43,585 nucleotides of DNA, taken from IMG/VR virus record IMGVR_UViG_3300017613_000031, positions 1 to 43,585 of that record; one strand, given 5' to 3'. Positions 1 through 43,585 of the stretch are shown here, one piece after another. Position 1 is the stretch's first letter, and each line of letters begins with the position of its first letter. The notes beneath the pieces are model-generated. The model saw only the letters and a program-made list of their open reading frames with translations, had not been told where the DNA came from and did not search any database. A program made the translations under genes and the position numbers. The stretch is from a virus.

Positions 1-44
1 AGGACGAGCCAGAAACATTCACTGGCAGGTTTTAAGTGTGACAC

Positions 45-73
45 TTGACACCACCCAGAGAATCACCTAGAGT
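45..73 (+). promoter_or_regulatory. Sigma70-like promoter, copy A of duplicated leader
   Basis: TTGACA at 45-50, a 17-bp spacer and TAGAGT at 68-73. This is a perfect -35 box with a 4/6 match to the -10 box. The stretch from 45 to the ATG at 100, including the AAGGAG ribosome site, is nearly identical to 349-405. It is well placed to start the rightward early genes. No experimental start site is known. Confidence 0.6.
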
Positions 74-99
74 ACTTATAGAAACAAAGGAGAGCTACA

Positions 100-333
100 A
101 TGACACTTACATTCTGGGATGGGCACAGAGCCGATGAAATTGCGAAGAGGGTTGACCAAGACTGGCTGGATTTCGCCCACGTCTATTATCGCTTTCATAA
201 TGACGGAGATGTACCGCACCATATGACCGTCAAGCGACTGGCTCGTGCCGCAAATGTTATAGTCGATACTGGCTGGGAGCAGGCAGGAGACTATTTAGAA
301 CGGATCGGCACTGGCCTACTGGACAGCTACTAA
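100..333 (+). CDS. Small hypothetical early protein (77 aa)
   Basis: I do not recognise this protein. It starts at an ATG seven bases after AAGGAG and is the first gene behind promoter copy A. The sequence is soluble-looking, rich in Asp, Arg and His, with no membrane segment, signal peptide or familiar motif. Base composition is somewhat more GC-rich than the replication genes downstream. Its place at the left end, with its own promoter and leader duplicated before the next gene, suggests an early host-takeover or accessory role, but that is inference from position only. Confidence 0.7.
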   Translation: MTLTFWDGHRADEIAKRVDQDWLDFAHVYYRFHNDGDVPHHMTVKRLARAANVIVDTGWEQAGDYLERIGTGLLDSY

Positions 334-348
334 AACCAACGGGGCCTG

Positions 349-377
349 TTGACACCACCCAGAGAATCACCTAGAGT
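349..377 (+). promoter_or_regulatory. Sigma70-like promoter, copy B of duplicated leader
   Basis: TTGACA at 349-354, a 17-bp spacer and TAGAGT at 372-377, followed by AAGGAG and the ATG at 403. It matches copy A over about 57 bases with only a one-base gap and a substitution, so promoter, untranslated leader and ribosome site were duplicated as a unit. Confidence 0.6.
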
Positions 378-402
378 ACTTATAGAAACAAGGAGAACTA
401 CA

Positions 403-639
403 ATGACAACTAATAAACGACACAGCAACCACATCGTAAGTGCTCAAGTGGCTTTTACGAAAGATGGGTCAGAAACACAGTCCACAGTGGAAATTAGTGG
501 GCTACCCTGTACTTGGCAGTGGGATGAAATGACACGGGATTGTGCTGAGTATAGTGCTATCATTGATTATGTCGTTGACAACCTAGACTTCGACTGGTTT
601 AGTGTAGTAGCATGGAGTAGTACCCACGATGGAAAATGA
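403..639 (+). CDS. Small hypothetical early protein (78 aa)
   Basis: I do not recognise this protein. The open frame extends upstream to a TTG at 349, but that TTG is the -35 box of promoter copy B. The ATG at 403 has AAGGAG in front and lies at the same distance from the leader as the ATG of the first gene, so it is the likely start. The product is acidic, with two Trp-containing stretches and no membrane segment. Although its leader matches that of the first gene, the two proteins share no obvious sequence similarity, so only the control region was copied. Confidence 0.65.
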   Translation: MTTNKRHSNHIVSAQVAFTKDGSETQSTVEISGLPCTWQWDEMTRDCAEYSAIIDYVVDNLDFDWFSVVAWSSTHDGK

Positions 640-721
640 CCCTTGCGACGATTGGACAGAGGGACTACCTTTACCAAAACCACCATATGACGGTGACGAT
701 AATAAGGAGACTAAAGAATGA
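629..721 (+). CDS. Possible 30-aa microprotein
   Basis: A 31-codon frame starts at an ATG inside the end of the preceding gene and ends in an ATGA overlap with the hydrolase gene that follows. The product would be strongly acidic, with many Asp and Glu and a Pro-rich centre. A GGAG lies 12 bases before the start, which is rather far. The tight overlaps on both sides fit the translational coupling used all along this strand and explain what would otherwise be a gap. Function unknown; it could be a chance frame. Confidence 0.4.
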   Translation: MENDPCDDWTEGLPLPKPPYDGDDNKETKE

Positions 722-1095
722 CACCACTGCTTTGTTTAGCTACAGCCATCTTCTTTGAGGCTAGGAGTGAACCCATTGACGGACAGTATGCTGTTGGTGA
801 GGTTATCCTGAACCGTGTAGAGGATACTAGATACCCTGACACAGTGTGTAAGGTAGTATTTGAGAAACAACAGTTCTCTTTCACACATGATGGTGCCTCT
901 GATACTATGCACGAGGGTGAAGCTAAGGATTTAGCTATTTCAGTGGCCTCTGATTTATTGTGTGGTGAGACAACAGGGCTAACATCTACACACTATCATG
1001 CAACTTACGTAAAACCTTTCTGGAGGAAGCACTTTACACTTGACGGACAGATAGGGAATCATATATTCTATACAAACGAAACAAAGTATAGATAG
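718..1095 (+). CDS. SleB-type cell wall hydrolase
   Basis: This 125-aa protein matches the SleB / Hydrolase_2 family, which cleaves peptidoglycan glycan strands. Visible family features are FFEARSE at residues 12-18 (Glu14 is the likely catalytic residue), the LNRV segment near 31-34, the QFS motif near 52-54 and a C-terminal HATYVKPFW region. It is only the catalytic domain; there is no signal peptide or anchoring domain. It sits among early + strand genes, far from the lysis cassette on the - strand, which carries its own M15 endolysin. It may help lysis, or it may loosen the wall at another stage. Family assignment is firm; the role is not. Confidence 0.85.
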   Translation: MTPLLCLATAIFFEARSEPIDGQYAVGEVILNRVEDTRYPDTVCKVVFEKQQFSFTHDGASDTMHEGEAKDLAISVASDLLCGETTGLTSTHYHATYVKPFWRKHFTLDGQIGNHIFYTNETKYR

Positions 1096-1104
1096 GAGGT
1101 TATC

Positions 1105-1341
1105 ATGCCAACAGTAACAGTAGAAGTGAGAGGGATTGAAGTGGAACTTGATGTATACGGAGAGGTGGAGTCGGGTGGTAGTAACTGCTACGGTAGTACT
1201 GAACCAGAGTGGACAGAGGTTAATGAGATAGAACTCTGGAACCCCGTACGGATGCGGGAGATATCACCCAAGTTGTACAAGGAGATTATCTCCACATATG
1301 AAGACTACATAACAGAAGCAATCCTAGAAGGGGATGTATAA
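1105..1341 (+). CDS. Hypothetical protein (78 aa)
   Basis: I do not recognise this protein. It starts at an ATG behind a strong AGGAGG site and ends in a TAATG overlap with the next gene. The N-terminal 16 residues alternate hydrophobic and polar residues as in a beta strand (TVTVEVRGIEVELDVYG), the middle is Gly/Ser rich, and the C-terminal third looks helical and acidic. No membrane segment. It is probably a small cytoplasmic early protein in the same transcript as the hydrolase. Confidence 0.65.
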   Translation: MPTVTVEVRGIEVELDVYGEVESGGSNCYGSTEPEWTEVNEIELWNPVRMREISPKLYKEIISTYEDYITEAILEGDV

Positions 1342-1550
1342 TGCGAATTATTATTAGTGAAACCTTAGATGTTGACCCTAAGGACGGTGTACTATCAGTA
1401 TTCGATGATATGGGTGCTACCCTCAGTATGGGTACTGTATCAGTATCACTTAGCCCAGAGGCTGTGAGGTCACTACAGAAGGCTCTGGACGTAGCACAGC
1501 AGGAGTGCCTAGAGTTAGCCCGTAATGAACGCCACAAGGGGTTAAAATGA
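1341..1550 (+). CDS. Hypothetical protein (69 aa)
   Basis: I do not recognise this protein. The start codon overlaps the previous stop (TAATG) and its own stop overlaps the next start (ATGA), so it is translated in a chain with its neighbours. The first half looks beta-rich with an LSMGTVSVSLS stretch; the second half is one amphipathic helix (residues about 40-62). No signal peptide or membrane segment is visible. Probably a small cytoplasmic phage protein; no function can be read from the sequence. Confidence 0.65.
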   Translation: MRIIISETLDVDPKDGVLSVFDDMGATLSMGTVSVSLSPEAVRSLQKALDVAQQECLELARNERHKGLK

Positions 1551-1729
1551 GCTATCTTGTGGCAATGGTTAACCTTGAAACCGCACACATAGAGCCACTA
1601 TATACTGGTAAGACCTACAACAAGATTGAAGCACTACAGCGGGTCAACGAGTTGAATAAAAATTGCAGAGAAGAGTTAAAAGCACTTGACTACGATTCGT
1701 TTGTAGTGTACAGTGTAGGAACATGGTAA
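1547..1729 (+). CDS. Hypothetical protein (60 aa)
   Basis: I do not recognise this protein. It overlaps the preceding gene by ATGA and is followed 19 bases later by the next gene. The sequence starts with a hydrophobic strand, has a central helix (residues about 24-45) and ends in a second strand (FVVYSVGTW), a compact alpha/beta look. Similar tiny proteins are common in phage early regions, and I cannot assign a function. Confidence 0.6.
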   Translation: MSYLVAMVNLETAHIEPLYTGKTYNKIEALQRVNELNKNCREELKALDYDSFVVYSVGTW

Positions 1730-1748
1730 AGCAAAAGGAGAGAAAACA

Positions 1749-2003
1749 ATGCTTACTAAAGAACAAGTGAACTGCCTCGTAAAAGGCAAAGACAGCAAGA
1801 TTGCTACAGTTACATTCATCAAAGCTGATGGTACTGAGCGTGTAGTTAATGGCCTCTTTAAGCCAACAAGCAAGATGGTAGGCTCAGACCGTGGACTAGC
1901 ACAAGGTGAAGCTATGAAAGCCCGTGGACAGGTTCCTATCTGGGAGATTGCACAAGGGAAGTGGAAGAGCTTCTATGCGGATCGGGTGGTTAACATCACC
2001 TGA
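1749..2003 (+). CDS. Small protein, possibly SH3 beta-barrel like (84 aa)
   Basis: Starts behind AAAAGGAG. Residues 19-39 read as a beta hairpin with the pattern VTFIKADGTERVVNGLF, followed by a Ser/Gly linker and a C-terminal WEIAQGKWKSF strand. This layout resembles small phage proteins of the DUF2693 type, described as SH3 beta-barrel folds, which often carry 'FxKxDGTxR' near the start. The match is from memory and weak. No enzymatic motif. It is the last of a run of tightly packed small genes before the sigma-like gene. Confidence 0.6.
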   Translation: MLTKEQVNCLVKGKDSKIATVTFIKADGTERVVNGLFKPTSKMVGSDRGLAQGEAMKARGQVPIWEIAQGKWKSFYADRVVNIT

Positions 2004-2043
2004 TACCCCCCACAGTGGAAATTAAGAGTAAGGAGAGAACACT

Positions 2044-2187
2044 ATGCCAGAGGGTTTGTTTGAAGTTGTAATAATGCTGGTGGGGCTTTACTTGTCCCAC
2101 GGCGTACACAAACTAAAGAAGCGGGTGATAGCCCTAGAGATGATTGCAATGATAACCATACTAGAAAAGGAGCAAGACAATGACTGA
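2044..2187 (+). CDS. Small predicted membrane protein (47 aa)
   Basis: A 48-codon frame behind AAGGAGAG. The N-terminal part carries a hydrophobic stretch (about residues 5-19) followed by a KLKKR basic patch, then a second hydrophobic stretch and an acidic end. This suggests a small inner-membrane protein with one or two short membrane passes. Function unknown; small membrane proteins in early phage regions often interfere with host functions, but nothing here shows that. Its last codons contain the ribosome site and start of a six-codon frame at 2180. Confidence 0.5.
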   Translation: MPEGLFEVVIMLVGLYLSHGVHKLKKRVIALEMIAMITILEKEQDND

Positions 2188-2213
2188 AAGATTTCTTTAG
2201 CCCTGTTTAGGGC
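2180..2213 (+). promoter_or_regulatory. Six-codon leader frame and small hairpin before the sigma-like gene
   Basis: An ATG at 2180 behind AAAAGGAG opens a frame of only six codons ending at 2200. It is followed at once by a perfect stem GCCCT-GTTT-AGGGC (2200-2213). The start context is nearly the same as at the real gene start at 2261. This could be a leader peptide with a small attenuator-like hairpin, or the remains of a duplicated start region. There is no U-tract, so a classic terminator is not seen. Confidence 0.3.
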
Positions 2214-2260
2214 AATGCGAAAGAATAACCCGCCAGCCCTCAAAACAAAGGAGACAGACA

Positions 2261-2848
2261 ATGACTGATACTGAAATGCTTAAGATGTGTAAGGCCCTAG
2301 CTGGTCGCTACAATGACACTAACATCTATGACGACCTAGTAAGTGAGGGCATTCTAGCCTGCTATGAAGCCAAGGAAAAGTATGGCGACAAGCTGACTAA
2401 AGAAAGATGCTTAGGTTCAGCTAGGAAGGCTATGCACGAGTATGCAAATGTAGGTACAAAAGCTGTTAAAGTGCCAAGGACTGATAGATCAGGTCTAGTT
2501 GCAACAGCTATACACAATGATGAGTACCCGACAGACCTTGATGGCATAGATAAAACTACCCTAAGCCTGCTTGTAGCAGCTATGATCAACGACACCGTAC
2601 CAGTAGAAGAGTCTGGGCTGTCAGTGCCTAGTCACGCAGAGGAGTTTGAGCGTGTTCAACACAATTTGTACTTGTTGAATAAGATCAAGAAAGCTGCACG
2701 AAAAGATGACTGGGACGTAGTGCTTGACATGGTTTTTAATGATAAAGGTCAACAAGTTAAGGCAGATGAGATGGGAGTATCTCACCAGTACATCGACCAA
2801 CAACATAAGAGGGTAAAGGCTATAGCTGAAAGGGTTTGTAACAAATAG
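2261..2848 (+). CDS. Sigma-70-like RNA polymerase sigma factor (putative)
   Basis: This 195-aa protein has the layout of a small sigma factor. Residues 22-42 (YDDLVSEGILACYEAKEKYG) resemble sigma region 2.1-2.2, where sigma binds core polymerase. A KVPRT segment near 70-74 resembles the start of region 3. Residues about 168-192 (ADEMGVSHQYIDQQHKRVKAI) look like the region 4 helix-turn-helix that reads -35 boxes. The stop codon at 2846-2848 touches the 41-bp promoter that recurs three times in this genome, so it may be the factor that reads it. The overall similarity is my judgement by eye; it could instead be a helix-turn-helix regulator. Confidence 0.6.
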   Translation: MTDTEMLKMCKALAGRYNDTNIYDDLVSEGILACYEAKEKYGDKLTKERCLGSARKAMHEYANVGTKAVKVPRTDRSGLVATAIHNDEYPTDLDGIDKTTLSLLVAAMINDTVPVEESGLSVPSHAEEFERVQHNLYLLNKIKKAARKDDWDVVLDMVFNDKGQQVKADEMGVSHQYIDQQHKRVKAIAERVCNK

Positions 2849-2852
2849 TTAC
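2838..2852 (+). promoter_or_regulatory. Palindrome abutting the -35 box (operator candidate 1)
   Basis: GTAACAAATAGTTAC, an inverted repeat with one mismatched pair, ends exactly one base before the -35 box TTGCAA. An equivalent and perfect palindrome sits at the same place at 6560-6574. The position, centred near -43, is where activators that touch sigma usually bind. Confidence 0.45.
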
Positions 2853-2888
2853 TTGCAAAATCGAGCAAAAGTGCCTTATAAGTAAGTA
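2848..2888 (+). promoter_or_regulatory. Conserved 41-bp phage promoter, copy 1
   Basis: TTGCAA at 2853-2858, a 17-bp spacer and TTATAA at 2876-2881. The block from GTTACTTGCAAAAT to TAAGTA recurs at 6570-6610 and inverted at 42219-42259, with differences almost only in a five-base stretch after CAAAAT and just after the -10. It drives the primase-helicase/polymerase operon. Confidence 0.75.
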
Positions 2889-2900
2889 GGGGAAAGAGGA

Positions 2901-2982
2901 TAAACTTAAGGTTTCCTACTTACAGTATTAAACTCAACCCACTAGTAGTAGAGTTAATATCTAAAGTTAATACTTACAGTAT
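2901..2982 (+). repeat. Leader repeat of the replication operon
   Basis: The untranslated leader between promoter copy 1 and the primase gene. The part at 2931-2982 begins AACTC, contains ACTAGTAGTAGAGTT (a stem AACTC/GAGTT) and ends CTTACAGTAT. It aligns with the two 52-base repeats downstream of promoter copy 3 (42075-42126 and 42010-42061, read on the - strand). The part at 2901-2930 also aligns with the promoter-proximal leader of copy 3. Confidence 0.6.
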
Positions 2983-3010
2983 GTAAGTTTGGTCGTTAAA
3001 GGAGAGAGTA

Positions 3011-4594
3011 ATGGCAGAAAGAGGTAAGGGTCCATGCCCGTATGAAAGTTGTGGGTCGTCAGATGCCTTTTCGTGGGACGACGATGGCTTTGGTAAGTGT
3101 CACTCTTGTGATCGGGGATACCCATCAAAGGCAAAGAAATTTAGTTGGGCTGCGGAGAGATACCCCACCAATGGAAATAAAGGAGATGTTATAGATATGG
3201 CTAGTGCGTTAGACTTCGTACCTAAGAATATTAAAGAGACCCACACAGGGGAATATAAGACTACTCGCGGTGTAGCATCCCGTGTGATGGAAGAGTTCGG
3301 AGTAATGACTTACGGGGATAAGCAGAAGTATGTTTACCCGTCAGGTGGTGTGAAGGTCCGTACACTCAAAGAGAAAGGCTTCTATGCAGAGGCTGGGTTC
3401 AAGGGGGATGAACTGTTTGGTATGAACCTGTTCACCTCTGGGTCAGCTAAGATGGTAACAGTCACTGAGGGGGAGCTAGACGCTATGTCAGTCGCCCAGA
3501 TGCTGCGGAACAGCTACATCAACCCAGTGGTCTCTCTGCCATCTGCTACCCCCTCTAAGAAGCTCTGGGACAACTGCCATGACTGGTTGAACGGGTTTGA
3601 TAAGATCATCCTATCAGTGGACAACGATGAAGCTGGTAATGCTGTTGCTGACCGTATCTCTAAGCTGTTCCCTAGTAAGGTGTATCGTGTAGATCACAGC
3701 AAGTACAAGGACGCTAACGAGTTCCTTATGGCTGATGCTGACGAAGAGTTTAAGAGTGCTTGGTGGGCAGCAAAGAAATATGTACCAGAGAACATACTGA
3801 ACACCACAGAACAGTTCCTGTCGCTCTACAGTGACACACCAGAGCACCAGTACGTGCCAACAGGTATTGAAGACCTAGATGCTAAGATACTTGGGTTCAT
3901 GCAGGGTCACTTTACTGTTATCAAAGCACAGACTGGTATCGGTAAAACTGAGGTGATGCGGTTCATAGAATACAACATGCTAAAAGCTGGCATTCCTATC
4001 GCTGCATGGCACCTAGAAGAGACAAAACTACGTAGTGTCTTAGGTCTTGTGTCGTATCACCTGAGTGATAACCTGACTAGGCGTGACCTAATTGAAGAGA
4101 AAGATAAGAACGAAGAGGTGCTGCAAGCTATCACTGACTTAACTAAGGATGAAAACTTTTACCAGTTCTACCTTAGTGATGGTGATGGTGGTGATGCCCT
4201 TATAGAACAGATCAGGTTCTTTAGTCAGGCTGCTGGTTGTAAGTTTGTGTTCTTTGAGCCTATCCAAGATGTGGTAGTAGGAAGCTCAGAGGAGAGCAAA
4301 GAGAGCATGTTAGCTGACTTGTCTATCCGGCTGTCTAAACTGGCTGCTGAGTTGAATGTAGGCATTATCACTATTGCTCACACCAATGAGAGTGGAGACC
4401 CTAAGTACTGTAAAATGATCGGCCAACGTGCCTCTGTGATTATTAACCTTGACAGGGACAAAGAATCAGAGGATTATGACGAAAGAAACACAACGTATTT
4501 ACGTGTTGAAAAGAATCGCCCATGTTCTGAGGAAGGACCAGCGGGTAAGATGAGGTTCAACACTGATACGTTCACACTGAGAGAGGTATACTAA
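3011..4594 (+). CDS. T7-like bifunctional DNA primase-helicase
   Basis: At 527 aa this resembles T7 gp4, which unwinds the fork and makes primers. Residues 9-33 form a zinc ribbon (Cys9, Cys14, Cys30, Cys33). The TOPRIM primase core shows VTEGELDAM with Glu153 and SVDNDEAG with Asp204 and Asp206. The helicase has a Walker A motif AQTGIGKT at 306-313, a hydrophobic strand ending FFEP as a Walker B candidate, and a late ITIAHTNE segment typical of the DnaB/T7 helicase H3-H4 region. The ATG follows AAGGAGAG. It is the first gene of the replication operon behind promoter copy 1, with the polymerase close downstream. Confidence 0.93.
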   Translation: MAERGKGPCPYESCGSSDAFSWDDDGFGKCHSCDRGYPSKAKKFSWAAERYPTNGNKGDVIDMASALDFVPKNIKETHTGEYKTTRGVASRVMEEFGVMTYGDKQKYVYPSGGVKVRTLKEKGFYAEAGFKGDELFGMNLFTSGSAKMVTVTEGELDAMSVAQMLRNSYINPVVSLPSATPSKKLWDNCHDWLNGFDKIILSVDNDEAGNAVADRISKLFPSKVYRVDHSKYKDANEFLMADADEEFKSAWWAAKKYVPENILNTTEQFLSLYSDTPEHQYVPTGIEDLDAKILGFMQGHFTVIKAQTGIGKTEVMRFIEYNMLKAGIPIAAWHLEETKLRSVLGLVSYHLSDNLTRRDLIEEKDKNEEVLQAITDLTKDENFYQFYLSDGDGGDALIEQIRFFSQAAGCKFVFFEPIQDVVVGSSEESKESMLADLSIRLSKLAAELNVGIITIAHTNESGDPKYCKMIGQRASVIINLDRDKESEDYDERNTTYLRVEKNRPCSEEGPAGKMRFNTDTFTLREVY

Positions 4595-4707
4595 TGATTT
4601 CTACTCCACTTAAAGCTATAAACCCTTGTATAAAACGTAACCTTACTGAGGAACAAAAAGAAGCCGCTAGGGTAAGGTTAGCCGCAGCTAGAGAGAAGAA
4701 AGGGTAG
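4594..4707 (+). CDS. Small basic helical protein (37 aa)
   Basis: A 38-codon frame whose ATG overlaps the stop of the primase-helicase gene (TAATG) and which ends five bases before the polymerase gene. The second half, LTEEQKEAARVRLAAAREKK, is a charged amphipathic helix of a kind seen in many small phage proteins and tails of nucleic acid binding proteins. Its place between primase-helicase and polymerase suggests a small replication accessory protein, but this is inference. Confidence 0.55.
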   Translation: MISTPLKAINPCIKRNLTEEQKEAARVRLAAAREKKG

Positions 4708-4712
4708 TATAG

Positions 4713-6557
4713 ATGTCTACAGTATTTGACATTGAGACTGATGGTCTGTTGGATGAACTAACCAAGATTCACGTCTTGTCATGGTCCACCGATGGAAAAG
4801 AAGTACACCATACACATGACTACGATGAGATGCGTAAGTTCTTCGCGGAAACAGAGACCCTTGTTGGACACAACATTATCAGGTTCGACCTCCCCGCAGT
4901 GGAAAATGTGCTAGGCATCAAGGTTAAGTCACGTCTGGTAGACACACTGGCCTTAAGCTGGTATCTGAACCACCAACGTCAACGTCATGGCCTAGCTGGT
5001 TATGGGGAAGAGTATAAAATACCTAAGCCTGTCGTAAATGACTGGAACAACCTTAAACCAGAGGACTATGCTCACCGTTGTGATGAGGACGTAAAGATCA
5101 ACTCACGCCTGTGGAGAGACTTAGACACTAAGCTGAATAAGTTGTACCAAGACCCCTCCGACAAAAATAGACTTATTGACTACCTGTCCTTCAAGATGGA
5201 CTGTGCTAGGGAACAAGAGACCCTCCGGTGGAAATTAGATGTTGATACTTGTCAAGCTGAGTATGATAAGATTGTTGCTATGAAGAGAGAGAAGGAAGAG
5301 CAACTAGCAGATGCTATGCCTAAGAACCCTGTAATGAAGGTAGCTAACAGGCCCACAAGTATGTACAACCAAGATGGTAGCCTAGGTCATTATGGCCGTA
5401 ACTGGGTAGCTTTGTGTAAGGAGCACCACCGCCCTGAGAGCTACGTAACATTCAAGTACCAGTGCGGCGTAGAGAGAGCTAACCCTAACAGCGTAAGGCA
5501 GGTTAAGGACTGGCTAGAGAGCCTTGGGTGGAGACCTCGTACATACAAGTACCTTCGGGATAAGGTGTCTGGAGATGAGCGTAAGATTGCACAAGTCAGG
5601 AAGGATGGCGAACTGTGTAGCTCTGTGGTTGATCTGATCGACAAAGACCCCGCCGTGGGAATTTTGGATGGTCTGACAGTGTTAACCCACAGGGCTGGTA
5701 TCCTAAAGTCTTTCTTGACTAGCCATAAAGATGGGTGGCTAAAAGCTGAGATTGCTGGGTTTACTAATACCCTTAGATTCCGTCACTCTAAGCCTCTTGT
5801 TAACCTCCCCAGTGTTGATAAACCCTATGGTGATATAGTTCGGGGTGTTCTTACTTGCCCAGAGGGTTATGTCATGGGTGGTGCTGACATGGTTAGCCTA
5901 GAGGATACAACCAAGCGGCACTACATGAAACCACTTGACCCAGATTATGTAGCTGACATGAGCGTAGAAGGGTTTGACCCCCACTTGGACTTAGCTAAAC
6001 ATGCTGGTGTCGTCACACAGGAGGATATCAACGCACACAACTCAGGAAAGGTCTCCCTTAAGGCTCTACGTAAGAACTTCAAGGTGGTCAACTATAGTGC
6101 TACATACGGTATTGGAGAGGTAGCTCTGTCTCGTGGTACTGGTATGACCAACAAAGAAGCTAAGGCACTCCTAGATGCCTTCTGGAGCCGTAACTGGGCT
6201 ATTGAGAGGGTAGCTAAGGGAGTAAGGACTAGGGAGCTATTTGGTAGTAAGTGGCTGCTGAACCCAGTCTCAGGCTTCTTCTACAGCCTACGTGGGGATA
6301 AGGATAGGTTCTCCACACTCAACCAAGGTACAGGGGTGTTCTGCTTCGACACTTGGGTAGAGGCTTGCAGAGAAAGGGGTATCCAGACCATTGGGCAGTT
6401 CCACGATGAGATTATCGCACTAGTAAAGGTTGGAGAAGAGGGAGAGGCGAAGAAAGCAATGGAAGAGGCTGTTGTAGTTCTTAACGAGAAGGTTGATCTA
6501 AACGTACACCTTGGTATGGACCTACAGTTTGGTAAGACTTACGCAGATATTCACTAA
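4713..6557 (+). CDS. DNA polymerase, family A (T7 type) with 3'-5' exonuclease
   Basis: A 614-aa replicative polymerase, shorter than T7 gp5 (704 aa). The N-terminal proofreading domain shows FDIETDG (Asp6, Glu8), GHNIIRFDLP (Asp59) and a third acidic cluster HRCDED at 121-126. The polymerase domain shows motif A around ADMVSLED, motif B RKNFKVVNYSATYG (Tyr at the position that governs dideoxynucleotide use in T7 gp5) and motif C QFHDEI with the catalytic Asp. It follows the primase-helicase gene in one transcript and is followed by promoter copy 2. No thioredoxin gene is seen nearby; T7 polymerase borrows host thioredoxin. Confidence 0.95.
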   Translation: MSTVFDIETDGLLDELTKIHVLSWSTDGKEVHHTHDYDEMRKFFAETETLVGHNIIRFDLPAVENVLGIKVKSRLVDTLALSWYLNHQRQRHGLAGYGEEYKIPKPVVNDWNNLKPEDYAHRCDEDVKINSRLWRDLDTKLNKLYQDPSDKNRLIDYLSFKMDCAREQETLRWKLDVDTCQAEYDKIVAMKREKEEQLADAMPKNPVMKVANRPTSMYNQDGSLGHYGRNWVALCKEHHRPESYVTFKYQCGVERANPNSVRQVKDWLESLGWRPRTYKYLRDKVSGDERKIAQVRKDGELCSSVVDLIDKDPAVGILDGLTVLTHRAGILKSFLTSHKDGWLKAEIAGFTNTLRFRHSKPLVNLPSVDKPYGDIVRGVLTCPEGYVMGGADMVSLEDTTKRHYMKPLDPDYVADMSVEGFDPHLDLAKHAGVVTQEDINAHNSGKVSLKALRKNFKVVNYSATYGIGEVALSRGTGMTNKEAKALLDAFWSRNWAIERVAKGVRTRELFGSKWLLNPVSGFFYSLRGDKDRFSTLNQGTGVFCFDTWVEACRERGIQTIGQFHDEIIALVKVGEEGEAKKAMEEAVVVLNEKVDLNVHLGMDLQFGKTYADIH

Positions 6558-6559
6558 CT

Positions 6560-6574
6560 GTAACAATTTGTTAC
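6560..6574 (+). promoter_or_regulatory. Perfect palindrome abutting the -35 box (operator candidate 2)
   Basis: GTAACAATTTGTTAC, seven-base perfect arms around a single T, lies immediately upstream of TTGCAA. It corresponds to 2838-2852. At the - strand copy 3 only the promoter-side half site (GTTAC) is kept. Confidence 0.5.
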
Positions 6575-6610
6575 TTGCAAAATGGGCGAAAAGTGCCTTA
6601 TATATAAGTA
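6570..6610 (+). promoter_or_regulatory. Conserved 41-bp phage promoter, copy 2
   Basis: TTGCAA at 6575-6580, a 17-bp spacer and TTATAT at 6598-6603, in the same conserved block as copies 1 and 3. The leader to the SSB gene is only about 22 bases long, with AAAAGGAAAA as ribosome site, and lacks the leader repeats found after copies 1 and 3. It gives the SSB/nuclease genes their own strong start. Confidence 0.75.
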
Positions 6611-6632
6611 CAAGCTATGAAAAGGAAAAATA

Positions 6633-7187
6633 ATGGCTAAACATAAAATGGATATGGTTCTGGAATGGGCCAAAGTGTTTGAGGAAAACTTGGATAAAGG
6701 TAATCCAGACTCCTCACAGAAGTGGCTACGAGACCTCGCAAAGTCTGGTGGTAAAGCTACAGTTAAAGCGTACTTTACTTCGGAAGACCAGATTGACACC
6801 CTTACTGGTGTTGGATTTGAGCGTATGGCTCTTAACCCAAATACTGGCGAAGAAGTTGATCGCATCAAGGTTGGTGAAGAAGCCTTTGGTATCGGTAAGT
6901 ACATTAACCTGACCCGTAAGTTCTCTGATGTAAAGGAAATCAAGGACCGTAAGACTGGTGAGTTTGTCGATGTAGAGTTTGGTGGCCTACCTAAGGTTAT
7001 TGACTTTCGTGACCCTGACAACAAACGGTATTGGTCGTATGAAGAGGACGGACCCATTGGTAATGGTACAGAGGCTAAAGTACAGTTTGACCTATACAAG
7101 GGGCGTACACTTCGCCTAGAGGCTATTGGTGTGACTAAGCTAGTAGAGTTTGTCCTAGAAGACGCTGATGATGAGTTTACAGTATGA
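6633..7187 (+). CDS. Single-stranded DNA-binding protein, T7 gp2.5-like
   Basis: 184 aa, close in size to T7 gp2.5 (232 aa). The segment GPIGNGTEAKVQFDLYKGR followed by RLEAIGVTKLVEF is typical of the OB-fold of gp2.5-like proteins. The protein ends in an acidic tail (EDADDEFTV) with an aromatic residue near the end, the feature by which these SSBs contact polymerase and helicase. It has its own promoter copy 2, which fits the large amounts needed, and it sits between the polymerase and exonuclease genes. By-eye assignment; family confidence is good. Confidence 0.82.
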   Translation: MAKHKMDMVLEWAKVFEENLDKGNPDSSQKWLRDLAKSGGKATVKAYFTSEDQIDTLTGVGFERMALNPNTGEEVDRIKVGEEAFGIGKYINLTRKFSDVKEIKDRKTGEFVDVEFGGLPKVIDFRDPDNKRYWSYEEDGPIGNGTEAKVQFDLYKGRTLRLEAIGVTKLVEFVLEDADDEFTV

Positions 7188-7396
7188 AGATCACAATCAT
7201 AGCTGAGAGTGAAAACGAAGACGATGGTTTTGTTGGCTCAGTGACTGTGGTACGAGAGGAGGTAGATTTTGCTTGGGATTTATCTAAAGCCTTCACTGAT
7301 GCAGCAATAGCTATCGGTTTCACTTATGTCGAAGACGTAGGTTTGAAGTGTAAGGGTAGTGAGGTTAAATGGGGGGAAGGTAACTGGTTTGAGTGA
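7184..7396 (+). CDS. Hypothetical protein (70 aa)
   Basis: I do not recognise this protein. It overlaps the SSB gene by ATGA and overlaps the exonuclease start region at its end. It is acidic, with beta strands predicted at residues 1-7 and 19-30 and one helix in the middle. No membrane segment or metal motif. Its place inside the replication block suggests an accessory replication or repair protein; nothing in the sequence proves it. Confidence 0.65.
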   Translation: MKITIIAESENEDDGFVGSVTVVREEVDFAWDLSKAFTDAAIAIGFTYVEDVGLKCKGSEVKWGEGNWFE

Positions 7397-8090
7397 CTTC
7401 GGGAAAGTTCTAGTCGATGGCGACATCATAGCTTACAGGGCTTCCTACTCTACCCAAGACTTCTCAGTGGAGAGCGCATTCCAAAAGGTGGATGAACTAC
7501 TGGATTACGTTCTCACTGAGACCCAAGGTATACCTGACCTAGACGATTGTGAGGTATACCTAACTGGGTCAGATAACTTTAGGTATGAGATTGCTAAGTC
7601 TTATCCCTACAAGGGTAACAGGAAGTCTACAGAGAAGCCTAGGCACCTACCATATGTACGAGACTACCTTGTACGAGAGTATGGTGCTATAGTGAGTAAG
7701 GGTGAAGAGGCAGACGACCTCATAGCCATTGCAGCAACTAAGTTTGGGCCTGACACTATTGTCGCCTCTATTGATAAGGATATGCTACAGATACCCTGTC
7801 GGCATTTCAACTTCGGTAAGGGGGAGTGGTCTAGGGTCTCAGTGGATGAGGGCAACTTGTTCTTCTACACCCAGATACTAACTGGGGATAGGGCAGATAA
7901 CATTGTAGGCCTACATAGGATAGGACCAGTGAAAGCTGCGAAAATCTTAGCTGGTTGTGTGACAGAAGAAGAACTCTGGGATGCAGTCTTAAAGGCCTAC
8001 AAGGGCGACAGGGAGAGGGTAGTAGAGAATGCGAGGTTACTGTGGCTAAGACGCGAAGAGGGCCAACTGTGGCATCCTCCAAAGCCTTAA
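7389..8090 (+). CDS. 5'-3' exonuclease (FLAP/T7 gp6-like)
   Basis: About 233 aa from a TTG at 7389, chosen because GGGGGGAAGG lies eight bases before it and because the conserved core (VLVDGDIIAYRASYS) starts just after. A longer GTG start at 7359 is possible but lacks a ribosome site. Metal-binding acidic motifs of the family are visible: VDGD, EADDLIA, SIDKDMLQ and TGDRADNIVG, followed by a helix-hairpin-helix GPVKAAKIL that grips DNA. Such enzymes remove RNA primers and make single-stranded ends for recombination. It overlaps the resolvase gene downstream. Confidence 0.9.
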   Translation: MSDFGKVLVDGDIIAYRASYSTQDFSVESAFQKVDELLDYVLTETQGIPDLDDCEVYLTGSDNFRYEIAKSYPYKGNRKSTEKPRHLPYVRDYLVREYGAIVSKGEEADDLIAIAATKFGPDTIVASIDKDMLQIPCRHFNFGKGEWSRVSVDEGNLFFYTQILTGDRADNIVGLHRIGPVKAAKILAGCVTEEELWDAVLKAYKGDRERVVENARLLWLRREEGQLWHPPKP

Positions 8091-8452
8091 AGATGGGTTA
8101 CAGGAGTGGTTTAGAGGTTAAGATATCTGAGCAACTGAGTAGCCTGTCTGTCCCGTTTAAGTATGAGGAGTTCAAGATCAAGTATGAGGTCCACGAGAGT
8201 AGAACTTACACCCCTGATTTTGAGCTTCCCAACGGGATTATAATAGAGAGCAAGGGTAGGTTTGTCGCAGCAGATAGAAAGAAGCACTTGCTAGTTAAAA
8301 AGCAACACCCAGAGCTTGACATAAGGTTTGTGTTCAGCAACAGTAGGGGTAAGATCAACAAAGGGTCTAAGACTACCTATGCAGTGTGGTGCGAGAAGAA
8401 CGGCTTTCTTTATGCCGATAAATTAATCCCGAAAGAATGGATAAAAGAATGA
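8042..8452 (+). CDS. Endonuclease I, Holliday junction resolvase (T7 gp3-like)
   Basis: Strong similarity to T7 endonuclease I over its whole length: SGLE, YTPDF, IIIESKGR, RKKHLLVKKQHPELDIRFVF and ADKLIPKEWIKE match the T7 protein closely. The four catalytic residues (Glu in SGLE, Asp in YTPDF, Glu and Lys in ESKG) are present. The enzyme cuts branched DNA, resolving recombination and replication intermediates and helping to degrade host DNA. I take the GTG at 8042, behind GAGG, because it gives an N-terminal arm as long as that of T7; the ATG at 8093 is the alternative. It overlaps the exonuclease end and the phosphoesterase start. Confidence 0.93.
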   Translation: MAKTRRGPTVASSKALKMGYRSGLEVKISEQLSSLSVPFKYEEFKIKYEVHESRTYTPDFELPNGIIIESKGRFVAADRKKHLLVKKQHPELDIRFVFSNSRGKINKGSKTTYAVWCEKNGFLYADKLIPKEWIKE

Positions 8453-9234
8453 CAAACGGTAAGACAGTGGTAGTGTTTTCATGCGCCCACAGTGACCCAA
8501 AGGTTAGTAACAAGAGGTTCGACTGGTTAGGCTCTTTCTTGTATGACCTGAAGCCAGATATGGTCGTTGACCTTGGTGATGGTGCTGACATGAGGTCTCT
8601 TAATAGCTTTGATACACGACGACCAGAGGCTATTGTTAGCCAGAGTTATGAAGCTGATATCGACCACTACAACGACTCTATGGAACGTATGAGATGGAAG
8701 TTCAGACACCACAAACGTAAACGTCCCTTCTATGTAGGATTTGAGGGTAACCATGAAAATAGAATTAAGAAGGCACTGGCGACAGACCCCCGACTTGAGG
8801 GACAGAGGTACGGGATATCCTTCGGGCATCTTCAAACAAAACACTGGTTCGATGAATACCACGAGTATGAGCACTCAGCCCCCGCCCTCGTTAATTACGA
8901 TGGTATCCAGTACGGCCATTTTGTTGCAAGTGGTAATTTTGGTAGTGCTATGGCAACTAAACATCATGGTTATTCTCTTACTGAAAAGCTGGCCTCTAGT
9001 GCAACTGTCGGTCATACTCATAAATTCAACTATTACTATAAAGGTGATGCTAGGCCTAAAGCACTTCATGGCCTTGTGGTGGGTTGCTTCAAAGGTGGGC
9101 CAGAAGGATGGGCGGGTCAAGCGAACAATGAGTGGCGCAAAGGAGTAGCAGTTAAGCGTTATGTTAACAATGGTGACTATGACCTAGAGTGGGTCTCAAT
9201 GGAGAGGTTAGAGGCTGAGTATGGGGAAACGTAG
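8449..9234 (+). CDS. Metallophosphoesterase (calcineurin-like)
   Basis: About 261 aa with the calcineurin-like set of metal ligands: SCAHSD near the N terminus, DLGDGAD, GNHENR and GHTH, in that order. Family members hydrolyse phosphomono- or diesters; the substrate cannot be read from the sequence. ATG 8449 overlaps the resolvase stop as ATGA, the usual coupling in this genome; an in-frame ATG at 8437 is the alternative. Its place after two DNA nucleases suggests a DNA-end or nucleotide phosphatase or a nuclease of the SbcD type, but no SbcC partner is present. Confidence 0.85.
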   Translation: MTNGKTVVVFSCAHSDPKVSNKRFDWLGSFLYDLKPDMVVDLGDGADMRSLNSFDTRRPEAIVSQSYEADIDHYNDSMERMRWKFRHHKRKRPFYVGFEGNHENRIKKALATDPRLEGQRYGISFGHLQTKHWFDEYHEYEHSAPALVNYDGIQYGHFVASGNFGSAMATKHHGYSLTEKLASSATVGHTHKFNYYYKGDARPKALHGLVVGCFKGGPEGWAGQANNEWRKGVAVKRYVNNGDYDLEWVSMERLEAEYGET

Positions 9235-9766
9235 TAGCTTTGCTAGGGTGGAACGGGACTACTACCCAACACCTATAGAAGCTGTTAAGCCCCTTATAGA
9301 CCATCTTCCGTATAACTTTGATTATGTGGAGCCTTGTGCAGGGGATGGTCGCCTAGCTGATCACATAGGTGAGTTAACAGATGGTGCTGGTGAGTGTCTG
9401 TTTATGAGCGACATAGAACCAAGGGACAGGCGTGTATCACAGGTTGATGCAATGGAGCTTGACTTGGGTGACCCTAGTGTCGTAGACTTTGTTATCACTA
9501 ACCCACCTTGGGATAGGAAGTTCTTGCACCCCTTTATTGAGAGGTATACCTTCTTAGCACCGACTTGGCTGTTGTTTGATGCAGATTGGATGCACACTAA
9601 GCAATCAGCTATGTACATGACCTACTGTCGTAAGGTAATCTCTGTCGGTAGAGTAAAGTGGATAGAGGGAAGTAAGAGTGTGGGTAAAGATAATTGCTGT
9701 TGGTATCTTTTTGACTTGCGAAAGGGTGGAGAACCAACTACATTTCACGGGAGGTTGATCGAATGA
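9221..9766 (+). CDS. SAM-dependent DNA methyltransferase
   Basis: A compact 181-aa methyltransferase. Motif I VEPCAGDGRL binds S-adenosylmethionine, and motif IV NPPW is the catalytic motif of N6-adenine (and some N4-cytosine) DNA methyltransferases. YYPTP near residues 14-18 is common at the start of phage adenine methyltransferases. No separate target-recognition domain is obvious and no restriction nuclease lies next to it, so it is probably a lone enzyme that protects phage DNA or alters gene control. It overlaps both neighbours by a few bases. Confidence 0.8.
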   Translation: MGKRSSFARVERDYYPTPIEAVKPLIDHLPYNFDYVEPCAGDGRLADHIGELTDGAGECLFMSDIEPRDRRVSQVDAMELDLGDPSVVDFVITNPPWDRKFLHPFIERYTFLAPTWLLFDADWMHTKQSAMYMTYCRKVISVGRVKWIEGSKSVGKDNCCWYLFDLRKGGEPTTFHGRLIE

Positions 9767-10143
9767 TCACAAGAGAAGACTTAGATGCGTTTGGGTACTA
9801 TGAGGATAGCTACATGAGAGAGAATTACCATATAACAATGTCTGGTTACCAGAAGGTTGCAGAAGCGACAGCAATCTATGGGTTAGAGCACCAGATCACT
9901 TACCCTGCACTAGGGTTGGCTGGAGAGGCTGGAGAGGTAGCCAACAAGGTTAAGAAGCTAGTACGAGATGGAGAGCTAGACCGTGCTGGTGTAGTGTCTG
10001 AGTTAGGGGATTGCCTGTGGTATATCTCTGCTTTATGTCGAGACCTTAATGTAGACATGGGTGATGTAGCTAAGGCTAACCTAAAGAAGTTGCAGGACCG
10101 CAAAGAACGTGGCACTATCAGTGGAAATGGAGACAACCGATGA
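9763..10143 (+). CDS. MazG-like nucleotide pyrophosphohydrolase
   Basis: 126 aa, single MazG domain. The core LAGEAGEVANKVKKLVRDG followed by SELGDCLWYISAL matches the EExxE...ExxD metal-binding helices of MazG. These enzymes hydrolyse nucleoside triphosphates to monophosphate and pyrophosphate; in marine phages they are thought to clean or rebalance nucleotide pools, and an effect on ppGpp has been proposed. ATGA overlaps at both ends tie it to the methyltransferase and the next gene. Confidence 0.88.
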   Translation: MITREDLDAFGYYEDSYMRENYHITMSGYQKVAEATAIYGLEHQITYPALGLAGEAGEVANKVKKLVRDGELDRAGVVSELGDCLWYISALCRDLNVDMGDVAKANLKKLQDRKERGTISGNGDNR

Positions 10144-10457
10144 CAAGACCAGACAACTGGGTGGTTATTAAGTTCAACGGGGAGCAACCACACTACAAAG
10201 TTCTAGCAGGATGGAGTGGGGGTTATACTACTGGAGATTCTTGGGTGCTGAACAGTGGTATCACTGGTGTTCATGACGAAGGGGAACGGTATGTTTTTGA
10301 AGGTGCCTCTGGTAGTGAGTACTCTTGTGGTAAAGGTTCATACCGCTTGCGAATGAATAACGGGTATATCTGGGATCAACTCCAAGAGAAGCACGGTGAT
10401 AAGGTAGAACTGATGGACGAAGATACAGACTGGATGAAGATGGATTGGCTAATATGA
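10140..10457 (+). CDS. Hypothetical protein (105 aa)
   Basis: I do not recognise a domain. The N terminus NWVVIKFNGEQPHYKVLAGWSGGY and the later GSEYSCGKGSYRLR segment read as a small beta barrel; the C terminus is acidic and ends in DWMKMDWLI. Similar ~100-aa proteins with this 'WVVIKFNG...YKVLAGW' opening are, as far as I recall, common in phages of marine bacteria, without known role. It overlaps mazG by ATGA. Cytoplasmic by appearance. Confidence 0.65.
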   Translation: MTRPDNWVVIKFNGEQPHYKVLAGWSGGYTTGDSWVLNSGITGVHDEGERYVFEGASGSEYSCGKGSYRLRMNNGYIWDQLQEKHGDKVELMDEDTDWMKMDWLI

Positions 10458-10482
10458 ACCTAATAGATAAATGGAGAACCAA

Positions 10483-10698
10483 ATGAATATATTCCAACGA
10501 TGGCTAAAGTACCTAACCACACGATCACTTCACCGTGAGACTATTAAACAGTTGAACCGACTGAGTGACAGAGAGCTAAAGGATATTGGACTGAGCCGTG
10601 GAGATATTGACCGGATTATTTGGTTAGATGAAGACATGAAACAACGAGGTAAGTCTAAGGAAGTACCAGCCTACCTATCAGGAAAGGGAAAGAAATGA
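10483..10698 (+). CDS. DUF1127 (YjiS-like) family small protein
   Basis: 71 aa from the ATG at 10483, which has GGAG six bases upstream; the upstream in-frame ATG at 10471 has no ribosome site and contains that GGAG. The core LSDRELKDIGLSRGDIDRI is the DUF1127 signature, here with a basic N terminus and an extended C-terminal tail. DUF1127 proteins are abundant in Alphaproteobacteria; one in Rhodobacter has been reported to bind RNA and affect RNA turnover. A phage copy may act on host or phage RNA. The function here is inference. Confidence 0.8.
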   Translation: MNIFQRWLKYLTTRSLHRETIKQLNRLSDRELKDIGLSRGDIDRIIWLDEDMKQRGKSKEVPAYLSGKGKK

Positions 10699-10907
10699 GC
10701 ATCAAAGTAAAACTTGAATATGAAGAGGTTGAGAAGTTAGTTGTTAAAGAGTTGAAGCACGGTATCAAGTGGCGTGAAGAGGATATGTTCTTACATGAGG
10801 TGGAGTATGTTGCTGCTCTGTACACGGTACTTGAGGGATATCTTAACAGCAGTGACTTCAAAGCCTTCATAAAGAAACAGAAGAAGAAACAGAAACGAGG
10901 ATACTAA
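10695..10907 (+). CDS. Hypothetical protein (70 aa)
   Basis: I do not recognise this protein. It begins in an ATGA overlap with the DUF1127 gene and ends in TAATG with the reductase gene. It is mostly helical by appearance, charged, and ends in a very basic tail (KKQKKKQKRGY) that could bind nucleic acid. It lies between a probable RNA-binding protein and a reductase, and the overlaps suggest joint translation. No function assigned. Confidence 0.65.
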   Translation: MSIKVKLEYEEVEKLVVKELKHGIKWREEDMFLHEVEYVAALYTVLEGYLNSSDFKAFIKKQKKKQKRGY

Positions 10908-12814
10908 TGAACAACTACTTGCCAACAGACTACCAAAACTTCATTCACACATCTCGGTATGCTCGGTGGTTGGACAAAGAGCAACGCCGTGAGTCTCTTG
11001 TTGAGACAGTTGACCGTTACATTGAGAAGGTGGTAGTACCTGTGTGTAAGGATGAGGTCGAAGTAGACTTTATTCGTGAGGCTATTCTCAACCAAGATAT
11101 CACCCCCTCTATGAGAGCTTTGATGTCTGCTGGCCCTGCACTAGATCGTGATAATGTAGCTGGGTACAATTGTAGCTACTTGCCTGTGGACGACCTTAAG
11201 TCTTTTGACGAGGCTATGTTCATCCTCCTGTGTGGTACTGGTGTAGGCTTCTCTGTAGAGCGTCAGTACATCAATAAGCTACCAGAGGTGCCTGAGGCTC
11301 TGTTTAAGAGCGACACAACCATTGTGGTACGTGACAGCAAGGAAGGTTGGGCTAAGGCTCTACGGCAGCTTATAGCCCTCTTGTGGGCTGGGGAAGTACC
11401 TAAGTGGGATATATCTAAGGTACGCCCCGCTGGAGCTAAACTCAAGACCTTTGGGGGTCGTGCCTCTGGACCAGCACCTCTTGTGGACTTGTTTAACTTT
11501 GTGGTCAACACTGTTACTCGTGCTACAGGTCGTAAACTGTCCTCTATTGAGTGCCATGATGTTATGTGTAAGATTGGTGAGGTAGTAGTAGTAGGAGGTG
11601 TTCGTCGTTCAGCTATGATATCTCTGTCTAACTTGTCTGATGATCGTATGCGTCATGCTAAGTCAGGTAACTGGTGGGAGAATGATCCTCAACGGGCCTT
11701 AGCTAACAACTCTGTGTGCTACACTGAGAAGCCTGATTCCGTGTCGTTCATGCGGGAGTGGTTGTCTCTGGCAGAGAGTGGTTCTGGGGAGCGTGGGGTA
11801 TTTAACCGTCAGGCTAGTGTTGCACAAGCAGCTAAGAGTGGCCGTAGGGACACTAACCATGAGTTTGGCACTAACCCTTGCTCAGAGATTATCCTACGTC
11901 CGTACCAGTTCTGTAACCTCACTGAGGTCGTTATTAGGGCCACTGATACAGTAGAAGACCTAGAGCGTAAGGTTCGCCTTGCTACCATCTTGGGTACTAT
12001 CCAAAGTACCTACACAAAGTTCCCTTATCTACGTAAGATTTGGCAACGTAATACAGAAGAAGAGAGGTTGCTTGGGGTCTCACTAACAGGGATCATGGAC
12101 AACCCACTAATGACACTCAGTAACTTAGGATTGGAGAAGACCCTTGAACATCTTAAAAGCATTGCTATCGCTACTAATAACGAGTGGGCTAGTCGCCTTG
12201 GGATTGAGCCTTCTACTGCAATTACCTGTGTTAAACCATCTGGGACTGTTTCCCAGCTTGTGGATAGCTCATCTGGTATACACGCTAGGCATAGCCGTTA
12301 TTATGTTCGTACTGTCCGTGGCGACAACAAAGACCCGCTGACACAGTTTATGATTGACCAAGGTATTCCTAGTGAACCTGACGTGACTAAGCCTGACAAT
12401 ACAACAGTGTTTAGCTTCCCTGTCAAAGCCCCTGAGGGTGCAGTGGTTACCTCTGACTTGTCTGCCCTTGACCAGCTTACTATGTGGTTGATGTACCAAC
12501 GTCACTGGTGTGAGCATAAACCTTCTGTTACTATCAATGTAAGAGAGGCTGAGTGGTTAGAGGTGGGAGCATTTGTCTATGAGAACTTCGATGAGATGTC
12601 TGGTGTGTCGTTCCTACCATATAACGAGCATACTTACCAACAGGCACCTTACCAAGAGCTGGAGAATGCAAGTGACTACCACATTCTTTTAGATAAGATG
12701 CCAAAAGCTATTGACTGGGCTAAACTATCGGAGTATGAGAGTGACGACACAACAAAAGGCAGTCAAACTTTCGCTTGTACTGGTGAGGTGTGTGAGATTG
12801 TAGACCTAACCTAA
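10907..12814 (+). CDS. nrdJ: Class II (adenosylcobalamin-dependent) ribonucleotide reductase
   Basis: 635 aa, matching the monomeric B12-dependent ribonucleoside-triphosphate reductase. The key residues follow the known spacing: Cys89 (GYNCSYLPV), Cys325 and Glu327 in NPCSEI, Cys336 eleven residues after Cys325, and a C-terminal CTGEVC pair that re-reduces the active site. PSGTVS and the SSGIHAR loop are also present. It turns ribonucleotides into deoxyribonucleotides and needs no oxygen or second subunit, only host B12. Together with ThyX and MazG it supplies dNTPs for phage DNA. Start overlaps the upstream stop (TAATG). Confidence 0.93.
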   Translation: MNNYLPTDYQNFIHTSRYARWLDKEQRRESLVETVDRYIEKVVVPVCKDEVEVDFIREAILNQDITPSMRALMSAGPALDRDNVAGYNCSYLPVDDLKSFDEAMFILLCGTGVGFSVERQYINKLPEVPEALFKSDTTIVVRDSKEGWAKALRQLIALLWAGEVPKWDISKVRPAGAKLKTFGGRASGPAPLVDLFNFVVNTVTRATGRKLSSIECHDVMCKIGEVVVVGGVRRSAMISLSNLSDDRMRHAKSGNWWENDPQRALANNSVCYTEKPDSVSFMREWLSLAESGSGERGVFNRQASVAQAAKSGRRDTNHEFGTNPCSEIILRPYQFCNLTEVVIRATDTVEDLERKVRLATILGTIQSTYTKFPYLRKIWQRNTEEERLLGVSLTGIMDNPLMTLSNLGLEKTLEHLKSIAIATNNEWASRLGIEPSTAITCVKPSGTVSQLVDSSSGIHARHSRYYVRTVRGDNKDPLTQFMIDQGIPSEPDVTKPDNTTVFSFPVKAPEGAVVTSDLSALDQLTMWLMYQRHWCEHKPSVTINVREAEWLEVGAFVYENFDEMSGVSFLPYNEHTYQQAPYQELENASDYHILLDKMPKAIDWAKLSEYESDDTTKGSQTFACTGEVCEIVDLT

Positions 12815-12825
12815 AGGAGATACCC

Positions 12826-12963
12826 GTGGCTAATACTAGGAAACCAAACCCGATGGCTAAAGACCTAAGGCAACCTAAGTATAAGCCACGGGTTATCCCC
12901 AACAAGAAGAAGACTATCCCAAGAAAGGTTAAGAACAATGGTACAACAACAAACCAAGACTAG
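12826..12963 (+). CDS. Small basic protein (45 aa), DUF7230-like
   Basis: A 46-codon frame from a GTG with AAAGGAGA five bases before it. The sequence NPMAKDLRQPKYKPRVIP followed by many Lys residues resembles short basic phage proteins with an 'NPxAKxLRxPKYRxRVV' pattern (I believe DUF7230), whose function is unknown. It fills the gap after the reductase gene and overlaps the start of the PhoH gene by 26 bases in another frame. Highly basic, so nucleic acid or ribosome contact is possible. Confidence 0.6.
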   Translation: MANTRKPNPMAKDLRQPKYKPRVIPNKKKTIPRKVKNNGTTTNQD

Positions 12964-13633
12964 GCGTAAGACTTCTTACAAAGGTGCAGCTAATAAACCT
13001 ACTGTGGAGCTACTACCAAAGAACGACAACCAAGGTCTGTACATCAAAGCACTGGCAGAGTACAACCAAGTTATTGTGTTAGGCCCAGCAGGTACTGGTA
13101 AGACTTACATTGCCGCCACTAAGGCTGCTAACCTTTACCTGAAGAAGGGTATAGACAAGATCATTGTTACTCGCCCTCATGTGGCTGTAGGACAAGGGTT
13201 AGGGTTCCTTAAGGGTGGTCTGGATGAGAAGACTATGCCTTGGGCTTTACCAGTGTTAGACGTACTTGAGAAACACTTAGGTAAGGGTGTGGTGGAAACA
13301 GGTATCAAGAATGGTAACATTGAGATGGCACCTATGGCCCTTATGAGGGGTCGCTCTTTTGATAATGCCTTTATCATTGTGGATGAAGCCCAGAACATTA
13401 CTACCCACGAGATTAAGATGCTACTAACACGGGTGGGTGAGAACAGTACCATTGTCCTTAACGGGGATATCCAACAATCAGACATTAAGGAACAGTCTGG
13501 TATTAGTAAGATCGTACACCTAGCAAAGAAATATCAGATTCCAGCACCAGTTATTGAGTTTGGGGTTGACGATATTGTCAGGAGTGATATATGTAAGATG
13601 TGGATCACAGCATTCTTAAAGGAAGGATTATAA
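12938..13633 (+). CDS. PhoH-like ATPase
   Basis: 231 aa with the PhoH P-loop ATPase fold: Walker A GPAGTGKT near the N terminus, VTRPHVAVGQGLGFLKG, the Walker B strand FIIVDEAQN, and NGDIQQSDIKEQSGI near the end. PhoH genes are very common in marine phages and were linked to phosphate starvation through the E. coli gene; biochemical work on relatives suggests RNA helicase or RNA-handling activity. Its true role in infection is not established. It starts inside the preceding small basic gene and ends one base before thyX. Confidence 0.9.
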   Translation: MVQQQTKTRRKTSYKGAANKPTVELLPKNDNQGLYIKALAEYNQVIVLGPAGTGKTYIAATKAANLYLKKGIDKIIVTRPHVAVGQGLGFLKGGLDEKTMPWALPVLDVLEKHLGKGVVETGIKNGNIEMAPMALMRGRSFDNAFIIVDEAQNITTHEIKMLLTRVGENSTIVLNGDIQQSDIKEQSGISKIVHLAKKYQIPAPVIEFGVDDIVRSDICKMWITAFLKEGL

Positions 13634-13634
13634 A

Positions 13635-14321
13635 ATGATACAAGCAACACTGATTGATTCGATGGGTACTGACCTATCTGTTGTGAATGCAGCAAGGGTA
13701 TCCTTTGGTAAGAAGAGTAGTTGGAATTGGTCCAAGGAATTAGAGAGTGGTACTGGTGACGGCCACACCCTCAAGAAGGAAGATGCCAAGCTCATTAAGT
13801 ACCTCGCAAAGCATAAACATATTTCACCGTTCGGCCATTGTTTTCTCAGTTTTCATGTGAAGGCACCAATATTCGTAGCTCGACAGCTAGTGAAGCATAA
13901 ATTCCTACGTTGGAATGAGATCAGTCGTCGGTATGTGGACAGTGAACCTGAGTTTTACACACCTAAGGTATGGAGGAAAAGAGCCAAGGATGTCAAACAA
14001 GGGTCAGACTTCTCAGGGGTGGAAGGAGGACTTCAAGCACACAGACAGTACAATGCAAGTGCTGAGTGTTCTATTATCACATACCAACAGATGTTAGACC
14101 AAGGAGTAGCACCTGAACAAGCTCGTATGGTACTACCCCAGTCTACTATGACTGAGTGGCACTGGTCTGGTAGCCTTGATGCCTTTGCCGATATGTGTAA
14201 CCTACGGTGTAAGCCTGACACACAGGCAGAGACTAGGCTGGTAGCTAATCAGATTGCTGTTAAAGCATTTGAATTATTCCCTGTAAGTTGGGAAGCATTA
14301 AGAGGAGAAGACAATGACTGA
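13635..14321 (+). CDS. thyX: Flavin-dependent thymidylate synthase
   Basis: 228 aa. The ThyX region at residues 83-100, RQLVKHKFLRWNEISRRY, corresponds to the family motif RHRxxSxNExSxRY, though the usual RHR is KHK here, as I recall for other phage enzymes. RMVLPQSTMTEW and RCKPDTQAETR further on are also typical, giving nucleotide and FAD contacts. The enzyme makes dTMP from dUMP using folate and FADH2. With the class II reductase and MazG it forms the phage's nucleotide supply set. The variant motif suggests checking activity. Confidence 0.9.
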   Translation: MIQATLIDSMGTDLSVVNAARVSFGKKSSWNWSKELESGTGDGHTLKKEDAKLIKYLAKHKHISPFGHCFLSFHVKAPIFVARQLVKHKFLRWNEISRRYVDSEPEFYTPKVWRKRAKDVKQGSDFSGVEGGLQAHRQYNASAECSIITYQQMLDQGVAPEQARMVLPQSTMTEWHWSGSLDAFADMCNLRCKPDTQAETRLVANQIAVKAFELFPVSWEALRGEDND

Positions 14322-14664
14322 TACCAGCACAGAGGCAATCAAAGCCCAGTTGAGCAGCAGGTATCCTGACGGAATAATTGTAGCCGCACGGATCGACAGT
14401 GGCGCATGGGTCGGACGGGACGCATGGATCGAATCGACAGATCATTACGAGGTGACAGGATATCGCAAGGACGGCTATGGTTTTACGATGTACGTGACCA
14501 AGGGAGTCGTCCGGGTCGTTGCGGGATGTCGAGATTTCACATATGAAGAAGCGATTCAGCACTGGTCGTCGCCTGAATACCGTGACCGCAAGCTTGGGGA
14601 TGAGACGCTCGTCATACTACAGTCGGGTTATGACATTCTGAAACTGAGAGGTGTCGTGACATGA
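14314..14664 (+). CDS. Hypothetical protein in GC-richer patch (116 aa)
   Basis: I do not recognise a domain. It opens with MTDTSTEAIK, an N-terminal tag shared with 14661 and 15075, and overlaps thyX slightly. The centre is beta-rich (ARIDSGAWVGRDAWIE, YGFTMYVTKGVVRVVAG). From here to about 15,371 the sequence is visibly richer in G and C and uses codons such as CGG, GCG and TCG that are rarer in the neighbouring genes, a sign of separate origin. Stop overlaps the next start as ATGA. Confidence 0.65.
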   Translation: MTDTSTEAIKAQLSSRYPDGIIVAARIDSGAWVGRDAWIESTDHYEVTGYRKDGYGFTMYVTKGVVRVVAGCRDFTYEEAIQHWSSPEYRDRKLGDETLVILQSGYDILKLRGVVT

Positions 14665-14720
14665 CTGACATAAGCAAAGAGGCCATCCTCGCACTCAAAA
14701 CAAAGGAGACAACACAATGA
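14661..14720 (+). CDS. 19-codon micro-ORF, truncated copy of the MTD-S cassette
   Basis: MTDISKEAILALKTKETTQ in a frame with ATGA overlaps on both sides. The N terminus copies that of the genes at 14314 and 15075 (MTDTSxxAI), but the frame runs straight into the ribosome site of the next gene, whose CTCAAAACAAAGGAGACA sequence also precedes the sigma-like gene at 2261. It looks like the leftover start of a gene cut short when a start cassette was inserted. It may now only couple translation. Confidence 0.4.
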   Translation: MTDISKEAILALKTKETTQ

Positions 14721-15082
14721 CTATGGCCAGATACGTGGACAACGATACACGCTACGACTTTGAAGGCGCGATAAAAGATGACAACGAGAGGCTGCGGGAA
14801 CGGATCAAGGAACTTGAGGCGCAAGGACGTAGTGACAGGCACGTCGCAATGGACGCTTCTGTGAAGGAGCTTGAGGCGCAAGGACGTGTAGCTGCGCTTG
14901 AGGAGCAACTTGTTACAGCCCGTAACGATGCGCTGGATGAAGCGGCGAGGGTAGTGCGTAGTATTCTGAGGGACGACACAAGTAGCCTCAAATACCCTTT
15001 GGACGTACTCCAAGACCGCTTAGAATATTTGGAGCAGTTACCCGCAGAAATCCTCGCGCTCAAGGAGCCAGCCAATGACTGA
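14717..15082 (+). CDS. Coiled-coil protein with KELEAQGR repeats (121 aa)
   Basis: A mostly helical protein with a probable coiled coil over residues about 20-85. It carries the repeat KELEAQGR twice, encoded by near-identical 24-base stretches at 14807-14830 and 14864-14887; a third copy lies in the next gene at 15207-15230. The C-terminal half with NDALDEAARVVRSIL and a closing LPAEILALK resembles small helical phage proteins I have seen in other tailed phages, without known function. Same GC-richer patch as its neighbours. Confidence 0.65.
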   Translation: MTMARYVDNDTRYDFEGAIKDDNERLRERIKELEAQGRSDRHVAMDASVKELEAQGRVAALEEQLVTARNDALDEAARVVRSILRDDTSSLKYPLDVLQDRLEYLEQLPAEILALKEPAND

Positions 15083-15371
15083 CACCAGCAAACGAGCGAT
15101 TGCGCGACTACTGACTGCGCTTGACGCCGCCACGTTAGCAAAGACCAACGCTGTTTCCCTGCTGCGCACACTGTATGAGGACCGTGATGCACTGAAAGCA
15201 AGGGTGAAGGAGCTTGAGGCACAAGGACGTAGTGAGGATGCGGCAAAGTACAATGCCCCGCGCCACTTTGGTAAAAGCATGGAGGCTGCTGTTGATAGCG
15301 ACGGATTGGAAATCTTGCCTGTTGGCAAACCAACACTACGCCGGGCCAAAGCGCGTCGAAACAAGGTATAG
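15075..15371 (+). CDS. Helical protein sharing modules with its neighbours (98 aa)
   Basis: Begins MTDTSKRAIARLL, sharing the N-terminal tag of 14314 and 14661, followed by a helical stretch and the KELEAQGRS module shared with 14717. The C-terminal third is different and ends in a basic RRAKARRNK tail. The protein is thus built from pieces also seen in the two genes before it, which suggests recombination between short repeats. No enzymatic motif. Overlaps the preceding gene by eight bases. Confidence 0.65.
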   Translation: MTDTSKRAIARLLTALDAATLAKTNAVSLLRTLYEDRDALKARVKELEAQGRSEDAAKYNAPRHFGKSMEAAVDSDGLEILPVGKPTLRRAKARRNKV

Positions 15372-15385
15372 AGGGAGACAACACA

Positions 15386-15919
15386 ATGACTAAACTAATG
15401 CCTATCCTGTTGCTCCTAGTCTTATTACTACTAGCCATGTGTGTTAGGTTAGCACCCTGTGAGTCTGGGTTCACTCAGGTTAGAGACTACTGTGTTGCTA
15501 ACGATTACTACAAGGTGGATGGCGTACGTACCCCTCTTACTTGGAAGGAGACTGAAGAGCTTCTTAAGGAGACAGGTATGGAGCTTCCTACTAAAGAGTT
15601 AGTTGATGACATATGGTTTGCTGCCACACTACAACACGAACCACAGCCTATGAAGTACCCCGGTAACTATGTGATACACGACAAGATTATAGACCATGAG
15701 GGGAGGTTAAACTCCAGCTACACCTCAAGAGACTTACAGGCAGGACACAAGAAGGATGTTATTGGTGCTAAGGGTAATGGGGTTTGTATCTACGGTTGGC
15801 ACCGTAACAATGGTAAACCTATACAACCCCTCAACTGTAAGTCTCACGACCTGAACTACAAAGACTACTCACACGGTATACGTCTTGTATATCCTATTAG
15901 AGGGTTAGGAAATGTTTGA
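15386..15919 (+). CDS. Exported protein with conserved His/Asp motifs (177 aa)
   Basis: An N-terminal hydrophobic stretch (residues about 4-20, ending near a Cys) marks it as exported or membrane-anchored. The rest is extracytoplasmic: AATLQHEPQPM, SRDLQAGHKKDVI, CIYGWHRNNGKPIQPLN and YKDYSHGIRLVYPI. The blocks with His, Lys and Asp (GHKKD, YGWH, DYSHG) look like active-site or metal-site motifs, and I recall unannotated bacterial proteins with the same blocks, but I cannot name the family. Two or three Cys could form disulfides in the periplasm. A cell-envelope enzyme is a reasonable guess, not shown. Confidence 0.7.
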   Translation: MTKLMPILLLLVLLLLAMCVRLAPCESGFTQVRDYCVANDYYKVDGVRTPLTWKETEELLKETGMELPTKELVDDIWFAATLQHEPQPMKYPGNYVIHDKIIDHEGRLNSSYTSRDLQAGHKKDVIGAKGNGVCIYGWHRNNGKPIQPLNCKSHDLNYKDYSHGIRLVYPIRGLGNV

Positions 15920-16091
15920 ACATACAGAGGGGGTAACTCCTTGGGTCTGCACCTACTGGAAAGAAGGGGTGCCTTATGGCATAACCCTCTGGGCTAGTAG
16001 CTCTGAACAGGTACTAGAAGATTGGTGTGATGCCCTTGGGGGTTTAACCATAGAGGGTGTACTACTAGAAGAACAAGATTGGGGGGTATAG
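15912..16091 (+). CDS. Hypothetical protein (59 aa)
   Basis: A 60-codon frame from an ATG that overlaps the end of the exported-protein gene, with GGGTTAGGA before it. The product is rich in Trp (five) and acidic residues, with a central beta-like WVCTYWKEGVPYGITLW segment. No signal or membrane segment. Not recognised. The tight overlap and lack of other content in the stretch support it as a real gene. A further 17-codon frame (16092-16142) ends inside the next start and is probably only spacer. Confidence 0.55.
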   Translation: MFEHTEGVTPWVCTYWKEGVPYGITLWASSSEQVLEDWCDALGGLTIEGVLLEEQDWGV

Positions 16092-16134
16092 ATGTTAGTA
16101 TACGCCGCCTACAACAAAGCAAAGGAGAGACACA

Positions 16135-16356
16135 ATGACTGACCCAGTAAATAAGCCACCACACTACGGGGATGGAGATATAGAGTGTATTGACTATATG
16201 AAAGACAATATGTCAGACACCATGTTCATGGGATACCTTGAGGGCAACACAAAGAAGTACCTGCACCGTTGGCGGTACAAGGGTAAGCCAGTAGAAGACC
16301 TTAAGAAGGCACGGTGGTACTTAGATTACTTGATTAAGACGGTGGAAGGGGAGTAG
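16135..16356 (+). CDS. DUF3310 protein (T7 gp1.7-like nucleotide kinase family)
   Basis: 73 aa with the DUF3310 core: NKPPHYGDGDIECIDYM, then GYLEGNTKKYLHRWRYKGKPVEDLKKARWYLDYLI. The family includes T7 gp1.7, which phosphorylates dTMP and dGMP, so a role in making dNTP precursors is plausible next to thyX and nrdJ. Many DUF3310 proteins are untested. It starts behind AAAGGAGA with the recurring ACACAATGACTGA start context. Confidence 0.85.
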   Translation: MTDPVNKPPHYGDGDIECIDYMKDNMSDTMFMGYLEGNTKKYLHRWRYKGKPVEDLKKARWYLDYLIKTVEGE

Positions 16357-16359
16357 AGT

Positions 16360-16938
16360 ATGCGTTATATTATAACACTTATCTTACTAGCCCTCACAAC
16401 AACTACAGCCAACGCCTCTGTGGTCTATGTTAGTGACACTAAGTCTTTGACTATCTCTGGTCCGACCACCAAGTACCAGTTCAATCAAGTCGTTGAAGTA
16501 TTCAAAGAGGAGGAAGTAGATATCATATTCATGTGGGGCAACGGTGGCCTCTACTACGTTGGTATATCTATAGGTCACCTGTTGGCTGATAGTGGGGCAA
16601 CAGTCATTATACCCTCTGGAAAGACTTGTATCAGTGCTTGTGGCTTCGCTGCCCTATCTGCCCCCACAGTAGAAATTAAGGGTGAAATTTTACTGCACCG
16701 CCCCTACCTAATGACAGTGGATGCACAAACTAGCATTGAGGAGATATCTGCACACTCTGGTGTGGCTTATATTGATGGTCACCTTCACCTAACTAAGGTG
16801 GGGTACAGCGACAAACTAATGCAATACATCTTGGCTGAGTCAACACCCTGCTTATTTCTAGTCGTTAAGAAGCGAGAGGAGCTTCTAGGGGATACCTTCA
16901 ACCTACCAAAGAGGGATAGGTGTAAAAAGAAACCTTAG
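16360..16938 (+). CDS. Secreted ClpP/crotonase-fold serine hydrolase
   Basis: 192 aa. Residues 1-19 form a signal peptide ending ANA, so the mature protein is probably periplasmic. The rest resembles periplasmic ClpP-like proteins: WGNGG at 59-63 (the oxyanion loop region), CISACGF with Ser92 as likely nucleophile, and LLHRPY with His113 as the likely general base, like HQP in ClpP. Cys90 and Cys94 flank the serine, as I recall for the secreted family. It is the last + strand gene before the terminator. A phage-encoded exported protease-like enzyme could act on the envelope, affect lysis or exclude other phages; all of that is inference. Confidence 0.75.
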   Translation: MRYIITLILLALTTTTANASVVYVSDTKSLTISGPTTKYQFNQVVEVFKEEEVDIIFMWGNGGLYYVGISIGHLLADSGATVIIPSGKTCISACGFAALSAPTVEIKGEILLHRPYLMTVDAQTSIEEISAHSGVAYIDGHLHLTKVGYSDKLMQYILAESTPCLFLVVKKREELLGDTFNLPKRDRCKKKP

Positions 16939-16943
16939 GCATA

Positions 16944-16992
16944 AAAAAACCCCTAGACTCCTTGATTGGAATCTGGGGGTTTAGCTTTTGTG
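16944..16992. terminator. Bidirectional rho-independent terminator
   Basis: The stem AAACCCCTAGA (16947-16957) pairs with TCTGGGGGTTT (16972-16982), with one wobble pair. It has an A-run before it and a T-rich stretch (TTTAGCTTTT) after it. It lies exactly between the convergent + strand early/middle genes and the - strand late genes and can stop transcription from both sides. Confidence 0.85.
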
Positions 16993-17014
16993 CTTAAGGA
17001 TTTTATTATTATTA

Positions 17015-17425
17015 TTATTGCTTTCGACGCTTGATCATCTTGAACAGCCATCTACCAATTTCGTTAGGACTAGGGGCCAACCAACCTATGATCAACAGTA
17101 GGATCACCCAAGGTTGCACCTCGTTAACTATGACCCTCTCAACATTGTCAGAAGCTACCTTAGCATCCGTCTTGCTTTGGTCGACAGTCTCTACACGGGA
17201 GTTTGGTCGCACACTAACAGTAGGAGCGAAGTTCTCTGTAGTACCTATAGTCTGGGAGTTAGTCTTACCTGCTTGTACATTAGCAGCTACATTAGGACCA
17301 CCACCAGTCAGTAGGCTAAGAGGGTTTACTCCGCACCCCGTCAGACTTACCATACCAGTCAAGGCCAAAAGCAAGACCAGTAAATGAGAATATCGGCCAA
17401 ACAAGTACTTTAAGTGTTTCAGCAT
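17015..17425 (-). CDS. Spanin-like lipoprotein with C-terminal membrane segment
   Basis: 136 aa with a good AGAGGT ribosome site. The N terminus is a lipoprotein signal with lipobox LTGC (Cys31). It is followed by a Gly/Asn-rich stretch, then a hydrophobic segment near residues 104-118 and a basic end (KMIKRRKQ). A lipid anchor in the outer membrane plus a membrane segment in the inner membrane is the plan of unimolecular spanins, which fuse the two membranes in the last step of lysis. It is the last gene of the late operon, after the endolysin and holin candidates, which supports this role. Not proven. Confidence 0.6.
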   Translation of the reverse strand: MLKHLKYLFGRYSHLLVLLLALTGMVSLTGCGVNPLSLLTGGGPNVAANVQAGKTNSQTIGTTENFAPTVSVRPNSRVETVDQSKTDAKVASDNVERVIVNEVQPWVILLLIIGWLAPSPNEIGRWLFKMIKRRKQ

Positions 17426-17516
17426 CTTTTACCTCTACTATATAAACAAGCCAAACTAGCAATAAGAAAGCTACCTGCCTTTTCCATGTTCTGTTCTTAA
17501 CCTCAGGTTCATCCAT
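17316..17516 (-). CDS. Small membrane protein overlapping the spanin-like gene (66 aa)
   Basis: Two hydrophobic stretches (residues about 15-27 and 36-51) mark a small inner-membrane protein with a charged N terminus. Its last 110 bases overlap the start of the lipoprotein gene in another frame. Overlapping frames at this spot recall the nested Rz/Rz1 spanin pairs, though no coiled coil is visible. Its place in the lysis cassette makes a holin or antiholin role plausible. Starts at ATG 17516 behind GGAAGAG. Confidence 0.55.
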   Translation of the reverse strand: MDEPEVKNRTWKRQVAFLLLVWLVYIVEVKDAETLKVLVWPIFSFTGLAFGLDWYGKSDGVRSKPS

Positions 17517-17940
17517 TTAACTCTTCCTTAAAGGTGTAGAAGGTAGTGTCCCTCTTATTCCCACCACAGATGTGTCTTACTTTGACTTCCACAGTAGAAT
17601 AACTCTTACCACCAAGCTCTATATCAACAAAGAAGCCCTGCTTACCCCTGTACCTGTCACCTTCTTCTGGTGCTGGGAAAGACATATTAAGCCTAGTGGG
17701 GTAACCCAGACCTACACCAAAGGCACCAATATCATCGAACACACACTGGTCAGTCTTTATGAAGCTGAAACCAGCCCTGAGGTTATCCTTTGATAGACTA
17801 TACTCATCTAGTCTTACATTAGAGTAGGGAGTAGGTGGGAATAAACCGTTGTTAGAAACAAAGGGTACTCCAAATAAGGCTAAAGCTAAGGTAAATCCCA
17901 GTAGGAAGTCCACCAGCTTTCTTTTAGTAGTAAAGCTCAT
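17509..17940 (-). CDS. Membrane-anchored periplasmic protein in lysis cassette (143 aa)
   Basis: I take the ATG at 17940, which overlaps the stop of the upstream gene as ATGA, rather than a longer frame from 18006. Residues about 10-28 form a single hydrophobic anchor; the remaining part, with FVDIELGGKSYSTVEVKVRH, reads as a beta-rich domain outside the cytoplasm. Two Cys may form a disulfide. No known family. Neighbours are holin-like and spanin-like genes, so a lysis or superinfection role is possible. Confidence 0.6.
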   Translation of the reverse strand: MSFTTKRKLVDFLLGFTLALALFGVPFVSNNGLFPPTPYSNVRLDEYSLSKDNLRAGFSFIKTDQCVFDDIGAFGVGLGYPTRLNMSFPAPEEGDRYRGKQGFFVDIELGGKSYSTVEVKVRHICGGNKRDTTFYTFKEELNG

Positions 17941-18131
17941 CGACCCAAACCCCCACCAGCTATCCAAGCTACAACAGAGGATATAAAACCCCCACCAATT
18001 ATCCACAGACCTCTACCTATACCAGACTTCATAGCGTCTATGTCTCTCCTATTAACCTTCTGTGATTGCTCTAACACAGCCAGTTTAGTTTCAGCCGACC
18101 TGAGCCTCTCAAGTATGTCTTCTTCGGTCAA
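17937..18131 (-). CDS. XhlA-like holin or lysis-associated membrane protein (64 aa)
   Basis: An N-terminal amphipathic coiled-coil helix (residues 1-34, ILERLRSAETKLAVLEQ) is followed by one membrane span with many Gly and Ile (about 38-60). This is the XhlA/haemolysin-type plan; such proteins work with a holin to release the endolysin. The start is a TTG at 18131 with GAGGG seven bases upstream, inside the end of the preceding gene. It lies two genes after the M15 endolysin. Confidence 0.65.
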   Translation of the reverse strand: MTEEDILERLRSAETKLAVLEQSQKVNRRDIDAMKSGIGRGLWIIGGGFISSVVAWIAGGGLGR

Positions 18132-18492
18132 TGCAATACCCTCTAGTTAGAGTTACTACGAACACTGTTACAAACCACCAAAACAATTTACCTACGACCC
18201 AATCCATCTCTATGATTAGGAAAGGGAAGGCACCTAGGGTGACGTATAAAGTGTCTTCTATTGTATCTAACCCTCGCCAACCTTGGTGTACAATCTCCCA
18301 CCAGATCAAGTAGGCTAAGGTAATTACTACAAAGGCTACAGTTTGGTTGGGGTACTCCCCTAAGATAGCTAGGCCTAGGTAGCAGTAGGTCGTTACTAGG
18401 AACCCACCCAAGAGTGTGTGACTAAGCTGGTTAGTAACGTACCCATAACCATCACCTTTGAAGTCCTCTGGTTTACTTAGCCCCAACATCAT
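18109..18492 (-). CDS. Multi-pass membrane protein, holin candidate (127 aa)
   Basis: At least three hydrophobic segments (about residues 28-48, 50-65 and 82-118) separated by short charged loops. Start ATG 18492 overlaps the stop of the endolysin gene (ATGA), so the two are translated together, as holin and endolysin genes often are. It is longer than typical class I holins. No enzymatic motif seen. Either this or the 64-aa neighbour is the likely holin. Confidence 0.6.
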   Translation of the reverse strand: MMLGLSKPEDFKGDGYGYVTNQLSHTLLGGFLVTTYCYLGLAILGEYPNQTVAFVVITLAYLIWWEIVHQGWRGLDTIEDTLYVTLGAFPFLIIEMDWVVGKLFWWFVTVFVVTLTRGYCIDRRRHT

Positions 18493-18860
18493 TTGTACAA
18501 CTTCCTTGGTAGCTGAAAGTGTGGTCCATCCTTAAAGGACTTCCAGTCTCCACCCCACTCCAAGGGAATATCAAGCTCTTCGGCAGCAGCCTTCATGGCG
18601 TCAGCGATAGGGTAAAACTCTTCCCACTCCCACGACAACGGGTAGGGTGCTAGGTCTACAGCATGGCCTGTGAGGTGCCTAGAGTTCATCGTCTTGGATG
18701 CACCCTTCTTGACTAGCTCACGTTGGCGGTTGATATTACGTACGCCCTCAATCACAGAGAAGTCTTGCTCTGTAATCTGGATAGCTTTCTTTACTACTGC
18801 TACAAGATCAGGGTGAACACCTGAAAGGTTCTGTTTACTACGTGTACCTAAACTTGGCAT
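18489..18860 (-). CDS. M15-family endolysin (L-alanyl-D-glutamate / D-Ala peptidase)
   Basis: 123 aa of the M15 (VanY/Ply500-like) peptidase family, which cuts peptide links in peptidoglycan. Zinc ligands fit the family spacing: His62 and Asp69 in RHLTGHAVDL and His114 in GPHFQL; WGGDW near 102-106 brings the catalytic acid. No signal peptide, so release depends on a holin. Starts behind AAGGAGA. It heads the lysis cassette directly after the tail-fibre genes. Confidence 0.92.
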   Translation of the reverse strand: MPSLGTRSKQNLSGVHPDLVAVVKKAIQITEQDFSVIEGVRNINRQRELVKKGASKTMNSRHLTGHAVDLAPYPLSWEWEEFYPIADAMKAAAEELDIPLEWGGDWKSFKDGPHFQLPRKLYK

Positions 18861-18870
18861 ATTAGTCTCC

Positions 18871-19710
18871 TTATCTTCCTATGATTATAATTGTGTCGTA
18901 CTCTGAGCTTCTGTATGTACCAGTCTCTGTAGCTGTACCGCTGTTGTATCTACTAATAGAAATTGTATCGTTGTCTACCTTCTTAATCATTGGCTGAAAT
19001 CTAGCACCACCTGTCCAAGTGACCTGACTTAAGTGGTTGAACGCAGCTACCTTAAAGTCTGAGTGAGACTCTGATAGGTTTATGTTTATTGTTAGGTCGA
19101 AGAGTAACACTTGATACATGATGTCTTGGCTTACGTAGTAGTGGTCGTAAATAGTGAATTGGTTCTGCCTACTATCGAAAGTCTTAGTCCCAGAGGAGTC
19201 AAACAACTGCATACCAAAGTCGTCAGTAGGAGAGGCTGTAGGCTCTCTAGTGGACACTAAGGAGTAGTCTATGTTGTTATTACCCTCAACCTCACATATA
19301 CCTATACCACCATCAGGGGTAGTATCAGAGAAGCCATCATGCACCATAGCATAAGAGCACAACAGCCCGTAGGTACTAACATCATAGAAGGGGATGTCAC
19401 CTACCTGTAGGTTCATCTCTGGGTGTATCAGGGCTTTCTTGGGGCTTGCTACAACCTCTGTGTAAGTACCTGTCTCACAAGCGACCTGAGACCTAGCCAC
19501 AGGGGAACTATAAACCTCTGTAGTATACCTGCCATCCCTCTCGTAGTGGGTCTGTGTTGTGTACCCATCAGTGGTGGCTGCACTAGAGCCTGAGGTTCTA
19601 AGAGAGTCCCAAGTACTTGTGGTCCCAGTCTCATACTCGTAGTAAGTTGGCCTATCCATATCAAGGACAACCTCACCATACTCATTTAGTATTTCTATAC
19701 CATACGCCAT
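18871..19710 (-). CDS. Tail fibre / tail tip protein (279 aa)
   Basis: Starts YGIEILNEYGEVVLDMDRP, an opening that I know from tail-tip and fibre proteins of marine phages, and that recurs inside the neighbouring 316-aa protein as YGFEVFNSGG. The rest is Ser/Thr/Tyr/Gly rich and beta-like (FTIYDHYYVSQDIMYQVLLFDLTINI). It lies between the other fibre gene and the endolysin. Probably contacts the host surface. No enzymatic motif seen. Confidence 0.65.
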   Translation of the reverse strand: MAYGIEILNEYGEVVLDMDRPTYYEYETGTTSTWDSLRTSGSSAATTDGYTTQTHYERDGRYTTEVYSSPVARSQVACETGTYTEVVASPKKALIHPEMNLQVGDIPFYDVSTYGLLCSYAMVHDGFSDTTPDGGIGICEVEGNNNIDYSLVSTREPTASPTDDFGMQLFDSSGTKTFDSRQNQFTIYDHYYVSQDIMYQVLLFDLTININLSESHSDFKVAAFNHLSQVTWTGGARFQPMIKKVDNDTISISRYNSGTATETGTYRSSEYDTIIIIGR

Positions 19711-19719
19711 GTTAGTAAC

Positions 19720-20670
19720 TCACTTGTAGTGTACGAAAGATAAGGACCACCCACAACTTGGTGTTCCCCACTCATCCCAACCAACTCTGGAGACACCAGT
19801 AGCGTAGGTTACCACCTTGGTAGCAGTGACATAACTAATAGTTGGCATCTCCATACCATGTCCACGCATACCTAAGTTAGCGGTTGTCCATGCTTGACCC
19901 TTAGTAGCCTGAGTGTTAGCGGAAGTGTTCCACTTCTCCCAGTGACTATAGATAAGAGGTACACCCCTCTCATCACTCCAGTTGGATAAGGTATCAGTGC
20001 CTGTATAACCACCTACATGGGACACACCCTCTACATACTTTACAAAGGAGGAAGTTTGAGTGACCTTACTAGTACCACCACTGTTAAAAACCTCAAACCC
20101 ATAATCTGCTGTGGTAATCTTGCGCTTAAACTGGAGCACCATGTAGACGCTATATATAATTGATAGTGCGACCCCAGTTCCACCATTGTACAGCTTAAAA
20201 CGTACACCAAAGTTTGAGCTACTGTAAGTAGAGTAAGGTATGTCTATTATTGTCTCTGTCGAAACCGACTTACCTGAGGCATACCCAAGCACAGGTTGGA
20301 CAGCAGCGGCCTCATTGACGAGCCACTCCCCAGAGGTTCCACCCATATTAGAACCAAGGTCATTGCCGTTTTCATCTACTAGATACGCCTCAGAGAACTG
20401 TATAGCTTGGGTGGTCGTACCAGCTTGCACTAGCACAATGTTTACCCCAGTAACATCGTAAAGTGTGTTATCAAACCACGAGAAATCAAAGTTAGTTATC
20501 TTTAGCACCTTACTGTACGCACCAACCCCAAGAGTCCCAGTAGGACGAACATCTGTGCTGAAATCACCATCTATGCAGTGGGAGAGGGGGGTTTGCCAAG
20601 AGGTTCCAGTACCACTCTCTGCTACCGTCCCCCCTATAACTAAGTTGACTTGGTTCGGGTAAGAAGTCAT
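19720..20670 (-). CDS. Tail fibre protein (316 aa)
   Basis: A Ser/Thr/Gly-rich, beta-strand-rich protein directly after the J-like tail-tip gene, whose stop overlaps its start (TAATG). The first half (SHCIDGDFSTD, IVLVQAGTTTQAIQFSEAYL) resembles a jelly-roll lectin-like domain; the second half has the YGFEVFNSGG segment shared with the next gene. Order and composition point to a receptor-contacting fibre. Named by position and composition, not by a clear family hit. Confidence 0.6.
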   Translation of the reverse strand: MTSYPNQVNLVIGGTVAESGTGTSWQTPLSHCIDGDFSTDVRPTGTLGVGAYSKVLKITNFDFSWFDNTLYDVTGVNIVLVQAGTTTQAIQFSEAYLVDENGNDLGSNMGGTSGEWLVNEAAAVQPVLGYASGKSVSTETIIDIPYSTYSSSNFGVRFKLYNGGTGVALSIIYSVYMVLQFKRKITTADYGFEVFNSGGTSKVTQTSSFVKYVEGVSHVGGYTGTDTLSNWSDERGVPLIYSHWEKWNTSANTQATKGQAWTTANLGMRGHGMEMPTISYVTATKVVTYATGVSRVGWDEWGTPSCGWSLSFVHYK

Positions 20671-22535
20671 TAAGTAAGGTCTCCTATTTTAACTCGCACT
20701 GTGTTAGAACTGTCGTAAACCTCAATGAGGTCGTCTTTAATCTCAACCCTTTCCCCAGAGGTAGCTGTGCGTAGCGTACCCACTAATGCTACAATGTCTG
20801 ATAACTGTGTAACGTCTATAGCATCAGCGACAATTACATCATCGTCAACCTGAGAGGGGTCAGTGATCCTAGAGATACCAGCAGTCCCTATCCAATCAGA
20901 TACGTCATCAGCACTAAGGGTTGTGTTATTACTGGTGATATCACTCTCTTCTGCCGACCAATCAAAAGCTGCGGAAGAGGTTTCTTTAAGGGTTAGGTCT
21001 ACAGTGATCTCCAGCTTATCTGATGTAGATAGATTCCAAGATACTACCTCAAAGGCTTTAGCACTACCACCACCCCAGCCGTACCTGTCCAAGTCCAAGT
21101 AGACGTTATCACCTACTTCTACATCAAGAGCACTTAACCCGAAGGTAGCCTGTACTGTTATCTGTTCTCTGGCCCTAAAGAGTACCTGCTTAGAGATACG
21201 CTGACACATAGAAGAACTAGTAGTGAAAGGCAGAGCTAGGTCAGCAATGTTCTCTACACTATTGTCTTCCGTCACAAACCCTGTAGCAGTGGTCTCTGGG
21301 TAGTCTGTGGGCAACCAGTCGTTAGCAGCCTCTACAAATGTACCCCTAACCTTGTTGAAGTTGTCCTTACGACTAACCCTCGGGCTGACGTTGATCTCAC
21401 TTCTTACATCTGACAAGGTGAATGTCCCTACTGGTGTTGTGTAGTTACCAGCCTTAAACTTCCAGCTACCTTGCCCCCACCACAACTGACCATTACTAGC
21501 AGTCATAAGGTCTGACAAGATATCTATTGGTTGTCTATCTGTAGTGAACACACCATTACAAGCGTAACGTACCTCTGCATCGTAAGCATCACCAGTACCA
21601 GAGCCAACCCCAGTGGCTGTAAAGGATACACCGACAGTGTTAGCACTAGCCCCAATCAGGGTGAAGTCTGTAGTACCTACTGTCTTAATCTCGTACAAGC
21701 TATCTACAACGAATGCACCAGCAGACACTGTAGTGGAAAGTGCCACAGCTTCGTCACACACATCAGCAGCAGTGTCCATGTAGGTCGTATCAACATCAGC
21801 AATAACTGAGTCTACACCATACTCAGAGGTCAGGTAGTCGAGTGTACACAAGGCTGCATTGTCTGTCCAGTAGGATGTCGTAGTTCTTGTGTCGTAGACC
21901 TTCTTACCTTTGACGACAGCATTGAATACTGGGATACCATCCTTGAATACATCTGAGTCATACTCCATACGTACATACAAGTAGGCAACCTCTTGCCCAC
22001 GAAAGTTAGATGAAGTAAAGGTCGATAACTCACTGTCTGCTGTTTGACTAGCTGAACCAGTATACTTCCTCACCCTTATCTTAGAGTCCCAAGAACCTGA
22101 GGTAACAAAGCCTGACCCATCCAGCGTAGCTACAGAGTCATTAATGTAGATGTCACCAACCTCTTCTACCTCATGCCCAGCAAGAGTTATGACCATGTGC
22201 AAGTATTTGTTTGTCGTACCAGAGGTTCTAAGGTATGTTATAACACCCCCTACCCTAGCTTGACCATAGATGATCCTGTGAGCCGCTGTAGCCTCACGTA
22301 TATTAGTTTGAATACCTCTGCTGCGACCATCAGCCCCACTCTTAGGCTGTAAAGCTCTTAGAACAACATTAGTGACAACTGTAACAGCAACAAAGGCAAT
22401 GGCAGTAGCAGCAAACGTACCAGCTAGTACAGGGATAGCAACACCAATCCAAGCAGCTACAACAGGAACACGAGGAATACTATCCCACCTCTGCTTCCAT
22501 CTATCTAAGCCTAGCAGTTCATTAAACGTCTTCAT
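20670..22535 (-). CDS. Central tail tip / J-like host specificity protein
   Basis: About 621 aa from ATG 22535, which has GGAG nine bases before and overlaps the preceding stop; a TTG at 22550 is inside that ribosome site. Residues about 25-70 are hydrophobic, then HRIIYGQARVGG and later RGTF, YLDLDRYGW and KAFEVVSWN segments fit the baseplate-hub core of lambda J-like proteins. Near 21,590-21,715 an extra module (EIKTVGTTDFTLIGASANT) is inserted, one I know from many marine phage proteins. The C terminus is short, so receptor binding is probably left to the two fibres downstream. Confidence 0.78.
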   Translation of the reverse strand: MKTFNELLGLDRWKQRWDSIPRVPVVAAWIGVAIPVLAGTFAATAIAFVAVTVVTNVVLRALQPKSGADGRSRGIQTNIREATAAHRIIYGQARVGGVITYLRTSGTTNKYLHMVITLAGHEVEEVGDIYINDSVATLDGSGFVTSGSWDSKIRVRKYTGSASQTADSELSTFTSSNFRGQEVAYLYVRMEYDSDVFKDGIPVFNAVVKGKKVYDTRTTTSYWTDNAALCTLDYLTSEYGVDSVIADVDTTYMDTAADVCDEAVALSTTVSAGAFVVDSLYEIKTVGTTDFTLIGASANTVGVSFTATGVGSGTGDAYDAEVRYACNGVFTTDRQPIDILSDLMTASNGQLWWGQGSWKFKAGNYTTPVGTFTLSDVRSEINVSPRVSRKDNFNKVRGTFVEAANDWLPTDYPETTATGFVTEDNSVENIADLALPFTTSSSMCQRISKQVLFRAREQITVQATFGLSALDVEVGDNVYLDLDRYGWGGGSAKAFEVVSWNLSTSDKLEITVDLTLKETSSAAFDWSAEESDITSNNTTLSADDVSDWIGTAGISRITDPSQVDDDVIVADAIDVTQLSDIVALVGTLRTATSGERVEIKDDLIEVYDSSNTVRVKIGDLT

Positions 22536-22960
22536 GCTTTGATTCTCCAAGCGTAGTCTACATCATCTATAGACTTAAAGATTAACTTATCATCCCCAAC
22601 AAAGACAGCCTTGGTTCCTACGCAGATACCCATAGCTGCCTTGATGTGCCACACAGTAGCTGTAGAAGTTTTGATTGCTACAAGGTCTCCTAAACGTAGG
22701 TTTCCTCTCACGGGCTTCAGGAGGGTGCCTAGAGCCTCATCAAGGCTTTTGTAGGGAAACATACTCCGAAGGTGCCTGAGCCCCTCAGGACGCCCCTCAG
22801 GGGTCGCATATAGCCCTTCCCAGTGGTCAGCGTAACCTTTGCCGTACATTTCATGGAAAGCACCATTGGTGAAGGTATAACAGTCGTGTTCTCCCCACTT
22901 AAAGGGGAGGTTTCTTTTGGCTTCAATGTAGTTAAACAGTCGGGTGTTAACTGGTGTCAT
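22532..22960 (-). CDS. Tail tip cysteine peptidase-like protein (DUF6950 / NlpC-P60 position)
   Basis: 142 aa. The motif WGEHDCYTF near residues 22-30 carries a Cys like that of NlpC/P60 and DUF6950 proteins, and GDLVAIKT later in the chain is also typical. In lambda-like tails the gene between the distal tail proteins and J encodes a peptidoglycan peptidase (gpK) for entry; this gene has exactly that place. ATGA overlaps at both ends. A His partner could be the one in VWHIKAAMGICVG. Confidence 0.72.
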   Translation of the reverse strand: MTPVNTRLFNYIEAKRNLPFKWGEHDCYTFTNGAFHEMYGKGYADHWEGLYATPEGRPEGLRHLRSMFPYKSLDEALGTLLKPVRGNLRLGDLVAIKTSTATVWHIKAAMGICVGTKAVFVGDDKLIFKSIDDVDYAWRIKA

Positions 22961-23508
22961 TCACTTCTTCCCCAGAGTATTTGTTTATCCTGTAGGTCAG
23001 CAACATAACTAAAGAAGGTATCAGCGGAATATCGGTTCTTCTGACTCTCTTGTGTGTACCTAAGTACTCTTGGTCGTTCTAGGTCAATCAGCTTACTCTC
23101 AACAGTGAGTGTTATAGTAGCACCATTTGCTGTATCGGTAATTGGCATGTTGTCCATCAAACCTGTGAACAACTCTACAGTCTCTGTCTCACCCTCACAC
23201 CCAAGGTAGATTTTACATATCCTGTTCTGGATAGGTTCAGCTAAAGCTATGGCGACCAAAGAAGCTGGGACGCCACTAAAGGTGAGAGTAGCACCAGCAG
23301 CAGTCATGTCACCCTCTTCACCTAAGCCACCAACTCCCATAAGGTCACCAGCACCAAGGTAGGTGTTACCATTCAAGGATAAGTCACCCACACCAGTCCA
23401 GAGGTAGATAGGAGAGCTAGTAGTAAACTCTAGGTCAACCGCATAGAAGGGTTTAACCGTGGGTTGAGCTAGGGCTGTGAGTAAGTCGGCATGGATAGTA
23501 CGGGACAT
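22957..23508 (-). CDS. Baseplate hub / tail tip protein (DUF2163-like, 183 aa)
   Basis: Opens with HADLLTALAQPTVKPFYAVDLEF and continues with YLWTGVGDLSLNGNTYLGAGDL, the pattern of tail-tip proteins that also occur in Rhodobacter gene transfer agents (DUF2163 type). ITLTVESKLIDLERPRVLRYTQESQ near the end is also typical of the hub. It lies between the distal tail protein and the peptidase-like gene. Its job is to build the ring that links the tail tube to the tip. Confidence 0.7.
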   Translation of the reverse strand: MSRTIHADLLTALAQPTVKPFYAVDLEFTTSSPIYLWTGVGDLSLNGNTYLGAGDLMGVGGLGEEGDMTAAGATLTFSGVPASLVAIALAEPIQNRICKIYLGCEGETETVELFTGLMDNMPITDTANGATITLTVESKLIDLERPRVLRYTQESQKNRYSADTFFSYVADLQDKQILWGRSE

Positions 23509-24092
23509 TACAGTACCTCCATAGCATCGAACTTAATACCATAAGCACCTGTGTTGTTAATCTGGTACTGGTTAACTGGGCTAGACAGTCTGAATACACC
23601 TTTAGGTGACGACAGAACCATAGCAGTGGTGGTATGAGCTACCCTAAGCGCAGGGAATATCTCAAGTGTGCCATTACCGTCTTGGTCCTCTAACACCTTG
23701 TGTAGTGTTGCGCTACTACCAGAACCAAGTTGGAACCAGTCTCCCTCTAAGAGGGTGCCAGTCATAGCCACAGTAACTGAGTTGTCAGCAATAGAGCCTG
23801 TAATAGTACCTGAGGTAGCTGTGCCACGTACCTCTTCTCCGTTAGGGTCACCAAGCAGGAATGTACCATCGCTAAGGGATGCCTTCATAAGGAACGACAC
23901 CCAAGGTTCAGCTAAGTCCCTGTGTACAGGTGGGATAGATACAGAGGCTTCCCACATCTGTTTGTCGTATACTAGAACTTGTTGCTCACCAGTGAAGGGA
24001 GATTGTGATACCACCCTAGCTGTATGAGCACTGATGGAAATTGATTCCATACCAATAGAGGTAGGAGTGGAAATTGGGTATGTGATTGCCAT
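23508..24092 (-). CDS. Distal tail protein-like (194 aa)
   Basis: A beta-rich protein directly after the tape measure gene. IEVGVEIGY-like frames on the other strand are shadows. The product begins MAITYPISTPTSIGMESI, has WEASVSIPPVHRDLAEPWVSFL in the middle and ends in FRLSSPVNQYQINNTGAYGIKFDAMEV. This pattern is, as I recall, that of tail proteins placed between tape measure and hub in marine siphophages. I infer that it forms the distal ring of the tail tube. No stronger family evidence. Confidence 0.65.
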   Translation of the reverse strand: MAITYPISTPTSIGMESISISAHTARVVSQSPFTGEQQVLVYDKQMWEASVSIPPVHRDLAEPWVSFLMKASLSDGTFLLGDPNGEEVRGTATSGTITGSIADNSVTVAMTGTLLEGDWFQLGSGSSATLHKVLEDQDGNGTLEIFPALRVAHTTTAMVLSSPKGVFRLSSPVNQYQINNTGAYGIKFDAMEVL

Positions 24093-24095
24093 GTG

Positions 24096-26105
24096 TTATC
24101 CAAACGTCTTTCTAAATGCACCACCTCTGCGGCGGCTGTCTATAACAGAGGACTTAACGGATTTAGTAATATCAGGCATAGAGGTAGCAATGATCTTCTT
24201 AACACTATCATCACCATTAGCTACGAAGTTGAAGTTGTTGTTGATAACTACCCCACCTTGGTCGCCTTCCATCTGGACACCTAGCTTACCGTTAGCTCCA
24301 CGCTTAAGGGGCATGATAGCCTCAGGACCAGCTTCACCCATGAGACCAGTACCACTAGCCATAGGGAACATAGTAGGCCCACTAACTACCCCACCATCAG
24401 CAAAGGCTTGTAGGTGACGACCACCAGAGAAAGCATTACCATTAGCTGATCCAAATAACCCACCAAGTAGCCCAGATATCCAAGTACCTGTAGCTGATGC
24501 CATAGGCTTCATGGCTTGCTGTCGCCATATCTCTAGTACCATCTCGTGCATCATACTACGGAAGGCCTCAGAGACACTCTTAGAGCCTGTTACAAGGTCT
24601 TCCATAGCTGATGAGAAGTTGTCCTCAAAAGACTGTAGGAGACTAGCACGGGCTTCCTCTGCCTCAGTAGCCTTACGTAGGGCTTCTTCCTCTGCTACCA
24701 GAGCATTGATACGCTGCATGTTAACTTCTATGCCAGCCTCTTCGTACTTGGTACGTAGCTCCATTACCCTAGAAGCCTCTTCCGATAGCCCAACTTGCTT
24801 ACGACGAAGTTTAACCTCTTTCTCAGCAGCCTTAAGGTACTTATCTAGGGTCTCAGCAGGGGAAGTTCCGCCACCTTTACCTTTAGGCTTGTTGACACCC
24901 ATCCTCTCTAGGTCATCAGCAGACCACCCCATAGAAAGAAGTTCACCGTAAGACTGAGAGGGTTTCATCTTACCTTTTGCTGCGGAGACAGACTGAGACA
25001 TAACATCAGATTCACCAGAGAACCTTATGGAGTACATGAGGGTACGGTTTCTAAACAACCTGTCCAGTGACCGCTCTGTTTCAGCCATATCTTCGTCACG
25101 CATCCTCTTCTGTGCGTCACGGAAGATTCCTATAGCCTCGTTAACCCAGACCTTCCTAGCGGCAATGACCTCTTGACCAGTTTCCCACTCAGCCAGTGCT
25201 CTAGCCCTTTGATCCTCTGCTAACCCTTCTAAAAGTATCTTTTCGGCTTTTTCTCTAGCCTCCTGTCGTACCTTAGCTTGTACAGCAGCAAGACGCTCTT
25301 CGGCTTTTTTGACCGCTGCAAGGGCTTTATCTACCTTTTTAGCAGTACCGAAACCAAAAATAAAGGAGCCACCAGTAAGCTGTGAAGCTTTGTTTGCTTT
25401 AATAATGTCACTTAAGGTTTTCTTAGCCTTCTCTAACTCTTTTGTGGCCTCTTCTACACCCTTGGTTCCAATAAGCTCCTCTACTGTCATACCTTTGGAC
25501 ACAGCTTCTTTAGTCTCTGCCCAATCTCGTAGTGTTTTATCCAGACTTTCCAGTTGGCCTTTGAGCTTCTTAGCAGCAGCAGCAGTCCCATCCATAGCCT
25601 CTTTGGATTGCTGTAAGGTTCTCAGTAGCATGGTGCCAACAGCAAGAGAGATACCAATTACAGCACCAGTAAGACCGGGGAGAAGCCCAGCTAACTGAGT
25701 ACCCTGTTGACCAAAAGCTACTAGGGCAGAAGTACCAGACTGAACCTGAACAAAGAAGTCACCCACTTGGTAACCCACTTGCTGGGCATACATACCAAAG
25801 CGGTTGGTGCTCTTGCCAGCCATAGAAGTAGCTCTAGCATGTGCCAGTTGAGCATCTGTTGCATTACGGAGAGAGTAAGCGTAAGTTCTTACCTCAGAAC
25901 TAGCCCTGCGGTAGTTACCACCTAAAGCGGATAGACCCTTAGTCTGCCTAGCCAACTCAGAGTTATAACGAGCAGCAGTGATCTTACCAGAGCGGAAGGC
26001 ACCCTCAATAGTGGTGAGGTTCCTCTGTAACTTTAGTTGTTCCTTTTGTGCTCGTATTAAATCCCTATCATCAACACTGATAACAAACTTGAGATCATCC
26101 TGCAT
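24096..26105 (-). CDS. Tail tape measure protein
   Basis: 669 aa, mostly helical, with coiled-coil stretches at both ends of a hydrophobic Gly/Leu-rich middle (about residues 140-162). The C-terminal region has the typical FADGGVVSGPTMFPM...GLMGEAGPEAIMPLKRG motif of lambda-type tape measures. Tape measure length sets tail length; at about 1.5 angstroms per residue this predicts a tail near 100 nm. It starts 11 bases before the end of the frameshifted tail chaperone gene, the normal order G, GT, tape measure. Confidence 0.9.
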   Translation of the reverse strand: MQDDLKFVISVDDRDLIRAQKEQLKLQRNLTTIEGAFRSGKITAARYNSELARQTKGLSALGGNYRRASSEVRTYAYSLRNATDAQLAHARATSMAGKSTNRFGMYAQQVGYQVGDFFVQVQSGTSALVAFGQQGTQLAGLLPGLTGAVIGISLAVGTMLLRTLQQSKEAMDGTAAAAKKLKGQLESLDKTLRDWAETKEAVSKGMTVEELIGTKGVEEATKELEKAKKTLSDIIKANKASQLTGGSFIFGFGTAKKVDKALAAVKKAEERLAAVQAKVRQEAREKAEKILLEGLAEDQRARALAEWETGQEVIAARKVWVNEAIGIFRDAQKRMRDEDMAETERSLDRLFRNRTLMYSIRFSGESDVMSQSVSAAKGKMKPSQSYGELLSMGWSADDLERMGVNKPKGKGGGTSPAETLDKYLKAAEKEVKLRRKQVGLSEEASRVMELRTKYEEAGIEVNMQRINALVAEEEALRKATEAEEARASLLQSFEDNFSSAMEDLVTGSKSVSEAFRSMMHEMVLEIWRQQAMKPMASATGTWISGLLGGLFGSANGNAFSGGRHLQAFADGGVVSGPTMFPMASGTGLMGEAGPEAIMPLKRGANGKLGVQMEGDQGGVVINNNFNFVANGDDSVKKIIATSMPDITKSVKSSVIDSRRRGGAFRKTFG

Positions 26106-26843
26106 TATAAACCCCCATATAAGCCTTGTCCAACCTAATAATAGCCTCTATCTGCCAAGGCTCTACTGGTGTCTCAGTGACTTCTTTCCATGCTTTGATT
26201 TGTTCGTATGAGATAGGGCTTGGGCCACTAAAGCCAGCAGACCTGCTACCACTTAACGTAATAAAGGCAGACCAGACGTTTGATAACAACACTGGGAAAC
26301 TTGTCGGGGGTTCCAATGCTTTCATCCTACGTCCTGTCTGCCTCGCTACTTGTTCTAGGTGTTCTCTCTCTGTGGACCCATTCTGATCAGGCTTATTTAA
26401 CTTAAACTGGTGTTCAGCCCAAGTAATAAGTTCACTAATCAGACCTTCATAAAATCCAGTGAGTCTTCAACTGCCCCCTCAATTTGAGCCTTAATCCAGA
26501 AGACTTCCTCGTAGATAGCTTTAGCTTTATCTAGTGTAAGTTTAGGCATCTTACCATCGAAGGTAATAGACCACGACTTGGTAGTTTTAGCTAGTATCTC
26601 AAGTGTTGCTTCTTCAATCTCTTCTGCGGTAACTTCTTTCCTATTACCACCACCACTTTGCATCTCTTTAAGACGCTTGTTAGTCTGTTCGTGTATAACC
26701 TTCTTGTACTCCTTAGTGTGTGGAGCAAAGATGGTGATTGTCATTTCAGACTTATCTTCATTAAGAAGAGGTTCCCCACTAGAGGGGTGCTTAATTGTAA
26801 CGACAATATCATCACTTTTAGGTGTCAGGTCTTTCAGGTCCAT
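26095..26843 (-). CDS. Tail assembly chaperone, long form made by -1 frameshift (G-T)
   Basis: The G frame (from 26843) can shift by -1 at GGATTTTATGAAGG (26443-26456): after codon TTT (26453-26451) reading resumes at TAT using base 26451 again. The -1 frame then runs open to 26095, giving 131 codons of G plus 118 of T (YEGLISELITWAEHQF ... GPSPISYEQIKAW). Just upstream the -1 frame is closed by a stop, so the shift must occur within about 25 bases, before the G stop at 26441. The T part resembles the T domains of siphophage chaperones. It recruits tube subunits to the tape measure. Confidence 0.8.
26439..26843 (-). CDS. Tail assembly chaperone, short form (G)
   Basis: 134 aa behind AAGGAT, directly after the tail tube gene. 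VTIKHPSSGEPLLNEDKSEMTITIFAPHTKEYKKV followed by a Lys/Glu-rich helix fits the gpG-like chaperones of siphophages. Most ribosomes should stop at 26441-26439 and make this form; some shift frame near 26451 and make the longer G-T protein. The short form coats the tape measure protein before the tube is built around it. Confidence 0.8.
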   Translation of the reverse strand: MDLKDLTPKSDDIVVTIKHPSSGEPLLNEDKSEMTITIFAPHTKEYKKVIHEQTNKRLKEMQSGGGNRKEVTAEEIEEATLEILAKTTKSWSITFDGKMPKLTLDKAKAIYEEVFWIKAQIEGAVEDSLDFMKV

Positions 26844-26849
26844 GTCGGA

Positions 26850-26948
26850 TATCCTTTGAGTTGTCAGGTTAAGTGTGTCGAGTTTTGGTTAGTTGGGGGA
26901 ACACCAGACCCGACACCAGCATCCCCCCTATACCCCGTAGGGTAATTA
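26850..26948 (-). other. Noncoding spacer with stem GGGGG/CCCCC between tail tube and chaperone genes
   Basis: Read on the - strand, GGGGGATGCTGGTGTCGGG...GTTCCCCC can fold into a stem enclosing a direct repeat CTGGTGT, preceded by a small CCCTACGGG hairpin. There is no T-run, so it is not a clear terminator. It may stabilise or attenuate the transcript to set the ratio of tube protein to chaperone. Confidence 0.35.
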
Positions 26949-26949
26949 G

Positions 26950-27861
26950 TTACGCTGGGCGTGTGATCTTAAGGTTAGTACCTTCTGTGGCATCGTAGAG
27001 AGCGACAAAGGACATATTAACCATACGACTAGTTGGTCCGTCTACACCCACATCAGCAGAGTTGATCTTGATCTTAGGGAACAAGAAGGTATAAGCATTA
27101 GCACCAGTAGGGTCGTCAACAGATACTTCCAACTCAGTCTCAGTCTCATTCAAGAAACGGTTGATCAGAGCTTCATCTTCAAAGTAAGCTGTAAGAGTAC
27201 CCTCAACGTCAGCACGACCATACTCAAGGGAGGGTGCGCTATCATCACCAATAACAAAGGTGGGTGCGTAGGAGTTAGTCAGTGTGAAGTCCAAGCCTGT
27301 CACAATAGCCACAGCACTTGATGAAGCCACATTACCAATAGCTAGGTCACCTGAGTAAGCATCGAATGGTGCAGCCCCTGAGGCAGCGTCCTGTGTCTTC
27401 TCAGTAGCACTGATAGCCATGTCCTTACCTACCATCCCGAAGGTAGTAGATACCATCTGGTTAGGGGCCAAAGAAACCCCCATAGTGGAAACAGACATAC
27501 CTGTGAACACACGGGCTTGGTCGATATCAGCAGCGTAGTCTTCAATAGAGAAGAACTTAGGTGTAGTACCAACTTTGAGGACTGTAGTAGCCCATGTGCC
27601 AAGCATAGCTGATTCTAGCAGTGCATCATAGTCAGCATCACGAAGGTCAACTGCAATGTCCCCACCAACTTGGCGGTTACCATGACGATCAACACGAGGC
27701 ATACGGTCAGCATGAATGTCGTTACCAGTCACACGGTCTTTAGTTAAGTTCAGCGAGTGTGTGCTGAACGGTAGGTTAGTGAAGTTACCAGCAGGGGTAG
27801 TGCCGAAAGTGCTTTCGACAATATATGATAAGCTGGAACGAGAGCCTTGAGCAAAAGCCAT
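26950..27861 (-). CDS. Major tail tube protein
   Basis: 303 aa. The opening AQGSRSSLSYIVESTFGTTPAGNFTNLPFS and the DRVTGNDIHADRMPRVDRHGNRQVGGDIAVDL stretch are typical of siphophage tail tube proteins. A C-terminal domain (FVIGDDSAPSLEYGRADVEGTLTAYF) continues the beta barrel. It lies between the tail terminator and the tail chaperone, the standard place. Copies stack in rings to form the tube around the tape measure. Confidence 0.87.
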   Translation of the reverse strand: MAFAQGSRSSLSYIVESTFGTTPAGNFTNLPFSTHSLNLTKDRVTGNDIHADRMPRVDRHGNRQVGGDIAVDLRDADYDALLESAMLGTWATTVLKVGTTPKFFSIEDYAADIDQARVFTGMSVSTMGVSLAPNQMVSTTFGMVGKDMAISATEKTQDAASGAAPFDAYSGDLAIGNVASSSAVAIVTGLDFTLTNSYAPTFVIGDDSAPSLEYGRADVEGTLTAYFEDEALINRFLNETETELEVSVDDPTGANAYTFLFPKIKINSADVGVDGPTSRMVNMSFVALYDATEGTNLKITRPA

Positions 27862-27876
27862 TTTATTTCTCCGTTA

Positions 27877-28293
27877 TTAAGAATAGATATACCAGCCAAT
27901 GTTAACTGGAACCATTAGAAAGGGTCCATCCACCCTGCTTTGTTCTCTTTCAGCGTATCGGATGGATACGATAGTGCCACTATAGCTAACATCAGTAGTA
28001 GCTTCAAAAGCGTCTATAACCTTGTCAGCTAAGGCATCAGCAGCAGCAGGGCCACCACCCTCAGGCACAAAGCAGTCTACAGTGAACATACCTTCATAGT
28101 ACATCTGAGGGTTAAGACCCCTTACAGCAGGTTCTCTGCGTAGTGGGATTAATCTTGGTACGATATAAGACTCACCAGTGGTAGGCCTAAAGTTGACGTT
28201 CTCCCAAGCAATAGAGGGGATACTGGCTACCCCACTAAGGGTAGTCTCTAATGCGGCTCTAATGTTGTCGTATATACTTGCCGAACCAGCCAT
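27877..28293 (-). CDS. Tail terminator protein (DUF4128-like)
   Basis: 138 aa. ASIYDNIRAALETTLSGVASIPSIAWENVNF at the N terminus and FTVDCFVPEGGG...ADALADKVIDAFE further on fit the gpU-like tail terminator/DUF4128 family, which caps the finished tail and joins it to the head. Start overlaps the preceding gene by one base. It is followed by the tail tube gene, the common order. Confidence 0.78.
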   Translation of the reverse strand: MAGSASIYDNIRAALETTLSGVASIPSIAWENVNFRPTTGESYIVPRLIPLRREPAVRGLNPQMYYEGMFTVDCFVPEGGGPAAADALADKVIDAFEATTDVSYSGTIVSIRYAEREQSRVDGPFLMVPVNIGWYIYS

Positions 28294-28694
28294 TACCTGA
28301 ACCTCCCCTTAGTTTGTCTAAAGACACCGTGTCTCATCTCTACCATATTAGCGTGTGGTGCTCTGTTACGGAGTGTAAACCCCTTAGTCTCAAGTGGGTC
28401 TATCTGTCTAACCTCTCCCCTGAGCCTCGCAGCTTGTCTCTCTTTGACAGCCGCTGCATTAACACCTTTAGGTTTACCATGTGAGGTACGAGACCTACCA
28501 CCACCTTGACCCCTAGCCTTAACAGAGAAGGACTCAGCATAAGCCCCAGTATCAACAGGTGAGATATTAACTGCGTAGGTAACTAATGCTTCACTCTTAC
28601 GTGTTATTGCAGCACTCACCTTGCCCTCTAAGGAAGCCATCTTCTTGTAGAAGGAGGGGTTTATTGTTACTTGCTTACTGCCAGTAAAAGCCAT
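28293..28694 (-). CDS. HK97 gp10-like head-tail/tail completion protein
   Basis: 133 aa, basic. The stretch VTYAVNISPVDTGAYAESFSVKARG is typical of HK97 gp10-family proteins, followed by a very basic Arg/Lys/Gly loop and a C-terminal FTLRNRAPHANMVEMRHGVF, where 'NxxPYAxxxExG' is the family theme. These proteins help join or finish the tail. It lies between the head closure and tail terminator genes. Confidence 0.78.
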   Translation of the reverse strand: MAFTGSKQVTINPSFYKKMASLEGKVSAAITRKSEALVTYAVNISPVDTGAYAESFSVKARGQGGGRSRTSHGKPKGVNAAAVKERQAARLRGEVRQIDPLETKGFTLRNRAPHANMVEMRHGVFRQTKGRFR

Positions 28695-28695
28695 C

Positions 28696-29046
28696 TTAAC
28701 CTACCACATTGCAGATATAGCAAACAACATTACCGTCAGAGTACAACTCCGATATACCAGTTATATGAACAGTAGCATTACCACCAATTATGATATCGTC
28801 GTAATCAGGTATTGCTGATAGCCCCAGTGGGGATATGGCTAACTTACGGGTGTCCTTCTCTACTTCATCAGAGAGCCTGCCGTTGTTATTAAACAAGTAG
28901 CCTAAGAAGGCATAGTCAGTAGTGGCTGAACCAGTGACCTCCCCCAACGCAGTGTCGTAAGAACCACTAGTAGTTACTTTCCTAAGTGTGAAGGTCTCAC
29001 CAAAGTCTTGTATCAACCTAAGTATATCATAGGGCCGAAAGGACAT
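28696..29046 (-). CDS. Head closure protein (116 aa)
   Basis: A small beta-rich protein: FGETFTLRKVTTSGSYDTALGEVTGSATTDYAFLGYLF followed by DTRKLAISPLGLSAIPDYDDII. This 'TxRxxTxGxYDPxxG' layout is usual for siphophage head-tail joining (stopper) proteins, which close the portal channel after packaging. The gene order adaptor, closure, gp10-like and terminator is complete here. Assignment rests on pattern and order. Confidence 0.75.
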   Translation of the reverse strand: MSFRPYDILRLIQDFGETFTLRKVTTSGSYDTALGEVTGSATTDYAFLGYLFNNNGRLSDEVEKDTRKLAISPLGLSAIPDYDDIIIGGNATVHITGISELYSDGNVVCYICNVVG

Positions 29047-29054
29047 ATCTTACC

Positions 29055-29513
29055 TCACTTATACTCAGGGGTTGTATAACTTGGTGGGTTCCTGAATCTA
29101 TCCCTTCGGAAAGCCCCCTCAACCCTATCAGTATTTGAGCGAACACTTGTTACATCTGACTTAGTTAGACCACCAGCAGCAAGACCAAGAGAAGACCCAG
29201 AGGTTACTTTACCTTGGTACTCTAGCCCTTGTGACAGGGTTACATACTGCTTAGATAGACTAGAGTATTCAGCCCTGAGGCTACCATCCATCTCAGAGTT
29301 AACTAGTCGAGAGTATTTAGCTGCAATGGCACGACATATCCAACCAGCAGCAGTGTAGACATTATCAGAACTCTCAGAGAGAGCAAATACAACCTCTTCG
29401 TCTTGCTTTTGTTGGTCTAGGGTGTCGGTATCCCCAACCAGCAGCCTGACAGTGTTAAGACGACCAGAAGCCGTGGTAGTATCCAAGTCTGAGGCATCAT
29501 AGGTCCAAGCCAT
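29055..29513 (-). CDS. Head-tail adaptor (connector) protein (152 aa)
   Basis: Starts MAWTYDASDLDTTTASGRLNTVRLLVGDTD, then a helical core VVFALSESSDNVYTAAGWICRAIAAKYSRLV, and a flexible Ser/Gly and Arg-rich end. This all-helical plan, with 'VRLLVGDTD', is characteristic of adaptor proteins (gp6/Ad1 type) that bind under the portal. It follows the capsid and a DNA-binding-like gene and precedes the closure protein. Confidence 0.78.
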   Translation of the reverse strand: MAWTYDASDLDTTTASGRLNTVRLLVGDTDTLDQQKQDEEVVFALSESSDNVYTAAGWICRAIAAKYSRLVNSEMDGSLRAEYSSLSKQYVTLSQGLEYQGKVTSGSSLGLAAGGLTKSDVTSVRSNTDRVEGAFRRDRFRNPPSYTTPEYK

Positions 29514-29527
29514 TGGTCATCTCCTGT

Positions 29528-29977
29528 TTATTCGTCATTACTGCTATTGTCGAGAAGGTTTTCCCTAATCTTGTAGAAGTCCTCTTCAATCCAACGGTTG
29601 TTACGCAGGAAGGACCGAATCTGTCCACGTTGTTTGTGATCTAGCGTAGATTGCTTACACTTTTTACTAGTAAATTCTGTGGTAGAGTTAGTGCGTTCTT
29701 TAACCTTACTGTTAAGCAACTTAACTAGGGACATAAGACCCTCTGAGTTAAACTCTTCCAGTCGGTCACCAACCTTACTCTGTTTCTCAAGGTCTTTGTT
29801 GTGGTGGACCTTACCAGTAGCATATAGCATAGCCACTGTAGTTTCATCAATATGACGAGAAGGATTAAGCCAATTGAAGTGCTCACCTTGTTTGAGGGTG
29901 CGACCATTTGAGTCAAAAGGTACTTTAACAAACAGGGGCCAGTCAACCTGCCAACCTAGGTAATTTGGGTGTGTCAT
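29528..29977 (-). CDS. Hypothetical protein next to the capsid gene (149 aa)
   Basis: The ATG at 29977 has AAGGA eight bases before; a longer frame to 30016 lacks a site. The N-terminal part HPNYLGWQVDWPLFVKVPFDSNGRTLKQGEHFNWL looks like a folded beta domain; the C-terminal part is helical and basic with Lys/Arg/Gln clusters. It resembles, as far as I can recall, small proteins found after capsid genes in marine siphophages. Possible minor virion or DNA-contact protein; no family named. Confidence 0.65.
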   Translation of the reverse strand: MTHPNYLGWQVDWPLFVKVPFDSNGRTLKQGEHFNWLNPSRHIDETTVAMLYATGKVHHNKDLEKQSKVGDRLEEFNSEGLMSLVKLLNSKVKERTNSTTEFTSKKCKQSTLDHKQRGQIRSFLRNNRWIEEDFYKIRENLLDNSSNDE

Positions 29978-30037
29978 GTCGGGGTTCCTTGTTGTGTGGG
30001 TGTGGTGAGGGACCACTGTAGCCCCCCACCTTTAGTA

Positions 30038-31018
30038 TTAAGCAATAGCTGTGTCGAAGAAGTAACCCAAGTCAGCACCAACGACCTTCATGTCGTAAGC
30101 CATCTTGACTTGGAGATGTTCAGCAACTTGCTGGCGTTTCAGAGCATCATCCGAATAGGATTCAACTGTGATACCCAAGTTGCTAACACCGGGAATGTTA
30201 TTCCAAGCGAATGTCATACCAGCAGCAGGGGTCATAAGACCAGCCGACTTAGGGGTATGAACCAACAGAGCATGTTTGCCACCAATGAAGGCATTCGATT
30301 CAGCAACACCCTCAACAGAGGAGTTCTTAACCGCTTCCATGACGTAGAAGTTCTCTACCTCAAAGATTTCAGCCAACTTAGCATCAGTGATCAAAGCAGT
30401 GTTTGATATAGTAGCACCACCGTTAAGACGGGCCAAGATATCAGGGTGGTTGATCAGGATATCACGAACTTCTTTACCAACAACCATTGTGTTAGGTTTG
30501 AAGCCACCAGACGCCAGTTGCATAGTGCGACGAGCAGTAGTGATGTCAGTGATAGGAGTACCGTTTGTGTAATCCGACCAAAGGTTAGAAGGAGTGCTTT
30601 CACTTGTCCACTGACTTGCAGCAAAGAAGGTAGAAGCAAACTGCTCTTCACGATGGATCAGAAGACGATTAACCAGTGTCTCAGCACCAGCAGAACGTGT
30701 CTCAAGCACTGTGTCTTCGTTAGCGATAGTCTGCTCATCGAAGTCCATACCCAAGCCATACACATCAGTGTAGTAGCTGGAGTTAGAGATGGTCATACCG
30801 ATACGGTTAACCTCAGTGCGTGGAGCCAGTTTCTTAACATCTCCAGTACGGTTCATTTCCGCACGATCATAGATGTAATACTTATCGGACTGCTTAGATA
30901 CACCCACAACTGGGAATACTTTGTCAGCGATAAAGTTGCTCTGTTCCTGAACGTAAGCCAGTGTCAGGTTAGAGAGTGGTTGGTCGATATGTACCGACGA
31001 AGGGGTTAGCATAGGCAT
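30038..31018 (-). CDS. Major capsid protein
   Basis: 326 aa. DQPLSNLTLAYVQEQSNFIADKVFPVVGV at the start and the segments RTEVNRIGMTISNSSYY, NRLLIHREEQFASTFF, NTMVVGKEVRDILINHPDIL and ESYSDDALKRQQVAEHLQVK fit the HK97-fold capsid proteins of siphophages and related phages of Alphaproteobacteria. No long N-terminal delta domain is visible; a separate scaffold gene lies upstream. Good ribosome site (AAAGGAAT). Confidence 0.9.
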   Translation of the reverse strand: MPMLTPSSVHIDQPLSNLTLAYVQEQSNFIADKVFPVVGVSKQSDKYYIYDRAEMNRTGDVKKLAPRTEVNRIGMTISNSSYYTDVYGLGMDFDEQTIANEDTVLETRSAGAETLVNRLLIHREEQFASTFFAASQWTSESTPSNLWSDYTNGTPITDITTARRTMQLASGGFKPNTMVVGKEVRDILINHPDILARLNGGATISNTALITDAKLAEIFEVENFYVMEAVKNSSVEGVAESNAFIGGKHALLVHTPKSAGLMTPAAGMTFAWNNIPGVSNLGITVESYSDDALKRQQVAEHLQVKMAYDMKVVGADLGYFFDTAIA

Positions 31019-31041
31019 TTATTTATTCCTTTCTATGCTGA

Positions 31042-31413
31042 TTAAGCAACGATGTTGCCACCAGTGATGAGTTCCATTTCGATGATTTGACCATCTACAC
31101 CAGCTTCTTTGGCGATACCGACAACAACATCACCAGATGCAGCAGTGATAGCTTCACCAGCAGCGTTAGTCTGGAGTTGAGCACCAGCAGCAACAGTGGC
31201 ACCAGCTTCAACCATGCACGAACCAGTGCGAACAACGGTTACAGCACGAGTAGCAGTAGCACCAACAAGGCAAACGCCATAGACAGCTTCACCAGCAGAG
31301 TCTGCCAGATCAACGTAGCCATCAGACTCAAGGGTTACGAATTTGAATTGTGCTGACGAAAGGTCTTCACCAGCGATTTCTGTGCGGGTGTCCCGCGATT
31401 GCATTACAGCCAT
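31042..31413 (-). CDS. Capsid cement/decoration protein (DUF2190-like)
   Basis: 123 aa of Ala/Val/Gly/Thr-rich beta structure: LSSAQFKFVTLESDGYVDLADSAGEAVYGVCLVGATA and VEAGATVAAGAQLQTNAAGEAI. This pattern is typical of DUF2190-type decoration proteins that sit on the capsid lattice and stabilise it. It lies directly upstream of the capsid gene behind GAGGAC. Confidence 0.82.
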   Translation of the reverse strand: MAVMQSRDTRTEIAGEDLSSAQFKFVTLESDGYVDLADSAGEAVYGVCLVGATATRAVTVVRTGSCMVEAGATVAAGAQLQTNAAGEAITAASGDVVVGIAKEAGVDGQIIEMELITGGNIVA

Positions 31414-31417
31414 AGTC

Positions 31418-32164
31418 TTAGTCCTCTTTATAGGATTTGTTAACGAGTGCTTTACCTTCTTCGGTCTTAGCTACAGCAGCATAAGCCTTGGCATAATCAC
31501 CCTTCTTGAGTTTGTTTTCATCCATATAGGATTTAACAAGGGATTCTAGTTTGTCGGAAGCAGTGGCGAACTCACCATCAGCATCAGACTTACCAAACTC
31601 TTCCATTGCAGAGTCGAAAGCCTTGTCAGCAGCAGCAAGAGCCGCCATGATTGCTTCGTCTTCTGCAAATGCTTTTACTAGTTTCTTAGCAACCTCAACA
31701 TCGAAATGTGGAAGGGCTTCACTAGCACTCTTGGTCAGTGCAACATCAGCTTTCTCAAGAGTTGCCTCTTCAAGAGCTTTAAGGACTGGGGCTGGAATGT
31801 CGCTCTTAACGATCATCTCACCAGCTACCTCAACCATCTCTACGTCAGCTTTCTTCTCGACAGCTTCGGCAGTGATAGTGTAACCATTGTCAATAAGAGA
31901 CTTACGGAGAAACTCGTTCTCAGCTTTTAACTTATCAACAGCAGCTTCTGCTTCTACAAGAGCGTCAGACTTAACTGCCTCTTCTTCTACAGCAACTACT
32001 TCTTCTTCTTTAGACACATCAGCGTCTTCAATCTTAGTTTCTTGTTCCATAGTTTCCTCTATAGAGTTATCACGCTTGAAAAGAGACACCATTGCTTGTG
32101 CATTGGCAGGACGATCCACTAGGGAAAGCTCTTCCAGCATGAGGTTAGTAAGAAGGTTAGGCAT
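31418..32164 (-). CDS. Scaffold-like protein with XkdF-type N terminus
   Basis: About 248 aa from ATG 32164, behind AGGAGGACATC. The first residues, LLTNLMLEELSLVDRPANAQAMVSLFKRD, match the 'EVSLVDRPAN...LFKR' segment that usually ends the protease domain of XkdF-type maturation proteases; here it is on its own reading frame after the protease stop. The rest is a long, acidic, Lys/Glu/Ala-rich coiled coil, as in capsid scaffolds. So the usual protease-scaffold protein seems split into two genes. Confidence 0.72.
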   Translation of the reverse strand: MPNLLTNLMLEELSLVDRPANAQAMVSLFKRDNSIEETMEQETKIEDADVSKEEEVVAVEEEAVKSDALVEAEAAVDKLKAENEFLRKSLIDNGYTITAEAVEKKADVEMVEVAGEMIVKSDIPAPVLKALEEATLEKADVALTKSASEALPHFDVEVAKKLVKAFAEDEAIMAALAAADKAFDSAMEEFGKSDADGEFATASDKLESLVKSYMDENKLKKGDYAKAYAAVAKTEEGKALVNKSYKED

Positions 32165-32165
32165 G

Positions 32166-32834
32166 TTAGATGTCCTCCTTTGTTGCACGACCACCGATAG
32201 AAAAAGCAGCCAATTCCCCAGATTTAACCAAATCCCAGACTTCTTCGTCGTAAACCTTATAGGCTACAACCCATCCTTCGCGGTCACTCTGGATTCCTAG
32301 AGCTTCACCAATCTCTTTGGTGATAGGGAGAGAGTGGACAACTGTGCCAACCTGATCCCCTGTGTGCATCGCCTTACCTACACGCACATGCTCCATAAAT
32401 TCGTTTACAGCTTTGACAAGAGTTTCAGTCTTAATGATGTCACCCTGACGATCAATAACTGGTTCACCTTTCTCAGTCACAACAGAAGCCCAACCGTATA
32501 CCATACGCTGTTCTTCGTCGGTCTTAAGGATTTTACCCTCAATACTCTTTTCCATAACTGTCATCTTTCCTATTACTTCTGCTACAATGGCCCTGAGAGC
32601 CTCTATACGGTCCACTGGGGGGCTTACAAGCTCCTCAGGTGGTATACCCCCCTCATCCATATAGAAGGCAACGTAGGCCTCCTCCGAGGGCGCTGGCATG
32701 AATACAGCTTGTCCATTGTACTCAGATACATGAATTTCCCCACCTAGTCCCATGTCTACAGAACGAGACTTAGCCTCTGGGGCTGTAGTGAAGATGTCAT
32801 TAGCGTACTGAGCTTTTAGTACTAGGTTTCTCAT
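32166..32834 (-). CDS. Head maturation protease (XkdF / S78-like)
   Basis: 222 aa. The core RMVYGWASVVTEKGEPVIDRQGDII, then FMEHVRVGKAMHTGDQVGTVVHSLPITKEI and a final EVWDLVKSGELAAFSIGGRA, is the prohead protease pattern of PBSX XkdF: the His in MHTG and the Ser in FSIGG are the candidate catalytic pair. It trims scaffold and capsid during head maturation. About 100 N-terminal residues precede the core, including SPPVDRIEAL. The downstream gene holds the missing C-terminal segment. Confidence 0.85.
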   Translation of the reverse strand: MRNLVLKAQYANDIFTTAPEAKSRSVDMGLGGEIHVSEYNGQAVFMPAPSEEAYVAFYMDEGGIPPEELVSPPVDRIEALRAIVAEVIGKMTVMEKSIEGKILKTDEEQRMVYGWASVVTEKGEPVIDRQGDIIKTETLVKAVNEFMEHVRVGKAMHTGDQVGTVVHSLPITKEIGEALGIQSDREGWVVAYKVYDEEVWDLVKSGELAAFSIGGRATKEDI

Positions 32835-32858
32835 CGTAATTCATCCCTGCCTAATAGG

Positions 32859-33941
32859 TTACTTGCGAACTCTTCCGAAGCCTGTTACATTGAAGAGAGA
32901 CAAGCCCGAGAGGTCGTCGTTAATAGTGAAGGTGATCTTGTCTCTTGTTCTGTCCTCTAGTATAATAGGTTTACCCTCAAAGTGTGTCTCTAGGATCAGC
33001 ATAGAGTTTGTCCCATCACTCATGGCCTCTACAACACGGGTGCCTAATCTTAAGTGATCACCAATGCCCGTTACAGAGTTAGAGAAAGCGACATCACCAT
33101 CTTTTATATATTGAAGCTGGAACCCTGAGGTTAATCCCGAAACTCCCAGTATACTGTCGTAGGACAGGTTAGGCACAGAGCTATCTGCAAGCCTCATATC
33201 GTAAGCGTCTGCGTAGAGGAACTGTAGGCGGTCAAGGTAAAATGTATCATTCTCACCAGCCTCAATCGTGAACACGGCAGGCGTCCCGGTTTTCTCAAAC
33301 TGTATATCGTCAAGATAGAATTTAGGTTGTTTGCCCGTCTTGGCTTCCAGTGTCATGCGTAATGCGTCGAGGGTTTCCGCACCCGTCAAGCCCATATCTG
33401 CAAGTGGAATGGTTACCGTGTGCCACACATCAAAAACGGTCTCGTTGAAATAGTTCTCAATGTAGACCTTATCTCCGACCTGCGCCGCTAGGCCCGTGTC
33501 ATACCCGTAAAGGGAAACACTATCGTTGCCATTCCAATCTTTATCCACATTCACCGCGAAAGTAATAGCCGTGTATCCAGAGACAGTCAGATCAGAACCC
33601 TTGGAAAATTGCCACGTATTGTTCAAGGCTGGCTTGTCAACCTTAACACTCTTAGTGCCTGTGTTGGCCCTATCGCCGCTGTTAAACGTAACCTTGTTGC
33701 CTGATATGTTTGAGCCTGTCCAAGAAGAGGTATCAGTTCCGTTATGTACTCCCTCTGGTGTACCACCAAAAGTAACACTCTGGTTCATAGCTGTGCCATA
33801 ATCATCGTTCAGGGCGGGTACAGCTTTGGTATCGTAGGAGTACAGGTTATCAGTTAGAGTAACTAACCCATGATACCCATTTGTCGATTCTACATCAACA
33901 GGATTACCTTCCGCACCTTTTATGACAGAGCTTACACCCAC
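32859..33941 (-). CDS. Structural protein with an inset carbohydrate-binding-like domain (360 aa)
   Basis: Starts at a GTG behind GGAAGAG. Residues about 72-216 (DNA about 33,290-33,725) read as a beta-sandwich of carbohydrate-binding modules: TWQFSKGSDLTVSGYTAITFAV, DVWHTVTIPLADMG, and a closing KFYLDDIQFE, the usual last strand of such modules. This part is richer in G and C than the two ends. The outer parts (YGHLVTLTDNLYSYDT-like start and DKITFTINDDLSGL end) look like a virion protein of their own. I infer a capsid or portal-region decoration protein into which a sugar-binding domain was inserted. Confidence 0.65.
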   Translation of the reverse strand: MGVSSVIKGAEGNPVDVESTNGYHGLVTLTDNLYSYDTKAVPALNDDYGTAMNQSVTFGGTPEGVHNGTDTSSWTGSNISGNKVTFNSGDRANTGTKSVKVDKPALNNTWQFSKGSDLTVSGYTAITFAVNVDKDWNGNDSVSLYGYDTGLAAQVGDKVYIENYFNETVFDVWHTVTIPLADMGLTGAETLDALRMTLEAKTGKQPKFYLDDIQFEKTGTPAVFTIEAGENDTFYLDRLQFLYADAYDMRLADSSVPNLSYDSILGVSGLTSGFQLQYIKDGDVAFSNSVTGIGDHLRLGTRVVEAMSDGTNSMLILETHFEGKPIILEDRTRDKITFTINDDLSGLSLFNVTGFGRVRK

Positions 33942-34538
33942 TTAGCTTGACTCTTCCATGAGGAAGGAGACCCTAGCGTATGCCTGCCCCGCTGTGTGTG
34001 TACCTACATAACGGATTTCCAGTGTGTCATTCAAGCCAAGGATGAGAGTACCCTCTTTGTTATACTTCTCACGGTCACCAGCAGCATTAGGATACCACCT
34101 ATCACCAGTAGCTAAAAATGTACCTGCCATTGTGGGGTTTGTGCCTGCGCCCTCAGTAGCTGTGACTGATGCGACTATACTAGACTTAGACCTGTTCATA
34201 TTGAAAGGGGTAACAGCAGTGCCATCGGAAGATAGGGTCCGACCTGTACCAAGCTCAAAGCAGTCAGTAAGAGAGTCATAAGCCCCGTTAGCTGATCCAA
34301 CCAACTGTAGTCTTACGTAGGTAACGACCATATCCCGTAGTGGGTCGTTATTCTTGATGTGCAACACAGTGTTTGTACCACTAGACAGCGTAGCTGAGTG
34401 ACCTGAGGCTTGGAAGGCCGCACCGTTAACGTGAGACTGGTGGTGTTGGTGACTTAGAGATTCTGCCCGAACTAAGAGTTGGTGACTCTCGTTTACTGAG
34501 GCCCACTGCCCATTAGGGTCTTTAATGATTGCATCCAC
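33942..34538 (-). CDS. Virion structural protein (198 aa)
   Basis: From a GTG at 34538, directly before the preceding protein's stop. A His-rich stretch (SHQHHQSH) near the start is followed by beta-rich sequence (SATLSSGTNTVLHIKNNDPLRDMVVTYVRLQLVG) resembling small minor capsid or decoration proteins that bind head or tail surfaces. No clear family. Its neighbours are other surface-like structural genes between portal and protease, an uncommon site with several such genes here. Confidence 0.65.
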   Translation of the reverse strand: MDAIIKDPNGQWASVNESHQLLVRAESLSHQHHQSHVNGAAFQASGHSATLSSGTNTVLHIKNNDPLRDMVVTYVRLQLVGSANGAYDSLTDCFELGTGRTLSSDGTAVTPFNMNRSKSSIVASVTATEGAGTNPTMAGTFLATGDRWYPNAAGDREKYNKEGTLILGLNDTLEIRYVGTHTAGQAYARVSFLMEESS

Positions 34539-34539
34539 G

Positions 34540-34713
34540 TTATGTTCCTATCTCTTCTAAAAGTTCACTTATGTAGACTAACTGCTCAAGTATTTCTCCA
34601 AGCAGGGCAGTCTGCTGATCTAACTGGGGGGATGAAATTGCTACACTGTCTTCATCTATTACACTGTCTAAGTCTTCCCAAACCTTACGGTCCCAACTAC
34701 CCAGTCTTGGCAT
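34540..34713 (-). CDS. Small helical protein (57 aa)
   Basis: A 58-codon frame from ATG 34713, with GGGG upstream, ending just before the GTG of the next gene. The N terminus PRLGSWDRKVWEDLDSV is followed by acidic sequence and a C-terminal amphipathic helix (LLGEILEQLVYISELLEEI). Its codon use agrees with the neighbouring structural genes. It may be an oligomerising peptide of the virion or an assembly factor. Not recognised. Confidence 0.6.
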   Translation of the reverse strand: MPRLGSWDRKVWEDLDSVIDEDSVAISSPQLDQQTALLGEILEQLVYISELLEEIGT

Positions 34714-34763
34714 CACATCAACCCCATAGTTTCCACCACTTTAGTGTTTATTAAAAGTTTCAT
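34713..34763 (-). CDS. Possible 16-aa micro-ORF
   Basis: MKLLINTKVVETMGLM, joined to the genes on both sides by one-base stop/start overlaps (TAATG and TGATG). No clear ribosome site. It is probably a coupling device that lets ribosomes travel from the 154-aa gene to the 57-aa gene rather than a functional protein. Confidence 0.25.
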   Translation of the reverse strand: MKLLINTKVVETMGLM

Positions 34764-35227
34764 TATAAAAACCTGTGGCTGGGACTACTGAAAGTACGGG
34801 TATCAAGTAGGGTTACACCAGAATGTTTCTGGCCCACCTCAGATGCGTTGGGGCTGTCGTCAGCAACGCCGTTATTCATCCATGCGATAGCCCATGTTTT
34901 CCATAGCCCACGTTCAGTAGCAGCGGGGGATAGCCTTACGTCTACGTGGTAGCGGTCATCGACAACGGCTGGTGTTACGACCTCACCCTCATCATCATAG
35001 GTGGCAGGTGTTAGGGTGACAGGACCAATGCGAGAGATGTTGATGCCTTTGGCTGGCCGGAGAACGGTGCCACCATCGTCTAGCTCCACCTCTTCCAGCA
35101 TACCCACCGATAGGGCTACTGCATCGAATGTCGCTTGGTCATCAGCACGAACTGAGTAGTCCAGCATTCCACCTGATAGGCAAGCGAATACTTCTACATC
35201 ATTGCCGTCTGGGTCTTGGATAATCAT
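34763..35227 (-). CDS. Virion-associated hypothetical protein (154 aa)
   Basis: Opens MIIQDPDGNDVEVFACLSGGMLDYSVRADDQATFDAVAL and continues in acidic, Val/Thr-rich beta sequence with a run VTLTPATYDDEGEVVTPAVVDDRYHVDVRLSP. It overlaps the 57-aa gene before it (ATGA). Composition and place among surface-like genes suggest a virion protein. The DNA here and in the adhesin gene is richer in G and C than the capsid genes. Not recognised. Confidence 0.6.
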   Translation of the reverse strand: MIIQDPDGNDVEVFACLSGGMLDYSVRADDQATFDAVALSVGMLEEVELDDGGTVLRPAKGINISRIGPVTLTPATYDDEGEVVTPAVVDDRYHVDVRLSPAATERGLWKTWAIAWMNNGVADDSPNASEVGQKHSGVTLLDTRTFSSPSHRFL

Positions 35228-35397
35228 TCGTCCACCTCGTACTGGTCAGGGAATTGGGCTTGGTGTGCTGCAAGCATTTCCTCTTCTGTGTCGAATGACT
35301 GAACGGGAGTGTCATCCCTGTAGCTCACAACTGTGTCATCAGTCAGGGCAATGGCTGCGGAGCCAACAATAAAGTAGCCACTTGTCTGAGTTATCAC
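35224..35397 (-). CDS. Hypothetical protein (57 aa) after the adhesin gene
   Basis: Starts at a GTG with GGAGGTG in front, overlapping the adhesin stop (GTGA), and ends in ATGA with the next gene. The sequence SGYFIVGSAAIALTDDTVVSYRDDTPVQSF is a small beta unit, followed by an acidic helix (EEEMLAAHQAQF). The strong ribosome site and overlaps make it a convincing gene. Perhaps a chaperone or small partner of the large adhesin, which would be a usual reason for such coupling. Confidence 0.62.
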   Translation of the reverse strand: MITQTSGYFIVGSAAIALTDDTVVSYRDDTPVQSFDTEEEMLAAHQAQFPDQYEVDE

Positions 35398-38285
35398 GCT
35401 GCACCTCCGTCAGTGATTGATGCCCAGCCAGCCGTAAGCAGATCAGCCCTAGCCGTAGTAGGCGCACCCGCAGAATATTTGGACAGTCCGAAGTCTGGTG
35501 TCAGGGCTATTTGCAGGGCTGGTGTAACTGCCACCTGTGCCTCCCAATTAACCAAGAGGCTGTCATAGTCCAAGGCTCCGTTTGGAACACTGGTCATAAA
35601 GCTGTTTAGGTCGCCTGTGCTATTCAACCCTGTGATGTCGAAATCTTCTGGGCCGACAAGAGAGGTTAGGCTAGAGCAGGTGTAGAACATGTATGTCATA
35701 TTCGAAACCAGAGCAGTATCAAAACTGGACACATCAAGAGAGGTTAGGCTCGTGCAGTTGAAGAACATGGCATACATACTCGTAACCAGCCCAGTATCAA
35801 AACTGGACAGATTAAGAGAGGTTAGGCTTGAGCAGCCGTAGAACATGAGCAACATACTCGTAACCAGCCCAGTATCAAAACTGGACAGATTAAGAGAGGT
35901 TAAGCCAGCGCAGTCTCGGATCATATTGCTCATATTCGTAACGGCAGAAGTGTCTGTGGTTCCTACTGTAAACTCAGTCATATTCGAGCAACCATAGAAT
36001 GCTTCATCAAGACGGGTCCAGCCGACATCGCCAAGGTTCAGCACCTTCGTGACTTTCAGTTTATCCCCGCCATTGTTGAAATAGATATTAGGGAACGTGC
36101 CTCTGATCCTGACGACATAATCCCCTGCGGTGGCATAGGTGTGCGCAAGGCCAGCATCATTGTAGGCAGAGATTGAAGATACACTACCATCACCCCACTC
36201 AATACCAGCGTCAAAGGTTCCTACGTTCCGACAAGGAATAGTGAATGTCTCGTCAGCCCCAGTGGTCGTGATGAGCATGGCAAATTCGTCAGTGAAGGTA
36301 AGTGCAGAAGCCTCTTCTATGCCTGTGTCGCCTATGTCTACGGCCCATGCACGGAATAGATTGATATTCAGTGCTAACTCACTACCACCAGCGGCGAACT
36401 TACCAAAGATCAAATAAGGGGTTGTAGCAGAATACGAGAATGAACCAGTGCTTTCTGTACCTACTACCCCACTAAAAGCTAACTGCCCTGCGGAGGTTGT
36501 CACTCTCCACGCTAGATTTTGCTCACTTATTCCATCTGCAATTGCCCCATCTACACCAAGAGTCTGGTTTGACCCGGCAGTACGTATAAAGCCTGACGTG
36601 TTTGAAGTGCCAGTCCTAAGAACTCCGCCACGGTTGTTATTATCTTGATAAAAAGAAAAGAACCTCTGACTGCCGCTAAAAACCCCCGTTGCCTTCATAG
36701 CGTAGGACATTGCCGATGTGTTCCATGTAGAAAGGTCAGCCGCTAGGATTTTCATAGTCTGTGCTGAGCGGGTGACGGTACTGCCTGCGGTTGGGATGTG
36801 AGAACTGATTGAGGATGCGGCAACGATGTCCACGAAACCTGCGTGGAAGTACTCGCCGCCTGTCCCTGCGTAAGATTCCCTGCCGCGAGTGTCATAAGAT
36901 GGGGTGGCAGAAGAATATGACCCTAAGATTAACGGTGTGGTGGTATCAGTAACCGTTGTGCTGCCTGAAATCCAAATCCTGTAAAGCCCATTACCAAGGT
37001 CTACAATCCCACTGCTGGTTAATGTACCGCTAGTTGTTCCAACATCCGTGTCGACCTGCGTACCTGCTGCAAGATCGAACACTGCTGCAAAAAAGTTCTC
37101 ACCGCTGGGGGAAAGTGTCATACCAACATATTGTTGGTCCCCATAAGAAACCACGGCAGAACAGACATAATTTGTTCCAGATACACCGCTTATATTGTAG
37201 AGTAGGCCATGTGTTTCATTGGTAGTATCCGTGACCTCAACCTTGGTCAACGAGGTGTTGCCGTCTGGTCCCGTACCGTTAGCCGCCGTCAATGTGAAGC
37301 TACCCGCCTGACTCATTGACCAAGTGGTAGTAAAGTCATTACTCTCAGTGCAAAGATTAGTAGCCTGCGCACTTTCCACCTGTGCGTATGGGCCAGCCCA
37401 AGTAGAGCCGTTGTAGACGTAGTTAGCCCTACGCATATATGACGCTGCACTGGTTGTAGGGACGTAGCTTTCCAGCCCTGTTGTTTCGTTGTGGGGGTTG
37501 TCCTGCATGCCGCCTAGCGAATTGTTAAACAAGCAAATCGCATTAACGTGTAACTCTGCTGTACCGTCACATGTGACCCCAGCGATAGAGTTATCAGCGG
37601 CACTTATTTCGACATAATACCTACCCAATACGTCAGCACCAGCAGAATTATGTGGGATGTATATCAACCACCAACCATCTGTTGCGGCTGAAATCGTAGG
37701 GGTTCCACTCATTGTGTTTGTTCCAATGACCCCGCTGTCAAGGTTAAAGTAACACCCCCCTCCAGTCGTCATTGATCCATACGAAATAAACATCCATGTG
37801 TGAGAACCCTTCTTAACAAGAAGTTGTGAGCCAGATTCCCCATCAGGGAAGGTTTGGACGCGATAGGCCGCTACTCGATTTGTCCCACCAAGACCATCAT
37901 CGACAACTCTAAATCCTGTACCAGTAAGTCCGTAAATTGCACTTTCTGTCGAGGCTGCGGATAGACCGCTACCAAAACCTACATAATCTGTATCTGTTTC
38001 AGAGTTTAGGAATAAATTATGCGCAGCCCACTTCAACGCACCATCGCTATCCGTGACAGTGGACAAGCCTGTTGTGTCGTAGTCAATCAGGTCAGCCTCA
38101 GCTACCTCAACGCTGTTTTTCTCGTAGTAGCCCGCACCATAGGCCCCAGCCGTTGAGCCGAAATCTGCTATGATCGGGGGTTCAAATCCGTTGGCCGCGT
38201 AAATGGATGCAACAGCACCACCAACTCCAAATACCTGAGTAAGGTAGGTTGTGGTCCTTAGGGCTATAGATAGAGAGGTCGTCAT
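35394..38285 (-). CDS. Large adhesin-like structural protein with BspA-type leucine-rich repeats
   Basis: 963 aa, the longest protein here. Most of it is Ser/Thr/Gly-rich beta sequence with lectin-like stretches (GCYFNLDSG, WWLIYIPHNSAG; LSTWNTSAMSYAMKATGVF). Near the C terminus are 26-residue units of the DUF285/BspA type (LTSLNLSSFDTGLVTSM..MF..C), encoded by 78-bp DNA repeats around 35,630-35,990. Before them a PKD-like segment (TYATAGDYVVRIRG) is visible. BspA repeats bind host surfaces in bacteria and protists. Starts behind AAGGTG. Lying between portal and protease, it may be a head fibre or other surface fibre. Confidence 0.75.
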   Translation of the reverse strand: MTTSLSIALRTTTYLTQVFGVGGAVASIYAANGFEPPIIADFGSTAGAYGAGYYEKNSVEVAEADLIDYDTTGLSTVTDSDGALKWAAHNLFLNSETDTDYVGFGSGLSAASTESAIYGLTGTGFRVVDDGLGGTNRVAAYRVQTFPDGESGSQLLVKKGSHTWMFISYGSMTTGGGCYFNLDSGVIGTNTMSGTPTISAATDGWWLIYIPHNSAGADVLGRYYVEISAADNSIAGVTCDGTAELHVNAICLFNNSLGGMQDNPHNETTGLESYVPTTSAASYMRRANYVYNGSTWAGPYAQVESAQATNLCTESNDFTTTWSMSQAGSFTLTAANGTGPDGNTSLTKVEVTDTTNETHGLLYNISGVSGTNYVCSAVVSYGDQQYVGMTLSPSGENFFAAVFDLAAGTQVDTDVGTTSGTLTSSGIVDLGNGLYRIWISGSTTVTDTTTPLILGSYSSATPSYDTRGRESYAGTGGEYFHAGFVDIVAASSISSHIPTAGSTVTRSAQTMKILAADLSTWNTSAMSYAMKATGVFSGSQRFFSFYQDNNNRGGVLRTGTSNTSGFIRTAGSNQTLGVDGAIADGISEQNLAWRVTTSAGQLAFSGVVGTESTGSFSYSATTPYLIFGKFAAGGSELALNINLFRAWAVDIGDTGIEEASALTFTDEFAMLITTTGADETFTIPCRNVGTFDAGIEWGDGSVSSISAYNDAGLAHTYATAGDYVVRIRGTFPNIYFNNGGDKLKVTKVLNLGDVGWTRLDEAFYGCSNMTEFTVGTTDTSAVTNMSNMIRDCAGLTSLNLSSFDTGLVTSMLLMFYGCSSLTSLNLSSFDTGLVTSMYAMFFNCTSLTSLDVSSFDTALVSNMTYMFYTCSSLTSLVGPEDFDITGLNSTGDLNSFMTSVPNGALDYDSLLVNWEAQVAVTPALQIALTPDFGLSKYSAGAPTTARADLLTAGWASITDGGAA
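35630..35990 (-). repeat. 78-bp tandem repeats inside the adhesin gene
   Basis: At least three consecutive units, with GTATCAAAACTGGAC beginning at 35716, 35794 and 35872 (period 78). Two units are almost identical, including AGATTAAGAGAGGTTA. Flanking units are more diverged. Each encodes one 26-residue leucine-rich repeat, so the number of repeats can change by slippage or recombination without losing frame. Confidence 0.85.
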
Positions 38286-38298
38286 AGTAAGTTACACC

Positions 38299-38550
38299 TT
38301 AGATGTAAATTGAATAAACACCAGTAGCAGTGAAGCCTGTTTGTATAAAGGCCTCTACTTGTGCTGTAACAAACTGGTTATCAGCAAAAGCAACAGTGAG
38401 AGTAGTTCCCTTGGATTGGAAAGCTACATCACCAGCTACAGATACATAGAAACCAATACACGTCCCAGTGGGGGTTTGGTTCCCACCAGAAACATCTACT
38501 GCTTCCCAGTGTGGGGCTACTCCATGCTCAGTCTGTGCGTAATTTGACAT
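38299..38550 (-). CDS. Small structural protein, spike-base-like (83 aa)
   Basis: The pattern TGTCIGFYVSVAGDVAFQSKGTTLTVAFADNQFVTAQVEAFIQTGFTATGVYSIY resembles the small 'spike base' proteins known from the Rhodobacter gene transfer agent (RCAP_Rcc01079 family), with the 'GFYVGxAGDV' turn. In the gene transfer agent these form the base of head spikes. Here it lies between portal and the large adhesin, so it could anchor that adhesin to the head. Family by eye; role by analogy. Confidence 0.68.
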   Translation of the reverse strand: MSNYAQTEHGVAPHWEAVDVSGGNQTPTGTCIGFYVSVAGDVAFQSKGTTLTVAFADNQFVTAQVEAFIQTGFTATGVYSIYI

Positions 38551-38560
38551 ATTTCTTCAC

Positions 38561-39979
38561 CTAAACTTTTGTGGGTTTAGTATTGTTGTTACTACTATCA
38601 CCCGGTTTTCTATTTCCAACGCTATCTCCAGCGTCACTGTCAGATTCTTCCTCAGGTATCTCTACAACCAAGTCTGGGTCGTACTCTAGCTCTGCTATGT
38701 CCATAAGGTCTTTGATAACCTCAGGGTGAGTTGACACATCAATACCTGCACCATTAAGGTTACGTAGGAATGTTGCAATCTCACGGAGATCATGGGGTGC
38801 TACATCACCAGCTACGATCTTAGGCATCTTGTCGTAGTTAAGTCCATTAAGTTCCCACAGACGCTCTACCAGTTGCTTGTTAAGTACGTCTACAACAGCT
38901 TGGATGTAGCTCTCAAGAGCACGTAGGAACAGGTCAGTCTTGGACTTAGAGAGGGCATAGGAGCCACCTGAGGAGCCTAATAACAAGAACTCAGATAGGA
39001 CTGAACGAGCAATATCATGTTGGTAACGCTTGACGACAGGATCAATATCAATATTACGTTTACCGTTTGATGCCATAAGTTCAACGTCAACCAAACGTGT
39101 GGTTGTAGGAGCACCATCCTTGTCTGGGTAAGTATCTGACGGAAGAATGATGTAGCCTTGTTCATTAAACTTAACGTCACGAAGGATTTCCTTCAGACTA
39201 GAGACAAAACTAGCTTGTGCAGCAGAAGCATCCCCTGAAAGGTACTCTGAGGGAATACGACCAACGGGAATACCAGCTAATTCACGTTCAATAGCTATAG
39301 CTTCGATAGCTTGTATGTTGTTCAGGTACTCATAGCTAGTATAGGCATTACGAAGGATAGAACGACCAGAAGGGTCACCATTTAGGGTAGTTGTACGATA
39401 ATACAGTGATTTAGTGGCTGGAATGTAGTTTTTACCATTAAAACCACCAATTCCTTGCTCAATACCAAGAATATCACCAGTTTTCTGGTCAACATCGAAC
39501 CTATTGATGGTCCAAGGTGCTCTAGCAGCAATCTTACGGACACCAATACGCCCATCTGTGTGCTTAGAACGCTTCTTATCTGAGGCCTCTTTAGGGCCAA
39601 CTCTACGTTTGTAGACTACTTCACCCCAGTAGAAACCATATGACAGATACGACAAAGCCTCAGAGATATGGTCATCTAGTGTGTGATCCATGTCATCCAA
39701 GACGCTTTTAACGAAGTCAGCTTCTTTTTGGGCCTCAGGGCTATCATCAGAGGGCTTAACCAGCATATCAACATCACGAAGGATTTGTTCTACTGAGTAC
39801 ATGACAGCACCAATGGTACTATCGTTCTCTCTCATCTCACGGTATTTACGAACTGCCTTGTTACCACGCAACTCAGGTAGAAACTCATCAGCCCGAATAG
39901 AGCCATTCTTTGTGTTAGCACCAGCTACGCCTAGTGTAGACTTAGCTTGTGACTCTGAGAGTTTCTTATTCGTTGACAT
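38561..39979 (-). CDS. Portal protein (DUF935 / Mu gp29-like)
   Basis: 472 aa. Segments RKYREMRENDSTIGAVMYSVEQILRDVDMLVKP, SYGFYWGEVVYKRRVG, NGKNYIPATKSLYYRTTTLNGDPSGRSILRNAY and SKTDLFLRALESYIQAVVDVLNKQLV are typical of Mu gp29/DUF935-type portals. The C terminus is acidic and Ser/Asn rich. The portal forms the ring through which terminase pumps DNA. It lies directly after the large terminase gene. Confidence 0.9.
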   Translation of the reverse strand: MSTNKKLSESQAKSTLGVAGANTKNGSIRADEFLPELRGNKAVRKYREMRENDSTIGAVMYSVEQILRDVDMLVKPSDDSPEAQKEADFVKSVLDDMDHTLDDHISEALSYLSYGFYWGEVVYKRRVGPKEASDKKRSKHTDGRIGVRKIAARAPWTINRFDVDQKTGDILGIEQGIGGFNGKNYIPATKSLYYRTTTLNGDPSGRSILRNAYTSYEYLNNIQAIEAIAIERELAGIPVGRIPSEYLSGDASAAQASFVSSLKEILRDVKFNEQGYIILPSDTYPDKDGAPTTTRLVDVELMASNGKRNIDIDPVVKRYQHDIARSVLSEFLLLGSSGGSYALSKSKTDLFLRALESYIQAVVDVLNKQLVERLWELNGLNYDKMPKIVAGDVAPHDLREIATFLRNLNGAGIDVSTHPEVIKDLMDIAELEYDPDLVVEIPEEESDSDAGDSVGNRKPGDSSNNNTKPTKV

Positions 39980-39997
39980 GACCTGAGGGTTCCTGTG

Positions 39998-41389
39998 TTA
40001 GGATAGACCCTTGCTGCTACTATAAACAAGGGACAGTTGTGGTTTAGCGTAGCCGTTAAGTGAGAGGTCAGTTATTGCCCATACCAGAGCGTCTAATCTA
40101 TCAGGTGAACCAATCGACCCTAGTGGTTCCCATGTTCTCATTTGAGTTTCAAGTTCGTTGAGGTTATTACCGTGTGGGGGGTTTACTACATGCTTAACAA
40201 GACCACGTTCATACAATGCTGATACTGGTTCTGCTCTAGCGTACTTTCCTCTTGAGGCTCTAACTGCCCTGTAAGGAACTGTTTCATCTTCACCATGAAT
40301 GGTAGTCTTAACCATGTCACCGCCTTGGTTAACTTCAGCAACAATACGGTCAGCTTCGTATTCATGGTAGAGCTTAATGGCTTTAGCTGCCCAAGCTTGG
40401 GGCAGTAGTTTATCTGTGTAATCACCTAAGACGTATGCTATGCCATTGACATCAATGCCAGCGACCATAATACCTGTCATGTCACTCTCAGCATTAGCTG
40501 TAACAGCAGGGTCAAGGGCGACAACAATACGGGTAAGGTCAGGTACATCCTCTTGCTTAACTGATGCGCTCTCAAGCATCTCAGTGGTCCATAGAGCACC
40601 TTCAGCCTCTTCTAGCACTTCAGCGTAAAGCTCTTGTCTACCAAGGCGTGTACCTTCATACTGGTCTCTAACAGCCTTCAGGTATGTACCAGCCAAGTTA
40701 GCTGAGTTATCGAAGGTAGAACCAGTAGTAATAACTGTAGTAGGCTCTTTTAGTATCTGACGGATCAGCTTAGTAGGCTTAGGTGTAGTAGTGACCATGA
40801 TGCGAGGGTGTTTCCCTAGACGCATACAGAACTGGAGCATAGACCAAGTGTCCATATCCTTGTTCCAAGCAGCAGTCTCATCGCACCAAGCTAATTCAAA
40901 CTGTGGACCACGTAGACGTTCAGGTTCCTCTGCTGAGAAGAACTGTACTTGAGCACCATTCTCCCAAGTAAGTGACCTCTTAGTGGGCGACCATTCAGGG
41001 AAGCCTAGAGCTTTACCTTTAGTGGTTCTATCACCCTTCCAGCAGACAGAGAGAAAACCAGATTCTCCCTTTACCATAACTCGTTCAATATCTGAGTTAG
41101 TAGAAGCTACAGCAGCAATACGCTTAACACCATTCTTTACGTTCCAGCGTACCCATTCAACTCCAGCACGGGTCTTACCAAAACCACGACCAGCATTAAT
41201 AAACCAAGTGTTCCAGTCAGCACCATCTGGTTGTAGTTGGTTATCTCTAGCCCAGAAGGTCCAGTCATGCTTTAGTTCTTCTAACTTTACTGGTCCTAGT
41301 GTGTCTAATACCTCTTTAGCCTTCTTGGGGGGTAAGTCCCTAAGTGTCTGTGCTGTTATCAGTCTCTTCTTCATCTGTGCTAATACCAA
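39998..41389 (-). CDS. Terminase large subunit
   Basis: 463 aa with both motor and nuclease parts. Walker A GRGFGKT at 67-73, Walker B ending LAWCDET (Asp170, Glu171), and a coupling motif near VTTTPKP. The nuclease domain begins ALDPAVTANAESDMTGI and contains VAEVNQGGDMV and DRLDALVWA with acidic residues for metal binding. The open frame starts at a TTG (41389) inside the small subunit gene; the first ATG is at 41374. The enzyme cuts and packages DNA into the prohead. Confidence 0.93.
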   Translation of the reverse strand: MVLAQMKKRLITAQTLRDLPPKKAKEVLDTLGPVKLEELKHDWTFWARDNQLQPDGADWNTWFINAGRGFGKTRAGVEWVRWNVKNGVKRIAAVASTNSDIERVMVKGESGFLSVCWKGDRTTKGKALGFPEWSPTKRSLTWENGAQVQFFSAEEPERLRGPQFELAWCDETAAWNKDMDTWSMLQFCMRLGKHPRIMVTTTPKPTKLIRQILKEPTTVITTGSTFDNSANLAGTYLKAVRDQYEGTRLGRQELYAEVLEEAEGALWTTEMLESASVKQEDVPDLTRIVVALDPAVTANAESDMTGIMVAGIDVNGIAYVLGDYTDKLLPQAWAAKAIKLYHEYEADRIVAEVNQGGDMVKTTIHGEDETVPYRAVRASRGKYARAEPVSALYERGLVKHVVNPPHGNNLNELETQMRTWEPLGSIGSPDRLDALVWAITDLSLNGYAKPQLSLVYSSSKGLS

Positions 41390-41750
41390 GTAGTGCAGCC
41401 AGTGTGTCTACAGCACTTTCGTCCATGTCAGGGTCTGTATCTTGTTCAACTTCAATGTTAGTCTGAGTAGGCGACCAACCACCTTTAGAGCGTAAGAACA
41501 ACTCTTGTGACTTGAAGTCACCATCCATAGCTTGATCAATAACCTTCTTACCTACAGAGCCATTGATCTTAGCTCTCTCAGCAAAGATGTAGTCACCATA
41601 AATCTTGTACAACGACGACAGAGATTTAGGAGCACCCTGTAAGTGCTGCATACTAGCAATCATATCACGTATGCCAACTCCACCCTCAATACATGTGAGG
41701 ATGTGTTTTTCTACGTTCTTGCTGTAAGGGAGTTTGGGGATACTAGCCAT
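41340..41750 (-). CDS. Terminase small subunit (putative)
   Basis: 136 aa, first gene of the structural operon, overlapping the large terminase gene by about 50 bases. The N-terminal half (VEKHILTCIEGGVGIRDMIASMQ...PKSLSSLYKIYGDYIFAERAKINGSVGKKVIDQAM) has the helical, helix-turn-helix-like look of small terminase subunits that pick phage DNA. The C-terminal third is very acidic (DTDPDMDESAVD, DEEETD). The ribosome site is weak. Identified mainly by place and layout. Confidence 0.75.
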   Translation of the reverse strand: MASIPKLPYSKNVEKHILTCIEGGVGIRDMIASMQHLQGAPKSLSSLYKIYGDYIFAERAKINGSVGKKVIDQAMDGDFKSQELFLRSKGGWSPTQTNIEVEQDTDPDMDESAVDTLAALLGISTDEEETDNSTDT

Positions 41751-42009
41751 GATGTAGTGGGTCTCTTGTTATTATTACCGCGACCATAAAGTGTAGCTTA
41801 ACCTAAAGTGGGTAGTCCGTATCAGCTCTAGAGATTAAACTCTACCAACCTACACTCAGCGGCAAGATCATCAACCCTGTAAATAAACTGTAATTGTTCA
41901 TCTTGGTTGTGTGTAGGTAGGAAGAATCTCTATTTCCCTGAGTAATGGAATAGCGACCATTATAAAGGTATAAGCTCTGTCTCAGTTGTAGATGGGAAAT
42001 TATAGCTAC

Positions 42010-42061
42010 ATACTTTAAGTTTTAACTCTAGATATTTGACTCACTCACTAGTAGTAGAGTT
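42010..42061 (-). repeat. Leader repeat, copy 3b
   Basis: 52 bases, identical to 42075-42126 with a 65-base period. On the - strand it begins AACTCTACTACTAGTGAG and ends AACTTAAAGTAT. AACTCTA and TAGAGTT inside form an inverted repeat. Aligns with 2931-2982. Confidence 0.8.
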
Positions 42062-42074
42062 GATTTCTATAGCT

Positions 42075-42126
42075 ATACTTTAAGTTTTAACTCTAGATAT
42101 TTGACTCACTCACTAGTAGTAGAGTT
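42075..42126 (-). repeat. Leader repeat, copy 3a
   Basis: 52 bases, identical to copy 3b. A further diverged copy lies nearer the promoter at about 42,150-42,205 (- strand ACTTAAAGTTTCTCACTTACAG, then ACCACTAGGAAGTAG), matching 2903-2950 of the replication leader. Confidence 0.8.
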
Positions 42127-42218
42127 CTTATCTTAAGCTATTCTACAGTTCTTTTATCTACTTCCTAGTGGTGTAGTTCAATTCTGTAAGTGAGAAACTT
42201 TAAGTATGTAAAAGCTCT

Positions 42219-42259
42219 TACTTATATATAAGGCACTTTTGAGGGATTTTGCAAGTAAC
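42219..42259 (-). promoter_or_regulatory. Conserved 41-bp phage promoter, copy 3 (structural operon)
   Basis: On the - strand: GTTACTTGCAAAAT, five variable bases, AAAAGTGCCTTATATATAAGTA, the same as copy 2 outside the five-base stretch. -35 TTGCAA and -10 TTATAT are separated by 17 bp. It points leftward to the terminase gene and the whole late operon. Confidence 0.75.
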
Positions 42260-42756
42260 TTTTTTCAACTATTTTACATGTCGTTGATAACTAATGATTC
42301 TTTTTTTCTTGTCGTTTCGGAACTAAAGAGGGTGATTACAACTGTGAGTTGTACAGTAAGTAATTTTTTGTCTTGTAGCATCTTCGATGCGCCGTCCTAC
42401 GGACTATGATTTATAAGTGTAAGATGGCCAAAAGTAATTTTTTGTCTTGGATTTATATGGGTAAACCACCCCCACACCGAATCACCCGCCATGATTCCAA
42501 GGGTCCCACTAGCGGGAATGTCAAGGGGTATCCTGTAAGAATATTCCTTTGTGTGACCTTTGTGCATCACCCTATGTGTTGTGTCTTTTGGGTAACACCT
42601 AGTGAATTTATTGAGTGTTTCCAAAGTATTACTTGACGCAGGATTCGGGCAGGCCCTTACATTAAGCAATGATTCGTTATTCGTTATACTACATAACAAT
42701 TAACCAACCCGCCAGAATACCTAAGCCTAGCAGGTTGATAGTGTTACCTTATATCA
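42260..42756. promoter_or_regulatory. Noncoding control region upstream of promoter copy 3
   Basis: About 500 bases with no strong gene. It contains a perfect palindrome TACAACTGTGAGTTGTA (42337-42353), an 18-base direct repeat AAGTAATTTTTTGTCTTG (42358-42375 and 42432-42449), two small hairpins GCATC/GATGC and GTCC/GGAC (42378-42404), and a tandem ATTCGTT (42672-42685). These could be binding sites or part of a replication or packaging region; nothing decides among them. Confidence 0.4.
42397..42567 (-). CDS. Weak candidate small gene (56 aa)
   Basis: An ATG at 42567 opens 57 codons on the - strand, ending HLTLINHSP. A longer frame to a TTG at 42699 exists. No proper ribosome site is seen and the frame on the opposite strand is also open, so coding is uncertain. 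The sequence around VWGWFTHINP has no family I know. Treat as possible only. Confidence 0.2.
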   Translation of the reverse strand: MHKGHTKEYSYRIPLDIPASGTLGIMAGDSVWGWFTHINPRQKITFGHLTLINHSP

Positions 42757-43524
42757 TTAGGCCATTGCAGCAATCTTCTCTTTAGCCTTGCGCTTAGAAC
42801 CACCATGCGCGACGATAGCAATTGATTTTGCAGCAACACCAGCACCTGAACACAGCTTGCACTTGTCGCAAGTAGTACGTTGACCAGCCTCTGCACTAGC
42901 AGGACATACCACCTCACTGCCCTTCACTACGTCCACTAGGTCGCTTATGACTCTGAAGGTACGCTCACCCCTATGCCATGCAGCTTGCGCTTGTGTGGCC
43001 GTGTCTGCGCTTGTCATAAGGTTATCAGGCATGGGATTGACCTTGCCATGCGTATATCCAGTATGCCCAGCACTGGCAGATAGTAGCGACTCCCATATGT
43101 AAGAAGGCGCATAAGCTGGATCGCCATAAGTCCCTAATCTAACCTTGAGTCCTAGTGCAAAGGCCCGTATAGCCTCATGCCCTTCTATCCGCTTGTATGC
43201 GCCTTTCTTATAGGCCTTCCACTTGCCTAGGGGTGCATGGCATAGCGTGACATAACATGTCCTATCCTTGGCGGTTCCTGTATCCCCCTTGTGAGGCGTT
43301 CCCATATGGGGGCAATCCCCACAAACCGCCTTATCTTGTCCAGTCCGACTCGCTGTTATGGGGTCGACATCAACTAACAGGATAAATGTTTGCACCATAT
43401 CGCCCGTTTTGGCGTTTTTACTCGATACACCAGATCCGACTCCCCTCTGAGCTAGTACTACAATGGGATTCCCGTCGTAAGAACTCGGGCCTTCGTATAG
43501 GATTACAGTTTCATATTTCGCCAT
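42757..43524 (-). CDS. Cysteine-rich phage protein, DUF7227-like (255 aa)
   Basis: The pattern VILYEGPSSYDGNPIVVLAQRGVGSG, NAKTGDMVQTFIL, CGDCPH (Cys68, Cys71, His73), RTCYVTL (Cys90) and a C-terminal CPASAEAGQRTTCDKCKLC matches a family of ~250-aa phage proteins of unknown function that I know as DUF7227. The eight or so Cys suggest one or two metal sites. Starts at ATG 43524 behind AAAAGGGAG. It is alone on the - strand upstream of the late promoter and diverges from the first + gene if the genome closes into a circle. No function assigned. Confidence 0.75.
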   Translation of the reverse strand: MAKYETVILYEGPSSYDGNPIVVLAQRGVGSGVSSKNAKTGDMVQTFILLVDVDPITASRTGQDKAVCGDCPHMGTPHKGDTGTAKDRTCYVTLCHAPLGKWKAYKKGAYKRIEGHEAIRAFALGLKVRLGTYGDPAYAPSYIWESLLSASAGHTGYTHGKVNPMPDNLMTSADTATQAQAAWHRGERTFRVISDLVDVVKGSEVVCPASAEAGQRTTCDKCKLCSGAGVAAKSIAIVAHGGSKRKAKEKIAAMA

Positions 43525-43585
43525 TAGATTGACTCCCTTTTCACGTATAGCATGGTCCGAATCCCGTTAGGGCTTGTTTCAATTA

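Follow-up and report, generated by a model that had tools for sequence, protein, structure and literature searches.

A predicted phage sigma factor and its matched promoter units in phages of the CRP-6 type

Phage T7 makes one specificity factor that acts on a few repeated promoters and has both the replication and the virion genes under it, and T7-related phages diverge in promoter specificity. A different solution is found in the lytic Salmonella phage 7-11, which uses host RNA polymerase and expresses its early genes from sigma70 promoters: its gp47 is a phage sigma factor with a region 4, and the late promoters it serves are bipartite, of the form GTAAtg-16-aCTA (PMC8948821). The gp36 protein of phiEco32 is the sigma factor for middle and late genes; it has no region 4 homology, its promoters lack a -35 element, and these promoters differ in sequence from those of 7-11 while occupying similar genome positions (PMC8948821). 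In bacterial ECF sigma factors domain 2 reads the -10 and domain 4 the -35, and engineered domain swaps among them yield orthogonal sigma-promoter pairs (Rhodius 2013, PMC3817407).

The DNA analysed here, which we call the window, is a stretch of 43,585 nt (IMG/VR record IMGVR_UViG_3300017613_000031, positions 1 to 43,585). It contains a 41-bp unit at three places: unit 1 at 2848-2888 (plus strand), ahead of the primase-helicase gene; unit 2 at 6570-6610 (plus strand), ahead of the gene for an SSB-fold protein; and unit 3 at 42219-42259 (minus strand), at the start of the leftward late operon, which runs terminase-portal-capsid. An earlier note on this DNA had described three copies nearly identical outside a five-base variable stretch, a TTGCAA-17-TTATAA/TTATAT architecture and a placement ahead of the primase-helicase, SSB-fold and terminase genes; all of this is borne out, the placement in the relatives as well as in the window. 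The three copies share the consensus GTTACTTGCAAAAT-NNNNN-AAAAGTGCCTTATA[AG/TA]TAAGTA and differ pairwise at 5, 5 and 6 of 41 positions, mostly within the five-base stretch; by chance about 1e-7 (9e-8) pairs with at most 5 mismatches are expected. Against the 36-position consensus, units 2 and 3 have no mismatch and unit 1 has 2; the next-best independent place in the window has at least 14. The upstream flank TGTAACAAnnnGTTAC is common to units 1 and 2, and unit 3 is without its left half. Because unit 2 carries the upstream flank of unit 1, the sequences suggest that the promoter linked to the sigma gene described below was copied to the ssb site.

The genes behind these units are as follows: the primase-helicase (3011-4594, plus strand; PHROG 239, E=1.3e-97) and a family A DNA polymerase (4713-6557, plus strand; PHROG 17, E=5e-101) follow unit 1; the SSB-fold protein of the Enc34 type (6633-7187, plus strand) follows unit 2; and on the minus strand unit 3 precedes a first late gene (41340-41750), the terminase large subunit (39998-41389) and the portal protein (38561-39979), the last two assigned by family matches. 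The SSB-fold protein has no match among sequence profiles, and its identity is settled by its predicted fold (AF2 pLDDT 88.7; the top five PDB matches are all Enc34 SSB, the best with E=6e-4). The gene at 41340-41750 has no family match either, and its position before the large terminase makes it a probable small terminase. A PF00940 search of the genome returned no phage RNA polymerase, but its controls were silent too; the stronger argument against such a polymerase is that all ORFs above 460 aa carry assignments other than a single-subunit phage RNA polymerase. The gene for a 963-aa tail-associated protein contains three 78-bp tandem repeats (35658-35942), and its product also matches DUF285 and BspA-type leucine-rich repeats.

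The leaders that follow the units have features of their own. The late leader holds two tandem 65-bp repeats, 92% alike (42010-42139), whose core CACTAGTAGTAGAGTT recurs at 2940, downstream of unit 1 and turned the other way with respect to the promoter, and part of this leader folds better than shuffles (z -3.1). In many relatives, and at 2905-2910 in the window, the leaders are rich in CTTAAG / ACTTAAGT words, which are possible RNA structures or binding sites.

Directly upstream of unit 1, and ending on its first base, lies ORF 2261-2848 (plus strand), whose 195-aa product the earlier note had passed over. By profile, fold and neighbourhood this product is a divergent two-domain (sigma2 + sigma4) phage sigma factor, which would bind the host core polymerase. 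The NCBIfam sigma70-ECF model TIGR02937 covers residues 10-187 of the window protein (E=8.7e-5, below the curated cutoff) and matches all 33 aligned members of the family, that is, the window and 32 relatives; Sigma70_r4 is matched in 31 of the 33, and the PHROG sigma families likewise. The profile of these 33 sequences retrieves SigB, SigF, FliA, SigA and RpoD from the PDB, with a best value of 9e-11. The sigma2 and sigma4 folds of the sigma70 superfamily are present alongside these sequence matches: the AF2 model (pLDDT 84; pTM 0.45, so that the domain arrangement is uncertain) matches PDB sigma factors having both domains over its whole length, and its region 4 superimposes, with 1.8 A over 66 residues, on that of E. 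coli sigmaE in complex with -35 DNA. We considered whether the protein, instead of binding core polymerase as a sigma factor, might be an activator or HTH regulator resembling a sigma, which would sit at the -35 and bring in the host holoenzyme. In this family region 4 gives the strong signal and region 2, in single sequences, a weak one (Pfam Sigma70_r2, E 0.16 for the window protein), as such a regulator would have it; the span of the ECF model, the whole-length fold matches with both sigma domains and a -10 region that tracks the N-terminal domain (see below), though partly through ancestry, make it quite improbable.

The window sigma alone retrieved neither homologues in bacteria, in a single-protein scan, nor related loci; it was the primase that led to the relatives. 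Roseobacter phage CRP-6 (MK613348) and the window are syntenic, with the same gene order, homologous replication genes and primases 70% identical, which makes the window a roseophage of the CRP-6 type. Among 80 IMG/VR contigs fetched with the primase, many of them partial, 63 have a sigma homologue beside the primase, and the homologue occurs at 133 loci in all. Each relative has its own unit, which usually begins inside the final codons of the sigma gene. CRP-6, the nearest isolate, shares with the window the synteny, the sigma homologue (gp14, annotated 'hypothetical protein') and the three unit positions, but differs in the sequence of its unit, TTGACT-17-TCATA[CG]. The CRP-6 isolation paper makes no mention of sigma factors or promoters, and we found no description of a sigma factor in CRP-6-type phages in the literature searched. 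The earlier note had named absence of the block from close relatives as counting against its reading. The literal block is indeed absent, with 0 exact matches in IMG/VR viral contigs and none by blastn in phages, because the -35 changes between phages in step with the sigma factor; it is the position and architecture that are kept. A palindrome, TGTAACAAnnnGTkAC, is not put forward as a separate operator: in most relatives it overlies the sigma gene's final codons, and it is also absent at the unlinked copies listed.

It is covariation that suggests region 4 specifies the -35. In 97 related sigma-unit pairs, with clades defined by the N-terminal domain, particular recognition helices go with particular -35 elements: NKMWVSR with TGTTACA in five clades; NQKxVSR, NQRWVSR and TQRQVSR with TGTCTA in five clades; NQSxVSR with TGCATA in two; NQVWVHR with TGTATA and NQTWVFR with TGAATA; KQA[IV] with GTTGAC in clades 0 and 14 and in CRP-6; RQA with CTTGCG and QQ[AS] with CTTGT; and QK[ST][IV]S with AGTAT in three clades. 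Clade 0 by itself holds four -35 classes: TGTCTA, TGCATA, TGTTACA and TGTTGACT. The window is the sole member of its clade, and its pair, HQYIDQQ within the recognition helix GVSHQYIDQQ and CTTGCA, would follow from the family pattern and its three copies, without replicates. The K/R/Q/H position of the helix we take, as a lead, to correspond to sigma70 R584. In a set of 47 clade-by-helix representatives, pairs drawn from different clades have 1.64 mismatches at the -35 where their helices are similar, against 3.95 for the rest, a contrast reached in 0 of 2000 within-clade permutations. Partial Mantel tests on 46 representatives relate the -35 to the helix given the N-terminal domain (r=0.458, 0/5000 permutations) and not to the N-terminal domain given the helix (r=-0.01), and the -10 to the N-terminal domain given the helix (r=0.484, 0/5000); such permutations do not fully remove shared ancestry, and the relatives are metagenome contigs that may be chimeric. 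We read the -35 as probably tracking the region-4 recognition helix rather than ancestry, a relation not easily explained by shared descent, and the -10 region as probably tracking the N-terminal domain, in a correlation that is partly shared ancestry.

These results bear on the simplest alternative, that the units are ordinary Rhodobacteraceae sigma70-type promoters and the upstream protein is unrelated. The TTGCAA-17-TTATAA geometry is sigma70-like, and so are the early promoters of the same phage. A scan of 1-8000 for TTGACA-17-TATAAT at a 9-of-12 threshold, however, lists neither 2853 nor 6575, so that units 1 and 2 are not host sigma70 promoters by this measure; the TGTCTA, TGCATA, TGTATA and TGAATA found at the same place in relatives all bear little resemblance to TTGACA; and -35 variants that follow the phage region 4 are inexplicable with a host sigma that stays constant. 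We regard this alternative as very improbable.

Those early promoters lie at 45-87 (plus strand; TTGACA-17-TAGAGT, of the host sigma70 type, with GAATC, a GANTC site, in the spacer) and 349-391 (plus strand), an exact 43-bp duplicate of the first; their position upstream of the sigma gene points to an early role. A strict consensus gave too few matches for such promoters, and the pattern TTGAC-n-GAATC worked better: in the window and relatives the early-type promoters have the form TTGAC-N9/10-GAATC, with GANTC in the spacer at a fixed distance (79 of 163 spacings in the range 3-16 are 9 or 10, against 11 of 68 in the reversed-word control). They occur across genomes of many sigma classes (for instance L044:2682, L017:4074 and L084:918). 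GANTC is depleted in the window, with 80 sites against 167 in base shuffles. GANTC is the CcrM methylation site, and GcrA is the alphaproteobacterial activator of sigma70 promoters with methylated GANTC; the phage early promoters may exploit GcrA.

Since a promoter adjacent to the sigma gene could simply hitch-hike with it, we located unlinked copies, kilobases from that gene, using nothing but 13 bases surrounding the -10, and read off the -35 afterwards. In 35 of 44 such copies the -35 is within 1 mismatch of the sigma-linked one, where permutation leads one to expect 6.7 (free) or 23.7 (within clade); the observed mean was reached in 0 of 10000 permutations of either kind, and chance probably accounts for a few of the 44 copies. 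In clade 0 alone, whose N-terminal domain is nearly constant, 8 of 10 unlinked copies match (3/10000). The mismatched copies include the ssb copies of L015 and L016, both copies of L120 and the late copy of L132. At L015:12031 and L016:5539 the ssb copy has the -35 of another sigma class, while the linked copy, and in L015 also the late copy, matches; these mixed sets look like either intermediate, transitional genomes or chimeric assemblies.

Between the classes of clade 0 the first 400 bases of the sigma gene are mostly 90-100% identical. Over region 4, the -35 and the spacer the figure is about 30-70%, and beginning with the -10 it is back at 97-100%; in L043/L022, two members of one class, identity is high throughout. 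The differing block of region 4 and adjacent -35 is roughly 180-200 bp long with near-identical flanks, and the distant promoters follow its change. This pattern resembles the exchange of a block that has one limit inside the gene and the other inside the promoter. That helix and -35 covary merely as one recombining neighbour block, the unit being a replication origin, an operator or something else, would suit this block with its 90-100% identical flanks and is close to negligible, as copies 3.6-10 kb off or on the other strand bear the same -35 class, the helix/-35 relation persists between clades with unlinked copies only (0/5000), and the same helix in distant clades goes with the same -35.

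The reading we prefer, with a probability of about 0.93, is that the phage sigma and host RNA polymerase drive the replication, SSB and late operons from the three units. Host RNA polymerase would transcribe the left early region from the sigma70-type promoters at 45 and 349, making the sigma factor; this would bind the host core polymerase, with the sigma4 helix recognising CTTGCAA at the -35 and the sigma2 domain CCTTATA in the -10 region; and unit 1 would then start the replication operon, unit 2 the SSB/nuclease/nucleotide operon and unit 3, on the opposite strand, the virion operon. Transcription starts, timing and core binding are what we infer from the sigma homology, from the three places and from the finding that across relatives, unlinked copies included, the -35 varies with the helix and the -10 with the N-terminal domain. 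The earlier note was very probably right that this is a promoter unit by which replication and virion genes share one control, in a phage that appears to lack an RNA polymerase of its own; what it missed is the phage-encoded reader, with which the counterpart of the T7 system would be a sigma switch of the host polymerase and not a plain host promoter. Across the relatives the reading head of the sigma and its start signals appear to have switched together many times, exposing a natural protein-DNA code. We further propose, at even odds, that CRP-6-type phages regularly exchange the region-4 and -35 cassette and then convert the remaining promoters, so that co-circulating phages are insulated from one another in transcription, under selection by co-infection interference or by host or satellite factors exploiting the promoters.

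The proposed mechanism would provide an abundant marine phage group with the transcription switch that was absent from the published description of its isolate. The family also offers dozens of natural, close sigma-promoter pairs, some of them alike in nearly everything but the domain that reads the -35, in which a residue-to-base code of sigma region 4 could be read from natural variants and directly tested. It would also be a case of a regulator that changes its DNA target along with its sites, an old problem in regulatory network evolution.

Set against the known systems, the phage sigma would have here the role that T7 RNA polymerase has in T7; in contrast to T7, the window phage would use the host core polymerase with a sigma, and no single-subunit polymerase was found. 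The proposed mechanism has its proven precedent in gp47 of phage 7-11, whose host is gammaproteobacterial; there two phages were compared, without a family-wide helix-to-base relation. Unlike in phiEco32, the -35 of the window family is the most variable, sigma-matched part of the promoter. As in the ECF factors, the sigma has two domains, though no anti-sigma was identified in the window phage, and the engineered ECF chimeras are a precedent for modularity; here, however, the swap would be natural, within one phage lineage, and would change the promoter set of a whole genome. While phage sigma factors as a kind are known from phage 7-11 gp47, what appears to be new is this sigma family, the code that links its residues to bases, and a switching that is coordinated and cassette-like.

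Follow-up and report, generated by a model that had tools for sequence, protein, structure and literature searches.

The two long operons of the phage genome analyzed here open with related leader arrays, which are built of short two-fold symmetric words and lie immediately downstream of two of three copies of a promoter; none follows the remaining copy. The two leaders match each other within a phage, and a gene for a sigma-70-family factor ends just before the first promoter. Since the sharing exceeds chance and recurs in other phages with different sequences, the leader very probably has a function in both operons. Its units are better explained as protein-binding dyad sites in DNA, a reading to which we give about even odds, than as a folded control RNA, and the RNA reading of the array is weakened by the tests described below. 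A true structured RNA, designated E3, is present in the leader of the structural operon, outside the array.

Genome organization and relatives

The analyzed stretch, referred to as the window, spans the 43,585 bases of one IMG/VR virus record. It comprises two opposed gene blocks, one for replication on the + strand and one for packaging and structural proteins on the − strand; a tRNA search of the window found none. The first gene downstream of the early leader encodes primase-helicase (3011–4594, + strand; PHROG 239, 1.3e-97). The structural operon begins with a small-terminase-like gene (41340–41750, − strand), which is assigned as terS by its position preceding TerL and has relatives with up to 83% identity. 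The nearest named relative is Roseobacter phage CRP-6, with amino-acid identities of 70% for the primase-helicase, 53% for the terS-like protein and 26% for the 195-aa protein encoded at 2261–2848. The window phage is a member of the CRP-6-type group of roseophages, phages reported to be widespread in the oceans (PMC6918029).

A search of IMG/VR for close relatives with the exact promoter of the window returned none, and a search with a 16-base word matched nine contigs. Leaders of both operons were collected via relatives of primase (80 loci kept), TerL (80), and terS (44). Two further features of the window are a WYL_2 (Sm-like SH3 barrel) protein encoded at 1749–2003 (+ strand; E 1.9e-6), conserved at 66–87% in six of the eight relatives with a match, and three tandem repeats with 78-base spacing at 35658–35942 (− strand), inside a 963-aa tail-like gene.

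Promoters and the phage sigma factor

The three promoter copies share 85–87% across 46–52 bases. Copy 1, with a TGTAACA upstream element (2837–2888, + strand, core 2843–2888), is 87% complementary over its core to 42219–42264 and 85% identical over 52 nt to copy 2 (6559–6610, + strand), which was found by repeat comparison. Copy 3, the promoter of the structural operon (42213–42264, − strand, core 42219–42264), was found as an inverted-repeat match to the other two. Repeat comparison agreed with the earlier note that matching leaders follow copies 1 and 3, while copy 2 has no such unit or array 3' of it. The promoter sequences vary from phage to phage. A TGTAACA-type partial dyad occurs just upstream of the promoter at 2837–2851 and 6559–6573 (+ strand); at copy 1 it lies at the sigma gene's stop codon and is kept in the early leaders of relatives. 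An exact 43-base duplication at 45–87 and 349–391 (+ strand) contains a sigma-70-like promoter (TTGACA-17-TAGAGT), and the promoters in it are probably early and read by the host polymerase.

The 195-aa product of the gene at 2261–2848 (+ strand) is a sigma-70-family factor, as evidenced by family alignment, profile and fold matches. No relatives were found by tblastn with peptide patterns from this protein, and the family was assembled from the gene upstream of primase in the relatives. Regions 2 and 4 of the sigma-70 family are recognized via these relatives together with the profile and fold matches. In the ten family members, Sigma70_r4 (Pfam) is matched with values down to 3e-14 in relatives, and region 2 is in place at scores below the cut-off; the window protein alone has a weak region 2 match (E 0.16) and no r4 match. 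A profile search of the PDB with the family matched the sigma factor of 8x6g (3.1e-10, positions 8–184). The AF2 model (pLDDT 80.4, pTM 0.40) found sigma subunits as its best Foldseek matches (E 2e-5, TM about 0.4). The gene is present in 8 of the 11 records searched and in 8 of the 9 with a primase match, and its product is much less conserved (26–42% identity) than the neighboring primase and polymerase (62–75%, among the matches listed). A fast-evolving sigma factor is encoded in a group whose relatives have been described as having no RNA polymerase of their own: for the related cobaviruses no phage RNA polymerase is reported in the available parts of PMC6775973 and PMC6918029. The 2261–2848 product likely reads all three promoters. 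A phage sigma-like protein redirecting the host RNA polymerase has been described for phiEco32 and 7-11 (PMC8948821), which resemble the window phage in encoding a sigma factor and belong to another phage group.

Leader units of the window

The leaders were divided into elements A, B and C, a parsing of our own. Early element A (2904–2929, + strand) carries the words ACTTAAGG and ACTTACAGT and matches late element A (42180–42205, − strand) in the same direction, with 0 of 500 dinucleotide shuffles doing as well, so that a proximal segment is indeed common to both leaders, as the earlier note had remarked. Element B (2931–2955, + strand) is an AACTC...GAGTT box with ACTAGTAGT, and element C (2956–2989, + strand) contains ACTTACAGT at 2972–2980. 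The whole late array (41995–42222, − strand) includes two B-C units, 42075–42126 and 42010–42061, which are identical at 52 of 52 positions and form the core of a 65-base tandem duplication. This array can fold into one long imperfect hairpin (−58 kcal/mol, z −3.87, 0/200 shuffles).

The same note had described 2931–2982 and the two late units as related 52-base sequences lying in one orientation relative to transcription. Aligned without gaps, the early unit agrees with the late ones at 34 of 52 positions. Its 3' half (about 2956–2985) is identical to late element C at 27 of 30 positions in the same direction (0/500 shuffles). Its 5' half (about 2932–2958) matches when inverted (score 37, 0/500 shuffles), whereas in the direction given by the note it scores 21, a value reached by 38 of 500 shuffles and not beyond chance. 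Because the 5' half matches the late units only when inverted, common orientation is true for half of the unit. The inverted match is also seen as same-strand repeat hits in the window, and box B is present in both orientations. The AACTC/GAGTT and AACTCTA/TAGAGTT sequences are found in the units as described, and the likeness of the early and late leaders, beyond chance in the window (0/500 shuffles), recurs across the group with other sequences.

Arrays of dyad words across the group

In this group the leaders, which are about 69% A+T, are arrays of ACT-NN-AGT dyads approximately 12 bases apart, with ACT-NNN-AGT as the form in the window phage. Downstream of the promoter the relatives share the order A block, B box, C block, and some phages have more than one copy of B-C. 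The words of the relatives are mostly ACTTAAGT, ACTATAGT, ACGTAAGT and similar, and their spacing peaks at 12 nt (41 pairs, with 12 pairs at 13 nt and 7 at 11 nt). In CRP-6, a phage in culture (44.9 kb), the only clusters of at least three words are the two leaders, at 4134–4200 and 42084–42165. The window words, ACTTACAGT, ACTTAAAGT, ACTAGTAGT and ACTACTAGT, have three central bases and therefore form no cluster under the two-base word rule; 8 of the 31 ACT-NNN-AGT words of the window fall in the two leaders, which make up about 0.8% of the sequence.

Symmetry within the words was assessed in a set of 57 leaders, reduced to 42 by removal of redundancy on shared 10-mers; the late CRP-6 piece and some of the early ones start slightly upstream and include promoter bases. 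Of 151 words, drawn from 41 of the 42 non-redundant leaders, 143 have TA or AT at the centre, with 99.3 expected if the letters were independent (0/10000 permutations, figures that overstate independence because the 151 words are related by descent). Two-fold symmetry is thus a property of each site, as in an array of dyad sites; owing to the three-base centre of the window words, this test concerns the relatives. Both kinds of centre, TA and AT, are present in 21 of the 41 leaders, and neighboring centres agree 37 times, with 39.2 expected, which is no more than chance. A dyad of its own in each word and no match between neighbors are as expected of independent sites in double-stranded DNA. 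Asymmetric words are biased in direction, CGTAAGT being present in 12 leaders and its reverse complement in 2.

The early and late leaders of a phage resemble each other more than those of different phages. In eight phages, the match score in the same direction was 49.0 for own pairs and 26.1 for cross pairs (0/5000 permutations), and in the opposite direction 39.1 and 25.3 (4/5000). For G002 and G009 the own early-late match in this direction of transcription is low (27 and 23 in the same direction), and G010, whose two leaders share about 25 bases by eye, was excluded from this test. The excess of own over cross matching indicates that the group as a whole has shared leaders, whose sequence each phage has rewritten. 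A lack of any conservation downstream of the relatives' promoters had been named in advance as the observation that would speak against the shared leader; what is conserved there is the type of word and its arrangement, while the sequence itself varies by phage.

Tests of RNA pairing in the leaders

Covariance analysis of leader alignments, proposed earlier as a check on the control-RNA reading, gave no support to it: coupling was absent, folds were clade-specific and compensatory pairs were few. In 97 pairs of neighboring words with their flanks, corresponding to local hairpins A1:A2 and C1:C2, no coupling beyond shuffles was found. The consensus folds of six clades differ, and pairs with double changes number 5/22, 2/26, 2/23, 1/29, 0/37 and 1/11. 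The CTAG-loop hairpin of box B is borderline (17/300). Across the relatives, compensatory helix changes marking the 52-base units as a conserved put-like or nut-like RNA were not found, while the E3 control passed. Terminator-like sites inside the operons were not above chance.

Folding of the 42 leaders is on average better than that of shuffles (mean z −2.05, range about −6.7 to +1.8) and suggests a long hairpin in many of them, with long stems in L098, L190, L193 and L151. Values of z near or above −1 were obtained for CRP-6, L072, L074 and the early leader of the window (z −1.20, 24 of 200 shuffles as good). Both A and C blocks were recognized by the word rule in 24 of the 42 leaders, and in these the A and C blocks of one phage pair with each other better than with those of other phages (complementarity, 1/5000). 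Their direct similarity is equally strong (2/5000), and without L151 and L098 complementarity weakens to 47/5000, with direct similarity at 16/5000. A single long A:C hairpin was therefore discarded as evidence of RNA pairing. In the same kind of test E3, the positive control, behaved as an RNA helix, with complementarity at 0/5000 and a much weaker direct similarity (56/5000). Comparison of sense and antisense folding and counts of G-U versus A-C did not discriminate even for E3, which gave z −2.45 on both strands and counts of 20 vs 17, and were for this reason left out of the argument.

What stood of the control-RNA reading is that the leader is a functional-looking, non-chance feature; the units as a conserved RNA structure were not supported, given the lack of coupling and the dyad carried by each word.

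E3, a structured RNA upstream of terS

E3 (41840–41930, − strand; covariance model, 61.5 bits) is a true structured RNA in the 5' UTR of terS. It is located between the late array and terS, outside the 52-base units, and is not common to the replication operon. A control-type RNA is in fact present in the structural leader, beyond the region described by the earlier note. The outer stem of E3 is free in sequence, its internal loop reads AAC/CYGAU and a further stem reads CAAGAY/RUCUUG. When 31 sequences were folded with RNAalifold, 7 of the 11 resulting pairs showed double changes, and the covariance model found 67 copies in 66 sources. In the 57 distinct rows of these 67, pairing occupies 91.7% of cells (72.6% shuffled), covariation scores 0.514, compared with 0.173 after shuffling and no more than 0.148 after sliding (0/500), and double changes occur in 9 of 11 pairs, all counts that lean towards the model because the alignment was fitted to it. 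The outer stem taken without model fit gave 0/5000 in the own-versus-cross test (28 of 40 rows after redundancy removal). Covarying helices, the mark of a structured RNA, are thus present in E3, a strongly supported new family of RNAs preceding terS.

Exactly one E3 copy is located 5' of terS in each of nine records of nine. A second, inverted partial copy at a contig end (L176, 1–74, − strand) is possibly an assembly artefact. A search of cobaviruses (Cobavirinae) with the E3 model, comprising CRP-4, CRP-5 and two ICBM2 parts, found none, and Rfam matched nothing in the window at the gathering cut-off, with sub-threshold hits only under an E-value setting. Element F, CTACCCAC-TTTAG (41800–41830, − strand), is conserved 3' of E3 in most relatives. 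As AATCTGnnCTACCCAC-wTAAGT, it lies 73 to 154 bases after the E3 start in many of them, and in other relatives it is upstream of the late promoter.

Judging by its position, E3 most likely acts on how the terS mRNA is translated or processed. The staphylococcal cabRNA (PMC10686824) is likewise a structured phage RNA of the terS region; it lies within the terS-terL genes and its sequence varies from one phage to another, whereas E3 is located in the 5' UTR and has invariant loops and covarying stems. The open-licence literature on transcription of cobaviruses and CRP-6 and on terS-leader RNAs, in its available parts, contained nothing on the leader or E3, and a term search of the available parts of PMC6775973, PMC6918029 and PMC12629253 found neither "promoter" nor "sigma."

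A proposed role of the leader arrays

In the model we favor, the 52-base units are the B and C elements of an A-B-C array, whose sites are short, have two-fold symmetry and lie just downstream of the start of two operons most probably opened by the phage sigma factor. A candidate phage-specific dimeric DNA-binding protein would bind the array in the initially transcribed DNA and could set the output of both operons together, for example by holding the polymerase back and then releasing it. Such binding to double-stranded DNA, like the sign of its effect on the operons, is inferred. Several observations argue against DNA sites: the words sit in transcribed DNA, no binding protein was found, many leaders, including the late leader of the window, fold better than shuffles, and the directional asymmetric words fit an RNA motif too, although common descent of the leaders also explains them. 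The ORF at 6633–7187 was considered as a candidate regulator and set aside, its product being presumably similar to single-stranded-DNA-binding proteins by its motif.

A possible but rather doubtful explanation is that the leader acts as RNA: both long mRNAs would begin with an element to which a phage protein, or RNA polymerase itself, binds in antitermination of the nut or put kind. This accounts for the single leader at each operon start and its absence after copy 2, the internal promoter, for the colinearity of the early and late leaders in the direction of transcription, for several leaders folding well beyond shuffles and for own A:C pairing exceeding cross pairing; what still favors it most is that asymmetric words are biased in direction. 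It is at odds with uncoupled local stems, with A:C direct similarity equal to complementarity, with folds that differ by clade and contain few compensatory pairs, with the borderline hairpin B, with dyads located within words and none between them, and with operon-internal terminator-like sites at chance level. In lambda, nut sites acting with N represent one shared element per long operon. The same arrangement is seen here, and a conserved boxB-like hairpin is missing from the leader folding tests. The put elements of HK022, folded RNAs that suppress pausing and termination (PMC9378689), are likewise leader elements near phage operon starts, 3' of promoters, while the units described here have dyad words and no covarying stems.

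Three other explanations were considered. Origins of replication of the T7 type are AT-rich and promoter-driven, and the A+T content of about 69%, the dyad repeats as possible initiator sites and the location just downstream of promoters, in one case directly 5' of the primase-helicase gene, would suit such an origin; with both arrays at mRNA starts, this is unlikely. The long hairpins might serve RNase III processing or mRNA stabilization, as the late leader of the window (−58 kcal/mol) and the long-stemmed leaders named above could suggest, but the fold is not conserved and is poor in CRP-6, L072, L074 and the early leader of the window, making this role quite unlikely. It is very unlikely that the words are decoy −10 elements pausing the polymerase with the phage sigma factor: ACTATAGT resembles CTATAGTA of the −10 region, but similarity between a promoter and its own leader does not exceed that of cross pairs (1007/5000 in the sense direction).

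Taken with the DNA-site reading, these data tentatively suggest a leader code private to each phage, in which dyad DNA arrays in the initially transcribed region of sigma-dependent operons would be rewritten together and read by a candidate co-evolving phage protein, alongside E3 as a new family of RNA regulators controlling the packaging and structural operon. The paired rewriting of both leaders in each phage represents an unusual concerted change in cis-regulatory DNA. For the CRP-6-type phages, the analysis offers a testable scheme of transcription, with a sigma factor of their own, three promoters and two tagged operons.
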